Assembly: GCA_017452265.1 (NCBI GenBank)
Contig: JAFTMS010000017.1
Location: forward strand, 1-60,131
DNA: 60,131 nt
Reading direction: 5' to 3'
Origin: Bacteroidales bacterium
GTDB lineage: Bacteria; Bacteroidota; Bacteroidia; Bacteroidales; UBA932
The translations under genes were made by a program, and so were the position numbers. Position 1 is the stretch's first letter. The number at the start of each line of letters is the position of its first letter. The notes below the pieces were generated by a model. The model worked only from the letters and a program-made list of their open reading frames with translations. It searched no databases and was not told the origin of the DNA. Shown one piece after another: positions 1 through 60,131 of this stretch.

Positions 1-225
1 AGGGTTAGGGGTGTAATCCCACGCAAAGGTGAGTTTACTGTTGTTGTCCGTCCACGAAGCACGTGTGGCGGCATTGTCATTGCCCGCACTGCCGCCCAGT
101 CGCAGATGACGCCCGACCGTAGGGGTATCGGGCACATCGGGAGTCTCCGGACCGACAGGTTCCTTCGCGCAGCCGGAAAACAGCAATGCTGCAAGGATGC
201 ATATAGTTGATATTCTCGTTTTCAT
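1..225 (-). CDS. Fimbrillin-like lipoprotein, 5' part only
   Basis: The 75 visible codons begin with a lipoprotein signal peptide ending in the lipobox LFSGC (Cys19), followed by a Pro/Asp/Thr-rich spacer (residues 20-40) and then a stretch containing TRASWTD. A Thr-Arg-Ala-x-Trp pattern shortly after a lipid Cys is typical of Bacteroidota fimbrillin/Mfa-like and related surface lipoproteins, so I infer an outer-membrane-anchored surface protein. The gene runs off the left window edge, so length and C-terminal domains are unknown. An in-frame ATG two codons upstream (231) is an alternative start. It lies 44 nt downstream of the small-peptide gene at 270-425 on the same strand and is probably co-transcribed with it. 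A leucine-rich-repeat or other surface lipoprotein is a possible alternative. Confidence 0.7.
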   Translation of the reverse strand, partial: MKTRISTICILAALLFSGCAKEPVGPETPDVPDTPTVGRHLRLGGSAGNDNAATRASWTDNNSKLTFAWDYTPNP

Positions 226-269
226 AAGCATTTCAAATCCTTTATCAAAATCTTTCACCGAATTCATGA

Positions 270-425
270 TCACCATCCAAATTCATATTCCTCATAGGTA
301 TCGAGGCCTTCTCCTCCATCCCAATCGAGGACAGAGGCGTTCATGACAGCCTGCTCGACCATAATTTCCAGAATCTCCATTTTAGGAGGCTCGTAAACAT
401 TGTCAGTCTTCTTGCTCATATTCAT
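270..425 (-). CDS. Small Bacteroidota peptide, 51 residues
   Basis: A 51-residue ORF with ATG start and TGA stop. It has a basic start (MNMSKKTD), then a Tyr-x-Pro-Pro-x-x-Glu segment (YEPPKMEILE), a hydrophobic/acidic middle ending in VMNAS, and an acidic Gly/Tyr/Trp-rich tail (WDGGEG, YEEYEFGW). Peptides of this pattern are, from general familiarity, common as unannotated small genes in Bacteroidota, often ahead of fimbrillin-like genes. No signal peptide or membrane segment is seen. The direct downstream partner is the lipoprotein at 1-225. Function unknown; it could be a leader, a structural or assembly peptide, or a precursor that is processed. The next in-frame Met (residue 3) is an alternative start. 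Confidence 0.65.
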   Translation of the reverse strand: MNMSKKTDNVYEPPKMEILEIMVEQAVMNASVLDWDGGEGLDTYEEYEFGW

Positions 426-447
426 TGTGATTTTTTGTTTGTATCAA

Positions 448-508
448 GTGCAGAAACATAGGAAAAACGCTCGCGATACCCTCGGATTTCAGGGTACCAC
501 GTACAGAA
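448..508 (+). repeat. Family-A palindromic repeat, copy A1 (degenerate)
   Basis: It begins GTGCAG, then AACATAGGAAAAACGCTCGC, GATACCCTC, a short loop and AGGGTACC, matching the other family-A copies at 7556, 15044 and 18615. The right arm is decayed after GGTACCACG, so the hairpin is shorter than in the other copies. It lies 22 bp upstream of the small-peptide gene. Confidence 0.7.
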
Positions 509-910
509 AAGGGCCTGAAATGCACGCGATGCAGTTACGGCATCAGGATGCACAGCAGACCCTCACGCATAAGGCGTGACACGACAGAAGTATGTGTGTG
601 ATGATATGTGTCAGATGATCATAGAGGTCAGGCCTCTGCCCCCCCCGAACCGGAATCGACTGATTCAAAGCGACATGGCACGTTCCCCGCAGTCCCACAC
701 CCCTGTGAGACCCACCGGCAGCACCGCCCCTATGTTCCGATATGCAAAGCATCCTTCTGACCATTTCCATGTTGGAAGCACAAAAATAGAAAAATAATTC
801 AACCTTTTACCCCCCCCTGAGGCATTTTTTCTGCAAATACAACAATATTTCATTGTTGTCAGTGATTAAACCATACAGTCACTGGCTATTACTCCCAGCT
901 GAGTTCAAGG
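509..910. other. Intergenic stretch with no supported gene
   Basis: Short open frames occur on both strands but overlap each other and show no recognisable motif. Two C-homopolymer runs (about 639-646 and 811-817) would make any long frame here unstable. Apart from the A1 repeat at its left edge and the terminator at its right edge, I see nothing definite. Confidence 0.6.
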
Positions 911-941
911 ATAAAAAATAAGTCCTGCATTTCTGCAGGAC
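911..941 (-). terminator. Rho-independent terminator of the 990-1733 gene
   Basis: A perfect 8-bp stem GTCCTGCA / TGCAGGAC (922-929, 934-941) with a TTTC loop, followed on the minus strand by a T-rich run (plus-strand 911-920 is ataaaaaata). It sits 49 nt past the stop codon of the minus-strand gene. Confidence 0.75.
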
Positions 942-989
942 CATAAGACTTCATATTGCGCAGGTCTTATTCTGATGCGAAGAATAACG

Positions 990-1733
990 TCAGAAGCGCA
1001 TTGCGAGGGTGAGGCCGGCGGTCGGCTGAAGGCCTGAGGCTGTCTTTACGTAGTCGAGGGACGGATAGAGATCCACTTCAAGGGAATATGTACGCATGAG
1101 GTCGCGTTCGTACATGTTCTTTATCTTTGCCACCTGCACCGCGTCTATGATCGACCATATCTGCGATGTCAGCATGATTGCAAGTCCGCCCCACACCAAA
1201 GGCTCCGGATCGCCGAGATGAATAGCCCCGCCCATCATGAGTCCGTATCCCAGACATGATCCTCCGAGGAAGCCGACGCCTCGCCAGCCCTCGCCGCATA
1301 TCATCTGACCGAGTCCGGGGATGAAATACGATGCCACACCGACTCCGGCAGGATTGTGCGTCTGCACGAGGCCTCTGGTATATTCCTTAGGGTTGTAAAG
1401 ATGCCTGTATTCCCTGTACTTCATGCCCGGCTTTATGCCCTGGACCGGCTCACGATAGCCGTAAAGGAGAGGATCGTACTGGCCTGCAGTGGCCTTGATG
1501 ACCTCATTGCGGCCGGATTCATACTTTATGAGCACGACCTCGGACTTCATGATTGTATATTCCACACCGTCGGACTCGTCATAAAGGGTGTATGTAATCG
1601 TATCCGTTCCGACTGCCGTGACCTTTGCGCGGATTTCGCTTCCATCCTTCCTTGTCACGATGTCCTGTGCCGAAGCTGCAACGGCGCCTGAGATGAGGGC
1701 CGTCAGGAGAATGATCATTTTCTTCATATCCAT
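990..1733 (-). CDS. Secreted/outer-membrane protein of unknown function
   Basis: 247 residues with a cleavable signal peptide (MKKMIILLTALISGAVAASA, starting at residue 3) and likely cleavage after ASA. Residues about 24-75 contain a K-D-G-S-E-I...TYTLYD...V-L-I-K-Y-E-S-G pattern resembling the small beta-rich repeats of Bacteroidota periplasmic proteins. Residues about 130-205 hold a glycine-rich hydrophobic region (SYFIPGLGQMICGEGWRG) with two to three probable membrane segments, similar to the P-G-L-G-Q motif of TM2/DUF5683-like proteins. The C-terminus (LTLAMRF) ends like an outer-membrane strand. It has its own terminator at 911-941 and appears to be monocistronic. Function not assigned. 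Confidence 0.75.
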   Translation of the reverse strand: MDMKKMIILLTALISGAVAASAQDIVTRKDGSEIRAKVTAVGTDTITYTLYDESDGVEYTIMKSEVVLIKYESGRNEVIKATAGQYDPLLYGYREPVQGIKPGMKYREYRHLYNPKEYTRGLVQTHNPAGVGVASYFIPGLGQMICGEGWRGVGFLGGSCLGYGLMMGGAIHLGDPEPLVWGGLAIMLTSQIWSIIDAVQVAKIKNMYERDLMRTYSLEVDLYPSLDYVKTASGLQPTAGLTLAMRF

Positions 1734-1799
1734 TTGTGTTTAGTTGTTGTCAGTTCCGGGAAAGATGCATATGAATATGGAAACGTTGCATCGGGATGG

Positions 1800-2765
1800 T
1801 TATTTTCCGGCTTTGTGGAGCTGCCAAGAGTTGTAGAGGTTGTGCCAGATGCTGTACAGGCCTCCGACTATGGCGGTCTCCGGTGTCATGAACGTATATC
1901 CCATCCAGATTGCGAACACCGTATTCTTCTGACCGAGAGCCTGACCTGCAGTCACTTTGCGGCTTTCCTTTCCGGCCCGGCGGCCGTAGCGGCTTCCGAC
2001 GAATTTTCCGACGGCGAACTGGACTGCGCAGCAGGCCAGCGAGACGGCTGCGATCAGCAGAAGCAGTCCGATGTGCAGCTGGCTGTGGACTATGGATTTG
2101 GTTGTCACTGCTATTGCAAGCGTGAGGGCGACCGCCCACAGGTAGAAAGGCAGATCGGGCCACTGCAGGAGCTTTCTGTGGAGCTGCGGAAGCAGATAAC
2201 GCACCAGCCATGCACATATGCAGGGCAGGATGAGAAGCGGAAAGACCTTTGCCATGATCATGCTGAAGGCCATCCAGAATGTCATGCCCTCGATCGGCTG
2301 GATCAGCGGAACCACGAGCGGAACAAGCAGGGCCGCAAGCATGTTCACAAGAATAGTATATGCTGTAATTCCCGCCACATCCCCTCCTAATTTGCGTGTG
2401 ACCACAGCTGCAGCGGTGGCTGTCGGACATATAAGGCACAGCATGGCGCTTTCAATCAGTACAAGCCACTCCTGTGCTCCATGTGCCTTCTCAAGGGCAT
2501 ATGCACCGAGACCAAGCAGTACGAACAGTCCGCCCTGCACCAGCAGCAGCCACCAATGCCATCTGTGAGGCTTGAGTTCACGCGGCTCTATCCGGCAGAA
2601 TGTCAGGAAAAGCATGGAGAAGATAAGCAGCGGCTGCAGAACGCCCACCAGACCGTTCAGAAACGGCCCTGCAACATGGAGCGGCTCAACCGCATGGTAT
2701 ATGAGATATATGGATGCTCCGGCAATCATCGCTATCGGCAGCATCCACTCCTTCAAAAACCTCAT
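1800..2765 (-). CDS. BASS-family (bile acid:Na+ symporter-like) transporter
   Basis: 321 residues with about ten hydrophobic segments and few charged loops. The conserved pattern of the bile-acid/sodium symporter superfamily is visible: an Asn/Pro-poor core with CLICPTATAAAVVTRKLGG (about residues 110-128) and a second crossover region near GQKNTVFAIWMGYTF (about 278-292). Substrate cannot be told; family members move bile acids, pantothenate, pyruvate or keto acids in symport with sodium. The ATG overlaps the murA stop in an ATGA, so it is translationally coupled as the third gene of murB-murA-BASS. Confidence 0.8.
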   Translation of the reverse strand: MRFLKEWMLPIAMIAGASIYLIYHAVEPLHVAGPFLNGLVGVLQPLLIFSMLFLTFCRIEPRELKPHRWHWWLLLVQGGLFVLLGLGAYALEKAHGAQEWLVLIESAMLCLICPTATAAAVVTRKLGGDVAGITAYTILVNMLAALLVPLVVPLIQPIEGMTFWMAFSMIMAKVFPLLILPCICAWLVRYLLPQLHRKLLQWPDLPFYLWAVALTLAIAVTTKSIVHSQLHIGLLLLIAAVSLACCAVQFAVGKFVGSRYGRRAGKESRKVTAGQALGQKNTVFAIWMGYTFMTPETAIVGGLYSIWHNLYNSWQLHKAGK

Positions 2766-4075
2766 TGTCTTGTGATTCTCGCTCCGAGGGCATTCAGGCG
2801 CCGGTCTATGTCTTCGTAGCCTCTGTCTATCTGTTCGATGTTGCTGATTACGCTTGTTCCCTTCGCAGACATCGCCGCTATCAGCATGGCGATACCGGCA
2901 CGTATGTCAGGCGAGGTCATGTTGCCGGCACGGAGCTGGTATCTGTGGTCGTGGCCGATGACCACCGCCCTGTGCGGATCGCAGAGGATGATCTGCGCGC
3001 CCATGTCTATAAGCTTGTCGACAAAGAAGAGGCGGCTCTCGAACATCTTCTGATGTATAAGGACGCTTCCCTTGCACTGGGTTGCGGTCACGAGCATGAC
3101 ACTGAGAAGGTCCGGAGATATGCCCGGCCACGGAGCATCGGACACGTTGAGTATCGAACCGTCGAGGAACGAATCGATCACATAACTTTCCTGCTCCGGA
3201 ATGCATATATCGTCTCCCCTGCGCTCCAGATTGATTCCAAGACGGCGGAAGGCCTCCGGAATCATGCCCAGTTCGTCGTATGCCACATCCTTGATGGTTA
3301 TCGAACTGCGGTTCATAGCAGCAAGGGCGATGAACGAACCGATTTCTATCATGTCGGGAAGTATCCTGTGTTCAGTGCCGTGAAGTTCCGACACTCCCGT
3401 GATCTTCAGCAGGTTGGAGCCGATTCCTTCAATCTTGGCGCCCATCCTCACAAGCATACGGCAGAGTTGCTGCACGTACGGTTCGCAGGCGGCATTGTAT
3501 ATCGTCGTATCCCCTTTGGCAAGGACGGCAGCCATGACTATGTTTGCCGTACCCGTCACCGAAGCCTCGTCCAGAAGCATGTAGCGGCCCTCCAGAGTCT
3601 TTCCTTCCGGCACGTGGAGATGGAACGCCTTCTTCTCGCTGTCGTATTCCTGCTCAGCTCCAAGATTCATGAATCCGAGGATATGGGTGTCCACCCTGCG
3701 ACGGCCTATCTGGTCTCCGCCCGGCTTTGGGAAATATGCCTGACCGAACCGCGCGAGAAGCGGTCCTACCACCATCACCGAGCCACGCAGCTTCGCACAT
3801 TTGGATACGAAATCGGGACTCAGCACATAATCCGGATCGATTTCGTCCGCCCGGAATGTATATACACCCTTATCGTGACGCGTCACCTTCACACCCATGC
3901 CCTCCAGCAGGAGGATGAGGTTCCTGATGTCAAGTATCTCCGGGATATTGGATATCGTCACATCCTCTCCCGTGAGAAGTGCCGCGCTGATCACCTGCAG
4001 CGCCTCATTCTTCGCCCCTTGCGGCCTGATCGTTCCGCTGAGCCGATGTCCTCCTTCTACAACAAATGAACTCAT
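2762..4075 (-). CDS. murA: UDP-N-acetylglucosamine 1-carboxyvinyltransferase
   Basis: 437 residues, full length. MurA transfers enolpyruvate from PEP to UDP-GlcNAc, the first committed cytoplasmic step of peptidoglycan synthesis. Lys22-Asn23 (GAKNEAL) match the PEP-binding pair. The active-site loop reads PGGDQIGRRRVDTH, so the usual catalytic Cys115 is replaced by Asp121. In characterised MurA enzymes a Cys-to-Asp change keeps activity and gives fosfomycin insensitivity. Later motifs (DEASVTGTAN, DMIEIGSF, SPDIRAG) are intact. It starts 7 nt after murB, and its stop overlaps the start of the BASS transporter. Confidence 0.97.
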   Translation of the reverse strand: MSSFVVEGGHRLSGTIRPQGAKNEALQVISAALLTGEDVTISNIPEILDIRNLILLLEGMGVKVTRHDKGVYTFRADEIDPDYVLSPDFVSKCAKLRGSVMVVGPLLARFGQAYFPKPGGDQIGRRRVDTHILGFMNLGAEQEYDSEKKAFHLHVPEGKTLEGRYMLLDEASVTGTANIVMAAVLAKGDTTIYNAACEPYVQQLCRMLVRMGAKIEGIGSNLLKITGVSELHGTEHRILPDMIEIGSFIALAAMNRSSITIKDVAYDELGMIPEAFRRLGINLERRGDDICIPEQESYVIDSFLDGSILNVSDAPWPGISPDLLSVMLVTATQCKGSVLIHQKMFESRLFFVDKLIDMGAQIILCDPHRAVVIGHDHRYQLRAGNMTSPDIRAGIAMLIAAMSAKGTSVISNIEQIDRGYEDIDRRLNALGARITRQ

Positions 4076-4082
4076 GAAATCT

Positions 4083-5126
4083 TTACCTTATATGTTCGAC
4101 TTCGGGGTGGAGCTCTATGCCGAATCTTGCATTTACGGAAGCTATGATGCGCTTCTCCAGACCGATGATTTCCTCGGGATAGGCTTCGCCGGTATAGTTT
4201 ACAATCACAAGCGGCTGCCTGTCATATACGGCAGCGCCTCCGCTCCTTCTTCCCTTCCAGCCGCACTGTTCGATGAGCCATGCAGCAGGCACCTTGACCA
4301 TATCCTCAGGCAGGTCATAGTGCGGCACCTTGCAACCGGCACCATGTTCGGCTTCCGCCGCTGCCTCTATGCTGCGGAAATGCTCCTTCGTGATGACCGG
4401 ATTCTTGAAGAAACTGCCCGCACTGCCCATCACAGACGGTTCAGGAAGCTTCTCCTTGCGTATCTTTATTATGGTACGGCGTATCAGTTCCGGCGTCGGT
4501 TCATTTCCCGACGAGGCTTCCGACACTGCCTCGCACAGATGGCCGTATTCCAGCCTCGGCTGCGGTTCGCGTGAAAGCGCGAAGACCACATGCGTCACTA
4601 TATACCTTCCCTTGATTTCCGGATTCTTGAATATGGAATAACGATAACCGTATCCGCATTCCTCCACATCGAAATGCACGAATTCCTCTTCAACCGTATC
4701 ATAGCAGTACACCCTGCTTATGACATCCTTCACCTCGACTCCGTATGCACCGATGTTCTGCACGGCAGATGCTCCCACCTCGCCCGGAATGTGCGATAGG
4801 TTCTCCACGCCCCAGAGGCCCTCCCTGGCCGCCCAGGCGCAGAAGTCGTCGAACACTACGCCGGCCCCGACTGAGACGAAAACCGCAGAAGATTCATCCA
4901 GCACTTCCATGAAATTGATCTTGGAATGCAGGACCGTGCCGTTGAAGTCCTGCGTAAAAAGCAGGTTGCTTCCTCCGCCGATATGCAGTACCGGGCGTGC
5001 AAGCTCTTCGAACTCGATGTCCACGAGATCTGCCACGCTGTCATATTCAATGAAGCAGCGTGCCTTCACCTTCATCCCGAAGGTGTTCATCTTTGTCAGA
5101 TCCTGATAGTATTCCTTCCTTATCAT
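4083..5126 (-). CDS. murB: UDP-N-acetylenolpyruvoylglucosamine reductase
   Basis: 347 residues from the ATG at 5126; the upstream in-frame extension begins only with TTG and is not needed. MurB uses NADPH and FAD to reduce the MurA product to UDP-MurNAc. FAD-binding features are IGGGSNLLF (about residues 50-58) and the IPGEVGASAVQNIGAYG region (about 113-129). The catalytic Ser-containing segment GSAGSFFKNP (about 232-241) and the C-terminal Glu (HPEVEH) are present. The family has type I and II architectures; the length and extra C-terminal region fit type I. It is the first gene of the murB-murA-BASS operon. Confidence 0.96.
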   Translation of the reverse strand: MIRKEYYQDLTKMNTFGMKVKARCFIEYDSVADLVDIEFEELARPVLHIGGGSNLLFTQDFNGTVLHSKINFMEVLDESSAVFVSVGAGVVFDDFCAWAAREGLWGVENLSHIPGEVGASAVQNIGAYGVEVKDVISRVYCYDTVEEEFVHFDVEECGYGYRYSIFKNPEIKGRYIVTHVVFALSREPQPRLEYGHLCEAVSEASSGNEPTPELIRRTIIKIRKEKLPEPSVMGSAGSFFKNPVITKEHFRSIEAAAEAEHGAGCKVPHYDLPEDMVKVPAAWLIEQCGWKGRRSGGAAVYDRQPLVIVNYTGEAYPEEIIGLEKRIIASVNARFGIELHPEVEHIR

Positions 5127-5195
5127 ACTCAAATTTCGCAAGTGCCGTTTTTCGGCATAGCATCTAATCAATTATCAGCCAAGTGATTATATAAT

Positions 5196-5203
5196 CAAAG
5201 GTA
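5196..5203 (-). promoter_or_regulatory. Promoter -7 box upstream of murB
   Basis: On the minus strand this reads TACCTTTG, an exact match to the Bacteroidota -7 consensus TAnnTTTG, about 70 nt upstream of the murB ATG. No clear TTTG is found about 19 nt further upstream. A short GCCG-AAAAA-CGGC hairpin lies in the inferred leader. Confidence 0.55.
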
Positions 5204-5289
5204 GGAATTTTTACCGACCCTTGATTGCATATATTTTTGTATATCAAGCAATTAGCTGATGCGCCAATTATTCAAAGGCTGTCTGGTCA

Positions 5290-7467
5290 TCAGCCGATTT
5301 CTGCTCCATTGCAAAGGGTCTCCTGCGGCGTGATGAAACGCATCCTGCCGTCGTTCTGACGGGCCATCAGGATCATTCCCTTCGACTCGATGCCACGGAT
5401 CTTGCGCGGAGCCAGATTTGCGAGGATGCATATCTGCTTTCCGACCATTTCCTCCGGAGAATACTGCTCTGCGATTCCGGATACGATCACCCTCTTGTCG
5501 ATGCCCGTATCTATCGTCAGCTTCAGCAGCTTGTCTGTCTTAGGCACACGCTCCGCCTCAAGAACCGTCGCCGTGCGTATATCCATCTTCTCGAAGTCCT
5601 CGAATGTGCATTCGTTCTTCTGGGGCGTAACCACAGCCGCCTCGGCAGCCTTTGCAGCAGCCTCACGCTCGGCACGGATGGCATTGAGACGGGCAATCTG
5701 TGCGTCCACAACCTCGTCTTCTATCTTTGCGAAAAGCAGTGCCGGCTGGTTCAGCTGATGGCCTGCCGGAAGGAGGGACGGGCTGCCGAGGTCGGACCAT
5801 GAGAGGGAGATTGCCTCGCAAGGACATGAATCTGCACAATGCTTTGTATGGAGTGCGGCGCCCTCTTCAGCCGTATAGCGGTTCTCTGTCGCCTCGCCTT
5901 CTCCTGAGCGATGGTCTGTGCCCGCTGCGACACCCACATTCAGGATGCCGCGGAGCTTCTCGCTTGAGAACGGCAGGAACGGCTCGAATGCGATTGCGAG
6001 AGATGCACATATCTGCAGGGAAACATTCAGGATAGACGCAGTCCTGTCCATATCCGTCTTCGCAACCTTCCACGGCTCTGTGTCCGTAAGGTACTTGTTT
6101 CCGAGACGGGCTATGTTCATGGCCTCCTTGAGGGCCTCGCGGAACTTGTAGCCGTCGAGATAGCGTTCCATTTCCGCCTTGAGCGGCTGAATCTGCGAAA
6201 GCGTCTCTGCATCAACCGGTTCCGGCTTCATATCCGCCGGCACCTTTCCGTCGAAATACTTATGTGTAAGCACCACGGCACGGTTTACGAAATTGCCGAG
6301 AATGGCAACGAGCTCGCTGTTGTTGCGTGCCTGGAAGTCCTTCCATGAGAAATCATTGTCCTTTGTCTCAGGAGCATTGGCCGTCAGGACGTAACGCAGG
6401 ACATCCTCCTGGCCCGGGAACTGTTCCAGATACTCATGAAGCCATACGGCCCATCCGCGTGAAGTCGAAATCTTGTCGCCCTCAAGATTCAGGAACTCGT
6501 TTGCAGGCACATTGTCCGGCAGGATATAGCTGCCGTCCGCCTTCAGCATCGACGGGAACACGATGCAGTGGAATACGATGTTGTCCTTGCCGATGAAGTG
6601 AACGAGCTTGGTATCCTCACTCTTCCACCACTTTTCCCAGCTCTGCGGAAGGAGTTCCTGAGTATTCGAGATGTATCCGATCGGTGCATCGAACCATACG
6701 TAAAGCACCTTTCCGTCGGCGCCTTCCACCGGCACGGGAACGCCCCAGTTGAGGTCCCGGCTCACGGCACGAGGCTGAAGTCCGCCGTCAATCCAGCTCT
6801 TGCACTGGCCGTACACATTGCTTCTCCACTCCTTGTGGCCGTCGAGAATCCACTCCGAAAGCCAGCCTTCATACCGGTCCAGAGGCAGATACCAATGCTT
6901 CGTTTCCTTCTTCACGAGTTCGCCGCCGCTGAGGGCAGACTTCGGATTTATCAGTTCGTCCGGACTGAGCGTGGCGCCACACTTCTCGCACTGGTCTCCA
7001 TAGGCTCCCTCCGCACCGCATCGAGGACATGTACCCGTGATGTAACGGTCTGCAAGGAAGGTCTTGGTTTCCTCATCATAATACTGCTCGCTCACCTTCT
7101 CGATGAACTTTCCTTCGTCATAAAGCTTGCGGAAGAAGTCCGACGCGTTTTTCGCATGTACCTTCGACGATGTACGTGAATATATGTCGAAATTGATTCC
7201 AAGTCCTGTGAATGAATCCTTTATGATTTTGTGATACCTGTCCACAATGTCCTGCGGAGTGCATCCTTCCTTCTGCGCCTTGATGGTGATAGGCACACCA
7301 TGCTCGTCCGAACCGCAGACATACAGTACATCCTCACCCTTCATCCTCAGATACCTCACATAGATGTCCGCAGGCACATATACACCGGCCAGATGGCCGA
7401 TATGAACCGGTCCGTTCGCATAAGGAAGCGCACAGGTCACAAGCGTTCTGTTGAATTTCTTACTCAT
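5290..7467 (-). CDS. metG: Methionyl-tRNA synthetase with C-terminal tRNA-binding domain
   Basis: 725 residues. It charges tRNA-Met with methionine in the cytoplasm. HIGH is at residues 22-25, a four-Cys zinc knuckle ([18 protein letters not shown]) at about 146-163, and the KMSKS equivalent is KISTS (about 340). The anticodon-binding domain follows, and an EMAP-II/OB-fold tRNA-binding domain occupies the last ~100 residues ([17 protein letters not shown]...[14 protein letters not shown]). Odd feature: between KLRGILNV and the conserved [18 protein letters not shown] there is an extra stretch of about 45 residues rich in Gly, Glu, Ala, His and Cys (around residues 522-566) that is not expected from my memory of the family. 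Reading frame is maintained through it. Confidence 0.97.
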
Positions 7468-7507
7468 ATAATTGTCTTTTATCTATTTTTATCCATAACG
7501 CAACCTG

Positions 7508-7515
7508 CAAATGTA
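7508..7515 (-). promoter_or_regulatory. Promoter -7 box upstream of metG
   Basis: The minus strand reads TACATTTG, matching TAnnTTTG, 41 nt upstream of the metG ATG. The -33 element is not obvious. Confidence 0.5.
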
Positions 7516-7555
7516 CAAAATTTTACCACAACATCATCCCTCATAAAGGTATCCC

Positions 7556-7617
7556 GTGCAAAAACATATAGAAAATGCTCGCGATACCCTCTTTTTTCGG
7601 GATACCGCGAGCATTTT
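7556..7617 (+). repeat. Family-A palindromic repeat, copy A2
   Basis: The hairpin arms are AAAATGCTCGCGATACCC (7572-7589) and GGGATACCGCGAGCATTTT (7599-7617), pairing with two mismatches around a T-rich loop. The left flank begins GTGCAAAAACATA, as in the other copies. It sits between the dnaG stop and the metG promoter and could also work as a terminator for the dnaG transcript. Confidence 0.8.
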
Positions 7618-7651
7618 TCCAGCAAAACTGCGCGGGATATGATGCGGCGGA

Positions 7652-9709
7652 TCAGACGCGGCCGAGTTCGGTGTTCAGGCGGGTTCGGGCTTTGTTGCAG
7701 GTGCTGATGCGGGTGATCAGATCCAGCTGCTGCTGTTCATCAGTGGCTTTGGCGAGATCGGCTGTAAGATCGCGTAACGTCAGTTCGATCTTGCGGCACT
7801 GGTAGGCCAGAAGGGATTTCGGGATGAACTGGACAAGGCGTGTGGAAACGGCGGTCAGGGACTGCTCGTAGTTCTTCACCGTGATCTGGTACTTCTCTAT
7901 GAGCAGGTCTTTTGCCACAGCGGAAATCTCCACATCCGCGCTGTTCAGAAGGCGCGTCTGGATCTGCTGCTGGCTCAGCCCCTCGTCATACATCTTGAAA
8001 TAGGCATCGTATACCTTTCTGTATGATTCATTTACAAATTCCGCTTCATCATCCGCGAGAATACCGTCGATGAATTCGGCGACATTCAGAGTCTCGCCTT
8101 CAATATAATATTTCGAATCCCTGTCGAATTCCAGTTCCGTACAGCCTTCCTCCAGAATGAAACCGAGAAGTTCCCGCTCACACGGAGCCAGAAGCGGTTC
8201 GTTTATCGTGATTCCGTCCTGCCGCGCCACCTCCGCAACAGGCCCGTCTGGCAGTCCCATATCTCCGGGAACAGGCATATCCGCAGGAATATAGTCCTCA
8301 TATCCGGCCGGCACATAATCCTCCGGCATCGGCGGCATATCCGGCCCGGAAGCACGCGCCGCTTCGCGCTGCCGCTCACGCTCCAGCTGCTTCTGCTCCG
8401 CAATCAGCATCTCGCTCCGCGACCGGCTCACGCGCTCCGTAAGTATCTGTTCGTCAATCTCGAACTTGTCCGAACATGTGCGCACATAGACGGCACGCAC
8501 GACCGCATCCGGAATCAGCGCAATCGTATCCGCCACATCATTTATAAGGTTCGCACGCTTCAGAGGGTCATTGCCTGCCTCCCCGAGCAGCAGATCCGTC
8601 TTGAAGCTTATGAAGTCCTGTTCGTTCTGCGAAATGTAGTCCCGGACTTCCTCCAGCGTATGCCTGCGTGCAAAATCATCCGGATCCTGTCCGTCCGGAA
8701 GCAGCACCACCTTCACGTTCATGCCCTCCTTCAGCACAAGGCCGATACCGCGTAGAGCCGCATGTATTCCCGCTCCGTCACCGTCATATATGATGGTCAC
8801 GTTCGGTGTGAACTTCCTGATGAGGCGTATCTGCTCGACAGTGAGGGAAGTGCCACTCGAAGCCACCACGTTCGTGATTCCGAGCTGATGCATCGAAAGC
8901 ACGTCCAGATATCCCTCCACAAGGATACACTTATCCTGACGCGAGATCTCGTTCTTTGCGAAATAGATTCCGTAAAGCGACCGGCTCTTCACATATATCT
9001 CTGTCTCAGGCGAATTGACATACTTCGCGACGCTCTTGTCCGTCTTGAGGGTACGTCCGCCGAAAGCTATGATGCGGCCGCTGACCGAATGTATCGGGAA
9101 CATGACACGGTCGTAGAAACGGCTGACGAGATTTCCGTCATCGTATTTTATGCAGAGGCCGGTCTCCGTCAGGAATTCCTCCTTGTAGCCGGCCTCGCGG
9201 GCCTTCAATGCAAACGCCTTGCGGTCTGTCGGCGCCCATCCGAGTCCGTACTTCGCTATGGTCGCGTCCTCCAGACCTCGGCTGCGGAAATACTGATATG
9301 CGACCGCCTGTCCCTCGGGAGTCTGAAGGCTCTCCTTAAAATATTTTCCGGCATATTCGGAAACCAGCAGAAGGCTCTCGTTGCGCTGCCTACGAGCGAT
9401 ATCCTCCGCAGATTCCTCCTTTTCGACGATTTCAATATGATACTTCTTTGCAAGATACCGCAGCGCCTCGGTATACGACATGTTCTCATGCTCCATCACA
9501 AAGCCGACCGCCGTGCCCGACTTTCCGCATCCGAAGCACTTGTATATGCCCTTCGAAGGCGACACAGAAAACGACGGCGTCTTCTCATTATGGAAAGGAC
9601 AGCATGCGATGTGGTTCGCTCCGCGTTTCTTGAGAGTCACGAAGTCCCCTACCACATCCACTATCTGGGCGGCATCCAGTATCCTGTCTACGGTCTCCTG
9701 CGGAATCAT
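7652..9709 (-). CDS. dnaG: DNA primase
   Basis: 685 residues. It synthesises RNA primers at the replication fork. The N-terminal CHC2-type zinc domain has ACCPFHNEKTPSFSVSP followed by KCFGCG (about residues 35-63). The RNA polymerase core and TOPRIM fold (about 160-345) include ILVEGYLDVL and the acidic YDGDGAG. A Pro/Asp/Tyr-rich low-complexity linker (about 440-500, PMPEDYVPAGYEDYIP) separates the core from the C-terminal helicase-interacting domain. Only 3 nt separate it from the DUF308 gene upstream on the same strand, so the two form an operon. Confidence 0.96.
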   Translation of the reverse strand: MIPQETVDRILDAAQIVDVVGDFVTLKKRGANHIACCPFHNEKTPSFSVSPSKGIYKCFGCGKSGTAVGFVMEHENMSYTEALRYLAKKYHIEIVEKEESAEDIARRQRNESLLLVSEYAGKYFKESLQTPEGQAVAYQYFRSRGLEDATIAKYGLGWAPTDRKAFALKAREAGYKEEFLTETGLCIKYDDGNLVSRFYDRVMFPIHSVSGRIIAFGGRTLKTDKSVAKYVNSPETEIYVKSRSLYGIYFAKNEISRQDKCILVEGYLDVLSMHQLGITNVVASSGTSLTVEQIRLIRKFTPNVTIIYDGDGAGIHAALRGIGLVLKEGMNVKVVLLPDGQDPDDFARRHTLEEVRDYISQNEQDFISFKTDLLLGEAGNDPLKRANLINDVADTIALIPDAVVRAVYVRTCSDKFEIDEQILTERVSRSRSEMLIAEQKQLERERQREAARASGPDMPPMPEDYVPAGYEDYIPADMPVPGDMGLPDGPVAEVARQDGITINEPLLAPCERELLGFILEEGCTELEFDRDSKYYIEGETLNVAEFIDGILADDEAEFVNESYRKVYDAYFKMYDEGLSQQQIQTRLLNSADVEISAVAKDLLIEKYQITVKNYEQSLTAVSTRLVQFIPKSLLAYQCRKIELTLRDLTADLAKATDEQQQLDLITRISTCNKARTRLNTELGRV

Positions 9710-9712
9710 ATC

Positions 9713-10348
9713 CTACTGCTCGTCCACCTTTTCGTATTCGACGTCCTTCACAGCGACTTCCGTATCCTGCATATCCTCAGCAGGTTCCGCTGCAGGAGCC
9801 TGATGTATCTCGTATTCATCAATCGCCTTCTTCATCTTCCACGAAGACAGAAGCTCCGACGCTCCGTACACTATAAGTGCGGCACCGGCAACCACTCCGA
9901 TGGCCTCACCGACAAACGATGGTTTCGCAAGAAGGAATATGCCCGCGGCAAGCACAAGCACCGGCAGCAGGAAAGCCGTCCCACCCACCTTCAGCACACG
10001 GTTCGCGCTTGAAAGGGTGATGAGCTGGAATATGCCGAAGCCGATGAGCACGAAGCCGATGAAATACGTGAGAAGTCCTGCCACAAAGCCGGGGAAAAGG
10101 AAGAGCACGAAGCCCAGGATGATGTCTACAGCGGCATTGAAGCCCATAAGGCCCATTGTACCGTTTGCCTTGTTCCGGTATCCTACGATGAGCGACACGA
10201 GGCCGGAAGCGAGAAGGAAGGCCGCGATGATGCGGACTACGAGTTCCAGTGCATTAGCCTTGCTGAGCACCATCACGACTCCGATTGCGATGGCTGTAAT
10301 GGCCCTGAGAGGGCCGTTGAACTTGTTCTTGTAACCAAAAGTTATCAT
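9713..10348 (-). CDS. DUF308/HdeD-like membrane protein
   Basis: 211 residues with six hydrophobic segments arranged as three repeated pairs (for example ITAIAIGVVMVLSKANALE, GFVLFLFPGFVAGLLTYFIG, LVLAAGIFLLAKPSFVG). The pattern fits DUF308/HdeD family inner-membrane proteins of unknown or acid-stress-linked function. A charged cytoplasmic tail (about 165-211) is rich in Glu, Ala and Asp. First gene of an operon with dnaG. Confidence 0.75.
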   Translation of the reverse strand: MITFGYKNKFNGPLRAITAIAIGVVMVLSKANALELVVRIIAAFLLASGLVSLIVGYRNKANGTMGLMGFNAAVDIILGFVLFLFPGFVAGLLTYFIGFVLIGFGIFQLITLSSANRVLKVGGTAFLLPVLVLAAGIFLLAKPSFVGEAIGVVAGAALIVYGASELLSSWKMKKAIDEYEIHQAPAAEPAEDMQDTEVAVKDVEYEKVDEQ

Positions 10349-10400
10349 ATATGTTTATATTTATCCAGTACACATACGCAAGCGCATGATGACAAAAGTG

Positions 10401-10408
10401 CAAATTTA
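10401..10408 (-). promoter_or_regulatory. Promoter -7 box of the DUF308-dnaG operon
   Basis: The minus strand reads TAAATTTG, matching TAnnTTTG, 53 nt upstream of the DUF308 start. It lies in the divergent region shared with the PHP phosphatase gene. Confidence 0.5.
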
Positions 10409-10452
10409 GGATTTTTTTACTATTTTCGCGCCGTTTTGCGTATAAGGTTAAA

Positions 10453-11289
10453 ATGGTTTTGTTCGACAATCATAATCACAGCCAGTTTTCCTTTGACGGG
10501 AAAAGGGCATCAGTGGAGGCCGGAGCACGTTCGGCACTGGAGAAAGGACTCGGAGGCCTATGCTTCACTGACCACTGCGACTTCTATGTGCCGCCGATGA
10601 AGGCCGCCTACGAAAACCTTGTGCCCGAGGAGTTTGACGTGGCCCTCCAGCAGAAGGAAATCGACCGCGTGCAGGCACTGTTCGATGCGGAAGGGGCAGA
10701 CATGAAGATACTGAAGGGCATCGAGATCGGAATGCATGAAGACTGCCACGAAAGGATACGTGAACATATGGGCACACATGCCTTCGACCAGGTCATCGCC
10801 TCAGTGCATTACCTCGACGGCACGGATCCGTTCTACGGCGGATATTACGAAGGGAAGGACTGGAATACCGCATACGGTCATTATCTTGAGACGATATACC
10901 GCGAGATGACATGGCTCGGGGACTTCGACATCATGGGACATTATGACTATGTCGCAAGGTACGCCCCGTATCCGCAGGCCAGCATACTCTACAAGGATTT
11001 CAGCGACATATTCGACGAGATGCTCCGATATCTGGCCCAGGAAGGGAAGGCCTTGGAAATCAACACAAAGAGCTATAAGGAATACCACGGGCGCACACCT
11101 GTCCTCGACAAGGACATACTGATGCGTTACCGCGAGCTGGGAGGCGAGATCATAAGCTTCGGCTCCGATTCGCACGACCCCGGACGCGTAGGAGACGGTT
11201 TCGACCGTCACGCCGCCTTCGTGAAGTCGCTCGGCTTCCGCTGGAGCGCCCACTTCGAGAAGCGCCGTCTGGTGCAGCTTCCGCTATAA
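10453..11289 (+). CDS. PHP-domain histidinol-phosphatase (HisJ/HisK family)
   Basis: 278 residues. PHP metal-binding motifs appear in order: HNHS (residues 7-10), TDHCD (about 39-43), KGIEIGMH (about 97-104), ASVHYLDG (about 116-123), GHYDYVARY (about 158-166) and SFGSDSHDPGRVG near the C-terminus. This set matches HisJ-type histidinol-phosphate phosphatases, the penultimate step of histidine synthesis. No other his genes are nearby, so a different phosphoester substrate remains possible. The stop codon lies within a 6-bp convergent overlap with the gene at 11284. Confidence 0.85.
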   Translation: MVLFDNHNHSQFSFDGKRASVEAGARSALEKGLGGLCFTDHCDFYVPPMKAAYENLVPEEFDVALQQKEIDRVQALFDAEGADMKILKGIEIGMHEDCHERIREHMGTHAFDQVIASVHYLDGTDPFYGGYYEGKDWNTAYGHYLETIYREMTWLGDFDIMGHYDYVARYAPYPQASILYKDFSDIFDEMLRYLAQEGKALEINTKSYKEYHGRTPVLDKDILMRYRELGGEIISFGSDSHDPGRVGDGFDRHAAFVKSLGFRWSAHFEKRRLVQLPL

Positions 11290-13416
11290 TACGTAAACCC
11301 CCAGCACTTCCTTCAGGGCGAATTCATTGATGTCCGCATCCAGCACGGCCACACCCACAAGCGACTCATCAAGGTCGAAGCACTTCCTCAGGCAACGCTT
11401 CACCGTCTCGTAAACCGGTTCCCCGTGTCCCTCAAGCTTCTCAGACTTGAGCTTGGAAACGCTGTTGTCATATATCACTGACAAGGCTCCGGCCTTCAGA
11501 TACCATGTCATGGCATCATCCTCCGGCATGTCTCCAAGCGTATCCAGAGTCAGGTCGCTGACCGTTCCCATATACATTTCCATCACGACCTTGTTCCTTG
11601 GCGACGAGCTGGCAAGCATGTCTATCGCTGCTTCGTCAGTCGGTATCTCGCCCGCCTTGCATCTTGCGATTTCGGTCAGGCTGCCGTACTCCGGCGGAAG
11701 GATCGCAGCAAGATCACGTGCTCTGTCGAAACGTCCCGCCAGCATGTACATCATCACCTGGTTCGCGACGATCTCCCTGCGGTTCCTCGCCACAGGCCGT
11801 ATCACGACACGTCCGTCCGGCTCTATGTCGCATTTTCCGAGCGAAGCATCTATGAAAGGTGCCAGCAGAGACGTATCCGCATGATTCCGACGTAAGCACC
11901 GGCCGGCGAGAATGTTGGTGGCATAATCCCACGGACGTCCTGTCTGTATCTGAGCCTCCTCCATGGCCTTCATGCACAAGGCCTCCAGCTCCGCACCATC
12001 CTCCGCTTCCGCAAGACGTCCCGCATATTCATCCATGGAGAACAGCCTGTCCACATTGAAATTGTAGCGGTATTCCACCTTGTTGAGGGTACGCAGACAT
12101 GGGGCGACCACGTCCGCATAGTCCTCAAGGCCTGCTATTTCCGCCGTCTGCGCATCCATATCCCCGTAAGCCGCAGCCACCACCTCCCTTATCCTTCCGG
12201 CCGCCGCGGCATGACCTTCCTTCTCCAGGACATCAGCCACAGTGCTCCAGCGCACGATTTCAGAAGTCATGGTCAGGCGCACGTCATCATTGAGCTTATC
12301 TGCAAAAGCGGCACTTATTTCATCCACAGCCTTCGTTATCATGGTGTCGGCGGCAGCCATACACTCCGCATATGTCCTTTCCGGCGTCACCTTCGCCTTC
12401 ACATTCACACCAGTGAGCACATATGCCGGATCCTCACGCAGAACCTGCGGGACGGTGCCGTCATATTCTCCACGGAGCACCACCTTTTCCTTGGCCGCAC
12501 GCGCGTTTTCATCCGGTTCATATTCAAATATATAAGGTTCCATGACATATTGCAGATGCTTAAGCGGACGGCTGACGCGGTTGGTCATCATATACATCGT
12601 GTCGAGATTCATGACCTCGGTCGAATTGTCCAGCGTGATGAAATACCCTATCCTGAAGCAGCGGTCCTTCCACGGCTTTATGTCCACAGAATCCCTTATC
12701 CACACCCTTGTGGTCGTGTCCGAAAGCACAGCGCTGTCATGGGCGATGGTGTACAGCGTATCCTGAAGGGTTCTCTTCACACGTGTCTTCCTCATCCTCT
12801 TATGATATCCCTTTCCGTCCCTTACAAGCGGCATCGAAGACGACAGAAGCTCTCCCGTCTCGACATCCACCACTCTTCTTTCGACCGCCAGACGCGAATC
12901 CTTGCGGCTGCCTCCCAAAGCAAGATAATACTTGAAGTTCACCTCGAACTTCCTGTCCTTAGGCCTATAGTCGAGCAGCGAGGAATCGCTGACGGCAAAA
13001 TCCGGGAGCTCGTACCTTCTGCGCACCTCCTCCTTCTTTCCGATGCTGACGCTCACACGTGAACGCACCTCCTCAAGCACCACGCTGCCGTCGGCCGTAT
13101 TGCAGAACACCAGCGCACCCTCGTCTACGGCCGGTATCAGATACCTTCCGTCCTCGTCCGTCAGCGTCTCAAGTATCAGGCACCGGCTGTTGAACGCGAC
13201 CGGGTCCTTCGTCCTGTCAAGCGTCTCCTTCGCCTTTGCGGCAAGTTCCACCGTCTCGAACGAGAACACGACGATTCCCTGCAGGGGTTCGTTCGTGCAC
13301 GTGTCCTTGACGTAGCCGTAAAGAGGCCTGTAATTATATTTTCGTGTCTGGGCATCGGCCGGCTTCAAAGCCAGCGCAAAAAGAAGTACGGACAGTATTG
13401 CGGCAAGTCTTTTCAT
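11284..13416 (-). CDS. Large secreted Bacteroidota protein, unknown function
   Basis: 710 residues from the ATG at 13416, chosen because the signal peptide MKRLAAILSVLLFALALKPA begins there; the upstream extension lacks signal character. After the signal peptide, residues about 30-135 look like a carboxypeptidase-regulatory-like beta sandwich (YGYVKDTCTNEPLQGIVVF...TDEDGRYLIP). The middle is beta-rich and charged. The C-terminal half is Ala/Leu-rich and helical with tetratricopeptide-like spacing (YMLAGRFDRARDLAAILP). No catalytic motif recognised. Probably periplasmic or surface-attached. It overlaps the PHP phosphatase 3' end by 6 bp. Confidence 0.7.
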   Translation of the reverse strand: MKRLAAILSVLLFALALKPADAQTRKYNYRPLYGYVKDTCTNEPLQGIVVFSFETVELAAKAKETLDRTKDPVAFNSRCLILETLTDEDGRYLIPAVDEGALVFCNTADGSVVLEEVRSRVSVSIGKKEEVRRRYELPDFAVSDSSLLDYRPKDRKFEVNFKYYLALGGSRKDSRLAVERRVVDVETGELLSSSMPLVRDGKGYHKRMRKTRVKRTLQDTLYTIAHDSAVLSDTTTRVWIRDSVDIKPWKDRCFRIGYFITLDNSTEVMNLDTMYMMTNRVSRPLKHLQYVMEPYIFEYEPDENARAAKEKVVLRGEYDGTVPQVLREDPAYVLTGVNVKAKVTPERTYAECMAAADTMITKAVDEISAAFADKLNDDVRLTMTSEIVRWSTVADVLEKEGHAAAAGRIREVVAAAYGDMDAQTAEIAGLEDYADVVAPCLRTLNKVEYRYNFNVDRLFSMDEYAGRLAEAEDGAELEALCMKAMEEAQIQTGRPWDYATNILAGRCLRRNHADTSLLAPFIDASLGKCDIEPDGRVVIRPVARNRREIVANQVMMYMLAGRFDRARDLAAILPPEYGSLTEIARCKAGEIPTDEAAIDMLASSSPRNKVVMEMYMGTVSDLTLDTLGDMPEDDAMTWYLKAGALSVIYDNSVSKLKSEKLEGHGEPVYETVKRCLRKCFDLDESLVGVAVLDADINEFALKEVLGVYVL

Positions 13417-13436
13417 AAATAAATCAAACAAAGGCG

Positions 13437-13444
13437 CAAAGATA
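13437..13444 (-). promoter_or_regulatory. Promoter -7 box for the 11284-13416 gene
   Basis: The minus strand reads TATCTTTG, 20 nt upstream of the ATG. It lies back to back with the cysS -7 box 22 bp away, so the two promoters must compete for overlapping -33 regions. Confidence 0.5.
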
Positions 13445-13466
13445 ATGAAAGCGGACAAATTTTCAC

Positions 13467-13474
13467 TATCTTTG
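13467..13474 (+). promoter_or_regulatory. Promoter -7 box of cysS
   Basis: TATCTTTG, matching TAnnTTTG. Transcription would start close to position 13480, which makes the ATG at 13500 the better cysS start than the one at 13479. The -33 position (AATG, gap 19) is weak. Confidence 0.55.
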
Positions 13475-13499
13475 TCGGATGCATTTAAAACAATCGGTC

Positions 13500-15038
13500 A
13501 TGAGGGACTTATACATAACCAATTCACTTTCGAGGAAGAAGGAGCTTTTCAAGCCTATCAACGAGGGCCATGTGGGACTTTATGTCTGCGGCCCTACAGT
13601 ATACGGAGACGCTCATCTGGGCCATGCGAGGCCGGGTGTGACATATGACGTGTTCGTGAAGCTGCTGCGCCATCTCGGCTACAAGGTGCGCTATGTGCGC
13701 AACATCACCGACGTAGGCCATCTGGAGCACGACGCCGACGAGGGAGAGGACAAGATTGCAAAGAAGGCACGTCTGGAGCAGCTGGAGCCTATGGAGGTGG
13801 TGCAGAAATGCACTCTCGCCTACCATGAGGCCATGCGTATGCTGAACGTGGCTCCGCCTTCGATCGAGCCACGCGCATCGGGCCACATCATCGAACAGAT
13901 AGACCTCGTAAAGAAGATCCTCGATGCCGGTTATGCATACGAAAGCAACGGCTCGATATATTTCGATGTCCTGAAATACGACAAGGACTACAACTACGGC
14001 ATCCTTTCGGGACGTACACTCGACGAAGTGAAGGAGGGCACACGAGACCTCGACGGACAGCAGGACAAGAGGGCTTCATACGATTTCGCCCTCTGGAAGA
14101 AGGCTTCTCCTGAGCATATCATGCGCTGGCCGTCACCATGGAGCGACGGATTCCCGGGCTGGCATCTGGAGTGCTCGGCAATGAGCGAGAAGTATCTCGG
14201 AAAGGAATTCGACGTGCACGGCGGCGGAATGGACCTGCTTTTCCCGCATCACGAATGCGAAATCGCCCAGAACACGGCTTCACGCGGATGCAGCGGAGTG
14301 AAGTACTGGATGCACAACAACATGATCACCATCGAGGGCAAGAAGATGGGCAAGTCTCTCGGAAACTTCATCACTCTTCCGGAGCTTTTTGCAGGAAGGC
14401 ATCCTAAGCTCGAACAGGCCTACAGTCCTATGACCGTGCGTTTCTTCATCCTTCAGGCACATTACAGAGGCACTCTGGACTTCAGCAACGAGGCCCTGCA
14501 GGCTGCCGAGAAGGGCTTGAAGAGGATAATGCAGGCGGCAAAGGATCTGCGTTCCCTGGCATCTGCCGCAGGTGTGCAGCCAGCCCCTGCCCTTGCTTAC
14601 GGAGAGTTCGTTTCAGCGGTCGCTCCCGAGACAGTCACCGCTTCCAATTCAGAAGTGAAGGCCATAGTGGAGAACGTCTACGAAGCCCTCTGCGACGACC
14701 TCAACACGCCGATTGCCCTTTCGAACATCTTCGATGCAGTCCGCATCATAAATTCCGCAAAGGACAGGAAAGCCACTCTCGACAAGTCTGACCTTCAGGC
14801 GCTTGCAGACCTTTTCGACAACATCGTCTTCGGAGTGCTCGGACTGCGCGACGACGAGAACGAAGGCGGAAAGGCCGGCAAGACGATAGAAGGCCTCATG
14901 CAGATGGTCATCGAGCAGCGCAAGGCAGCGAAGGCGGCAAAAGACTGGGCCACCAGCGACCGCATCCGCGACGACCTCAAAGCCATCGGAATCCAGATCA
15001 AAGACACTAAGGAAGGGACTGAGTGGACGCTGGAATAG
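13500..15038 (+). CDS. cysS: Cysteinyl-tRNA synthetase
   Basis: 512 residues from the ATG at 13500 ([10 protein letters not shown]); an upstream in-frame ATG at 13479 would sit at the inferred transcription start. Class I synthetase charging tRNA-Cys. The zinc-binding Cys is in YVCGPTVYG, the HIGH motif reads HLGH ([10 protein letters not shown]), further zinc ligands are in WHLECSAMS and HHECE, and the KMSKS signature is KMGKS in [11 protein letters not shown]. The C-terminal helical and mini-domain region carries an Ala/Pro-rich insert near residues 360-385. It is followed directly by repeat A3. Confidence 0.97.
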
Positions 15039-15043
15039 ACCTA

Positions 15044-15128
15044 GTGCAGTTTTATAGGAAAAATGCTCGCAGTCCCCTTCAAAAAGAGGGTACCGCGAGC
15101 ATTTTCGCTATGTTTTTGCTCCAGGTCT
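15044..15128 (+). repeat. Family-A repeat, copy A3 (left boundary of island)
   Basis: An 85-bp unit running from GTGCAG to CCAGGTCT. The internal hairpin is AAATGCTCGCAGTCCCC / GGGTACCGCGAGCATTT. Counting by eye it differs from copy A4 (18615-18699) at only three positions and is in the same orientation. It begins 5 bp after the cysS stop. Confidence 0.9.
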
Positions 15129-15153
15129 TTACGACATCAGATACTCTATCAGA

Positions 15154-15642
15154 TCATTTCACCAGATTTGCAAAAGGTCTTCGCCCCATATACTGACATT
15201 TGAAATCAGCAATCAGAGCAGTCTCTTCATATTCTGGATCTGAGTCCCCTGTCAGTTCCTTCCAGCAAAACATCAGGTCTTCCGCATCTGCCAACTGCCA
15301 TATCATCCGTCCTCCCCAATGTCCAACCGGTTTGCCTTGTCCGAATTGAAGATATTGCCCCAAACGCTTATACAGAGATGTCGCCTTGCCTATATATATT
15401 ATACAGGTTTCATCCACCCAATTCGCAGCCAGTTTCCCGACCGGAACATTTGGGTTCCTTTTCTTGAAATATCCTCCTGTTCCGACTTCCAGAAATACGG
15501 GAGCCGCCGCCGTCTGGCGTACCACCATATAAACACCCTTCCCTGACGGGATCTCGCTCGCAGCTCCACCCCAAAGTCCTGCCACCGACACAAATCCCTC
15601 GAAACCGGCAGCCTTCAGATCATCGATTGTCTTGAAATTCAT
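15154..15642 (-). CDS. GIY-YIG domain protein
   Basis: 162 residues. The GIY-YIG nuclease core is recognisable: GVYMV (about residues 36-40), IIYIGKA (about 81-87), the catalytic-type Arg in LYKRLGQY (about 90-97), Glu in YEETALIADF (about 139-148) and Asn near the C-terminus (FANL). All five canonical positions appear filled, which suggests an active or recently active nuclease fold. The N-terminal region before the domain is short. It is the last gene of a three-gene minus-strand set in the island with a membrane protein and a small basic protein. Role in repair, DNA modification or defence cannot be decided. Confidence 0.75.
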   Translation of the reverse strand: MNFKTIDDLKAAGFEGFVSVAGLWGGAASEIPSGKGVYMVVRQTAAAPVFLEVGTGGYFKKRNPNVPVGKLAANWVDETCIIYIGKATSLYKRLGQYLQFGQGKPVGHWGGRMIWQLADAEDLMFCWKELTGDSDPEYEETALIADFKCQYMGRRPFANLVK

Positions 15643-15659
15643 ACCATATTCCTTTTATA

Positions 15660-15998
15660 TTACATATCCGGATATTCATCAGCCCCGAAGATATCCATCT
15701 CAGCGTAGTACCAGTCCTCGAAACTGTCATATCCTGCCGCTCTCCACGGTTCTTGGCCGGGAGCACTCTCGCTATCTCGGTCGGGCCTGAAAGTTTTGGT
15801 CGGAGGCGTAGTGCGATATGTCCCAGGGGCCCGGATGGGGGCAATAATATGCGGACGACTATTATACTCCTCCCATCGCCGTTCCTGTTCAGCCACCTTC
15901 CTGTCATGGCTGCACTGAAAACAATAACTCAAAATGACCCCTATCACAAAAAACACGGTCAGGCACCCTTTCAGGCCGGATTTTACATCATCATCCAT
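15660..15998 (-). CDS. Small single-pass membrane protein, unknown
   Basis: 112 residues. One N-terminal membrane segment (GCLTVFFVIGVILSYCF, about residues 11-27) is followed by a charged, Pro/Arg-rich stretch and an acidic aromatic tail (SFEDWYYAEMDIFGADEYPDM). The start ATG directly follows the TAA of the upstream gene (TAAATG), indicating coupling. No family recognised. It lies 17 nt upstream of the GIY-YIG gene. Confidence 0.6.
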   Translation of the reverse strand: MDDDVKSGLKGCLTVFFVIGVILSYCFQCSHDRKVAEQERRWEEYNSRPHIIAPIRAPGTYRTTPPTKTFRPDRDSESAPGQEPWRAAGYDSFEDWYYAEMDIFGADEYPDM

Positions 15999-16208
15999 TT
16001 AGTCAATTATCTTTATCTCCCCAGATGATATCAGATTATCAAAATCTGCTACCTGGCAATCATATATACCCCAATGACTGCCATAGAATCCAAGACGCCG
16101 CATCTTGTCCCTGATCTTCTTCTGTTCGGAACGTTCTGCAACAGTTCTTTTTTCTATCAGACGGCGAATGGCCTCTGCCTCTGATCTTGTAAATTCTGTT
16201 TTTACCAT
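15999..16208 (-). CDS. Small basic protein, unknown (69 residues)
   Basis: The N-terminal half is a charged helix (SEAEAIRRLIEKRTVAERSEQ), followed by RRLGFYGSHWGI and ending DFDNLISSGEIKIID. Small proteins with an L-G-F-Y...D-F-D-x-L-I-x-x-G-x-I-K-I ending are familiar from Bacteroidota genomes but have no known role. It is the first gene of the three-gene set, with its stop touching the next start. Confidence 0.6.
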   Translation of the reverse strand: MVKTEFTRSEAEAIRRLIEKRTVAERSEQKKIRDKMRRLGFYGSHWGIYDCQVADFDNLISSGEIKIID

Positions 16209-16342
16209 AACACTTTGTTTAAATTGGTTTATCTATATATTCATTGTTATTTAAATCATTCCACTAGTTTAAACTGTATATTCTGGTACCGATGTCCATC
16301 CCAACAGGATATTATATAAAACGAAAGTGTGGAGCCGGTCGT
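16209..16342. other. AT-rich leader of the GIY-YIG gene set
   Basis: Non-coding, upstream of the 69-residue gene on the minus strand. No perfect promoter box was found. Contains only AT-rich sequence and the start of the repeat segment described for 16321-16590. Confidence 0.5.
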
Positions 16343-16590
16343 CTATCTCTTGGCAGGCTCTGGTAAGCCGTAGGAAAATAAACAATGCCCCACACCTGAT
16401 GCATATGTCTTTAGACAATAGTCAATATGCACGGTGATGAGCGTCTTGCCTATCTCTTCCTTTCGAAATTTACCAGATTTGCCAAGAAAGACAGAGCGAA
16501 ACACTTTCATCTCAATATGTAACGGTCACATCAGTAACCGCAAAGCAAAGTTAAGAATTGTTTTCATATTGACAATCAGGTGTGGGACAT
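16321..16590. repeat. Diverged internal inverted repeats in the island
   Basis: The pairs are CCACACCTGAT (about 16393) with ATCAGGTGTGG (about 16575), GTCAATATG (about 16424) with CATATTGAC (about 16567), and CTTGGCAGGCTCTGG (about 16349) with the complement of CCAGATTTGCCAAG (about 16480). These indicate two related, oppositely oriented sequence blocks, or one long imperfect stem. Confidence 0.5.
16343..16510 (-). CDS. Possible 55-residue peptide gene in the island
   Basis: An ATG-to-TAG frame starting MKVFRSVFLGKSGKFRKEE with Lys/Arg-rich N-terminal and Gly/Cys/Pro-containing C-terminal parts. No known family. It overlaps a segment that contains inverted similarity to itself, so the frame may be chance. 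It sits 79 nt downstream of the WYL regulator stop and upstream of the small-gene set. Confidence 0.25.
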   Translation of the reverse strand: MKVFRSVFLGKSGKFRKEEIGKTLITVHIDYCLKTYASGVGHCLFSYGLPEPAKR

Positions 16591-17516
16591 TAAAAATTCT
16601 TTTCCTTGCAGCGCTCAAGGGCGGAAGACCAGATATCGCGTATGCGGGAGCGAAGATGGGTGGGGCTGACGACTTCGAGAGACCGGCTACGGGCAAGAAG
16701 GGCCATGACAAAATCATTTGTTATCCTCAGGCAGAGCCTTATCGTCAGGCCTGTTTCAGGATCATCTGACAATATCTCCTGACTTTCATGCAATGGCAAG
16801 GTCTTCACAAATGCGCCGTCCAGCGCATCATAATGCAGTATTATTTCCTCTACTGGGTCATCCGGATCATTCCAGATTCCATAACTCTCACGAAACAATG
16901 CCGGGACATCAATGGTTTCATCACGGGTGAATCTATTCGGCATAAGTCCGACACAGGATATTCTGTCAACGCCAAAGCATTTAAGCCTCCCGTCCTTTAC
17001 ATCGTATCCGACAAGATACCACCTATGTTGCGATTCCTTGAGATAATGAGGCTTGATTTCCTTGCGTGAAACCTTGTTACCGTATCGTACATAGGTATAA
17101 TCAAATGACAGGTGGCAACATTCGCGTATGGCTTCAAACAATAATGAGAAGTCGACTCCAAACTGCGGACGGCGATGCTCCGGCAGGACATATTTTTTCA
17201 TCACGCTATCCTTGTCAATAGAGGAAAGTATCTCAAAATTCAACAGAAGTTCCTCGTAACCCTCATTGTCGCGGCCATATTCCGCTATGTAGTATCCATA
17301 ATCCTTCTTATAGCGGATTTTGATGCCAAACAGATCTTCAATTGTATGGAAATCCCGTTGCAATGTCCGCAGGGATATCCCGGCATCGTCGGAATAACGG
17401 CTACGCATCTGATATTCCACATATTCGGTCAGTTTTTCCGGCATCATATACCTTCCAGGGTGTGCCAACTTATTCACTATCATCACAAGTCTGTGAAGCT
17501 GATTGCCTTTAGCCAT
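16590..17516 (-). CDS. WYL-domain transcriptional regulator
   Basis: 308 residues from the ATG at 17516 (MAKGNQLHRL); the upstream extension is unlike the family and overlaps the transposase leader. The N-terminal winged-helix domain (about residues 1-80) contains ISLRTLQRDFHTIEDLFGI, typical of DeoR-like WYL regulators. The WYL domain (about 120-190) has HRWYLVGYDVKDGRLKCFGV. A C-terminal WCX-like extension ends the protein. WYL regulators sense nucleic acids or small ligands and often control defence or stress genes. Its targets may be the small gene set directly downstream. Confidence 0.85.
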   Translation of the reverse strand: MAKGNQLHRLVMIVNKLAHPGRYMMPEKLTEYVEYQMRSRYSDDAGISLRTLQRDFHTIEDLFGIKIRYKKDYGYYIAEYGRDNEGYEELLLNFEILSSIDKDSVMKKYVLPEHRRPQFGVDFSLLFEAIRECCHLSFDYTYVRYGNKVSRKEIKPHYLKESQHRWYLVGYDVKDGRLKCFGVDRISCVGLMPNRFTRDETIDVPALFRESYGIWNDPDDPVEEIILHYDALDGAFVKTLPLHESQEILSDDPETGLTIRLCLRITNDFVMALLARSRSLEVVSPTHLRSRIRDIWSSALERCKEKNF

Positions 17517-17611
17517 ATCTGTACTGATTGATTCACGTGCAAATATAAGCACCGGAGACGACAAAACATGTCGTGCACCAAGGAAAAGAATAGAAACTGA
17601 TTTTGGTGGCC

Positions 17612-18481
17612 TCATACTACTTTTGCCACAGCCTCTGGTTCCAGGCGTGTAATTCTGGCAATCTGCTTGATTCCGGCATTGTAATTCCGTTTGAGCAAAA
17701 CACACAACCTGATGCGCTGCTCCATGGATAATTGTTCAATACTGTCTTTCCCGAATTCTTTTCTTATGAGTACAGGCATCTGGGTCAGAATGTCCTGATC
17801 CGTCATCCCGATCTGTTCCGCTATTCCCAACTGTAACTCCACATCATTTTCCACTCTCTTGGCAAGAAGCATCAGCAATCTGGAAGGATGTCTGAAAAGA
17901 TCTTCCATTGTACTGGAATCCACATAACACGATGGCAACACCATTCCGTCAGCATCTACAATATAATTGTCCGGCACCTGAACACGAGACCTCATGATGC
18001 GAAAACGCTTTCTGTCACTCAGGTCGTTAAGCCTTTCTCCCGTTTCCTGAAATTCACCCCTGAAATACAGGTCTGCGGATGACCATCTGTAATGATTCGG
18101 CAACACCTTGATTCCAGCGGCAATAGGATTACGCAGCACATATGTAACCACATTCTCCAGATATTCACGACTGGAAATCAGATTGACCTGCACATCCACA
18201 GTCCGCATTCCTTGCACCTCGCCAGCCGCACGTCTCATCCTCATGGCGCATCTTCTCTTATACTCTTCTGAGAATAACCGACATACTTCCGAAGTTCCAT
18301 ATAGTACAAAATGGAAGTGATTACTCATAAGACAAAAACACAAAATGCGGACATCAAAACCCAACACGCAGATTGCAATGTCATTCATTCCAAGAATGAA
18401 ATCCTTTCTTGTTTTGAAAATGTCATTCTTTTCCAGTCCATGGCTGCTGACATGATAATACCCTTTCATCTTTTTTATCAC
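17612..18481 (-). CDS. REP-associated tyrosine transposase (RAYT), copy 1
   Basis: 289 residues. The Y1/IS200-like HUH fold is shown by MSNHFHFVLYG (metal-binding HFH at residues 55-57) and a catalytic-type Tyr114 in YVLRNPIAAG, the hallmark of RAYT enzymes. A C-terminal part (about 215-289) resembles a helix-turn-helix (AGIKQIARITRLEPEAV). Known RAYTs nick at short palindromic REP sequences and are single-copy, not flanked by insertion-sequence ends. It lies inside the island bounded by family-A repeats, with A4 134 bp upstream of its start. An alternative start is Met5. Confidence 0.88.
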   Translation of the reverse strand: MIKKMKGYYHVSSHGLEKNDIFKTRKDFILGMNDIAICVLGFDVRILCFCLMSNHFHFVLYGTSEVCRLFSEEYKRRCAMRMRRAAGEVQGMRTVDVQVNLISSREYLENVVTYVLRNPIAAGIKVLPNHYRWSSADLYFRGEFQETGERLNDLSDRKRFRIMRSRVQVPDNYIVDADGMVLPSCYVDSSTMEDLFRHPSRLLMLLAKRVENDVELQLGIAEQIGMTDQDILTQMPVLIRKEFGKDSIEQLSMEQRIRLCVLLKRNYNAGIKQIARITRLEPEAVAKVV

Positions 18482-18554
18482 GAAGTTATGACAACTCGTT
18501 CAAAACATCATCAGATAATAAAAAAGATTCATGAGATTTTTCTTTTTCTTGTAA

Positions 18555-18593
18555 ACTAAAATTTATTTTAACTATGCTAAAATAAATTTTAGT
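18555..18593. repeat. Perfect 16-bp AT-rich palindrome upstream of RAYT 1
   Basis: The arms ACTAAAATTTATTTTA (18555-18570) and TAAAATAAATTTTAGT (18578-18593) are perfect complements with a 7-nt spacer. It lies 74 bp upstream of the transposase start and downstream of the sensor kinase on the same strand. It could be an operator or a terminator; no clean T tract follows. Confidence 0.85.
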
Positions 18594-18614
18594 CGTTGTT
18601 TTGGCGGGCATCTG

Positions 18615-18699
18615 GTGCAGTTTTACAGGAAAAATGCTCGCAGTCCCCTTCAAAAAGAGGGTACCGCGAGCATTTTCACTATGTTCTTGCTCCAGGTCT
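18615..18699 (+). repeat. Family-A repeat, copy A4 (right boundary of island)
   Basis: An 85-bp unit in the same orientation as A3, with the hairpin at about 18630-18676. The right end overlaps the last two bases of the sensor kinase stop codon (18698). Confidence 0.9.
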
Positions 18700-21600
18700 A
18701 TTGGCGTTTTGGCAGGGTGACGACGAATGAGGCACCACCGAGGGCAAATGATTGCTGGTAGCGGATTTCGCCTTCGCACTTCTCGATTATGTTGCGGCAG
18801 ATTGCAAGGCCGAGGCCTGTGCCGGAGCTCTTGGTCGTGAAGTTCGGGGTGAACAGCCGGCTCCGGTTCTCTTCGCTCACGCCCGGGCCGTTGTCGTCGA
18901 ACACGATGTCGTAATATCCCTCCTTCATGCTGTTGCGCAGGCATATGAGCACACGTCCGACAGCAGGCTCGTCCCCACGCTCTTCAGCCTCCCTCTGCTG
19001 TATCTCCACAGCCTGTATCGCATTTGTGAGCATATTCACGAACACTCGTATGAGCTGAGGCTTCGGAGCCATGGCGTATGCGTTCTCCATACCTATATAT
19101 GTAATGCGCACGTTCTCCTTGTTGTCGAAGATCATGAGCTGGTCCTTCAGCGTCCTGTCAAGGTCGAGCAGCACAGGTTCCTCGCTGTAGAGCTTTGCGA
19201 ATGTAGAGAATTCGTTGGCCGTTTCCGTAAGGATGTCGATATGCTCCAGGACCACGGCCGAAACCTTGTCGAACTTCTCCTCCCATGCAGGATTGCCGTT
19301 CTGCTTCAGACGTATGAGTCTCTGTATCTCAAGCTTTATCGGCGTAAGCGGATTCTTGATTTCATGGGCCACCTGACGTGCCATCTGACTCCAGGCCTTG
19401 TCACGTTCCGCCTGTGCCAGCTGCCTTGTGGAATCCGACAGGTCCTTCACCATACGGTTATATGCGTCCACGAGAGACGAAATCTCGTCCTCACGCTTGT
19501 AGCGGATGTATTCCAGCTTATGTATGTCGGCTCCGGCCATCTTCTTTCCCATCTCCACGAGCGGCGAGAAAAGGGCGTTCACCTCGCGTGTGCTGAAGAG
19601 CAGCGAGATTATCAGCAGCAGAAGGAAGATATTGACCATCAGCGAAGCATGGAAGAAGGCCTCGCGGCGGAAATCGTAGTTCCTGTCCGTATACGGGACG
19701 CTGATTATGGCCACGATCTGACCGTTGTCGTTGAACACCGGCGCATAGAGTGCCCAATATTCGTAGTCCGCAATCTTTTCCCTGTGTATGAAGAACTTCT
19801 GGTTCAGATGGCGGATGTTGTAATAAGCCTCCTCGTCCATGCGGCTTCCGATGACCATCTTCTCGAACACCTCGGGAGTCGTGGAACGGAAGAGCTTTCC
19901 CGACGGGGTGTACAGGGTGATGTCGGACTTGGTCATGTTGCTGATGTTCTCCAGCTCGGAATCAAAATCCGCCGTAGCAAGAGCCTGATAATCAGAAGCT
20001 CCGCGTACTCTCGCCTCTATAAGGGCCTGGAGCGTGTTGATCTTCGACGACATCAGGTTGTACATGTTCGCCTCGTTCCTCTTGTACACGAACGTGATGC
20101 TCACGATGGTCATGCTGACGAGGATGAGGATGGACGACGTGAAGAGTATCGTATTGATTCTTATCCTGAAATAGTTGTTCTTGAACACTTCACGCCTCTT
20201 CCGATGGGTGGTCGTACATAGGATCGTGATGCCGAGAATCACAAGGAACAGATATGAAAACGACGTAAAGAACACCATAACGCTACGCTGCGACCGGGAT
20301 ATCACTATCAGCTCGCCCTCACCGGTCCTATGCATGAAGTGGGTGTATTCCTTCTGCCTCATCACGCCCGAATGCTCTCCATCCGGGAAACCCTTGTCGA
20401 AATTGTATGCTACCGTCGGATACGAATAGTTTCCTTTGGAGGATACGAGCCTGTCGTCCGAATACTTCGCATACGAGTAGAACTGCGGTATGTTTATGTC
20501 TCCGGGCTTCGAGAACCGCCCGAGAATGCTGTAATATCCCCTGTCCTCCCTGTTCGAATTCGGTTCTATCCTCAGGAGGAGCCTTGTGAGGCCATTCTGC
20601 TGCGAATAGAAGAGGAAGACTCCCTCATAGCGGCCGCGGCCGTTGGCATCCACAAGGAAGAGGAAGCGCGAACCCGACGCTATCGGGGTTCCGTTGCGGA
20701 TGATGTCATTGAAATACGCGATGCCGTCCTTGTCGTAGTCACGGAATACATATGCGGACATGTTGTATTTCTGTCTGGAGCGGCTCAGATACGTTTCCGT
20801 AATCCTGTTCACTATCATTCCGGCTGCATTGTCTATGCTCGTCAAAGCCGACACCAGCTGGTCGGTAGCGATGGCCTCCTCGACGCTCCTGAGCTGGATT
20901 TCCAGGCCGAGATTCCTTTCCACAGCGAGCCTGTTGGCCCACACCGTCACCCTGTCCTGCTCCTTCCTGAAGCCCTGCACACCCGACACGAGCGAGAAAT
21001 AGGCCGCCGTGACTATGGAGAACACCGTGATCGACTTTATCGAGAAGGCGTCGAAGCGCCAGCCGAAGAGCTCCCTGACGACAGGCCTGAGAGTCTGCAC
21101 CTGGAGCAGGATGCTCATGGAAAGGCCGATGAATGAAAGATATGCGATGGCGGCATATTTCGTATTGTCGTTCCAGCGGTAAAGTTCCATCGGGATGTTC
21201 GAGTTCTGGATGAGGCTGCGCAGAGCGAAGTCCAGATACACGGCGACCGCCATACCCGTGACAAGGGTAACGGCACCGTATGTCATCAGTTTCCTCCTCC
21301 TGTGCTGCCTGTCCTTTCTCGCCAAAGCGAGGAAACGGCCTCTGACGAAGAACGAGCACAAGCACACGAGGGTGATGTACAGGTTCAGCAGCAGGAGCGA
21401 GCCGAGTGAGAACAGGAACACTCCGTCGGCATAGACCGAAGGCGAGAAAATGGACGACACACCTGACATCTGAGCGCCCCAGATGAACGACATGGCAAGC
21501 AGCAGAGTGAACGTGACCACGACTGTGGCATATACCTTCATCGTGCGGTGTCCCGCGAGAAAGAGCACGGTCGCAAGAGCGAAAAGCAGCATTGCAAACC

Positions 21601-22273
21601 ATCTGAGCATCGAATTGTTGAAGAAAGGGGTCACGGATGCGCTGTCGTAGATGATCTTGAAAAGCGGGACGTCATCTATGACGACAGTAGCGCCGCCGCT
21701 ATGGTTTAGCGGAAGCAGGGTGTAGCGTCCCGGAAGCCCGAGCCTCGGATTCACTCCGTTTTCGGTCGTGCGGAGGTCTTCGATAAGGGTGTTCTTTATC
21801 TCTATTCCGGCGATTATCCTGTCATTGTTCCTCCCCTGCACCGACTTGACAAGATACCATTTCGGGCCGAGATTCATGTACGACAGCTCGCTTGTGACAT
21901 CCGCCAGAGGGGAGACAATGCGGTTTCTCAAATCCGTAAGCCTCTGGAATACAAGGCGCGAGCTTATATCATCGTTGATGACAGAAAACTGGTTCGCCCA
22001 CGACTGGAGGGAGTCGTTCACATAACGGTATATTACCATGTCTTCCGGCAGGCCTTCGAGATGAATCTGCTGATCCAGATCTGTCGTCTGAGCCTTCAGG
22101 ACATAGCGTTCCAGAATGCGCAGCCGCTGCTCTATGCGCTCGGCCATCCTCTGCGCCACCTTTTCCGTATCCTCGCCCGCGCTCTTGCCGGCCATCGAAA
22201 GGATGAACAGCACAAGGGCAAGGACAAAGCTTGCAAGCGGAAGCTTCCTGTGGAAAAAATCGTGTCTATTCAT
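18698..22273 (-). CDS. Large membrane sensor histidine kinase (NtrY-like)
   Basis: 1191 residues. The N-terminal two thirds contain a first membrane helix (about 11-29), a periplasmic region, a run of membrane segments (about 225-450), a second periplasmic sensor-like region (about 450-690), more helices near 700-760, another sensor loop, and a last helix near 890. A HAMP-like segment precedes HisKA, with the phosphorylatable His970 in QVAHEIKNPLTP. The ATPase domain has its N box at Asn1084 (NAIQAV), DNGPG (about 1127) and GTGLGL (about 1152). No response regulator is adjacent. It overlaps rlmH by 8 bp (ATGAATAG). Confidence 0.9.
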   Translation of the reverse strand: MNRHDFFHRKLPLASFVLALVLFILSMAGKSAGEDTEKVAQRMAERIEQRLRILERYVLKAQTTDLDQQIHLEGLPEDMVIYRYVNDSLQSWANQFSVINDDISSRLVFQRLTDLRNRIVSPLADVTSELSYMNLGPKWYLVKSVQGRNNDRIIAGIEIKNTLIEDLRTTENGVNPRLGLPGRYTLLPLNHSGGATVVIDDVPLFKIIYDSASVTPFFNNSMLRWFAMLLFALATVLFLAGHRTMKVYATVVVTFTLLLAMSFIWGAQMSGVSSIFSPSVYADGVFLFSLGSLLLLNLYITLVCLCSFFVRGRFLALARKDRQHRRRKLMTYGAVTLVTGMAVAVYLDFALRSLIQNSNIPMELYRWNDNTKYAAIAYLSFIGLSMSILLQVQTLRPVVRELFGWRFDAFSIKSITVFSIVTAAYFSLVSGVQGFRKEQDRVTVWANRLAVERNLGLEIQLRSVEEAIATDQLVSALTSIDNAAGMIVNRITETYLSRSRQKYNMSAYVFRDYDKDGIAYFNDIIRNGTPIASGSRFLFLVDANGRGRYEGVFLFYSQQNGLTRLLLRIEPNSNREDRGYYSILGRFSKPGDINIPQFYSYAKYSDDRLVSSKGNYSYPTVAYNFDKGFPDGEHSGVMRQKEYTHFMHRTGEGELIVISRSQRSVMVFFTSFSYLFLVILGITILCTTTHRKRREVFKNNYFRIRINTILFTSSILILVSMTIVSITFVYKRNEANMYNLMSSKINTLQALIEARVRGASDYQALATADFDSELENISNMTKSDITLYTPSGKLFRSTTPEVFEKMVIGSRMDEEAYYNIRHLNQKFFIHREKIADYEYWALYAPVFNDNGQIVAIISVPYTDRNYDFRREAFFHASLMVNIFLLLLIISLLFSTREVNALFSPLVEMGKKMAGADIHKLEYIRYKREDEISSLVDAYNRMVKDLSDSTRQLAQAERDKAWSQMARQVAHEIKNPLTPIKLEIQRLIRLKQNGNPAWEEKFDKVSAVVLEHIDILTETANEFSTFAKLYSEEPVLLDLDRTLKDQLMIFDNKENVRITYIGMENAYAMAPKPQLIRVFVNMLTNAIQAVEIQQREAEERGDEPAVGRVLICLRNSMKEGYYDIVFDDNGPGVSEENRSRLFTPNFTTKSSGTGLGLAICRNIIEKCEGEIRYQQSFALGGASFVVTLPKRQ

Positions 22274-22739
22274 GATGATACGGTTCCCCTTTCATTATTG
22301 TGAACGCCCTGTATATCTGCTCAGCGAATATGGCTCTGACCATCTGGTGGGAGAATGTCATCTTCGAAAGCGACATCTTCGAATCCGCCCTTGAATACAC
22401 GGCTTCCGAAAAGCCGTATGCGCCTCCGATGACGAAGACGATGTCCTTTCCTACATATGAAATCTTGTCCTGAAGCAGTCTGGCAAGCTCCACAGACGTA
22501 TACTGCTTTCCCCTTTCATCCAGAAGAATCACATCATCCGTCGGGCGTATATTCTTGAGTATCAATTCTCCTTCACGAGTCTTTATCTGATCCTTCGTCA
22601 GGGAGGAAACGTTCTTCAGCTCGGGAATCTCCAACATTGCAAACGGTATGTAATGCTTCAGACGGGACACGTATATGTCCAGTCCCTGTCTTACCCAATC
22701 CTTGTCCGTCCTGCCGACGGTCAGCAAAGTGATTTTCAT
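22266..22739 (-). CDS. rlmH: 23S rRNA pseudouridine-1915 N3-methyltransferase
   Basis: 157 residues from the ATG at 22739 (MKITLLTVG); the two-codon extension starts with TTG. SPOUT-fold methyltransferase acting on 23S rRNA of assembled ribosomes. Family features are LDERGKQYTSVELA (about residues 72-85), the knot region FVIGGAYGFSEAV (about 100-112) and the conserved C-terminus FSHQMVRAIFAEQIYRAFTI...YHHE. The sensor kinase gene begins inside its last codons. Confidence 0.96.
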   Translation of the reverse strand: MKITLLTVGRTDKDWVRQGLDIYVSRLKHYIPFAMLEIPELKNVSSLTKDQIKTREGELILKNIRPTDDVILLDERGKQYTSVELARLLQDKISYVGKDIVFVIGGAYGFSEAVYSRADSKMSLSKMTFSHQMVRAIFAEQIYRAFTIMKGEPYHHE

Positions 22740-22758
22740 ACGCAAACGTTTGAACTTA

Positions 22759-22766
22759 CAAATATA
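22759..22766 (-). promoter_or_regulatory. Promoter -7 box upstream of rlmH
   Basis: The minus strand reads TATATTTG, matching TAnnTTTG, 19 nt upstream of the rlmH ATG. Confidence 0.45.
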
Positions 22767-22803
22767 AATATTTTTACGTTACCTTGCGATTCGTGTGTGA
22801 TTC

Positions 22804-22834
22804 TTTGCAAGGCTCGAAATTTGCAGTATCTTTG
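22804..22834 (+). promoter_or_regulatory. Full Bacteroidota promoter for the DUF4783 gene
   Basis: TTTG (22804-22807), a 19-nt gap, then TATCTTTG (22827-22834). Both boxes match consensus. The ATG follows 25 nt after the -7 box. Confidence 0.8.
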
Positions 22835-22859
22835 CCGTGATTTTCAAGACTGATCCTTA

Positions 22860-23267
22860 ATGAGAAAAATAATTATCGGAACAATCGCACTTGCCGCCGC
22901 CCTGTTCTCCCATTGCGACCTTTCCGCACAAGAGAACGAATATGACGTATTCAATCCGATAGCCAAGTATCTCGGCCTCGGAGATGCAGACAAACTTTCC
23001 GCATGGTTTTCCGACAATCTTGAAGTCACCATATTCACAACATCGAACGACTCCAGCAGAAATCAGGCCCGACAGATAATGAAGACATTCTTCAGGTCAT
23101 ATACGCCGCGTTCGTTCGAAATCACCCATAAGGCAGGACGTCCGAACATGAAGTATGCATTGGGAACGCTGAATGCAGGCGGAGAGATGTTCATTGTCAC
23201 GATCTTCGTGAACTACAAGGATTCGGACTACCGCATACAGCAGCTCAAGATAGAAAGGATTGATTAA
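22860..23267 (+). CDS. DUF4783 family secreted protein
   Basis: 135 residues. Signal peptide MRKIIIGTIALAAALFSHCDLSA with likely cleavage before QENEY. The mature part (FNPIAKYLGLGDADKLSAWFSDNLEVTI...RSFEITHKAG...YKDSDYRIQQLKIE) matches the SnoaL/NTF2-like pattern of DUF4783, a small Bacteroidota-specific family. Function unknown. Monocistronic with its own strong promoter. Confidence 0.85.
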   Translation: MRKIIIGTIALAAALFSHCDLSAQENEYDVFNPIAKYLGLGDADKLSAWFSDNLEVTIFTTSNDSSRNQARQIMKTFFRSYTPRSFEITHKAGRPNMKYALGTLNAGGEMFIVTIFVNYKDSDYRIQQLKIERID

Positions 23268-23276
23268 GGCTGCATT

Positions 23277-24191
23277 TCAGATTTCAAGCCAGCGGATGGA
23301 CTTGTCGCGTTTCCAGTAGGACAGCTGGCGCTTTGCGTAATGACGGGTGTTGCGCTGGATCAGTTCCACGGCACGTTCAAGCGATGTCACCGGGCCGTCT
23401 CCCGGACTCGTCGGGCCCCAGCCTTCAGCCGACACGAGGCCAGCCTCGAAATCCAGCCAGTCGAAAATCTCCTGGTAGCCGACAGTCTGCAGTGCGGCAA
23501 GCCCTCTGTACTGTCCGAGCGAGCGCACTTCGTCCACGAGACCATCGTCAATCATCTGCAGGACGCGGCGGTCGATTCTTTCATAAAGCACCTCACGAGG
23601 CCTTGCAAGCCCTATCTTCTCTATTTCAAAATCGCGTTTCTTGGTCTGCGACGTCTTGAATGACGAGAAAGGCCTGCCTGTCATGATGCACACTTCGAGG
23701 GCACGCACGACACGCTGTCCGTTGGCGATATCGATGGCGGCATAGCTTTCAGGATCCAGCCTGCGCAGCTCCATGCGGAGGGACTCCACGCCTTCCTCCT
23801 TCAGCCGGACCGTCAGCTCTTCTCGCAGCTTAAGATCCGCTGCCGGGAAATCGTCCAGACCGTTCACCAGGGCATCGACATAGAAGCCCGAACCGCCTGC
23901 CATGACCAATGTCTCATGGCCTTCGTCGAACAGCCGGTTTATCAGTTCAAGGGCCTCCAGCTCGTATTTTCCGGCCGTATAAAGCTCCGTCACCGTATGG
24001 GAGTGGATAAAATAATGCTGCACGGCCTGAAGCTGTGCAGCGGAAGGGACAGCCGTCCCTATGGTCATTTCCTTATATATCTGACGCGAGTCGCATGAAA
24101 TCACCGGAGAGCCATATCTGAGTGCGGTCTCGATGCTGTAGTCGGTCTTGCCTACAGCAGTGGGGCCCAATATGATCAGAAGCCGGTGCAT
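23277..24191 (-). CDS. miaA: tRNA dimethylallyltransferase
   Basis: 304 residues. Adds a dimethylallyl group to A37 of tRNAs reading UNN codons. The P-loop GPTAVGKTDYS (about 9-19), CDSRQIYK (about 33-40), substrate motif MAGGSGFYVDAL (about 97-108) and the C-terminal RNTRHYAKRQLSYWKRD are present. A Gly/Pro/Ser-rich insert of about 20 residues (around 250-270, GLVSAEGWGPTSPGDGPV) lies between the conserved FDWLDFE and the final helix. It is 5 nt downstream of the pRiA4b ORF-3-like gene. Confidence 0.96.
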   Translation of the reverse strand: MHRLLIILGPTAVGKTDYSIETALRYGSPVISCDSRQIYKEMTIGTAVPSAAQLQAVQHYFIHSHTVTELYTAGKYELEALELINRLFDEGHETLVMAGGSGFYVDALVNGLDDFPAADLKLREELTVRLKEEGVESLRMELRRLDPESYAAIDIANGQRVVRALEVCIMTGRPFSSFKTSQTKKRDFEIEKIGLARPREVLYERIDRRVLQMIDDGLVDEVRSLGQYRGLAALQTVGYQEIFDWLDFEAGLVSAEGWGPTSPGDGPVTSLERAVELIQRNTRHYAKRQLSYWKRDKSIRWLEI

Positions 24192-24196
24192 GGATT

Positions 24197-24736
24197 CTAA
24201 TCCTCGTCTTCGCCGTAGATTTCCTCCGTCTCGTCGTCTGCCTCTTCCGCCTCGTCTTCATCGAAGTCGTCATCGTCGAAATCCTCGTCGTCCGGATCCT
24301 TCTTCTTGTCGTCCGGAAGATCCTCGAAGGCCACGTATCCGTTCTCAAACTCGATCGGGTTCGGCCCCTTCTGCTCCACGAGAAGCGGATAGAGCACGCC
24401 CGGACGCGGTTCGCCCTCACCGTCGAACGTCACGATGACGCTCTTCACGTTTGTGGTGTCGTAGAAGTATATGAACTTGTCCTGGCCCTTCTTATGGCAC
24501 TGTCCCGCTGTCACGGCGTCTATCGTGCCGAAGCCGAAATCCGTGAACACGCTGTAACGTGCGGCCACTTCGCCGTCCTTGCCGAAGGCCTTGAAGAGGA
24601 CGACCTGGTCCTGCGGAAAGTCCATGTCCGCCTTCATCTGTTTGTGGAAACTATAAAGAGAGGTGTTGTCCTTCACCTCGTACACTCTTGCAAATCCCTT
24701 TATGCCGGGAAGTGAAACTCTATATCTCAGTATCAT
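24197..24736 (-). CDS. pRiA4b ORF-3-like / TnpR-passenger family protein
   Basis: 179 residues. The body (about 1-135; LYSFHKQMKADMDFPQDQVVLFKAF, DKFIYFYDTTNVKSVIV, LVEQKGPNPIEFENG) fits the plasmid pRiA4b ORF-3-like domain found beside IS1096 and in many Bacteroidota chromosomes. The last ~45 residues are almost entirely Asp/Glu (DDEDFDDDDFDEDEAEEADDE). Function unknown. No transposase is nearby; its neighbour is miaA in the same operon. Confidence 0.75.
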   Translation of the reverse strand: MILRYRVSLPGIKGFARVYEVKDNTSLYSFHKQMKADMDFPQDQVVLFKAFGKDGEVAARYSVFTDFGFGTIDAVTAGQCHKKGQDKFIYFYDTTNVKSVIVTFDGEGEPRPGVLYPLLVEQKGPNPIEFENGYVAFEDLPDDKKKDPDDEDFDDDDFDEDEAEEADDETEEIYGEDED

Positions 24737-24792
24737 AGACAGTTAGAATTGAAACCCTTAAAAATGGCCCTCAGAATGCCTGAAAGCGACGT

Positions 24793-24800
24793 CAAAGGTA
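24793..24800 (-). promoter_or_regulatory. Promoter -7 box of the 24736-23277 operon
   Basis: The minus strand reads TACCTTTG, 57 nt upstream of the start codon. No clear -33 box. Confidence 0.5.
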
Positions 24801-24872
24801 GCAATTTTTCACCAAGGTGCTTATGAAGCGATTAAATTTTTCTGAAAATTTTATATTATTCCGAAAAAACGC

Positions 24873-24880
24873 TAAATTTG
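24873..24880 (+). promoter_or_regulatory. Promoter -7 box of yigZ-pyrB-pyrI
   Basis: TAAATTTG, matching TAnnTTTG, 9 nt before the ATG at 24890. The TTG at 24878 overlaps this box and is therefore not the start. The leader would be very short. Confidence 0.55.
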
Positions 24881-24889
24881 GATTTCGGT

Positions 24890-25507
24890 ATGGAGAATTC
24901 TCAGATCCAAGATTCGTACAAGAGCATCGCAGCGGAAGCGAAAGGCCTCTTCAAGGACAATGGAAGCCGTTTCATTGCCCATGCATATCCCGTTGAAACA
25001 GAAGAAGAAGTGAAGGAAATCGTCGCAGCTCTCAAGAAGGAATACTACGACGCAAGGCATCATGTATATGCCTACAGGCTCGGGTACAAGGGCGACAGGT
25101 TCCGCGCGAACGACGACGGAGAGCCTTCCGGTTCGTCGGGCAGGCCTGTGCTCGGGCAGATAGATTCGAACGGTCTGAGCGACATCCTCGTGGTGGTCGT
25201 ACGGTATTTCGGAGGCATAAAGTTAGGCATACCGGGACTGATACGGGCATACAGGACGTCGACGGCGGATGCCCTGGCCAATGCGCAGATCGTGGAGAAG
25301 ATCGCTTCAAAGGTGTACAGGCTGCATTTCGGCTATATGAGCATGAACGGGGTGATGAAGGTCCTCAAGGACATGGGGCTGGAGCAGAAGAACCAGTCTT
25401 TCGACATGGAATGCAGCATAGACACGACCGTAAGGCTGTCGGCCGTGGACACATTCCTGGAACGCATCGGCGACATAGAAGGCTGCCGGGCCGAGGAAAT
25501 AGGATAA
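24890..25507 (+). CDS. YigZ/IMPACT family protein
   Basis: 205 residues from the ATG at 24890. The N-terminal UPF0029 domain has [27 protein letters not shown], the signature [14 protein letters not shown] (about 80-93) and [20 protein letters not shown] (about 105-124). The C-terminal DUF1949 ferredoxin-like domain follows. The family is linked to ribosome or translation regulation; exact role unclear. It is 19 nt upstream of pyrB, so probably co-transcribed. Confidence 0.9.
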
Positions 25508-25526
25508 TATTGACATAACCATATAT

Positions 25527-26429
25527 ATGAAAAGTTTAATATCTATCGGGGATTTCACGAAAGAGGAAATCCTTCATGTGCTGGAGACGGCAAAGGAATT
25601 CGAGCAGAACAAGGAGCAGAAGTTCCTTGAAGGCAAGGTAATAGCCAGTCTCTTCTTCGAACCGTCCACAAGGACAAGACTCAGCTTCGAGACCGCGATC
25701 AACCGTCTCGGCGCCAAGGTCATCGGCTTCTCTGACGCTTCCAACACCAGCCAGAGCAAGGGCGAGACGCTCAAGGACACCATCAAGATGGTATCCAACT
25801 ATGTGGACATGATCGTGATGCGCCATCCGCTTGAAGGCAGTTCGCGATACGCTTCGGAAGTGGCATCGGTTCCCGTGGTCAATGCCGGTGACGGAGCCAA
25901 CCAGCACCCTTCGCAGACACTGCTCGACCTGTATTCCATCCTCCAGACCCAGGGCAGGCTCGACGGACTGACAATCAACATGGTGGGCGACCTGAAGTAC
26001 GGCCGCACGACGCATTCGCTACTGCAGGCCATGTCACACTTCAATCCGAAATTCGTGTTCACAGCCCCGGAAGAGCTGAAGATGCCTAAGGAATACAAGG
26101 ACTTCCTCGATGCAAAGGGAATCGAATATATAGAGACGAATTCGCTGGAAGAGCACATGAACGACTGTGACATATTATATATGACGCGCGTGCAGCAGGA
26201 GAGGTTCACGGATCCGATGGAGTACGAAAGGGTGAAGGATGTGTATACCCTCAACGCATCGATGCTCGGAAATGTCCGTGAGAACATGAAGATCCTGCAT
26301 CCGCTTCCACGTGTGACCGAGATCTCACAGGATGTGGACGACACTCCGTATGCATATTATTTCAAGCAGGCCGAGAACGGACTCTATGTCCGCATGGCAA
26401 TCATTTCATATTTGTTAGGACACAGGTAA
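25527..26429 (+). CDS. pyrB: Aspartate carbamoyltransferase, catalytic chain
   Basis: 300 residues. Condenses carbamoyl phosphate and aspartate in pyrimidine synthesis. The carbamoyl-phosphate signature [13 protein letters not shown] (about 44-56), [32 protein letters not shown] (about 117-136) and the aspartate-domain segment HPLPRVTEI (about 255-263) are all present. pyrI begins 4 nt after its stop, so the holoenzyme subunits are made together. Confidence 0.97.
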
Positions 26430-26433
26430 GCAT

Positions 26434-26886
26434 ATGTCACATAAAGAATTGGTAGTAAGCGCATTGGAGAATGGCACCGTATTGGACCATATACCCGCTG
26501 AAAACGTATACAAAGCCCTCGACATCCTCAACCTCAAGGGTGTGGAAAGCCAGATCACGATTGGCATAAACCTCAACAGCAGGCTCTACGGCCGCAAGGG
26601 AATCATCAAGATCGCCGACAAGTTCTTCGAGGACGAGGAACTGAACAAACTGGCGCTCATCGCCCCTAAGGCCACCGTAAACATCATCCGGGACTTCAAG
26701 GTGGTGGAGAAGAAGAAGCTCGTCATGCCGCACGAAATCATAGGCATAGCAAAGTGCAAGAACCCTAAGTGCGTGACCAACCATCAGCCGATAAAGACAA
26801 GGTTCACGACAATAGACAATGGTAACGAAATTTCACTTTTATGCCATTATTGCGAAAAAATTACAGACACAAAGAGCATTTTTTAA
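26434..26886 (+). CDS. pyrI: Aspartate carbamoyltransferase, regulatory chain
   Basis: 150 residues. The N-terminal nucleotide-binding domain contains GTVLDHIPA (about 14-22). The C-terminal zinc domain has Cys108, Cys113, Cys137 and Cys140 (KCKNPKC, CHYC), which attach it to the catalytic chain. Allosteric control by CTP/ATP is expected from the family. Confidence 0.96.
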   Translation: MSHKELVVSALENGTVLDHIPAENVYKALDILNLKGVESQITIGINLNSRLYGRKGIIKIADKFFEDEELNKLALIAPKATVNIIRDFKVVEKKKLVMPHEIIGIAKCKNPKCVTNHQPIKTRFTTIDNGNEISLLCHYCEKITDTKSIF

Positions 26887-26896
26887 AATAAATCGT

Positions 26897-26904
26897 TACC
26901 TTTA
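26897..26904 (+). promoter_or_regulatory. Weak promoter-like box upstream of serC
   Basis: TACCTTTA differs from TAnnTTTG in the last base. It lies 28 nt before the serC ATG, with no TTTG at the expected -33 position. Confidence 0.35.
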
Positions 26905-26932
26905 GGGACATAATTGGTTAAAATTTTTCAAA

Positions 26933-28006
26933 ATGAAAAAAGTTCACAATTTCACGGCAGGTCCATGCATTCTGCCACAGCAGGCGATTGACAATGCAAT
27001 CGAAGCGCTCAAGGATTTCAAGGGAACAGGCATTCCTGTAATATCGATATCGCACAGAACCAAGGAATGGGAGTCCGTCATGGACGAATGCCGTGCTCTC
27101 TGGAGGGAACTTCTCGACATTCCTGAGGATTACGAAATCCTCTTCCTCGGCGGCGGAGCAAGCATGGGATTCCTTTATGTCGCGATGAACTTCCTTGAGA
27201 ACAAGGCCGGATATCTCGAGACAGGAGTATGGGCAAAGAAGGCGCTCAAGGAGGCCAAAGGGCTCGGAAACGCATATGCAGCGGCTTCCTCAGCCGACAC
27301 CGTATTCAATTACATACCAAAGGGATACGAAATTCCGTCAGACCTCGATTATTTCCACATCACCACCAACAACACGATTTACGGAACCGAGATCCACGAG
27401 GACATCGACTGCCCTGTTCCGCTCATAGCAGACATGTCTTCGGACATCATGAGCCGTCCTGTGGACGTGAGAAAGTATGCGATGATCTACGGTGGCGCGC
27501 AGAAGAATGTGGGCCCTGCAGGCGTGGCTTTCTTCATCGTGAAGAAGGACCTTCTGGGAAAGGTGAGCCGTTATATCCCGACAATGCTGGACCTCCGCAC
27601 CCATATTGACGGAAAGTCCATGTTCAACACCCCTCCTGTATTCTCGATCTATGTCATGAACGAGACGCTGAAGTGGCTCAAGGGCATCGGCGGCGTGGAG
27701 GCCATCCACAAGGTGAATGTGGAGAAGGCGAAGCTGCTTTATGCAGAAATCGACCGCAATTCCCTCTTCAGGGGCACTGCAGCGGTGGAAGACCGTTCTA
27801 TAATGAACGTATGCTTCGTCATGGCGGAAGGTCACGAAGGCCTTCAGGACGAGTTCATGGCGTTTGCAAAGGAGAAGGGCATGACGGGCATCAAGGGGCA
27901 CAGGTCTGTCGGCGGCTTCAGGGCTTCCATCTACAACGCCTGCCCTCTCGAAAGCGTACAGGCCCTCGTGGACTGCATGAAGGAATTCGAACAGTTACAT
28001 AAATAA
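26933..28006 (+). CDS. serC: Phosphoserine aminotransferase
   Basis: 357 residues. PLP enzyme converting 3-phosphohydroxypyruvate and glutamate to phosphoserine. N-terminal [23 protein letters not shown] (about 71-83), and the PLP-lysine region [12 protein letters not shown] (Lys about 192) are present; the C-terminal [20 protein letters not shown] is characteristic. First gene of serC-serA-DUF1015, 7 nt before serA. Confidence 0.96.
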
Positions 28007-28013
28007 TCTCGTC

Positions 28014-28937
28014 ATGAAAATTCTTGTAGCGACTGAAAAGCCCTTTGCCGCAGCTGCGGTGAACGGCATCCGAAAAATCGTCGAAGAGGCAGGACACGAG
28101 CTTGCACTTCTCGAGAAATATACAGACAAGGCACAGCTTCTTGAAGCCGTAGCAGACGCCGACGCTCTGATCGTGCGTTCGGACAAGGTGACTGCAGAAG
28201 TGATTGCAGCGGCTCCTAATCTCAAGATCGTGGTACGTGCCGGCGCAGGATTCGACAATCTGGACCTTGCGGCATGTTCGGAGCGCAGGATTGTGGCAAT
28301 GAACACGCCGGGCCAGAATTCGAATGCCGTAGCCGAACTGGCAATAGCGATGATGATATTCATGTCGCGCAACCAGTTCACCCCGGGCACAGGATGCGAA
28401 ATACAGGGCAGGAAGCTCGGAATACAGGCATACGGAAATGTCGGACGTCTCGTGGCGGCAAAGGCCAAGGCCCTCGGAATGGAGGTCATGGCATACGACC
28501 CGTTCGTGCCGGCGGAGAAGATGCAGGAAGAAGGCGTCGTACCGGCGGAATCGCTTGAGCAGATGTACGGGCAGTGCAACTTCATATCGCTTCACATCCC
28601 GGCAGTTCCGGCGACCATCGGCTCGATCAACTACGACCTTATTTCGAGGATGCCTAAGGGCGGATGCCTCGTGAACACAGCCCGCAAGGAGGTCATCAAC
28701 GAGGCTGAGCTCGTGAAGGTTCTCACCGACAGGCCGGATCTCAAATATATCACGGACATTGCGGCAGTGTGTCAGGAAGAGCTGAACCAGAAGTTCTGCA
28801 AGCAGGTCTTCGCAACGCCTAAGAAGATGGGTGCAGAGACTGCGGAGGCCAACATCAACGCAGGACTCGCGGCCGCAAGGCAGATTTGCGGATATTTCGA
28901 AACAGGTTGCACAAAATTTCAGTTGAACAAATGGTAA
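28014..28937 (+). CDS. serA: D-3-phosphoglycerate dehydrogenase (short form)
   Basis: 307 residues, lacking the C-terminal ACT/ASB regulatory domains, as is usual in this Bacteroidota cluster. Oxidises 3-phosphoglycerate. The NAD-binding motif is degenerate (GIQAYGNVGRLVA, about 144-156); catalytic-type residues occur in VRAGAGFDNLD (Arg about 75), LVNTARKEVINE and the expected Glu/His region (ITDIAAVCQEEL), where the usual His is hard to place. Its stop codon overlaps the DUF1015 start (ATGGTAA). Confidence 0.92.
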   Translation: MKILVATEKPFAAAAVNGIRKIVEEAGHELALLEKYTDKAQLLEAVADADALIVRSDKVTAEVIAAAPNLKIVVRAGAGFDNLDLAACSERRIVAMNTPGQNSNAVAELAIAMMIFMSRNQFTPGTGCEIQGRKLGIQAYGNVGRLVAAKAKALGMEVMAYDPFVPAEKMQEEGVVPAESLEQMYGQCNFISLHIPAVPATIGSINYDLISRMPKGGCLVNTARKEVINEAELVKVLTDRPDLKYITDIAAVCQEELNQKFCKQVFATPKKMGAETAEANINAGLAAARQICGYFETGCTKFQLNKW

Positions 28938-30169
28938 AGATCAGACCGTTCGCGGCGGTACGTCCGCCCAAGCAGTATGTAGAGGAAGTGGCCGCACGGC
29001 CTTATGATGTCCTCAATTCAGCCGAAGCAAAGGCAGAAGCAGGCGAAAAGTCCCTCCTTCACATCACAAAGCCGGAAATCGACTTCGATCCGATCATCGA
29101 CGAGCACAGCCAGCCTGCATATGACAAGGCTGTCGAGAACTTCAAGGCATGGCAGGAAAAGGGTTGGCTCGTGCAGGACGACAAGCCGCATTATTATGTA
29201 TATGCACAGACAATGGAAGGACGCACACAGTACGGACTTGTGGTCTGCGCACATACGGACGACTATGCCGAAGGCAGGATCAAGAAGCACGAGCTCACGC
29301 GCAGGGACAAGGAGGACGACCGCATGATTCATGTGCGCATACAGGACGCGAACATCGAGCCTGTGTTCTTCTCGTATCCGGACAATGCGGAAGTGAATGC
29401 AATCGTAGAGAAATACACCGCACAGGAGCCGGAATACGACTTCGTGGCGGCTGACGGCTTCGGACATCATTTCTGGGTGATTGACGAGCAGGCGGACATC
29501 GACCGCATCACCGAAATATTTGCCGGAATACCGGCATTCTATGTCGCCGACGGACACCACCGCACAGCTGCTGCAGCCCGTGTGGGAGCCGAGAAACGCA
29601 GTCAGAATCCGGCTCATACAGGCGAAGAGGAATACAACTGGTTCATGACGGTCGCATTCCCGGACAGCCAGCTCAAGATCATAGACTACAACCGCGTGGT
29701 GAAGGACCTCAACGGACTCACCCCGGAACAGCTTGTGGCCGCTCTTGCAGAGGACTTCGAAGTGAAGGATGAAGGCACGGAGATATACAGGCCGGGCAGG
29801 CTGCACGAGTTCTCGATGTATCTCGGAGGCAGATGGTATTCACTCGCAGCAAAGGAAGGACGATATGACGACAACGACCCTATCGGCGTGCTCGACGTGA
29901 CCATACTTTCGAACCTCGTCCTCGACAAGCTTCTCGGAATCAAGGACCTGCGCACCGACAAGAGGATAGACTTCGTGGGAGGAATACGCGGCCTCGGCGA
30001 GCTCTCACGCAGAGTCGACAGCGGCGAGATGGCAGTGGCATTCGCCCTCTACCCAGTCTCGATGAAGCAGCTCGTGGACATTGCGGACTCAGGCAACATC
30101 ATGCCTCCTAAGACGACATGGTTCGAGCCGAAGCTCCGCAGCGGCCTCGCAATCCACAAACTGTCATAA
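28931..30169 (+). CDS. DUF1015 family protein
   Basis: 412 residues from the ATG at 28931 (MVKIRPFAAVRPPK), which overlaps the serA stop by 7 bp. DUF1015 landmarks are RPYDVLNSAEA, the central VADGHHRTAAAARVGAEKR (about 208-226, His/Asp-rich) and KRIDFVGGIRGLGEL. The family has no firm function, but its constant place behind serC-serA in Bacteroidota suggests a link to serine metabolism. The ParB/sulfiredoxin-like phosphotransferase fold proposed for the His-rich motif is only a guess. Confidence 0.9.
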   Translation: MVKIRPFAAVRPPKQYVEEVAARPYDVLNSAEAKAEAGEKSLLHITKPEIDFDPIIDEHSQPAYDKAVENFKAWQEKGWLVQDDKPHYYVYAQTMEGRTQYGLVVCAHTDDYAEGRIKKHELTRRDKEDDRMIHVRIQDANIEPVFFSYPDNAEVNAIVEKYTAQEPEYDFVAADGFGHHFWVIDEQADIDRITEIFAGIPAFYVADGHHRTAAAARVGAEKRSQNPAHTGEEEYNWFMTVAFPDSQLKIIDYNRVVKDLNGLTPEQLVAALAEDFEVKDEGTEIYRPGRLHEFSMYLGGRWYSLAAKEGRYDDNDPIGVLDVTILSNLVLDKLLGIKDLRTDKRIDFVGGIRGLGELSRRVDSGEMAVAFALYPVSMKQLVDIADSGNIMPPKTTWFEPKLRSGLAIHKLS

Positions 30170-30187
30170 AGCACTCACATATACGCC

Positions 30188-30222
30188 AAAGGCCCCGTCA
30201 TTACGACGAGGCCTTTGTTCAT
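30188..30222. terminator. Bidirectional terminator between DUF1015 and M3 peptidase
   Basis: A 12-bp stem AAAGGCCCCGTC / GACGAGGCCTTT (30188-30199, 30205-30216) with one mismatch and a 5-nt loop, ending in T-rich DNA on the plus strand and A-rich entry. It serves two convergent genes. Confidence 0.8.
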
Positions 30223-30235
30223 TTATGCATATTCA

Positions 30236-32326
30236 TTATTTCACAAGTCCGAGCTTCTCCATGAGGGCTTTTGTCTCTGGATTGTGGCCACGGAAATTGC
30301 GGTACAGCACAGAAGCGTCCTCTGTGCCGCCCTTTGAAAGGATGTTCTCGCGGAACGAGCCCGACACCTCCGTATTGAAGATTCCCTTCTCCTTGAAGAG
30401 CGAGAATGCATCTGCCTCAAGCACCTCAGCCCACTTGTATGAATAGTAGCCGGCTGAATATCCGCCTGAGAAGATGTGTGAGAACGAAGTCGAGAATGCA
30501 GAACCCTCAACAGACGGCATCACTGCATATGGCGCAAGGGTCTTCTGCTCGAACTCTATCGTACCCTCGGCAGGAAGTTCTGTCAGAGAGTGCCATGCCA
30601 TATCAAGATAGCCGAAATGGAGCTGACGCACCTGTGCATAACCTGCAAGGTAGTTCTTAGCCGCGACAATCTTTTCTATAAGCTCGGCAGGGATAGGCTC
30701 TCCCGTCTGATAATGCTTTGCAAACGAATTGAGATATTCCGGTTCGAACGCCCAGTTCTCCATTATCTGTGAAGGGAGCTCCACAAAATCGCGGCTTACG
30801 TTCGTTCCCGTGAGCGACGGATAACGGCCCTGCGCGAAGATTCCGTGAAGTGCGTGGCCGAATTCGTGGAGGAATGTGGTGAGCTCGTCATGAGTGATGA
30901 GGGCAGGAGCATCAGCCGTCGGCTTCGTGAAGTTGCATACGATGCTGATGAAAGGCCTCTTCTCCACACCGTTCTGAATGCTCTGGCCGCGGAATTCCGT
31001 CATCCATGCGCCTCCCCTCTTGCTTGCACGCGGAAAGAAGTCCGCATAGAAGAGGGCGAGATGCTTTCCGTCAGCATCCTTCACCTCATACACCTTCACA
31101 TCCTCGTGATATACAGGAACATTGTCAAGTTCCGTGAAGCTGATTCCGTAAAGACGGGTTGCAAGGCCGAACACCGCGTCGATGCAGCTTTCGAGCTGGA
31201 AGTATGGCTTGAGTTCCTCGGCGCTGAGCGAGTACTCCGCCTCCTGATAGCGCTCAGACCAGAAGCTGAAGTCCCACGGCATGAGCTGCGAATCCTCGAA
31301 CCCGTTCTTCTTTGCATATGCGAGGACATCTGCCACATCCTTCTTCGCGAACTCCAAAGACGGCTCGAGAAGTTCCTTGATGAATGCATTCACCGTCGCC
31401 TTGTTCTTGGCCATCCTGTCCTCAAGGGCATAATCCGCATATGTCTCGTAACCGAGAATGTCAGCGATCTTTATCCTGAGGTCCACGATCTGCCTTACGA
31501 TGTCCGTATTGTCATTTTCACCGCCGATGGCTCTTGTATTGTATGCAGTCCACATCTGCCTGCGGAGGTCACGGACAGTGCTGTACTTCAGGAACGGGCT
31601 GTAGCTCGGATAGTCAAGCGTAAACGCCCAGCCTTCAAGTCCCTTTTCCGCAGCAGTTTCCGCGCCCATGATCTTCACATATTCAGGAAGGCCGGCGAGA
31701 TCCGCCGAATCGGTCACATGAAGCGTGTATGAGTTTGTCGCGGCAAGCACGTTCTTGCTGAATGCCAGAGTCGCGAGCGAGAGTTCTTCAGACCACTTGC
31801 TGTAAAGTTCCTTGTCCTCGTCGCTGAGGTTCGCTCCGCCGCGTACGAAACTCTTGTAATTGTCCTCCAGAAGCTTCATCTGGTCCTTGTCCAGTCCGAG
31901 TCCGTCCTTCTTCTCATAGACAGCCTTCACCTTCTCGAAGAGCGGCGCGTTGAGTGAAACGTACATCGAATACTCTGTGAGCATCGGGGACACCTGCTCG
32001 GCAATCACCTGCATCTCATCATTCGTATTCGCCTCCATGAGGTTGTAGAAGATGCCTGCCACGTTGTTAAGCGTCTGGCCTGCATATTCCATGGCCTCGA
32101 TCGTGTTCTCGAATGTCGGCTCTTCCTGATTTGCCACAATCGCATCTATCTCCGCCTTGGCCTCGGCGATTCCGGCCTCGAAAGCCGGGAGATAATGCTC
32201 GTTTCTGATCTTGTCAAACTCCGGAGCTCCGAACGGTGCGGACGACTCCGTCAAAAGCGGATTTTCCATCTTACAACTGCTGATAAGTGCAAGCGCTACG
32301 CCTGCAGCAAGAATTTTTGTATTCAT
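30236..32326 (-). CDS. M3 family metallopeptidase lipoprotein (Dcp-like)
   Basis: 696 residues from the ATG at 32326, which begins a lipoprotein signal (MNTKILAAGVALALISSC, lipid Cys18). The zinc site HEFGHALHG (487-495) and the third ligand Glu near 516 (ELPSQIMENW) define peptidase family M3; overall similarity is to peptidyl-dipeptidase Dcp. Predicted to trim oligopeptides in the periplasm. The upstream extension would remove the signal peptide from the N-terminus and is rejected. Confidence 0.93.
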   Translation of the reverse strand: MNTKILAAGVALALISSCKMENPLLTESSAPFGAPEFDKIRNEHYLPAFEAGIAEAKAEIDAIVANQEEPTFENTIEAMEYAGQTLNNVAGIFYNLMEANTNDEMQVIAEQVSPMLTEYSMYVSLNAPLFEKVKAVYEKKDGLGLDKDQMKLLEDNYKSFVRGGANLSDEDKELYSKWSEELSLATLAFSKNVLAATNSYTLHVTDSADLAGLPEYVKIMGAETAAEKGLEGWAFTLDYPSYSPFLKYSTVRDLRRQMWTAYNTRAIGGENDNTDIVRQIVDLRIKIADILGYETYADYALEDRMAKNKATVNAFIKELLEPSLEFAKKDVADVLAYAKKNGFEDSQLMPWDFSFWSERYQEAEYSLSAEELKPYFQLESCIDAVFGLATRLYGISFTELDNVPVYHEDVKVYEVKDADGKHLALFYADFFPRASKRGGAWMTEFRGQSIQNGVEKRPFISIVCNFTKPTADAPALITHDELTTFLHEFGHALHGIFAQGRYPSLTGTNVSRDFVELPSQIMENWAFEPEYLNSFAKHYQTGEPIPAELIEKIVAAKNYLAGYAQVRQLHFGYLDMAWHSLTELPAEGTIEFEQKTLAPYAVMPSVEGSAFSTSFSHIFSGGYSAGYYSYKWAEVLEADAFSLFKEKGIFNTEVSGSFRENILSKGGTEDASVLYRNFRGHNPETKALMEKLGLVK

Positions 32327-32333
32327 GATTTCC

Positions 32334-32750
32334 TTATTTGTTTTCGTTTTCAATCGCAGTCTGCAAAGGTAAGGAAACATTTTGTATTTTCGATATTTCA
32401 TACAGGCGCGTTTCCGACTTTCTGTACTTTATGTCGAAGCAGCGGCATTCGTCATGCCTTCTCGTCCTATGGCTGAATGTCACGAGATCAGGAGCAAATC
32501 CCATCGCGATTATGTCCGCAAGGTCAATCTCTTCATATCCCGCCTTGATCAGAGTATCAAGCAGGTCGTAATTCTTGGACAGCATGTTCAGGATTCTTCT
32601 CTTGTAGGCCCTCCCGTCCTTTGCTATCGCATTGAAATACTTTGTCTTGCAGTCCTCGCAGCAGAACTTCTTGTCCTTACGTCCGTAACGTATCTTGTCT
32701 CCGCATTCAAGACACTTCGACATCCTTCGCTGATTCTTCTTATATTCCAT
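32334..32750 (-). CDS. Zinc-ribbon protein, unknown function
   Basis: 138 residues from the ATG at 32750. The N-terminal CLECGDKIRYGRKDKKFCCEDCK (about 13-35) has two Cys pairs typical of a treble-clef or DUF2116-like zinc ribbon. The remainder is helical and basic, with DIIAMGFAPDLVTFSHRT and a Tyr/Asp-rich region. It lies 7 nt upstream of the M3 peptidase on the same strand. Possibly nucleic-acid binding; not demonstrated. Confidence 0.7.
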   Translation of the reverse strand: MEYKKNQRRMSKCLECGDKIRYGRKDKKFCCEDCKTKYFNAIAKDGRAYKRRILNMLSKNYDLLDTLIKAGYEEIDLADIIAMGFAPDLVTFSHRTRRHDECRCFDIKYRKSETRLYEISKIQNVSLPLQTAIENENK

Positions 32751-32756
32751 GGTCAA

Positions 32757-33106
32757 AGTTTTCCTCCGGCAAATATCATATGAGGCCGGTTCCGCGTCAA
32801 TAGCTGCCTGAAGGTTTTTCCTTTTCTTTGCCGAAATTTTTCTTTTTTTTCATATTTCGGCCGACATGAAGAAAAATTTTAATGCATGAAGATTTTTCTT
32901 CATGTCCCGATTCCGCCACACCGGAATGATAAAAAAAGTTAAAAACCTTAAAGAAAAAGAAATAGTCGACATGCCGGAGTGCCGGAACTGCGGAACCGAA
33001 TGATTTTTTGCCTTACTTTGCCCTCAACCTACATGAGCGCTCATAAGATGTGGGGAGGAAATCAGAAACATTTTAATAAGAAACATTTAAAAAGCGGAGG
33101 AATCTT
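32757..33106. other. 350-bp intergenic region upstream of ssb paralogue
   Basis: Contains T-rich sequence, CCGAAAT...ATTTCGG flanking a T run (about 32831-32860), the alternative hairpins at 32863-32906, tiny open frames of 7 and 18 codons that overlap in an ATGA, and a weak promoter-like TTACTTTG at 33013-33020. Confidence 0.6.
32863..32906 (+). promoter_or_regulatory. Two mutually exclusive hairpins upstream of ssb
   Basis: The right arm ATTTTTCTTCATGTC (32892-32906) pairs perfectly over 15 bp with GACATGAAGAAAAAT (32863-32877). Alternatively its CTTCATG part forms a local 8-bp hairpin with CATGAAGA (32885-32892) around a TTTT loop. The two folds exclude each other, like an attenuator or switch, but no following T tract proves termination. 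Confidence 0.5.
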
Positions 33107-33445
33107 ATGGAATTCATCAACAGGATCGAGCTTCAGGGCAGGGTCGGCACAGTCCGCACCAACGAAGTGAACGGAAGCAGGGTGGCAAACTTCTCGCTCG
33201 CCACAGAAGCACTTTACAAGACACGCGACGCAGGAGCGGTGTCGGAACTCACATGGCACAATGTCGTCGCATGGGAAGGACGCGATATCACAGACGTGTT
33301 CAGCATCACCAAAGGAGCCCCGATAAACGTCATCGGAAGGCTCAGGATATCGAAATATACGTCTTCGGAAGGAGTGGAGAAACAGCTTTACGAGGTCTTG
33401 GCGCAGAAGGTGCGGATTCTTACAGACGAAGAAGCAAATAGTTGA
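33107..33445 (+). CDS. ssb: Short single-stranded DNA-binding protein paralogue
   Basis: 112 residues. OB-fold SSB features: NRIELQGRVGTV (about 5-16), VANFSLATEAL, WHNVVAWEGRDI (about 50-61), GAPINVIGRLRISKYTSSEGV and QLYEVLAQKVRIL. It ends shortly after the OB fold (TDEEANS) and lacks the Gly/Pro linker and acidic tip by which housekeeping SSB recruits partners, so it is probably a secondary SSB. Start ATG follows a purine-rich GGAGG 10 nt upstream (AAAGCGGAGGAAT), unusual here. Confidence 0.85.
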   Translation: MEFINRIELQGRVGTVRTNEVNGSRVANFSLATEALYKTRDAGAVSELTWHNVVAWEGRDITDVFSITKGAPINVIGRLRISKYTSSEGVEKQLYEVLAQKVRILTDEEANS

Positions 33446-33464
33446 GTACTCACCAGAACAAGGG

Positions 33465-33496
33465 ATTGACATATATTGTTTTTAAAGCTACCTTTG
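33465..33496 (+). promoter_or_regulatory. Promoter of pflB
   Basis: ATTG (33465-33468) followed after a 20-nt gap by TACCTTTG (33489-33496), matching the Bacteroidota -7 box and a near-consensus -33. The pflB ATG is 27 nt downstream. Confidence 0.7.
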
Positions 33497-33523
33497 CGCC
33501 CGAAAACAATGATAGAGTAAAAT

Positions 33524-35746
33524 ATGGTTCAGAAATTCAACGACGGCAGATGGAGCCGCAGAATCGATGTAGCTGATTTTATCTACAGCAACATCACACC
33601 TTACGAAGGAGACGCATCCTTCCTTAAAGGCGCGACGGAGCGCACAAAGAAGCTTTGGAACAAATGTCTTGAGGCAATCGAAGAGGAAAGGGAGAACGGC
33701 GGAGTACGTTCTATCGATGCAAAGACGATCTCGACGATCACCTCACATGCAGCAGGATATATCGACAGGGAGAACGAGCTTATCGTAGGTCTTCAGACAG
33801 ACGAGCTGCTCAAGAGGGCCATCAAGCCTTTCGGCGGCCTCAAGGTCGTGGAGAAGGCCTGCATCGAGAACGGTGTGGAGCTGGACCCAAAGGTGAAGGA
33901 AATCTTCACGCACTACAGGAAGACCCACAACGACGGAGTGTTCGACGTCTACACCGAGGAAATCCGCCGCTACAGGTCTCTCGGCTTCCTTACCGGACTT
34001 CCGGACAACTATTCGAGGGGACGTATCATCGGAGACTACAGACGTCTTGCGCTCTACGGTATCGACAGGCTCATCGAGGCGAAGAGGGAGGATCTCAAGA
34101 ACCTCACAGGTACAATGACACGTTCAAGGATCACCCTCCGCGAAGAGGTTGCGGAGCAGATCAGGGCTCTCAACGAAATCAAGGTGATGGGTGACTATTA
34201 CGGTCTCGACCTCAGCAGGCCTGCAAGAAGCGCCCAAGAGGCGGTGCAGTGGCTCTACATGGCATATCTTGCAGCTGTCAAGGAGCAGGACGGAGCGGCT
34301 ATGTCGCTCGGTAACGTATCGTCATTCCTCGATATCTTCATCCAGTACGACATAGACCACGGCATCATCGACGAAACATTCGCACAGGAGCTCATCGACC
34401 AGTTCGTGATGAAGCTCAGAATGGTGCGTCACCTCAGGATGAACTCATACAACGACCTTTTTGCCGGTGACCCGACATGGATCACAGAATCCATCGGCGG
34501 ACGTTTCACCGGCGGAAAGAGCAAGGTCACGAAGACCTCGTTCCGTTTCCTCCAGACGCTCTACAACCTCGGGCCTGCACCGGAGCCGAACATGACTGTG
34601 CTCTGGCATCCGCAGCTTCCTGAAGGATTCAAGAAGTTCTGCGCACAGGTTTCGATCGACACAAGCTCAGTGCAGTACGAGAACGACTCGCTCATGCGCA
34701 AGGTCAGGGGAAATGACGACTACGGAATCGCATGCTGCGTATCTTACCAGGCCATAGGAAAGGCTATCCAGTTCTTCGGAGCACGTGCAAACCTTGCAAA
34801 GGCACTCCTTCTTGCAATCAACGGCGGACGCTGCGAGAATACGGGCACGCTCATGGTCGAGGGCATCAAGCCTCTCAAGAGCAATGTGCTTGATTTCGAC
34901 GAGGTGATGGAGAACTACCACAAGGTGCTTCACGAGGTGGCACGCGTATACAACGAGACGATGAACATCATCCACTTCATGCATGACAAGTACGATTACG
35001 AAAGGTCTCAGATGGCGTTCATAGACACGAACCCGACCATCAACCTCGCATATGGTGTGGCAGGTCTTTCAATCGTGGCAGACTCTCTGTCCGCAATCAA
35101 GTTTGCTAAGGTGACGGCACGCCGCAACGCAGAAGGTCTCACAGAAGGATTCGACATCGAGGGAGATTTCCCTAAGTTCGGAAACGACGACGACAGGGTG
35201 GACGTTCTTGCACGCGACGTTGTCCAGTTCTTCAACACAGAACTCTGCTCACGTCCTGTATACAAGGGCGCACAGCCGACGCTCTCACTCCTCACCATCA
35301 CATCGAACGTGATGTACGGAAAGAAGACCGGCGCAACTCCTGACGGAAGGGCAAAGGGCGTGGCATTCGCACCTGGCGCAAACCCTATGCACGGCCGCGA
35401 CACCCACGGAGCCATCGCATCGCTTTCATCTGTCGCAAAACTCGACTACCACGATGCAAAGGACGGTATTTCAAACACGTTCTCAATCGTACCTAAGTCG
35501 CTCGGCCCGACAGACGAGGACAAGCTTGAGAACCTCATCACGATGATGGACGGCTATTTCACCAAGGGTGCGCACCACCTCAACGTAAATGTGCTGAACA
35601 GGGAGATGCTTGAGGACGCGATGGAGCATCCGGAGAAGTATCCGCAGCTCACGATCCGCGTATCGGGATATGCCGTGAACTTCACGAAGCTCAGCCGCGA
35701 GCATCAGCTTGAGGTGATAGCCCGTACCTTCCACGAATCACTCTAA
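33524..35746 (+). CDS. pflB: Formate acetyltransferase (pyruvate formate-lyase)
   Basis: 740 residues. Glycyl-radical enzyme splitting pyruvate into formate and acetyl-CoA under anoxia. Adjacent active-site Cys404-Cys405 (GIACCVSYQ) and the radical-bearing Gly715 in RVSGYAVNF near the C-terminus are both present, so it is a true PFL and not another glycyl-radical enzyme. The activase gene follows on the same strand. Confidence 0.97.
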
Positions 35747-35748
35747 AA

Positions 35749-35775
35749 CGTCATCCTGAGCAAAGCGAAGGATCC
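35749..35775 (+). repeat. Short dispersed-type repeat between pflB and pflA
   Basis: GTCATCCTGAGCAAAGCGAA and the following GGATC resemble an intergenic repeat that I recognise from many unrelated bacterial genomes. It sits in the 33-bp gap before pflA. A second copy was not seen in this window. Confidence 0.5.
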
Positions 35776-35779
35776 GACC

Positions 35780-36505
35780 ATGATAAAGGTACATTCTTAC
35801 GAATCTATGGGAACATACGACGGGCCGGGATTAAGGCTCGTCGTATTTCTGCAGGGCTGTCCCTTCCGCTGTCTCTACTGCGCCAACCCGGACACGATAG
35901 CTTTCGAAGGCGGCACGCCGACCGAGGTGGAGGAAATCGTCAGGATGGCTGTGAACCAGAAGCCATTCTTCGGGAAGCGCGGAGGTGTGACGTTCTCCGG
36001 AGGCGAACCGACAGCACAGGCGGCACAGCTCATCCCTCTGTTCAAGAGGCTCCATGAAGAAGGCATACACATCTGCCTGGACACCAACGGAGGCATATGG
36101 AGCTCGAATGTAGAGGAACTGCTTTCTCTCACGAATCTTGTCCTGCTCGACTGCAAGCAGATGAATCCTCAAAGGCACATGAGCCTGACAGGACGCAGCA
36201 ATGAGCAGACCCTGAAGACAGCGCAATGGCTTGAAAAGCACGAAAAGCCTTTCTGGCTGCGGTATGTGCTCGTGCCTGGCATCAGCGACTTCGAAGAGGA
36301 CATCCGTGCGCTCGGAGAGCACTTCAAGGGCTTCAGGATGCTGCAGAAGGTGGAGATACTCCCCTACCATACGCTCGGCATCCACAAGTACGGATCCCTC
36401 GGGCAGGAATACAGGCTGAAGGATACGCCGACGAACACGCCGGAGCAGCTCGACAGGGCGCTGGCGCTCTTCAAGGAATATTTCGACTGTGCGATAATGA
36501 ACTGA
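35780..36505 (+). CDS. pflA: Pyruvate formate-lyase activating enzyme
   Basis: 241 residues. Radical SAM protein: Cys27, Cys31, Cys34 (GCPFRCLYC) bind the 4Fe-4S cluster; TFSGGEPTAQ (about 74-83) is the SAM-contacting GGE motif. It installs the glycyl radical on PflB. Followed by a strong terminator. Confidence 0.97.
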   Translation: MIKVHSYESMGTYDGPGLRLVVFLQGCPFRCLYCANPDTIAFEGGTPTEVEEIVRMAVNQKPFFGKRGGVTFSGGEPTAQAAQLIPLFKRLHEEGIHICLDTNGGIWSSNVEELLSLTNLVLLDCKQMNPQRHMSLTGRSNEQTLKTAQWLEKHEKPFWLRYVLVPGISDFEEDIRALGEHFKGFRMLQKVEILPYHTLGIHKYGSLGQEYRLKDTPTNTPEQLDRALALFKEYFDCAIMN

Positions 36506-36508
36506 CAT

Positions 36509-36539
36509 GAAAGGGCCTTGCAAAAGGCTCTTTTTTTTA
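36509..36539 (+). terminator. Rho-independent terminator of pflB-pflA
   Basis: Stem AAAGGGCCTT / AAGGCTCTTT (one G-T wobble) around a GCA-type loop, followed by eight T. Confidence 0.9.
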
Positions 36540-36556
36540 TTATGTTTGTCTGATTT

Positions 36557-36564
36557 TAAATTTG
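36557..36564 (+). promoter_or_regulatory. Promoter -7 box of the ferredoxin-AKR operon
   Basis: TAAATTTG, 6 nt before the ATG at 36571; placed right after the pfl terminator, so the next two genes are a separate transcript. The -33 position falls in the T run. Confidence 0.5.
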
Positions 36565-36570
36565 ACCGCA

Positions 36571-38055
36571 ATGCTAAGAAAAATCAGAATCGTTCTGGCT
36601 TCCATCTTCTTCATCGGAATCACGCTTCTGTTCCTCGACTTCACAGGGACGCTTCATGCGTGGCTCGGATGGATGGCTAAAGTACAGTTCCTGCCGGCAG
36701 TACTTGCCGCAAATGCAGTCATCGTGGCTGTCCTTCTGCTTCTGACCGTGCTTTTCGGAAGGGTGTACTGCTCGGTGATCTGCCCTCTGGGCGTGATGCA
36801 GGACATCATTTCATGGATTCACGGCAGAACAAAGAAGAAGAACCGTTTCCGTTTCACCTATTCGCCGGCAAAAAAATGGCTCAGGTACGGCGTTCTCGTG
36901 CTTTTCCTTGCCGCACTTGTATTGGGGGCGCATTCGCTTGTAGCGATCGTAGCTCCGTACAGTGCATACGGACGCATCGCATCCAACCTTTTCGCACCGC
37001 TATACCAGTGGGGCAACAACTTCTTCGCATGGATTGCAGAGCGAGCAGGAAGCTACGCGTTCTACAGCGTGGACGTATGGATAAAGTCAGTTTCGACATT
37101 CGCCATTGCGGCCGTCACATTCATTGTGATATTCGTCCTTGCATGGAAGAACGGCAGGACATGGTGCAATACGATATGCCCTGTGGGTACGATTCTCGGA
37201 TTCTTCTCACGCCGCAGCATCTTCGCTCCGGTCATCGATACGGAGAAATGCCGCAACTGCGGCCTATGCGGCAGACAGTGCAAGGCTTCGTGCATAAACA
37301 TGAAGGAGCACGAAATCGACTACAGCCGCTGCGTGGCGTGCATGGACTGCATCGATACATGCAAGGATGGAGCGATAAGGTATGAGCCGTACTGGAAGAG
37401 ATCCTCACGCCGCTCAGTTCCTCACGATGAGGGCCGCAGGGCTTTCCTGATATCAGGCGCCATTGCCGCCACCGCCGCCACAGTAAAGGCCCAGGAGATG
37501 AAGGTAGACGGCGGACTTGCGGAAATCGCGCACGCCGAAAAGCCCGAAAGGCAGGTACCGCTTGTGCCAGCCGGATCGCTGAGCCTCAAGAACTTCAGCG
37601 ACCACTGCACGGCCTGCCAGCTCTGCGTGAGCGTATGCCCGAACCAGGTGCTGAGGCCATCGACCTCACTGCTCACCCTCATGCAGCCGGAAATGTCTTA
37701 TGAAAGAGGCTACTGCCGTCCTGAGTGCAACAAATGCTCGCAGGTGTGTCCGGCCGGAGCCATAAAGCCTATAAGCATAGAGGAAAAGTCTTCGATACAG
37801 ATCGGCTACGCCGTCGTGAACCTCGACAGCTGCATCGTGAACAAGGACAACGTAAAGTGCGGCAACTGTGCGAGACATTGTCCTGCAGGAGCAATCAGGA
37901 TGGTCCGAAGGAATCCGGAAGACAAGGAATCGCTGATGATTCCGACTGTGAACGAGGAAAGGTGCATAGGATGCGGTGCATGTGAGAATCTGTGTCCTGC
38001 AAGGCCGTTCACGGCAATACATGTCGAAGGGCACGAAGTACATAAAATGATTTAG
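36571..38055 (+). CDS. NapH/NapG-like membrane polyferredoxin
   Basis: 494 residues from the ATG at 36571. The first half is NapH-like: about four membrane helices with CSVICPLG and CNTICPVG motifs, then two 4Fe-4S motifs (CRNCGLCGRQC, CVACMDCIDTC). A Tat-like or membrane segment follows (RRAFLISGAIAATAATV, about 290-306). The second half is NapG-like with four more Cys clusters (CTACQLCVSVCP, CRPECNKCSQVCP, CGNCARHCP, CIGCGACENLCP). It therefore looks like a NapH-NapG fusion that passes electrons from the quinone pool. Its partner is probably the Fe-S aldo/keto reductase 3 nt downstream. Confidence 0.85.
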   Translation: MLRKIRIVLASIFFIGITLLFLDFTGTLHAWLGWMAKVQFLPAVLAANAVIVAVLLLLTVLFGRVYCSVICPLGVMQDIISWIHGRTKKKNRFRFTYSPAKKWLRYGVLVLFLAALVLGAHSLVAIVAPYSAYGRIASNLFAPLYQWGNNFFAWIAERAGSYAFYSVDVWIKSVSTFAIAAVTFIVIFVLAWKNGRTWCNTICPVGTILGFFSRRSIFAPVIDTEKCRNCGLCGRQCKASCINMKEHEIDYSRCVACMDCIDTCKDGAIRYEPYWKRSSRRSVPHDEGRRAFLISGAIAATAATVKAQEMKVDGGLAEIAHAEKPERQVPLVPAGSLSLKNFSDHCTACQLCVSVCPNQVLRPSTSLLTLMQPEMSYERGYCRPECNKCSQVCPAGAIKPISIEEKSSIQIGYAVVNLDSCIVNKDNVKCGNCARHCPAGAIRMVRRNPEDKESLMIPTVNEERCIGCGACENLCPARPFTAIHVEGHEVHKMI

Positions 38056-38058
38056 GTT

Positions 38059-39432
38059 ATGAAGGATATGGACAGACGAGAATTTCTGAAGACTGCCTCA
38101 AGTGCGGCTATGGTCATGGGAGGACTGGGAGCCGCTGCCGGATGCGGAAGGAAGGGAGGAATGACAGATAAAGATTCATCAGAAGACACTGCCGGACAGG
38201 GCGGAATGACATACAGGACAAATCCCGGCAACGGCGACAAGGTCAGCATCCTCGGATACGGCTGCATGAGATGGCCGATGACAAAGGATGAGAACGGCAA
38301 CGACATCATAGATCAGGAAACGACCAACCGCCTTGTGGACTATGCCATAGAGCATGGCGTGAACTATTTCGACACGTCTCCTGTGTATCTTCAGGGCCAG
38401 AGCGAAACGGCCACCGGCATCGCACTGAAAAGGCATCCGCGCGAGAAGTATTTCATAGCCACAAAGCTGTCGAACTTCAGCAACCACACCCGTGAGAACT
38501 CCATGCTGATGTACCGCAAGTCGTTCGAGAACCTCCAGACAGACTATATAGACTATTATCTTCTGCACTCGATCGGCGGAGGCGGGATAGAGGCCTTCAA
38601 CGCAAGATATGTGGATAACGGGATGCTCGATTTCCTCATTGAGGAACGAAAGGCAGGCCGTATCCGCAACCTCGGATTCTCCTTCCACGGCAACAGGGAA
38701 AGCTTCGATGCATTCATGGAGCTGCACGAGAAATACCATTGGGACTTCGTCCAGATCCAGCTGAACTATGTGGACTGGACACACGCCTCAGGACGCAATG
38801 CAGATGCGAAATATCTTCAGGAGGAACTGGACAAGAGAGGTATTCCGTCCGTCATCATGGAGCCTCTTCTCGGAGGCAGACTGTCGAAGGTGCCGCAGTA
38901 CGTCGCAGACCGTCTCAAGGAACGCAATCCGCAGGGCAGCGTCGCTTCATGGGCGTTCCGCTTTGCCGGTACGCAGCCGGGAGTTCTGAACGTCCTGAGC
39001 GGAATGACGTACATGGAGCATCTGCAGGACAATATCGGCACATATTCGCCTCTGAAGCCGCTCACGGAAGAAGAACTGGCTTTCCTTGAGGAAATTGCCG
39101 AGCTGATGCAGAGCTACCCGACAATCCCTTGCAACGACTGCAAATACTGTATGCCGTGTCCGTATGGAATCGACATTCCGGCCATCCTGCTTCACTACAA
39201 CAAATGCGTGAATGAAGGAGAAATAGCAAGCGGCCCCGAAGCAGAGAACTACAGTAAGGCTCGCAGAGCATATCTTGTAAGCTACGACAGAGCCGTGCCT
39301 AAGCTGCGTCAGGCCGCAAGATGCACAAATTGCGGACAATGCATCGGGCACTGTCCGCAAAGTATAAACATTCCGCGTGAAATCCTGCGTATCGACCGTT
39401 ACATCGAAAAGCTCCGCAGAAACGGAAAATAA
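38059..39432 (+). CDS. Exported Fe-S aldo/keto reductase lipoprotein
   Basis: 457 residues. A twin-arginine type start (DRREFLKTASSAAM) is followed by a lipobox (GAAAGC), so it is probably exported folded and lipid-anchored. The aldo/keto reductase barrel has YFDTSPVYLQG (Asp/Tyr) and ATKLSNFS (Lys). The C-terminal 4Fe-4S region has CNDCKYCMPCP and CTNCGQCIGHCP. Tat export suits a protein with preassembled cofactors. Electrons may come from the polyferredoxin encoded just upstream. Confidence 0.88.
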   Translation: MKDMDRREFLKTASSAAMVMGGLGAAAGCGRKGGMTDKDSSEDTAGQGGMTYRTNPGNGDKVSILGYGCMRWPMTKDENGNDIIDQETTNRLVDYAIEHGVNYFDTSPVYLQGQSETATGIALKRHPREKYFIATKLSNFSNHTRENSMLMYRKSFENLQTDYIDYYLLHSIGGGGIEAFNARYVDNGMLDFLIEERKAGRIRNLGFSFHGNRESFDAFMELHEKYHWDFVQIQLNYVDWTHASGRNADAKYLQEELDKRGIPSVIMEPLLGGRLSKVPQYVADRLKERNPQGSVASWAFRFAGTQPGVLNVLSGMTYMEHLQDNIGTYSPLKPLTEEELAFLEEIAELMQSYPTIPCNDCKYCMPCPYGIDIPAILLHYNKCVNEGEIASGPEAENYSKARRAYLVSYDRAVPKLRQAARCTNCGQCIGHCPQSINIPREILRIDRYIEKLRRNGK

Positions 39433-39434
39433 TC

Positions 39435-40364
39435 TTAGAAGCTGTAACCCAAGCCTACTGCCAGCGTATTCTTCATAGGAGAATTGCCTGAAGCCACGAG
39501 ATAAGCTGCATCCAGCCTGATTCCGATGAACTTCACGCCAAGTCCTACAGAAGCGAACGATGGCACAGGGCTTTCACCGCCGTAACGGTATCCGGCACGC
39601 ACCGACACGAGGTCGTTGAACGTATATCCTGCACCGACAGCAGCAGAAACGCCACCTTCGAAATAGTAGTCGGCATCGAGCTGTACGTCTATGCCATGCT
39701 TTTCAGCGAACACCTTGCCGTAGCCTGCACCGAGATTGACTGAGCTTGGAAGGCTGAACTTTGCTCCACCGGCAGAAGTCACGCCTCCGCCGAGGTTTGC
39801 GACGCCGAGAGCCACCTTGAAATCAGAGAAGCATCCCATAAGGTAGGCATCAGCCACAAACGTTCCGTAAGAGCTGCCCTCAGCAAGAGATGACGAAGCA
39901 TATCCGGCGTTCACACCCACTGAAAGGAACGGAAGGAAACGGTAGGCAAAGGCTGCGTTCACCTGCATGTCTTTCGGTGAATATGTACCCTTCAAAGTGC
40001 CACCTGCATCAGCTATATCATATGCAGGGTTCATTCCATACTGGAAAGCCGCAGCCACACCGAACTTGCCGTTGATGTTATATGCGCCTGCAAGGCTTAT
40101 GGCATTCTTTCCGACAGCTGACGGCTGCCACATCGTGTAGCCTGCTGCAAAATCTGCCTTGGCATCCGCAAACGGGATTGCCGCAGCGTTGCTGAACGCC
40201 GAATAAGCGATTGAAGATGTCTCGACTGCATTGGCACCGGCCTTGCCGAGAGCCGCAGCATTCATGTCTGCCGCCACAAATGGAAGCGCCTGTGCACCTG
40301 CAAATGTAGGGATCAGGAGCATGGCTGCTCCGAGGATGTTCGTAATTGTCTTCTTCATGGTCAT
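39435..40364 (-). CDS. PorV/PorQ-like outer-membrane barrel protein
   Basis: 309 residues (307 from Met3). The signal peptide (KKTITNILGAAMLLIPTFAGA) is followed by FVAADMNAAALGKAGANAV...SNAAAIPF, the N-terminal pattern of the PorV/PorQ (FadL-like) family of type IX secretion. The rest consists of Gly/Ala/aromatic beta-strands ending in GLGYSF with C-terminal Phe. PorV shuttles cargo to the T9SS attachment complex. Its start shares one base with the stop of the protease gene, whose product carries a Por sorting domain, so the two are likely dedicated partners. Confidence 0.85.
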   Translation of the reverse strand: MTMKKTITNILGAAMLLIPTFAGAQALPFVAADMNAAALGKAGANAVETSSIAYSAFSNAAAIPFADAKADFAAGYTMWQPSAVGKNAISLAGAYNINGKFGVAAAFQYGMNPAYDIADAGGTLKGTYSPKDMQVNAAFAYRFLPFLSVGVNAGYASSSLAEGSSYGTFVADAYLMGCFSDFKVALGVANLGGGVTSAGGAKFSLPSSVNLGAGYGKVFAEKHGIDVQLDADYYFEGGVSAAVGAGYTFNDLVSVRAGYRYGGESPVPSFASVGLGVKFIGIRLDAAYLVASGNSPMKNTLAVGLGYSF

Positions 40365-42976
40365 CAGAGTTTTACTACGTTCTGGATATATTCATTCCCA
40401 CCGAAGGATACCGCAAGCGAGTAGACACCCGGAGCGAAAGACGACATATCGATTCTCGCCGGTTCCAGTCCGCTCACCTCCATAGTATCCTCGAACATGA
40501 GCTTACCTGTCGCACTTGAAATTCTGATTGAAGTCGAGGCCATGTCAAGAGTGCCGACATTCACGTAATCCGTCACAGGGTTCGGATACACCGACACAGG
40601 AGACGAAGGATCCTTGACAAGCACCTTGAAGCTGAGCCTTGCCTCCTCACCACGGGCATCTCTGGCAATGATTTCCACATCAGAAGTGCCGTAAGCGAGG
40701 GCAGTACCGTACAAGGTATTGTTTCGCGTCACCAGATGTGCCACCTTCGCGTTCGACAGCACGATTTCATAGCTGAGCTGCTCACCGTCCTCATCGACAA
40801 TGTACTCACCCAGATCAAGGGAAAATTCCTGCCCCTTCTTCGACATGATCATGTCATCCATGTCCTTCACCACTTCAGGCTTCACATTGTCGCGGATAGA
40901 ATATACAATTTCCTTTGACGCCTTCATTCCATACTGGTCCTCGGCATTGATGACTGCCGTATAAGTGCCTGTCGGAGCCGCATTACCTGTAATTGTCAGA
41001 CGATACGTACCGTCCGGCTGCTTCATCATGGCATCCGCCGCAGAACCGTTTGCAAGGCTCACAGTGAAAGTATGACCGTCAGGTTCAGACACCAACACCA
41101 TGATATCCAAAGTCTCAGCCGGCTTCAGACTGTATTCCTCCTCTTCATCCGCCACCGAAATCACCGGAGCATTATTCTCCTTGGTCTGAACAGTGATGAC
41201 GTCGGAAGGGGCGGAGTAAGAAAGAGAATATGTATAAGATATCACCTTTAAGTAATATTCCTTCTCAAATTCCAATCCTTCAAGTGAATAAGCGACCTTT
41301 CCACCTACAGCTGTCACAGGATTGTATGTCTTGTAACTTACCGAGGTATAATTGGTTGCATCAGCCGATTCGATCTTCTGCTTGTCGGTACCATACAGGA
41401 TTAGGAATCCGTAAGCAGGATATCCATCCGAATCCTTAGGCATTGTCCACTCCAGATCAAGAGTGTTTGCACGTGAATCTACGGAAAAGTCAGTAACGGC
41501 TTCCGGCACAGCAGTGCTTCCATACGTGAAAGACCCATATGCATCCAGCAGACCTCCAATCCTGTAAGACGACGGAATGATATTACGATTCGAACCCTCA
41601 ATAAGCCTTTCCTTCAGCATTTCATTCGTAAAACCAGGACCACCGAAATAAGAAACAAGCAGTGCTGCAACTCCTGACACATGCGGGCAGGCCATAGACG
41701 TTCCATCACTGAAATCATATTGATTATCAGGAACAGTACTATATATGTGAGTACCAGGTGCACATATGTCAACCCAATTGCCGTAATTCGAGAAGCTTGA
41801 GCGGAATCCGTCAGAAGCCATTGAACCGACGGCTATGACTTTTTCATAATTTGCAGGAGCTCCATTTGCTATGGCATCATTTCCTGCAGCAAAGATTACG
41901 ACTCCACCCTTCATAGGAGAATTCGGCAGCTGGTTGCCATTACCATCAGTACCGGCAAATTCAATGAACCAATCTATGGCGGCCTTATCTGCACTTGAAA
42001 CTGTCAATTCATTTGCAACCGCAAGTTCATCCGCAGATATAACGCCATTCTGATCAAAGTCAACATTATATCCCCAGCTGTTCTGGCAGATTACTGCTCC
42101 GGTATTGGCAGCATGATAAATCGCTGCAGCACTTGCGTCATTATTCTGATTCCCGATTGTCGTGGAAGCATCTGAGAAAATCTGACACGACATTATCTTC
42201 ACGCCTGAAGTTCCTGCAGCCGCATCGCCTCCGGCTATTCCGACAATTCCCTTTCCGTTATTTCCAACAGCCGCAATGGTTCCGGCGACATGTGTTCCAT
42301 GTGATCCCGGAGTTATGACTTTATTGCCGTTGACAGCATTATAGTGTCCTTCACTGAGACAGTTCGCCGCCAGATCTTCATGATCAAGGTCAACACCTTG
42401 ATCCACGACAGCAACAATGACATCAGGATTACCTGTTGTATAATTTTCCCACACAGAACGGACATTTATGTCCGCACCCGGAGTTGTGGTATTATACAAT
42501 CCCCAAAGATCGGAGGTGAGGTCGTTGTAATCCAGCAGAACAATCGGGCGGACCGGTTCCACAAGTTCAACGCCAGGAAGAGCCTCTATACTTGAAGCCG
42601 CCTTAGTGTAAGGTATTGCATCCGAATAAGTGATGACGTACCACTGGTGCATTCCTTCTCGACGTGCCCTTTCCTCCAGCGCACCCGCATGCGGGAAGAG
42701 TCTTCTTGCCGAACTTACACCAAGTTCCGCAAGCATATTGTTAAAACCAGCGGACTTCGTGATGAGGCTTCCTGACTCAAGCGCACTTTCAATCTGTGCC
42801 GTCATTTCGGCATTGAAGCGCACTATAGATTCTCCCGGAACAGCAATCTTGGCAGCGGCCTCAATTGAAGAATCAACTTCAGGGCTGTCAACAAGAACCT
42901 GTGCCTCTTCCTGCACACAAGATGCAAGAAAAAGAGACACAGATACAATAGCAATAAAATGATGTCTCATAAACAT
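40364..42976 (-). CDS. Subtilisin-like S8 protease with Por (T9SS) sorting domain
   Basis: 870 residues. Lipoprotein signal with lipobox LASC (Cys20), an inhibitor-like propeptide (about 45-145), and the S8 catalytic domain with Asp192 (VVDQGVD), His226 (SHGTHVAG) and Ser427 (GTSMACPH); a ~45-residue insert lies between His and Ser. A fibronectin-III-like module (about 475-585) and two cadherin/Ig-like modules follow. The last ~75 residues are a type A Por sorting domain (VYPNPVTDYVNV...GVYSLAVSF). Lipid Cys and sorting domain together are unusual. It shares its final base with the start of the PorV-like gene and follows the SusCD genes. Confidence 0.92.
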   Translation of the reverse strand: MFMRHHFIAIVSVSLFLASCVQEEAQVLVDSPEVDSSIEAAAKIAVPGESIVRFNAEMTAQIESALESGSLITKSAGFNNMLAELGVSSARRLFPHAGALEERARREGMHQWYVITYSDAIPYTKAASSIEALPGVELVEPVRPIVLLDYNDLTSDLWGLYNTTTPGADINVRSVWENYTTGNPDVIVAVVDQGVDLDHEDLAANCLSEGHYNAVNGNKVITPGSHGTHVAGTIAAVGNNGKGIVGIAGGDAAAGTSGVKIMSCQIFSDASTTIGNQNNDASAAAIYHAANTGAVICQNSWGYNVDFDQNGVISADELAVANELTVSSADKAAIDWFIEFAGTDGNGNQLPNSPMKGGVVIFAAGNDAIANGAPANYEKVIAVGSMASDGFRSSFSNYGNWVDICAPGTHIYSTVPDNQYDFSDGTSMACPHVSGVAALLVSYFGGPGFTNEMLKERLIEGSNRNIIPSSYRIGGLLDAYGSFTYGSTAVPEAVTDFSVDSRANTLDLEWTMPKDSDGYPAYGFLILYGTDKQKIESADATNYTSVSYKTYNPVTAVGGKVAYSLEGLEFEKEYYLKVISYTYSLSYSAPSDVITVQTKENNAPVISVADEEEEYSLKPAETLDIMVLVSEPDGHTFTVSLANGSAADAMMKQPDGTYRLTITGNAAPTGTYTAVINAEDQYGMKASKEIVYSIRDNVKPEVVKDMDDMIMSKKGQEFSLDLGEYIVDEDGEQLSYEIVLSNAKVAHLVTRNNTLYGTALAYGTSDVEIIARDARGEEARLSFKVLVKDPSSPVSVYPNPVTDYVNVGTLDMASTSIRISSATGKLMFEDTMEVSGLEPARIDMSSFAPGVYSLAVSFGGNEYIQNVVKL

Positions 42977-42982
42977 ATCGCT

Positions 42983-43861
42983 TTATTTGCGCGTCAGCAC
43001 CAAGTCCGGTTCATAGATATAAAACAGATAGCCCGCATAATCACCGCTCGTCAGCAATGAGCCGAACATGGTCGAAATAGTCAAAGACTTCTTATCTTCG
43101 CTCAGATTCATGACGATAGCGTCTTCCAAGCCAAATTGACCTGATGAAGAAGCAGTCAAACCATAAATGCTGCAACTACCATAAGCAGAATGTGAACCAG
43201 CATACTGACCCGACTTTATGGTCAGTTGGGTCTTTTCATCATTAATTTCAGCTAAAACAGCTGCTGTTGAACCATACATTGCAATGACAGGCTCAAGATT
43301 TTCAATCTTCATTGTCTTATATGTATCATCGCTGCTGTTCTCTGAAATGGTTATCTCCATAGGGAAAGTTTCATCATCCATATAATTGTCGGCAGTTCCT
43401 GACCAATCACCCAAGAAATACTTCAACGGATGGTCGTCATCACTGATCGTGCATGTCGTGACATTGACATTTCCGACAGTTGTCTGTTCATCAGCGGCCG
43501 ATAACTCTATAGAGAAATTCAGATTTTTTGTAAAGACCCCAAGATGAGGAATGATTTCCACTTCAATATATTTTGTTGTTTCATCACCTGAAAAGTTCAT
43601 TACTCCTTGGACAGGATAAACGATATTATAATCCTTGCCAGCAATGGCAGTACTGTCAACCGCCTTAACAATGACATTCATTTCTTTACCTGACGGATTG
43701 TAGACATCGACAGGGATACGCAGCACACCGGCATCCTCTGCGACTGAATACTTCTTGGCATCCAATGTAACGAATGATTCAAATGGGTAGTCCACCTTCC
43801 TGCCGCATGAAGTCACAAGAAGGACGAACACCAGAACTAAAAAATTAATATTCTTTTTCAT
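42983..43861 (-). CDS. Calx-beta-like surface lipoprotein of the SusCD locus
   Basis: 292 residues. Lipoprotein signal (FLVLVFVLLVTSC, Cys19). Residues about 30-140 match a Calx-beta-like sandwich (FVTLDAKKYSVAEDAGVLRIPVDV...FSIELS). The C-terminal half is beta-rich with an LSEDKKSLTISTMFG strand-turn pattern. It lies between susD and the protease and probably binds substrate at the cell surface, as SusE/SusF-like proteins do. It ends 6 nt before the protease start. Confidence 0.75.
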   Translation of the reverse strand: MKKNINFLVLVFVLLVTSCGRKVDYPFESFVTLDAKKYSVAEDAGVLRIPVDVYNPSGKEMNVIVKAVDSTAIAGKDYNIVYPVQGVMNFSGDETTKYIEVEIIPHLGVFTKNLNFSIELSAADEQTTVGNVNVTTCTISDDDHPLKYFLGDWSGTADNYMDDETFPMEITISENSSDDTYKTMKIENLEPVIAMYGSTAAVLAEINDEKTQLTIKSGQYAGSHSAYGSCSIYGLTASSSGQFGLEDAIVMNLSEDKKSLTISTMFGSLLTSGDYAGYLFYIYEPDLVLTRK

Positions 43862-43887
43862 ATATACTCACTTTATGGTTAAAGAGA

Positions 43888-45459
43888 CTAATACCCCGGA
43901 TTCTGCCCAAGAGTAGGGGTCATCGTCAATTCATAAGCCGGTATCGGCCATGTGAAGATCCGGCTGTCCGCATCAACAACTCTTTCGTCATATGCCGTAC
44001 CTGTCATGACGATATTTTCAGCCTCTTCCTGAGCAACTCTGGCAGGTATGCCATCACCCCAGCGTTTGAGACATATGAGACGCTGACCGTCACCTATTGT
44101 CTCCCTGAACCATTCTTTCTTGACATTTTCAAGACTTCCGCCAGTCAATGTAGCACTACGTGCCTCCTGAAGCTTGTTAAGCCATGACTTAGCCCGTGTA
44201 TTGTTATTAAGACAAGCATACGCTTCAGCTGCTATCAGATACATCTCGGAAATTCTTATTGGCTTTGCAGCAACCGCGCTATTTTCAAGGCTACTGGTAT
44301 TGAAAGGATTGTTTGGAGAACCTATTGTACCTATATACTTAACGAAAACAATGACATCATCAGTGTATCCCACCGTCTTTACAGGATGTAATCCTGTAGA
44401 AAACCATGTCCTGCGCCTTAAATCTGCGTCATCATAAGCACTAATGGCATTGGCAGACGGGAGAAAATAAGGTGTGAAGCATGTTCCGTTTTCATCACTG
44501 GTCACGTTAGTATATATTGCCTTAAAGATTCTGCCTTCAGAAATCATTGCTGGAAGTGCCAAAATTGCCTCTGTACCAGAAAAAGGAGGCTGCTGCTGCT
44601 GTCCATCTACAGCAGCTGTAAGATACTCATTATGCATTGCACTCACAGTATTTGCTAATGTATAACCTCCTGTTGAATTTATAACCTCTATAGCTGTCTT
44701 CGCTGCACTGCTATAGTCTTTTGTATCAAGATAATAGCGAGCCAACAAGGCCTTTACCGCATCTACAGTAGGCATAGTACAGTTTCCAAAACCACTAAAA
44801 CCAGGATCCAGATTAGTAGCGGCTTCCGTCAGAAGCTCTTCCGCTTCAAGAAGGTCTGTCAGAATCTGCTCATAAACTTCCTCAACCGTAGCACGATATG
44901 GTTCGGCCTCATAATCATAAGATATTATAAGAGGAACTGACAAATCGTCTTCAGCAGTATCTTCATTATAAGCCGGGCCGAAGTATCTGGTAAGAGTCAG
45001 ATATGATGATGCCCTGCAGAAAAGTGATATGCCCTTGAGAAGATTGGCATATGGGAGAAGTGACTCGTCTTCCACCATCTCTGCCTGTTCAATTGCTATG
45101 TTATAATCCTTGATAGCAAGATAATGTGTTCCCCATAATGACTCAACATACTCATCGCTGTCTGTGAATGTTTCGTCTGCACGATGTACACTTCCATAAT
45201 TGTTACCGTATGTGATTGTTGCATTGAAATAGTCACACATCACATCCGCACTCTGGTCATAAGTTCCGCTGAAGGTCGAGCGGTACGAAGCAAGCACACC
45301 GTTCTGAAATGACACGATATCACTCTGAGTCAACAGAAGTGGTTCCTTCTCGTCAAAAACAATCTCGCTCGTAGGCTCCAGTTCCAAATTGCAGGATGCA
45401 GCCATAGCTATGGTACTGATTCCGATGAGAATGCTTTTAAATATATTTTTCATTTTCAT
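43888..45459 (-). CDS. SusD/RagB family nutrient-binding lipoprotein
   Basis: 523 residues from the ATG at 45459, chosen for its lipoprotein signal (KNIFKSILIGISTIAMAASC). An ATG 13 codons upstream overlaps the susC stop (TAATG) and could be used for translational coupling. The helical SusD fold is shown by PTSEIVFDEK near the start, the TPR-like repeats and the C-terminal FTWPIPAYELTMTPTLGQNPGY, the standard SusD ending. It caps the SusC channel and binds oligosaccharides or oligopeptides. Confidence 0.95.
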   Translation of the reverse strand: MKMKNIFKSILIGISTIAMAASCNLELEPTSEIVFDEKEPLLLTQSDIVSFQNGVLASYRSTFSGTYDQSADVMCDYFNATITYGNNYGSVHRADETFTDSDEYVESLWGTHYLAIKDYNIAIEQAEMVEDESLLPYANLLKGISLFCRASSYLTLTRYFGPAYNEDTAEDDLSVPLIISYDYEAEPYRATVEEVYEQILTDLLEAEELLTEAATNLDPGFSGFGNCTMPTVDAVKALLARYYLDTKDYSSAAKTAIEVINSTGGYTLANTVSAMHNEYLTAAVDGQQQQPPFSGTEAILALPAMISEGRIFKAIYTNVTSDENGTCFTPYFLPSANAISAYDDADLRRRTWFSTGLHPVKTVGYTDDVIVFVKYIGTIGSPNNPFNTSSLENSAVAAKPIRISEMYLIAAEAYACLNNNTRAKSWLNKLQEARSATLTGGSLENVKKEWFRETIGDGQRLICLKRWGDGIPARVAQEEAENIVMTGTAYDERVVDADSRIFTWPIPAYELTMTPTLGQNPGY

Positions 45460-45497
45460 AAAATTCCTGTTACTAAATCTCATTATAGAACCCGCCA

Positions 45498-48482
45498 TTA
45501 GAATACAAGCTCAACTCCGAAAAGGTACTGTTTTGAGTTACCGACAATACCAAGGCTGAGGTTTGAATCCACCTCTGGATCGATGCCAGAGTATGGAGTC
45601 AGCGTGAAGAGGTTACGTCCTGTAAAAGAGAACTTGAGGCCGCTTATTACATTCTGACGTTTAAGGATTCTTTCCGGCAGAGCATAGGCCAACTGAAGAT
45701 TCTTCAGACGCAGGAAATCTGCATCCTCGAAAAGATGAGTGTCAAGCTGCATTGCTACGTCCTTAGACCAATCCGGATATTTAGCATCTGTATTTGTCGG
45801 TGTCCAGAAATCAGCGACCTCCTTATGCTGGGTTGAATCCAGATTCAGGTATGGATTCGCATAGAAATACTTGTCGTTGTTGATAAGGGTCTTGCCCAGG
45901 ACATAGTTGAAGTCCGCCTGTAGAGAAAAACCTCTCCAGCCACCGCTGATACTAAAACCTCCGTTTACAGGAGCACGAAGCGCCTTGCCGGTATTCTGTC
46001 TGAGACTACCTTCATTGAATTCCTTTGTTGTCTCTTCCATCGTAGTCACAGTCGGATCTTCACCAGCAAGATACCACATAGGAAGACCGTCTTCCGGATC
46101 CACACCTGCATATATAGGCGAACTATATAACACTGGCTGACCTACTATATAGACTATACCGGTATTCGCCATTTCCCAAGTGGTCATACCATGGAACAAC
46201 TCTGTAATCTTCTCTTTATTATAATTGAATGTCGTGCTGGCACGCAGATAATAATCGGGCCCTCTGAGGATATCCACACCGAGAGTGATGTCTACTCCTG
46301 AATTAAGAAGAGAGCCGACATTATCATAGAGACTGCTGTAACCGCCTGTATAACTGTATGGCACATCCATAAGCATTGCAGATGTCGTCCTTCGGTAGTA
46401 CTCTATATTGAAGTCTACCATATCCGCAATACGACCATTAACTCCTACAGTAAGAAGCGCCTGCTTCTCCCAGGTCAGATTATAATTACTCGGACGACCT
46501 ACATAAGTCGATGAGTAGCCATTATAGTCGGAGCTGGATGCTACAAGTGCAAAGTACTGATAATCCGGAATATTTGAATTACCCTGAGTACCGTAGCTGA
46601 TCTTAAGGTTAAGGTCGTTTATGTTGCTCGCACCCTGAAGGAAATCCTCCCTTTTGAGCTTCCACATGGCACCTGCCGCCCAGAAGGTTGCATGTTTGTT
46701 ATTAGGTCCGAAACGAGAACATGCATCATTACGGATAGATGCATCAAAATAGTATTTCTCTTTCAGTGCATAGTCCACACGACCGAAGAAAGAAAGGTAC
46801 TTGGTCTGTAAGAAAGACTCTGAAACATCAAATGTAGTCTGAGTTCCGTTCTGAAGGTTATCAAGTCTGTCATCCACTATACCTTCCGAATATGCTTCGA
46901 AACTGTCCGTAACATTGGAAACGCCTTCCTGACCTGCAAGGAATGTAAAATGATGGTCATGAGCAATGTCAAAAGAATACTCTATGGTATTAGTGATCAT
47001 AGCCGAGTAATGAAGCCCTGATGTTCTGTAACGCCATCCGTTACCAGGGTCGCCCAGATATGAGGGATTACGTCTCTGCGTTCCGACAGCGAAATAACCG
47101 TCCACACCGGCACGTGATGCAATCTTGAGGTTACGTATAGGCTCAATTTCGACATTGAATGAAGCCAGTATTCCGTAACGGTCAGTCTGATTGGTCACAT
47201 TATCCATGTAATACTCCGAGGTATACATGCTGTTAGGATACTGAATCTCATACTGCTTTCCGGTTTCCGGATCTATAGCTGAATAGAGAGGGAGCATCAG
47301 ATATGACAGACCTCCGGAAATATAATTTGACACACCTGAAGAAGAGCCCCAGTTCGGATTCACAGACTTTATGTCATATGAAAGGCTGAGGTTTGCTCCA
47401 ATCTTCAGCCACTCCTTCGGACGTCCCTGCACATTTGAGCGCACCGTATACCTGTCATACACGTTACCGATGGCAGTACCTCTCTGATGGAACTGCGATG
47501 CACCGATCATATATGCAACCTTGTTTCCGCCGCCCTCAACAGACACGTCGTTCTGGAACTGCGGATTGTTGAACTGCTGCATATACATGTACCATTTCGT
47601 ATCTGCATCAAAGCCTTTGTCCGTATAAGTCGTCTTTATCTGCTCCGGAGTCATGAGGCCTGACTTTACCCAGAAGTCCTTGAGTTCAGGGCCTGACATC
47701 ATGTTCTCATACAAAGTCATATCCGCCAAAGTTGATATTCCGGCCTGGCTGCGGATTGAGACAGTTGCCTTTGCATCATATGAGCCAGACTTTGTCGTCA
47801 CATAAACGACTCCGTTTGCTGCACGTGAACCGTAAATGGAAGTTGCGGATGCATCCTTAAGGACAGTGATGCTCTGAATATCATTCGGGTTCATTGCCTG
47901 TATCGCACGGGACGTGGTCTGGATACCGTCAATGATGAACAACGGCTCACCGGATGTACTGAGGGAGCCCTGACCATGAAGCTTCATGGAAACGTTGTCG
48001 TCTCCCGCCACACCACCAGTCGTCATGACTGCGAGTCCTGCGACCTGGCCCTGAAGCTGGTCGAGGGCTGATGATGACGGTGCATTCTTGATTCCGTCGG
48101 ACTTCACAGTCGTTACGGAACCGACCATTGTTCCGACCTTCTTTGCAGAACCGTAGCCCACTACGACGGCGTTTTCAAGCATTTCCGTGTCAGGAGCAAG
48201 GTCACAGTTGATCACCGCCTTGCCGTCAACACTGATTTCCTGGTCGTTATAACCGATTGACGAGAAGACCAGAACGGCTCCCTTCTGTACCGTAATCGAA
48301 TACTGACCGTCCATGTCTGAGCTTATACCGTTCATCGTACCTTTCTCTACGATTGAGGCGAACGGAACCGGTTCACCTGTCGACGCATCCGTGACCAGTC
48401 CGGTGACCGTCAGGCTCTGCGCGAAAGCTACAGATGTGATCAAAGCTGCCAACATGGAAAAAAACAGTCTCATTTTTTTCAT
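45498..48482 (-). CDS. SusC/RagA TonB-dependent outer-membrane transporter
   Basis: 994 residues. Signal peptide (MRLFFSMLAALITSVAFA), carboxypeptidase-like domain (about 24-100, TVTGLVTDASTGEPVPFAS), TonB-box/plug (VVVGYGSAKK, then GVVYVTTKSG) and a C-terminal 22-strand barrel ending in ELVF. The SusC-type plug sequence DGIQTTSRAIQAMNPNDIQS and DASATSIYGSRAANG are diagnostic. Imports the ligand bound by the SusD partner. First gene of the operon; promoter at 48565-48596. Confidence 0.96.
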   Translation of the reverse strand: MKKMRLFFSMLAALITSVAFAQSLTVTGLVTDASTGEPVPFASIVEKGTMNGISSDMDGQYSITVQKGAVLVFSSIGYNDQEISVDGKAVINCDLAPDTEMLENAVVVGYGSAKKVGTMVGSVTTVKSDGIKNAPSSSALDQLQGQVAGLAVMTTGGVAGDDNVSMKLHGQGSLSTSGEPLFIIDGIQTTSRAIQAMNPNDIQSITVLKDASATSIYGSRAANGVVYVTTKSGSYDAKATVSIRSQAGISTLADMTLYENMMSGPELKDFWVKSGLMTPEQIKTTYTDKGFDADTKWYMYMQQFNNPQFQNDVSVEGGGNKVAYMIGASQFHQRGTAIGNVYDRYTVRSNVQGRPKEWLKIGANLSLSYDIKSVNPNWGSSSGVSNYISGGLSYLMLPLYSAIDPETGKQYEIQYPNSMYTSEYYMDNVTNQTDRYGILASFNVEIEPIRNLKIASRAGVDGYFAVGTQRRNPSYLGDPGNGWRYRTSGLHYSAMITNTIEYSFDIAHDHHFTFLAGQEGVSNVTDSFEAYSEGIVDDRLDNLQNGTQTTFDVSESFLQTKYLSFFGRVDYALKEKYYFDASIRNDACSRFGPNNKHATFWAAGAMWKLKREDFLQGASNINDLNLKISYGTQGNSNIPDYQYFALVASSSDYNGYSSTYVGRPSNYNLTWEKQALLTVGVNGRIADMVDFNIEYYRRTTSAMLMDVPYSYTGGYSSLYDNVGSLLNSGVDITLGVDILRGPDYYLRASTTFNYNKEKITELFHGMTTWEMANTGIVYIVGQPVLYSSPIYAGVDPEDGLPMWYLAGEDPTVTTMEETTKEFNEGSLRQNTGKALRAPVNGGFSISGGWRGFSLQADFNYVLGKTLINNDKYFYANPYLNLDSTQHKEVADFWTPTNTDAKYPDWSKDVAMQLDTHLFEDADFLRLKNLQLAYALPERILKRQNVISGLKFSFTGRNLFTLTPYSGIDPEVDSNLSLGIVGNSKQYLFGVELVF

Positions 48483-48537
48483 TGTGTTGTCTTACTTTTA
48501 GTTATTATACATAAATATTGAACATTCGTGCTTTTAA

Positions 48538-48556
48538 GTGGCTCGCGAAAAGCCAC
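48538..48556 (-). promoter_or_regulatory. 5' hairpin in the susC leader
   Basis: Stem GTGGCT / AGCCAC with a 7-nt loop, about 5 nt after the inferred transcription start, so it would cap the 5' end of the mRNA. A stabilising or regulatory role is inferred. Confidence 0.45.
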
Positions 48557-48564
48557 ATAGCCTG

Positions 48565-48596
48565 CAAAGATTGCAATTTTTAATTACAATCCCAAA
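48565..48596 (-). promoter_or_regulatory. Promoter of the SusCD-protease operon
   Basis: On the minus strand TTTG (plus 48593-48596) is followed after 20 nt by AATCTTTG (plus 48565-48572), one base from TAnnTTTG. Leader of about 80 nt to the susC ATG. Confidence 0.65.
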
Positions 48597-48837
48597 TGTT
48601 TTATTTATCTTCCAAATGGTTATTTCTTACTTCTTATGGCACAGTCGTTTGGATTTTCAGCCTGCCGCGATGTTATAAAAACGAAAATTTACAAAAACGC
48701 CATTTTGACTTACATTTTAAAACTTGTAATTTATCATCTCATTTCGTACAATTTCTGTCAAAAGCCCGTTTGAAAGGCTGAAATCCTTTCTTGGCTTTAC
48801 GATTTAATATCCGGCATAGCCTTCATACTCCTCTGAC

Positions 48838-48873
48838 CATCCTGACCCTCCTGTCCCTCCTGTCCCTCCTGTC
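48838..48873 (+). repeat. 9-bp tandem array 1
   Basis: Three perfect copies of CCTCCTGTC (48847-48873) preceded by a degenerate copy. Confidence 0.85.
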
Positions 48874-48963
48874 CCCAGTCTCTCCTGTCCGCTGCTTCCC
48901 TCCTATATCCCCTGGCTTCCTGCCCTTGCCCCTTATGTCTCCCCTGGCTCTCCCCCCTCCTGC

Positions 48964-48990
48964 TCCCTCATGCCCCTCATGCCCCTCATG
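48964..48990 (+). repeat. 9-bp tandem array 2
   Basis: Three copies of CCCCTCATG, the first with one change. Ends 37 bp before repeat B1. Confidence 0.85.
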
Positions 48991-49026
48991 CTCGCGCACC
49001 TCCACTTGCAAAACACACCAGACCAC

Positions 49027-49100
49027 AAAACACAACGCACTATCCAGCAACAACTTACGCAAGGTGCGTGCTCCCCATTGGCAGCACGCACTTTCCACAA
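49027..49100 (+). repeat. Family-B palindromic repeat, copy B1
   Basis: The left flank AAAACACAACGCACTATCCA is shared with B2. Hairpin arms AAGGTGCGTGC (49061-49071) and GCACGCACTTT (49084-49094) surround a 12-nt loop beginning TCCCC. Confidence 0.85.
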
Positions 49101-49213
49101 CCTCCTGCAAACCAGCGCATTACATCTCACCTCGCATAATGCCTCCGGCATATCCTGTTTTATCAACATTAAGCAGGCCCTGCACACAATACGCAGTTGC
49201 CGACCGTCAGGCA

Positions 49214-49330
49214 TGTGGTACAAGAAAACTCCATTTCTTGTATCACACTATATAGTAGTATGCCTTCTGATGCGTTTTAGGAGGAGTCGTCATGACGTGT
49301 GATACATAAATCAGCCGATTTTTGTACCAC
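49214..49330. repeat. Possible 117-bp inverted-repeat (MITE-like) element
   Basis: TGTGGTACAAGAAA (49214-49227) is followed by TTTCTTGTATCACA (49234-49247), then TGTGATACATAAA (49298-49310) and TTTTTGTACCAC (49319-49330). The outermost copies form terminal inverted repeats and the inner two form subterminal ones. No coding content. Confidence 0.5.
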
Positions 49331-49468
49331 GCTCTTGCGAGGATAGGCTGCCGAGCAGATGTGCAGAGGAACAGATGGCCTGACGAGCGGACGGGCGGGT
49401 GAGCGGACGCGAGAAATATATGTTCAAACGAAACTTATATCAATCAGTATCTCAGCGCTTTATACATT

Positions 49469-49496
49469 ATCGCCTGCTCCACATGACGCAGGCGAT
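49469..49496 (+). terminator. Hairpin, terminator-like
   Basis: Perfect 9-bp stem ATCGCCTGC / GCAGGCGAT with a 10-nt loop and a short T run. No obvious gene ends here. Confidence 0.4.
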
Positions 49497-49633
49497 TTCT
49501 CGCAACTACCTGCCTGTCAGTTTTTTGCGACATAGCGTTTAACATATGGCGTTACGTATCCTAGAAAGTGTTCAGCAGCCAATTCTGGGCATAGTCATAG
49601 TTAGTTAACCGCAAATCATGACACAGGGCTTTG

Positions 49634-49669
49634 CACTTGAGCCACTTGAGCCACTTGAACCACTTGAAC
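49634..49669 (+). repeat. 9-bp tandem array 3
   Basis: Four copies of CACTTGARC (two with G, two with A at the variable base). It directly abuts repeat B2. Confidence 0.9.
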
Positions 49670-49670
49670 C

Positions 49671-49775
49671 AAAACACAACGCACTATCCAGCAACCACTT
49701 ACGCAAAGTGCGTGCTCCCCATCTGCGGCACGCACTTTCGGCAAGTTCTTGCTGCTCAATATATTACATTTTACG
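49671..49775 (+). repeat. Family-B palindromic repeat, copy B2
   Basis: Hairpin arms AAAGTGCGTGC (49705-49715) and GCACGCACTTT (49728-49738), a perfect 11-bp stem with a 12-nt loop beginning TCCCC. The right flank carries ATTACATTTTACGC, shared with B4. It lies upstream of RAYT 2. Confidence 0.9.
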
Positions 49776-49948
49776 CAAACCAGGATGCTCAGCGTCCGAT
49801 AAAACGCTCAGCGCCCCTTTAATATAATCAAAAAACCACAAAACGAAGAGAATGCAAAAATTTATTCGCCACATTTTTCTTTTTCTTATCATCCCGGCGG
49901 ACAAGTATCCATAGATTTGCCAATGACCGTTTAACGGATGGAACGATT

Positions 49949-50902
49949 ATGAACGATTATTATAAACCTATAATGATTATGAGAAAGAAGCGAAAATTCT
50001 ATCATGGTGCAATCAACCATGTCTACCAGAGGACTATTAATGGTGTACATTTGTTCTATTGCAGGGAAGACTGTCTGGTTTTCTTTACAATCCTGTCGGT
50101 GTGTGCCCGGAATGATGGTGTAAGAGTACTTGAATTGTGTCTGATGCACAATCATATACATCTTTTGATAGAAGCGGAGACGTTGCAGCAGCTCAGTCGT
50201 TTCGTTGACCACTACACGGCTTGGTTTGTCCGTGAATACAATACCTTCACCGGGCGTACCGGCAAACTCTTCAAGAAGAATTTCGGCAGCGCCCCCAAAT
50301 GGGAGGAAAAGCGTCTGAGGAGCGCCATCATATATATAGGTAACAATCCTGTGGAAAAGCATTTCTGCCGAAAGGCCGATGAGTCAAGGTGGAATTTCCT
50401 TCAATATGGATTGAGTTCGCGTCCTTTTTCTGAGCCGCTGAGGAAAAGTAAGGCTACGTGCGAACTGAAGAAGGCATTGAAAGCGGTCGACATCATGGTT
50501 GCCCTGAATCTGCCGCTCAAATATTCCCAGCTTATATGTCTTGGAGGTAAACTTTGCACACGCGAACAAGAACAACTCACAGACTATGTCATATCCCGAT
50601 ATTCCGCCATTGACCATAAGGGACTGGCATCCTATTTCAAATCATATGACGCCATGCTTGCAGCAATGTCGGTTACTACGGGTGATGATTATGACATAAA
50701 GGAAAGAAGAGATGACTTTTCACTTGAGTCGTTTTCTGAAATGACGGAATATTTGCAGGGCAGGATGGCGAGACACGAAATCGGAAAGGTTGTCGCTCTG
50801 CCGTTGGACGATAAAGTCAGATTGTATGACGAACTGCAGAAACATACCAATGCGACAGGCCGTCAGATCTGCAAATTTCTGCACATACGGGAAAAGGTGT
50901 AA
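49949..50902 (+). CDS. REP-associated tyrosine transposase (RAYT), copy 2
   Basis: 317 residues. MHNHIHLLIEAE carries the HUH-type HIH (69-71) and YIGNNPVEKH the catalytic-type Tyr129. An Arg/Lys-rich C-terminal part follows, ending in a helix-turn-helix-like stretch (KHTNATGRQICKFLHI). It is only distantly similar to RAYT 1. It is bracketed by family-B repeats (B2 about 170 bp upstream, B3 about 30 bp downstream), the arrangement expected for a RAYT and its cognate palindromes. Met9 and Met11 are alternative starts. Confidence 0.88.
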   Translation: MNDYYKPIMIMRKKRKFYHGAINHVYQRTINGVHLFYCREDCLVFFTILSVCARNDGVRVLELCLMHNHIHLLIEAETLQQLSRFVDHYTAWFVREYNTFTGRTGKLFKKNFGSAPKWEEKRLRSAIIYIGNNPVEKHFCRKADESRWNFLQYGLSSRPFSEPLRKSKATCELKKALKAVDIMVALNLPLKYSQLICLGGKLCTREQEQLTDYVISRYSAIDHKGLASYFKSYDAMLAAMSVTTGDDYDIKERRDDFSLESFSEMTEYLQGRMARHEIGKVVALPLDDKVRLYDELQKHTNATGRQICKFLHIREKV

Positions 50903-50919
50903 AATACAAACACCTGACA

Positions 50920-50985
50920 GCCAGCCGGTTACATAAAGTACGTGCCGTCGCGGGGGAGCACGCACTTTAAGCAAGCTGCTGAAAA
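50920..50985 (+). repeat. Family-B palindromic repeat, copy B3
   Basis: Arms AAAGTACGTGC (50935-50945) and GCACGCACTTT (50958-50968) with one mismatch and a 12-nt loop. The loop is the reverse complement of the B1/B2 type (ends GGGGA). Confidence 0.85.
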
Positions 50986-51010
50986 TCAGTGATTTGCAGT
51001 TCGCGGGATT

Positions 51011-51961
51011 TTATCTTTCCGGTTCGAAGTGCTCTTTGCCGACTCCGCAGGCAGGGCAGGTCCAGTCGTCGGGCAGTCCGCTGAACGGGGTGCCGGGCGG
51101 TATGTCGTTCTCAGGATCGCCCTCGGCCGGATCGTAGATGTAGCCGCACAGAACGCAGACATAGCGCCGCATGTCCTTCGGCTCGGCTTGGGCTGAAAGT
51201 GCCGCATCCGCAGCATACGTGGCCGCAGCATACGGAACCGTCGCATCCGAGGCCTCTGCCTCCTCGTCAGCCGTTTCCGCATCTTCCGCAGCGGCTTCCT
51301 CGACAGCCTTCCTGATAGCTTTGCCGTCCGTTTCCACGACGGCCGCATCTTCCGTCAGGTCCACAATCAGAGCCACCGGTGTGTCCTCGTGCATCCTTTC
51401 CGCCACCTTGTTCCAGTTTATCAGCTCCCAGCAGTTGTCGATGTAGGCTGCGCGGCGGTTCCTGTAGTCAACATAATAGGCGTGTTCCCACACGTCAATC
51501 GTCAGCAGAGGCTTGTATCCCGCGCGCATCGGATTGCCCGCGTTCGACTCTGCGATGATGTGCAGCCTTCCCTTGCCGTCCTGTGCGAGCCATGCCCAGC
51601 CCGAGCCGAAGACATCAGCCGCAGCCTTCTTGAACTTCTCCTTGAACACGTCCACTGAGCCGAAGTCACGGCTGAGCGCGTCCTTCAGTTCTGCCGGAAT
51701 GTCTGTCGGTGATGGGGTGAGGGAGTTGAAGAAGAATGTGTGGTTCCACACCTGTGCGGCATTGTTGTAGACAGGGCCCGTGGCCGTGAGGATGAGGGTT
51801 TCGATCGGGACATCCTCGAGGGGAGTGCCTATGGTCAGGCGGTTGAGGTTGTCGACATAGGTCTGGAGATGTCTGCCGTAATGGTAGTCGATGGTCTCCC
51901 GACTCATCTTGGGCTCCAATGCGTCAGGCGCATAAGGGAGCGGGGGTAATGTGTAGATCAT
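51011..51961 (-). CDS. Fe-type superoxide dismutase fused to rubredoxin
   Basis: 316 residues from the ATG at 51961 ([10 protein letters not shown]). The SOD part (about 1-195) has metal ligands His27, His74, Asp156 and His160 ([20 protein letters not shown]), with Gln70 as in Fe-SODs. An Ala/Glu/Asp-rich linker (about 200-262) joins a complete rubredoxin (264-316) with Cys269, Cys272, Cys302 and Cys305 (CVLCG, CPACG). Rubredoxin is usually fused to rubrerythrin or stands alone. Here it could reduce the SOD iron and turn the enzyme toward superoxide reduction, but that is inference. The fusion is continuous in one frame. Confidence 0.92.
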
Positions 51962-52038
51962 ATATGTATATATTAAGTCCGTTGCGGGCTGTATTTCAAA
52001 TCTCAGACCGAACCGGAAAGATTGCCACGTCACTGGCG

Positions 52039-52172
52039 CTCCTCGCAATGACGTGAGTCGCGATGTCTGGATCGATGCTCCTCGCAATGACGCGAGTCGC
52101 GATGCGTGAGTCGGTGTGCCTCGTAATCACGTGAGTCGCGATGCGTGATTCGACGCGGTTCGCCATGACGTG
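52039..52172 (+). repeat. 39-bp tandem array, 3.4 copies
   Basis: Units start at 52039, 52078 and 52117, with a partial fourth at 52156. Each contains TCGCAATGACG-like and GTGAGTCGCGATG blocks. It lies between the SOD-rubredoxin start and the AraC-type gene. The minus-strand core (CGTCATTGCGAGGAGC) resembles a repeat familiar from many bacterial genomes. Confidence 0.85.
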
Positions 52173-52199
52173 TTACTGCACCTTTTACGGATAATATTA

Positions 52200-52273
52200 T
52201 CAAAAGGTCAAAAATTGCACCGAATTACAATGTTTGGATTGCTTTTTGAATGTCAAAAGGGCAAAAATTGCAC
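52200..52273 (+). promoter_or_regulatory. Two 21-bp direct repeats before the AraC-type gene
   Basis: 52200-52220 and 52253-52273 differ at one base and share the core CAAAAATTGCAC. Start-to-start distance is 53 bp, close to five helical turns, and the second ends 4 bp before the ATG. This fits an autoregulatory operator of an AraC-family protein. Confidence 0.6.
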
Positions 52274-52277
52274 ACAA

Positions 52278-53192
52278 ATGGAAAATCATTTCAACAACAT
52301 CAGCATCTCGCGGATAAGGGAGTATCTGCCCGAAGACAAATATCTCGGAGTGGACAACGAGTTCTTCATCATCGACACGAAATCCATGAAGCAGCCGCAT
52401 ACATTCGCATATCCCTGCCGCTTCGACGGCTACCTCGCCATCTTCTGCGTAAAAGGCGGAGTCCGCATCACAATGAACATGAACGAATTCGAAATGAGGG
52501 ACAACACACTTCTGCTCAGCTTGCCGGGCAATATAATAAAGGTGTCGGAACTTTCGGAAGGCATGGAACCGGAAGACATGCGCTATGTGATTCTGGCCAT
52601 GTCCAAGGAGTACCTCTCGGGAATGAGGATGGACATGAACAGGATATTCAGCGATGCGATGCCGATTCTCGAGAACCCGTGCCTGCGGCTTGAGGAAAAG
52701 GAGACAGCTCTTGCAGGAAAATATCTTGAACTTCTCGCAAACGTGATGGCAGCGGACATCCAGTACAAGACGGAGGTGATGCATTCGCTTCTGTCTTCAG
52801 TATTCTATCTGATCGCAGGCGTCTGGACGAGCCGCATGACGGAAAAGAGGAAGAATGTTCCCGTGCAGTCCAGCCGCAGCAAGATGATCTTCGAACAGTT
52901 CATCAGGCTTGTTGCCGAGCACCACACGAAGGAGCGCAATGTGGGATTCTATGCCGACAAGCTTTGCCTGACGCCGAAATATCTGTCGAAGCTCATAAAG
53001 ACGGCGTCGGGACGTTCAGCCCCAGAATGGATAGATTCATACGTGATCCTCGAGGCCAAAAATCTTCTTAAATATTCCAATATGACCATAAAGGAGATAG
53101 TCTACAGGCTCAACTTTCCTAACCAGTCTGTGTTCTACAAATTCTTCAAGGCAAGGACGGGCCAGACACCGAGCGAATACAGGAATTCATAA
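52278..53192 (+). CDS. AraC-family transcriptional regulator
   Basis: 304 residues from the ATG at 52278 (MENHFNNISI); the upstream extension would read through the direct repeats. The N-terminal cupin-like effector domain (about 20-130) has IFCVKGGVRITMNMNEFEMRDNTLLLSLPG. The C-terminal pair of helix-turn-helix motifs shows YADKLCLTPKYLSKLIKTASGRSAPEWID and the AraC signature IKEIVYRLNFPNQSVFYKFFKARTGQTPSEYR. The effector is unknown. The next gene downstream on the same strand is the MFS transporter behind its own promoter. Confidence 0.92.
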   Translation: MENHFNNISISRIREYLPEDKYLGVDNEFFIIDTKSMKQPHTFAYPCRFDGYLAIFCVKGGVRITMNMNEFEMRDNTLLLSLPGNIIKVSELSEGMEPEDMRYVILAMSKEYLSGMRMDMNRIFSDAMPILENPCLRLEEKETALAGKYLELLANVMAADIQYKTEVMHSLLSSVFYLIAGVWTSRMTEKRKNVPVQSSRSKMIFEQFIRLVAEHHTKERNVGFYADKLCLTPKYLSKLIKTASGRSAPEWIDSYVILEAKNLLKYSNMTIKEIVYRLNFPNQSVFYKFFKARTGQTPSEYRNS

Positions 53193-53283
53193 GACAGCAA
53201 GTTGCTAAATCATGCTAAAATAGCCGTATCGACAGCAATATTTTTCCATTTCGTAGAAATTTCATTAAAAAAATTACGAAAAA

Positions 53284-53314
53284 TTTGGAGTTTGATTTTA
53301 AATCATTACCTTTG
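53284..53314 (+). promoter_or_regulatory. Full Bacteroidota promoter for the MFS-ROK operon
   Basis: TTTG (53284-53287), a 19-nt gap and TACCTTTG (53307-53314) match both consensus boxes. It gives a leader of about 225 nt before the MFS gene. Confidence 0.75.
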
Positions 53315-53319
53315 CAGAG

Positions 53320-53544
53320 GACATCAGAAATTTTTTCGTGTCTATTTGTTAAGTTCGTTTTATATACGGCAGGCGTCCTTGGGGAGGGACGCCTGCTAAA
53401 TTTATGCAACATACAGGCCATTTTTCTGAAAAATCATACTTTTGAGGGTGTATGTCGTTTTTTTTCGTAACTTTAGCGCCGATTTGCAAAAATCAGTTCA
53501 AACCCCATTGACTATATAATTATTAACATAAAAACTCAAGACAA
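53320..53544 (+). other. Long structured 5' leader of the MFS-ROK operon
   Basis: Holds a perfect 10-bp hairpin (53369-53396) and T-rich DNA. A second weaker promoter-like box (TAACTTTA, about 53469) could give a shorter transcript. No open frame stands out. Confidence 0.5.
53369..53396 (+). promoter_or_regulatory. Hairpin in the MFS leader
   Basis: Perfect stem GCAGGCGTCC / GGACGCCTGC with loop TTGGGGAG, followed by TAAATTTAT instead of a strong T tract. It may act as an attenuator, a processing site or a weak terminator. Confidence 0.5.
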
Positions 53545-54825
53545 ATGAACAAGAACAAAATCAATTGGGTAGCGGTTCTTACGATGATGTTCCTTTTCGG
53601 AATGATCTCATTCGTCACAAACCTCGCTGCACCTATCGGAACAATCTGGAAGCAAGCTCCGGGCATCGAAGGCTCCAACACATGGGGTATGATGGGTAAC
53701 ATGATGAACTTCCTTGCATATCTCTTCATGGGACTTCCTGCCGGACGCCTCCTCATCAGATACGGATATAAGAAGACCACTCTTCTCGCTGTGGGAATCG
53801 GTCTTCTCGGTGTGTTCACACAGTTCCTTTCAGGCCAGATGGCTGTCGGAGCAAGCCTTGCAGGTCTTCCTGCCAACTTCTTCATCTACCTCCTCGGAGC
53901 ATTCATCTGCGGATTCTCCGTATGTATCCTCAACACAGTGGTGAACCCTATGCTTAACCTTCTCGGAGGCGGCGGAAACAGAGGAAACCAGCTCGTGCAG
54001 ATCGGAGGTACATTCAACTCACTCATGGGTACGCTTACTCCGATACTCGTCGGCGCCCTCATCGGCTCTGTGACGAAGAACACCGTCATCACAGACGTGA
54101 ACCTCGTGCTCTACATCGCCATGGGTGTATTTGCTGCGACATTCATCATACTCCTGTTCATTCCTTTCGTTGAGCCTGAGCAGCCTAAGTCAAGCACTCC
54201 CGTGAAGTTCCTCCTTCAGTACAAGCACCTTGTGTTCGGAGTCATCGCGATCTTCCTTTATGTAGGTGTCGAGGTGGGCATCCCGGGAACACTCAACTTT
54301 TACCTTACAGACACATTAGGCACAGCCAATGCTGCTGCGACCGCAGGAGTTGTTGCCGGTACATATTGGCTTCTCATGCTCTGCGGACGTTTCATATCAA
54401 GCTTCATCAGCGGTAAGATTTCCAGCCGTACGCAGCTTACTGCCACTTCTGGTCTTGCTATTATCCTCGTCATTGCTGCGATGTTTACAGAAAACATCAC
54501 AACCTCGATGCCGGTATTCTCAGTAGAGTCTGGCTTCGGAATGGCTCAGGTTCCTCTTACGGCCCTTCTTCTTGTGCTCTGCGGTCTCTGCACGTCAGTG
54601 ATGTGGGGTACGATCTTCAACCTTTCGCTTGAGGGTCTTGGTGAGCATACATCACTTGCTTCCGGTCTCTTCATGACAATGGTTTTCGGCGGTGGCGTTC
54701 TTCCGCTTCTCCAGGGTGCTGTTGCGGACATGACTTCATACATGACCAGCTACTGGGTGATCGTAGTCGCTCTCGTATACATCCTCTGGTTCGCCCTCAT
54801 GGGTTCAAAGGTCAAGAAAGCATAA
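53545..54825 (+). CDS. MFS sugar transporter (FucP/glucose-galactose type)
   Basis: 426 residues with twelve membrane segments. Family features of FucP/HexP-like symporters: NLAAPIGTIWKQAPG near the start, GRLLIRYGYKKTTLLAVGIG (about 67-86), ICGFSVCILNTVVNPMLNLL and GLFMTMVFGGGVLPLLQGAVAD (about 379-400). Probably a proton- or sodium-coupled hexose importer. The ROK kinase 31 nt downstream would phosphorylate the imported sugar. Confidence 0.9.
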   Translation: MNKNKINWVAVLTMMFLFGMISFVTNLAAPIGTIWKQAPGIEGSNTWGMMGNMMNFLAYLFMGLPAGRLLIRYGYKKTTLLAVGIGLLGVFTQFLSGQMAVGASLAGLPANFFIYLLGAFICGFSVCILNTVVNPMLNLLGGGGNRGNQLVQIGGTFNSLMGTLTPILVGALIGSVTKNTVITDVNLVLYIAMGVFAATFIILLFIPFVEPEQPKSSTPVKFLLQYKHLVFGVIAIFLYVGVEVGIPGTLNFYLTDTLGTANAAATAGVVAGTYWLLMLCGRFISSFISGKISSRTQLTATSGLAIILVIAAMFTENITTSMPVFSVESGFGMAQVPLTALLLVLCGLCTSVMWGTIFNLSLEGLGEHTSLASGLFMTMVFGGGVLPLLQGAVADMTSYMTSYWVIVVALVYILWFALMGSKVKKA

Positions 54826-54856
54826 TTTATCGTAAATATATAAACCAACGCGCATA

Positions 54857-55816
54857 ATGAACTCACAATTTGTAGTCGGCATCGATGTCGGAGGACAGAC
54901 CACCAAACTCGGTGTCGTAGACGCAAGAGGAACAGTCCTCTCGCAGACAGTGATCCGCACGGACACATATCAGGACATTGAGCCATACATCGCAGAACTT
55001 GCCGAGGCCATCAACAAGATCATCAAGGAGTCTGGCACAGAAGGCAAGATCAAAGGTATCGGCGTAGGTGCCCCGAACGGAAACTATTATACAGGTACGA
55101 TCGAGAACGCCGTGAACCTTTCATGGGGCGGTACAAACACCGTCGAGTTCGCAAAACTGCTTTCAGAGGCTATGGAAGGCCTTCCTGTGGCTCTTACGAA
55201 CGACGCCAATGCTGCTGCTGTGGGTGAGATGACTTATGGCGCCGCAAGGGGCATGAAGAACTTCATCATGATTACCCTCGGAACAGGCGTCGGCTCGGGA
55301 ATCATCATCAATGGTGAGGTCGTTTACGGCCATGACGGATTCGCAGGCGAGCTCGGACACGTATGCGCAGTGCGCAACAACGGACGCTCATGCAACTGCG
55401 GCAAGACAGGATGTCTTGAAACTTACGCTTCAGCAACGGGTGTGGCACGTACCGCACGCGAGTGGCTTGAGCTTTCAGACGAGCCTTCAGTTCTCCGCAG
55501 CCTGGACAACATCACTTCAAAGGATGTATATGAGGCAGCCAAGGACGGCGACAAGCTCGCTCTCAAGATCTTCGAGTTCACTGGAAAGATTCTCGGACGT
55601 TCATTCGCAGACTTCATCGCATTCAGCTCGCCTGAGGCAATCGTCCTCTTCGGCGGTCTTGCACGTGCGAAGGAGTATCTTCTCAGCCCGATCGAGGAAG
55701 CAATGAATGCAAATGTGCTCCCTCTGTGGCGCGGCAAAGTGAAGATCGTTTTCTCACAGCTCAAGGAGTCCGATGCTGCCATCCTCGGTGCATCTGCCCT
55801 TGCTTGGGAGTTATAA
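54857..55816 (+). CDS. ROK-family sugar kinase (glucokinase-like)
   Basis: 319 residues. ATP-binding DVGGQTTKLGVVD (about 10-22), TLGTGVGSGIIINGEV (about 139-154), the ROK signature and the zinc site CNCGKTGCLE (about 178-187) with the adjacent His (GHVCAVRN) are intact. Probably phosphorylates glucose or a related hexose supplied by the MFS transporter upstream. Confidence 0.93.
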   Translation: MNSQFVVGIDVGGQTTKLGVVDARGTVLSQTVIRTDTYQDIEPYIAELAEAINKIIKESGTEGKIKGIGVGAPNGNYYTGTIENAVNLSWGGTNTVEFAKLLSEAMEGLPVALTNDANAAAVGEMTYGAARGMKNFIMITLGTGVGSGIIINGEVVYGHDGFAGELGHVCAVRNNGRSCNCGKTGCLETYASATGVARTAREWLELSDEPSVLRSLDNITSKDVYEAAKDGDKLALKIFEFTGKILGRSFADFIAFSSPEAIVLFGGLARAKEYLLSPIEEAMNANVLPLWRGKVKIVFSQLKESDAAILGASALAWEL

Positions 55817-55833
55817 CAGCCTGACACATAGGG

Positions 55834-55875
55834 AAATATGGCCGGCCTTTTGCGAGACCGGCCATATTTTTTGAT
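55834..55875 (+). terminator. Rho-independent terminator of the MFS-ROK operon
   Basis: 12-bp perfect stem AAATATGGCCGG / CCGGCCATATTT, 12-nt loop, then a T run. Confidence 0.92.
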
Positions 55876-55886
55876 ATATAGTGAAG

Positions 55887-56582
55887 TCAGAACCTCATCA
55901 GCTTCACCTGATTTCTGATTCTGTAAGGTGTGGACCTCACGAAAAGCAGCCATTGCCCGAGATAGTACGGGACCATGATGAGGTATCTCTGCCCCGGAAT
56001 CGGCTCCACAAACCTGTTCCATGCAAGGATGAAGTCCGAGAATACGAAAAGGACGGCACCGAGAGCGTAAAGCGAACTGCGCTGCATGAGGGCCGTCACC
56101 ATCATTGCGCATATCATTGTTGCATATATGCATACGCCTGTGCGGATTATTCCTGCAGGCGCGCACGGGGCCACCTTCGTCAGGGCGACAGCAAGCAGCA
56201 CTCCGGCGCACAGCAGCACCATTATCATATATCCCTTTGCCTTTCCCGTCAGTTTCCTGTCATGCTCCACCTTTGCCAGATACCTCCTGACAAAGAAGAA
56301 TATCATCCATGCGTGGGCAAGCGCGAAGAAGAGCATCTGCATTATGAAGCTGCTGCACGAACCGGCATAATCTCCGAGAAACGAAAAGAACATCGCCAGG
56401 CACATCTCCCACGGCAGAAGCCACAGCCCGGCAACGGTCAGAGTGGCCAGCGGAAATGAAATCTTGTGCGGAATCTTCACCGGAGCGAAATAAAGCACGG
56501 CGAGACACAGGAATACGAAACTTGCCGCGAAAACAAGCGGCCGCACCTGCCGCTCACTTATCTTCAAGACTGACTTTCCCAT
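55887..56582 (-). CDS. YhhN/TMEM86-family membrane protein (lysoplasmalogenase-like)
   Basis: 231 residues from the ATG at 56582 (MGKSVLKISE); the longer frame would run through repeat B4. About eight membrane segments. Two short acidic motifs typical of YhhN proteins are present: FSFLGDYAG (about 66-74) and LFVFSDFILAWNRF (about 184-197). Family members hydrolyse lysoplasmalogens or related lipids; the bacterial substrate here is unknown. Confidence 0.82.
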   Translation of the reverse strand: MGKSVLKISERQVRPLVFAASFVFLCLAVLYFAPVKIPHKISFPLATLTVAGLWLLPWEMCLAMFFSFLGDYAGSCSSFIMQMLFFALAHAWMIFFFVRRYLAKVEHDRKLTGKAKGYMIMVLLCAGVLLAVALTKVAPCAPAGIIRTGVCIYATMICAMMVTALMQRSSLYALGAVLFVFSDFILAWNRFVEPIPGQRYLIMVPYYLGQWLLFVRSTPYRIRNQVKLMRF

Positions 56583-56619
56583 ATAAAGTAGCTTATTTGA
56601 AAAACCTAAATACCTGTAC

Positions 56620-56706
56620 GTCAGCTCCTTGCGCAAAGTGCGTGCCGCCAAAGGGGAGCACGTGCTTTGGGTAAAAGGTTGATATATAGGCTATTACATT
56701 TTACGC
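56620..56706 (+). repeat. Family-B palindromic repeat, copy B4
   Basis: Arms AAAGTGCGTGC (56635-56645) and GCACGTGCTTT (56658-56668) with two G-T wobbles and a 12-nt loop ending GGGGA. The right flank has ATTACATTTTACGC, shared with B2. The flanks are in B2 orientation while the loop is inverted. Confidence 0.85.
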
Positions 56707-57240
56707 TTAATAACCATTCCACGAAGCGATGGCTTCGAGTGGTTTGCGGATCTTTTCGCGGGTAGGGGCATCGGGATGCCCAAGCGCTATCAGCAGCTGG
56801 ATGCGGCGGCTACGGGGCACGCCGAGAAGCTTCTTCACCTTCTTCTCGTCGAACCAGCCCATGATGCAGGTTCCGAGTCCAAGTTCGGCAGCCTGCAGAC
56901 AGAAGTGCTCGACGGCAATTCCGAGATCCATCATGCTGTAGTCCTTGCTTTTGACTATGCTGCCGGCCTTTGCCGATAGATTCATGTTCTCCTGAACCAC
57001 AGCCACCAGCACAGGCACCTGCACCGTGAACTTGTTCATACCCAGCCCGATTGCCGCTTCCGACATTTCCGCCAGTTTGGCCCTGTCGTCGACCACGATG
57101 AATTTCCACGGCTGGGAATTGCAGGCTGAAGGGGCGAGACGGGCTGCCTCAAGACATTTGAGAATATGCTCCCGAGCTACGGGCTTGGGAGCATATTTTC
57201 TGTCGCTTTGTCTTTTGTTGACTAATTCTAAAAATTCCAT
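56707..57240 (-). CDS. Nitroreductase-family FMN oxidoreductase
   Basis: 177 residues. RQSDRKYAPKPV (about 10-21) and LAPSACNSQPWKFIVV (about 35-50) bind FMN phosphate and isoalloxazine; MMDLGIAVEHFCLQAAELGLGTCIMGWFD (about 105-133) is the dimer core. The substrate is unknown. It begins 3 nt after the acyl-CoA ligase stop, so the two form an operon. Within its first codons lies a perfect 11-bp inverted repeat (57163-57197). Confidence 0.93.
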   Translation of the reverse strand: MEFLELVNKRQSDRKYAPKPVAREHILKCLEAARLAPSACNSQPWKFIVVDDRAKLAEMSEAAIGLGMNKFTVQVPVLVAVVQENMNLSAKAGSIVKSKDYSMMDLGIAVEHFCLQAAELGLGTCIMGWFDEKKVKKLLGVPRSRRIQLLIALGHPDAPTREKIRKPLEAIASWNGY

Positions 57241-57243
57241 CTT

Positions 57244-59157
57244 TTAAAGTGATGCAAGGTTCATCTCGTTGATGATGTTCTTTCCTTCAGGGGTGTAGGC
57301 GTATTCCATGTGGGCCTTGTAGGCTTCCTCCACGCGGCCGCGGACCACCTTCATCGAGCTGTTGAGGAAGTGGTTCTGCTCGGTCCACGGATCCGGAAGC
57401 ACGCAGACTGCCGCAGGAAGCCACCTTTCAGGGAAAGCGCCGAAGAGACGTCCGCCCTTGCGATACATGTTCACTTCATCCTGGATCTTCTCGAGCATCT
57501 TCTCCTTTGCCTCCTTTGATGCAGGGTCGAGTCCGAGTTCCTTTGCATATGCCTTGAGCGCCTCCTTGTTAGGGGTTACGAGGGCGATTGTGTAAGGGTC
57601 CTGGCTGTTGTGCAGGAGGGCGCCGTCGATATATTTCGAATTCTCGACGAGATTTTCCTCGATTCCTTCCGGAGAATACTTCTCGCCGTCGGCTGCGATA
57701 AGGAGCGACTTGAAGCGGCCCACAACGTAAAGCATCTCGGCATCACGCATATAGCCCATATCGCCGGTATGAAGCCAGCCGTCCACGATTGTATCCGCAG
57801 TGGACTTAGGATTCTTCCAGTATCCTGCCATCACGTTCTCACCCTTGATGCAGATCTCGCCCTTAGAGCCGTAAGGCTGCTCCACTCCGTCCGCATCGAG
57901 AATCTTGATCTCCATCGGCTGCACGACCTTTCCTGACGAGCCGAAGATGTGCCTTGCAGGAGAGTTTGCGGAAATGATAGGGGTCGCCTCAGAAAGGCCA
58001 TATCCCTGATACATAGGTATTCCGATGGCATAGTAGTACCTCTGGAGGTCTATGTCCAGAAGCGCGCCGCCGCCCACGAAGAACTTCATATTGCCGCCGA
58101 GGCCTTCTTCACGTACAGACTTGAATATGAACTTGTCGAAGAGAAGCATGAGCGGCTTGCGGAAGATGTCCACGAACTCCGTTCCCTTGTTGTATCCCTC
58201 CTTGTTGTATGCGATAGCATTTCTGAGCGCGAAGTTGTAGAGCTTCTCCACAGCCGGGCCCCTCTTCGAAATAGCGGTCTCGATGTTCTTCTTGAAGCTC
58301 TTTGCGAGCGTCGGAACCGACAGCATCACGCTCGGCTTCAGTTCCTGTATGCTCGGGGATATGTTCCTGAGCGCCTCCTTGCCGGACTTTCCGGACGGAA
58401 CCATACCGAGGGATGCGCCATAGGACATCATGGTGTAGAATCCTGCGACATGGGCGAAGCAGTGGTCCAGCGGAAGGATGATGAGCATCCTGTCCTCAGG
58501 CTCCACGCCGATGACAGAGTGAGCCTGCTCCACGTTTGCCGTGTAGTTCCTGTGTGTCAGCAGGATACCCTTAGGATCCGCTGTCGTGCCGGATGTATAG
58601 CTGATGTTCGCGTAATCGTCCGGGCCTATCGACTGATATCTCTGGATGAACATGTCCTCATGCTCCGCAAGGAACCTGTCGCCCATCTCGATGATGTCGC
58701 CGATGTACATCTCGTTCTCCTTCATGTCGTCCACCTGGTCGAAGATGATGACCTTCTCGACCATCGGGCATTCAGGAAGCACGGCCCTGATCTTGGCAAG
58801 CTGGAACTTCGATGTGATGATGTATTTCGATTCCGAATGCTTCACACGGAACACGAGGTCGTTGGTCTCGCCGAGCTTGATTGAAAGCGGCACGTTCACA
58901 GCGCCTGCATAGAGCACGCCGAGCTCTCCGATTACCCACATGTCGCGGCCTTCGCTCAGATAGGACACCTTTTCGCCCTTCTGCACTCCGAGAGCCATGA
59001 GGCCGGCTGCAATGCGCTTGGCCTTCTTCAACGTTTCCTCATAAGTGGTAGATTCCCACGTGTTTGTATCAAGATTCTTCTCCCAAAGGAAAGGGTTCTT
59101 CGAATACTTGGCTACATACTTCTCGACAAAGTCGATGATGGTTAGTCTTTCTGCCAT
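57244..59157 (-). CDS. Long-chain fatty-acid-CoA ligase family protein
   Basis: 637 residues. Adenylate-forming enzyme: the P-loop-like YTSGTTADPKGILLTHRN (about 189-206), GYGLSEATPIIS (about 393-404), TGDMGY (about 469-474) and the VVGRFKSLLIAADGEKYSPEGIE hinge region (about 482-504) match the acyl-CoA synthetase superfamily. Probably activates fatty acids with ATP and CoA at the membrane. Followed by the nitroreductase in the same operon. Confidence 0.93.
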   Translation of the reverse strand: MAERLTIIDFVEKYVAKYSKNPFLWEKNLDTNTWESTTYEETLKKAKRIAAGLMALGVQKGEKVSYLSEGRDMWVIGELGVLYAGAVNVPLSIKLGETNDLVFRVKHSESKYIITSKFQLAKIRAVLPECPMVEKVIIFDQVDDMKENEMYIGDIIEMGDRFLAEHEDMFIQRYQSIGPDDYANISYTSGTTADPKGILLTHRNYTANVEQAHSVIGVEPEDRMLIILPLDHCFAHVAGFYTMMSYGASLGMVPSGKSGKEALRNISPSIQELKPSVMLSVPTLAKSFKKNIETAISKRGPAVEKLYNFALRNAIAYNKEGYNKGTEFVDIFRKPLMLLFDKFIFKSVREEGLGGNMKFFVGGGALLDIDLQRYYYAIGIPMYQGYGLSEATPIISANSPARHIFGSSGKVVQPMEIKILDADGVEQPYGSKGEICIKGENVMAGYWKNPKSTADTIVDGWLHTGDMGYMRDAEMLYVVGRFKSLLIAADGEKYSPEGIEENLVENSKYIDGALLHNSQDPYTIALVTPNKEALKAYAKELGLDPASKEAKEKMLEKIQDEVNMYRKGGRLFGAFPERWLPAAVCVLPDPWTEQNHFLNSSMKVVRGRVEEAYKAHMEYAYTPEGKNIINEMNLASL

Positions 59158-59223
59158 AATTTATTTCAGATTAGCACAAGTGGCCTCCCCCGGCATGGGA
59201 GAAGCCACTCATATGGTTAAAAG

Positions 59224-59844
59224 TTATTCTTTCGGAAAAAGGCCGAACAGCTCGGCATCTATCTTGTCCACGACCTCCTGGAAATCCTCCGGGCGGTTCT
59301 CGAACTTGATGCGGTCCACGTCGAGGACAAGGAGATTATGCTTATAATCCTTGATCCAGTTCTCGTAGCGTTCGTTCAGTCCTGTGATATAATCGATACG
59401 GATGCTCTTCTCGTACTCGCGGCCTCTCTTCTGGATCTGGCCGATGAGGTTCGGTATCGAACTCCTGAGGTATATGAGAAGGTCAGGGGGATTCACAAGC
59501 GACATCATGAGGTCGAAAAGGTCCGAATAGTTTTCGAAGTCCCTGGTGCTCATGAGCCCCATGCCGTGGAGGTTCGGCGCGAATATACGCGCGTCCTCGT
59601 AGATGGTACGGTCCTGGATTATCACTCCCGGCTCCTTCGATATGTCAACGACATCCTTGAAGCGCTTGTTGAGGAAGTACACCTGAAGATTGAAGGACCA
59701 TCTTTCCATATCCTCGTAGAAGTCTGCGAGATACGGGTTATAGTCCACGGACTCGAATTTCGGAGTCCATCCGTAATGGGCTGCGAGCATCTTTGTGAGT
59801 GTAGTCTTGCCACTGCCTATATTACCTGCGATTGCAATATGCAT
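59224..59844 (-). CDS. Deoxynucleoside kinase (dNK family)
   Basis: 206 residues. P-loop GNIGSGKTTL (about 7-16), the DRTIYED motif (about 79-85, with Asp-Arg) and LRSSIPNLIGQIQKRGREYE (LID-like Arg region, about 127-146) identify a dGuo/dAdo-type kinase for nucleoside salvage. The GNIGSGK start is typical of this family in Bacteroidota. Confidence 0.92.
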   Translation of the reverse strand: MHIAIAGNIGSGKTTLTKMLAAHYGWTPKFESVDYNPYLADFYEDMERWSFNLQVYFLNKRFKDVVDISKEPGVIIQDRTIYEDARIFAPNLHGMGLMSTRDFENYSDLFDLMMSLVNPPDLLIYLRSSIPNLIGQIQKRGREYEKSIRIDYITGLNERYENWIKDYKHNLLVLDVDRIKFENRPEDFQEVVDKIDAELFGLFPKE

Positions 59845-59916
59845 ACTGTAAGTTATTTTTTATGACGTCATGACGGACGAAGCCGGGACATCTGATTTTT
59901 ATCTGCAATATTCAGC

Positions 59917-59924
59917 AAAAATAA
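59917..59924 (-). promoter_or_regulatory. Promoter -7 box of the deoxynucleoside kinase gene
   Basis: The minus strand reads TATTTTTG, matching TAnnTTTG, 73 nt upstream of the ATG. Confidence 0.45.
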
Positions 59925-60131
59925 CTAACATTTTCTTAATTTTGTACGATTTAACGAAAAACTTAACTTTCGCAAGTGCGAAAGACCTTATATTTCGACC
60001 TTGGTCGAGGTTGGTCGCGAGCGATAAGCAAACAGCCCAGTGGGCTTTTGCAGCGAGCAGCTTCCCGAGGAAAGGGATTTAGGGATAGGGTAACGTAAAT
60101 AGAGAAAGTGCGGTGGATAAAGTTTCGCAAA
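59925..60131 (+). other. Hairpin cluster at the right window edge
   Basis: Hairpins CTTTCGC/GCGAAAG (59967-59984), TCGACC/GGTCGA (about 59996-60009) and AGCCC/GGGCT followed by T (about 60034-60050). No gene is supported; a frame crossing this segment has no family features. It may be a structured RNA, a repeat or the edge of an element continuing past the window. Confidence 0.4.

Follow-up and report, generated by a model that had tools for sequence, protein, structure and literature searches.

A 106-bp dispersed element beside a RAYT gene of a Bacteroidales genome: private core and termini in a frame common to most RAYT loci examined in the genus

How RAYTs recognise REPs and how new pairs of RAYT and REP arise is, to our knowledge, an open question. 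According to the sections of the literature drawn on here, REP families specific to one RAYT flank RAYT genes, and several such families can occur in one genome (PMC6006769, PMC3116915). Double-foot REPs are described there, as are REPs in which 1-2 nt separate the tetranucleotide from the hairpin foot (PMC6006769), and for IS608 the cleavage sites TTAC and TCAA and the left guide AAAG are given (PMC5934647). A constant frame that is common to many RAYTs and combined with exchanged cores and termini was not found in the open-licence papers searched. The element described in the following belongs to the RAYT/REPIN kind, but is not a canonical REP. It shares with canonical REPs the dispersed extragenic copies flanking the cognate transposase. 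Within 0-2 nt 5' of the hairpin foot no GT[AG]G tetranucleotide was found, the position being taken by TTRY-N2, and since the GTRG tetranucleotide is missing at the foot, the family cannot be counted among the canonical REPs.

The window, i.e. the whole analysed stretch of 60,131 nucleotides, is part of a draft genome (G000) of 2,564,470 bases in 45 contigs, which is 84% complete. At 49949..50902 on the plus strand it carries the gene of RAYT2, an HUH Y1 transposase of 317 aa with the HUH motif H69-I-H71 and Tyr 129 within YIGNNP. The comparison with Pfam Y1_Tnp gave a value of 6e-7, while the 33.5 bits obtained with NCBIfam REP_Tyr_transpos lie below the cutoff of 80. For comparison, 62 RAYT loci were used, which are those fetched and fewer than all matches, 61 of them with clean frames; the alignment comprises 59 RAYTs (L132 and L034 omitted, L017 replaced by the window) and the tree 56. 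The catalytic residues are intact, as H69, H71 and Y129 were invariant in all 59 aligned sequences. Y1_Tnp was detected in 57 of these members, together with 15 other Pfam families in one member each. The C-terminal part of RAYT2 (about 165-317) is helical by DSSP, and no Pfam match recurs in it among the 59 members. A comparison of folds, in which this part was little covered, placed RAYT2 nearer to TnpAREP than to the IS200 transposases. The WQ motif was not found in the RAYT2 clade, which shows the consensus GRxGxLFxxxFGSAPK at that place; in the GTAG subclasses of TnpAREP, W94 and Q95 are described as conserved (PMC6006769). The closest named relative found, from a Bacteroidales MAG of buffalo colon, is 62% identical to RAYT2.

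The first-pass annotation of this window had listed four hairpins at 49027, 49671, 50920 and 56620, each with 11-nt arms and a 12-nt loop, two of them bracketing RAYT2. All four are present with these dimensions, and copies 2 and 3 indeed lie on either side of the gene, although the listed starts are 15-34 nt upstream of the true arms (49061-49094, 49705-49738, 50935-50968 and 56635-56668). As read from the sequence, perfect pairing over 11 nt occurs in one of the four, at 49705, while the hairpin at 49061 contains one G-T pair, that at 50935 one A-C mismatch and that at 56635 two G-T pairs. The loop has a direction, reading TCCCC..GGCG one way, and part of it is paired. What had been taken as the unit of the family, the hairpin, is the core of a larger element of 106 bp. 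Copies 1 (49025..49130) and 2 (49669..49774, 174 bp before RAYT2) are on the plus strand, copies 3 (50899..51004) and 4 (56599..56704) on the minus strand. Copy 3 overlaps the end of RAYT2, the TAA stop codon of which (50900-50902) sits in its terminal repeat, and a distance of 2 bases separates copy 4 from the stop codon of the gene at 56707-57240.

Two further elements with the same frame, which are absent from the first-pass annotation, were found in the window. One lies between copies 1 and 2 at 49430..49535 (strand not assigned) and has the family C core (ATCGCCTGC..GCAGGCGAT), the other lies at 5157..5262, likewise without strand, and has a D-type core (AAGGTAGG../..CCGACCCTT). The C and D hairpins flank two paralogues of RAYT2 in the same genome, on contig C9 (44% identical) and on contig C29 (41%), respectively. 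The picture of two transposases with two palindrome families thus gives way to a genome with at least three pairs of RAYT and hairpin (B, C and D) on one frame. In single-sequence RNA folds of the six window elements the core hairpin was formed in the four B copies and in the C element; in the D element it was incomplete in the minimum-energy fold. The outer parts paired differently in each of the six. Copies 1 and 2 share their left half and differ in the right half; an exchange of halves as a general rule was discarded, and the case is regarded as an anecdote, since it is clear in these two copies only.

The family A hairpins (AAAATGCTCGC), proposed as the second palindrome family, are present at 7540-7650, 15020-15145 and 18595-18712; their outer arms are of another design, off the B/C/D frame, and the family B frame scan missed them. 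On contig C26 of G000 (L049), a similar hairpin follows the matched portion of a distant RAYT at a distance of about 0.5 kb. Near the RAYT2 cluster, further inverted repeats (TGTGGTACAAGAAA..) occur at 49215-49330 between copy 1 and the C element, and low-complexity tandem repeats resembling CTCCTGTCC lie upstream at 48840-48990. Another palindromic repeat (GTCATTGCGAGGAGCGAAGCGACG; L051:6010-6090) has dozens of near-identical matches across the relatives.

A search of the whole genome for the hairpin showed family B to be dispersed as proposed, with 12 places for the IUPAC arm pattern and 49 for the consensus arms (up to 3 mismatches), compared to 0 for the reversed control in both cases. The frame pattern, which consists of the boxes only and allows any 38 nt in the centre, matched 48 places (control 0). 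Reading of the centres assigned 39 of them to B, 8 to C (AAATCGCCTGC..GCAGGCGATTT) and 1 to D (AAGGTCGG). Since four of the B frame places are absent from the 49, family B comprises at least 53 copies. The frame pattern finds such elements without prior knowledge of the hairpin.

The 49 copies could be aligned without gaps over 110 columns, the element extending over columns 3-108. One half has a consensus of approximately GTAAAATRYAA-N4-YTR-N3-WTCARY-N3-TTRY-N2-AAAG-TGCGTGC, the other half is its reverse complement, and the loop reads TCCCC-NTT-GGCG. Conservation of the arms is in part selected by the arm-based search, while the frame search ignores the arms. The columns 12/99 (A/T) are identical in 49 of 49 copies, 27/84 in 47 and 34/77 in 46. 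The spacers are almost random, with a mean half identity of 0.37 over 24 columns of low information; therefore, there is no sign of a recent amplification in this genome. Summed over all symmetric columns, 1554 Watson-Crick pairs were counted compared to 1536 expected, and an excess (p<0.05) was found across the dyad only at columns 38-73, 41-70, 42-69 and, weaker, 52-59. Pairing is thus above expectation in the core stem only and at expectation in the boxes, and one long hairpin joining both halves of the element was rejected for the boxes of family B. Since the pairing across the dyad is at expectation, the boxes appear to be recognised as sequence and not as a paired stem. The private parts of B are the central hairpin with a stem of about 13 bp and the terminal inverted repeats of about 7 bp; the frame consists of two inverted boxes of 27 bp and is common to most RAYT loci examined in the genus. 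Altogether, family B is probably a dispersed 106-bp element, non-autonomous and linked to a RAYT, with private core and termini in a shared frame.

Each B box is itself roughly palindromic and conserved position by position without covariation, and separate hairpins for each box were rejected, as the pairing within the boxes is below expectation (260 vs 283 and 288 vs 304). These properties would also suit operator-like sites in duplex DNA, recognised by a nucleoid protein or another DNA-binding protein of the host, the hairpin family then being secondary. We consider this quite unlikely, since, with both strands counted, the genome has 45 exact half-box matches, of which 43 are parts of paired elements and 2 stand alone, so that isolated boxes as host sites were dismissed. 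Moreover, the frame hardly occurs outside the RAYT-bearing genus: a scan of the order at 2 mismatches found it in 3 of 393 genomes including G000, with one match of the reversed control, in G059. Outside the genus, G417 (L165, L167) has three frame matches, the centres of which are no hairpins by eye; some of its boxes resemble near-perfect palindromes.

Within the genus, the frame was detected in 64 of 151 genomes (control 0 in each) and a RAYT2-like protein (E up to 1e-20) in 88. Both occur together in 56 genomes, RAYT alone in 32, the frame alone in 8 and neither in 55. The frame hence tracks the presence of the RAYT, with 56 of 88 RAYT-positive compared to 8 of 63 RAYT-negative genomes (Fisher p 2e-10, a figure that, like the Mantel result below, overstates independence because the genomes of the genus are related). 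The 32 RAYT-positive genomes lacking the frame had no match at 3 mismatches. G148 contains 42 frame copies and six RAYT2-like genes, with several core types among the copies listed. The RAYT-negative genomes with frame comprise seven with 1-2 copies each and G030 (97% complete), which has 18 elements, all of one core by reading (TTGTCTATGGG and close variants), and no RAYT2-like gene.

Frame elements within 600 bp were found on both sides of 42 of the 62 RAYT loci, on one side of 15 and on neither side of 5, compared to 0 of 124 shuffled flanks. The centre measures 38 nt in 71 of the 118 flank elements and 37-40 nt in 107. When each RAYT was represented by a single element (n=38), covariation was found in the terminal columns 3-9/102-108 (each p<=0.003) and in the core columns 41-52/59-70 (each p<=0.001), while the boxes between them are conserved, mostly without covariation. 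Exceptions are the column pair 12-99, paired in 38 of 38 compared to 34.2 expected (p<0.001, carried by two elements), 35-76 (p 0.005) as well as 11-100 and 13-98 (p 0.03-0.04). The left termini start with GT or CT in 70 of the 118 elements, the B consensus being GTAAAAT. TTRY-N2 at the hairpin foot is the consensus both of the 49 B copies and of the 38 elements of different RAYTs.

The cores on the two flanks of one RAYT agree with a median of 0.76 compared to 0.37, 39 of 42 exceeding the 95th percentile; for the termini the agreement is lower (0.66 compared to 0.35, 24 of 42). That terminal inverted repeats vary between families yet match within an element could also point to a MITE moved by a DDE-type transposase with recognition of terminal repeats, unrelated to the RAYT. 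Such an origin appears highly improbable, as no target duplication was detected at the 49 B copies (nine offsets, six lengths) and cores and, less strongly, termini agree across one RAYT gene. Among the 56 RAYTs of the tree, the 13 pairs with at least 60% protein identity have a core similarity of 0.78, and pairs of lower identity stay at the background of about 0.5 (Mantel 0/2000). Clades of the tree share cores, for example TGTCCTGC in L085 and L024, with L020 carrying TTTGTCCTGC on one side, and AATCGTCTATG in L104 and L145. The RAYTs of L136 and L141 are 90% identical, and their cores differ in the automatic pick (0.54).

The expectation that family B goes with RAYT2 held in so far as relatives of RAYT2 in G021 (62%) and G026 (53%) are flanked by a near-identical CTGCGTGC core. 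It did not hold as a strict pairing. G007 (61% complete) has a CTGCGTGC element, but its one detected RAYT2-like gene is flanked by another core, and G030, with its 18 elements of one core and no RAYT2-like gene, likewise speaks against it.

With regard to the neighbouring genes, 18 of the 49 B copies lie between convergent, 20 between tandem and none between divergent ORFs, with 6 inside an ORF call and 5 at contig edges. According to simple ORF calls, among them spurious frames, an element lies no more than 15 nt away from 40 of 79 ORF 3' ends. The stop codon of 13 ORFs is inside the element, 7 at columns 4-6 and 6 at columns 11-13, where the consensus is TAA. Two orthologous sites could be compared. 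At the first (C29:191.6 kb), G000 has an element, G007 and G063 leave no room for one, and the element of G159 has the core CGCCTGC, of the type that is also found beside the RAYT of that genome. By eye, G026 and G080 show elements or hairpins with other cores; G032 has another repeat, and three relatives were not comparable. At the second, eight of the nine relatives tried were comparable (G152 was not): a CTGCGTGC element is present in G007, the element of G161 carries the core type of that genome's own RAYT, and the six others show unrelated palindromes or hairpins by eye. In L221-L226 this site is a convergent gene junction with unrelated palindromes of similar length in different species; one repeat is common to G032, G159 and, as a variant, G026. 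Neither an excision nor a clean boundary of an insertion was observed at the sites compared, the ends of the empty sites being unplaceable because the relatives are too diverged at the gap.

The absence of copies between divergent ORFs, the stop codons near or inside elements and the unrelated hairpin-like palindromes in 6 of 8 relatives at the second site could be explained by elements that are kept by the host mainly as bidirectional terminators or stabilisers of mRNA 3' ends, the link to the RAYT being a relic of their origin. We consider this somewhat unlikely, since it leaves the conserved boxes, the covarying termini and the RAYT-matched cores unexplained. In addition, none of the four B copies of the window was terminator-like in a scan which gave 8 sites compared to 8.4 expected in shuffles, leaving a terminator reading of these four unsupported.

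The segment at 51005-56598 (about 5.6 kb), the ends of which are B copies 3 and 4, is inverted relative to the block at 56.7-59.8 kb compared to G007, G090, G021, G063 and G032. For G007, G090 and G021, comparison with the preceding block (up to 48.5 kb) further shows that only this segment has turned. The frame scan found no element at the inversion junction of the five relatives. This arrangement suggests a recombination between elements behind the inversion.

For a RAYT-linked element, the following course can be envisaged. As with REPs, the cognate RAYT would bind the central hairpin of single-stranded element DNA and cut near it, and TTRY, which stands at both feet at a distance of 2 nt, would replace the GTRG guide of canonical REPs. 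Due to this position and its conservation across cores, TTRY is the natural candidate for a guide or cleavage site, and a GTRG-free one. Cutting and rejoining at the element by the RAYT could then spread copies to gene 3' ends. Either a conserved part of the RAYT or a partner would recognise the shared boxes by their sequence; since boxes hardly occur without an element, our guess is that the conserved RAYT part most likely reads them. Tentatively, and with slightly more doubt than confidence, we propose a two-part address code, in which the RAYTs of one genus share the frame (boxes and TTRY feet) and each reads its own hairpin and terminal repeat, so that a single chassis would serve several independent pairs of transposase and element within a genome, with cores exchanged at orthologous sites and elements acting as endpoints of inversions. 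The genus offers dozens of RAYTs with targets that differ in a defined core and terminus, the rest being fixed, and therefore a nearly ready-made specificity series.

Compared to the known systems, as far as the cited parts of the sources describe them, the B element resembles REPINs and BIMEs (REP doublets, Bertels and Rainey 2011, PMC3116915) in being a palindromic, extragenic, gap-free unit of about 100 bp beside RAYT genes, in its RAYT-specific families and in the compensatory changes of the inner part. A REPIN consists of two inverted REPs with halves that pair as a hairpin; here a dyad symmetry is seen, with core and termini that covary and boxes that hardly do. In REPINs the conserved repeat is the RAYT-specific REP, whereas the conserved boxes here are common to RAYTs with as little as about 32% identity to RAYT2, the private parts being the core and the extreme ends.

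The double-foot REPs of TnpAREP subclass 2.4 (Quentin et al. 2018, PMC6006769) are likewise long hairpins, bearing a tetranucleotide at one foot and its reverse complement at the other, and the pattern given for this subclass, which occurs in Bacteroidetes (NH[IFV]H, YIxNNP), agrees with NHIH and YIGNNP in RAYT2. In contrast to GT[AG]G and 194 aa in subclass 2.4, the element has TTRY 2 nt off the foot and RAYT2 comprises 317 aa; WQ is replaced by LFKKNF in RAYT2, most relatives have DHxH, and the B element has extra boxes and terminal repeats outside the hairpin. Subclass 2.6, compared by its description only, is also found in Bacteroidetes and is flanked by repeated atypical structures without GT[AG]G, but differs from RAYT2 by YIH[QN]NP, WQ and 179 aa (PMC6006769).

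With the IS200/IS605 family, represented by IS608 (PMC5934647), RAYT2 shares the HUH fold. The tetranucleotides of IS608 all have look-alikes in the B half TCARY-N3-TTRY-N2-AAAG-hairpin, a likeness only; unlike IS608, the B element is no autonomous insertion sequence, and its AAAG is paired in the stem. TIRtrons with TIRYT (Di Nocera 2013, PMC3733652) are similar in that genes of tyrosine transposases are flanked by inverted repeats, and the REP dimers of A. variabilis inside a longer palindrome resemble the B element. The motif GGGGWSAS, given there for many TIRs, is not the terminus of the B or other frame elements. A further difference to TIRtrons, judged from the parts of that description used here, is that the present elements combine a fixed frame with an exchanged core.
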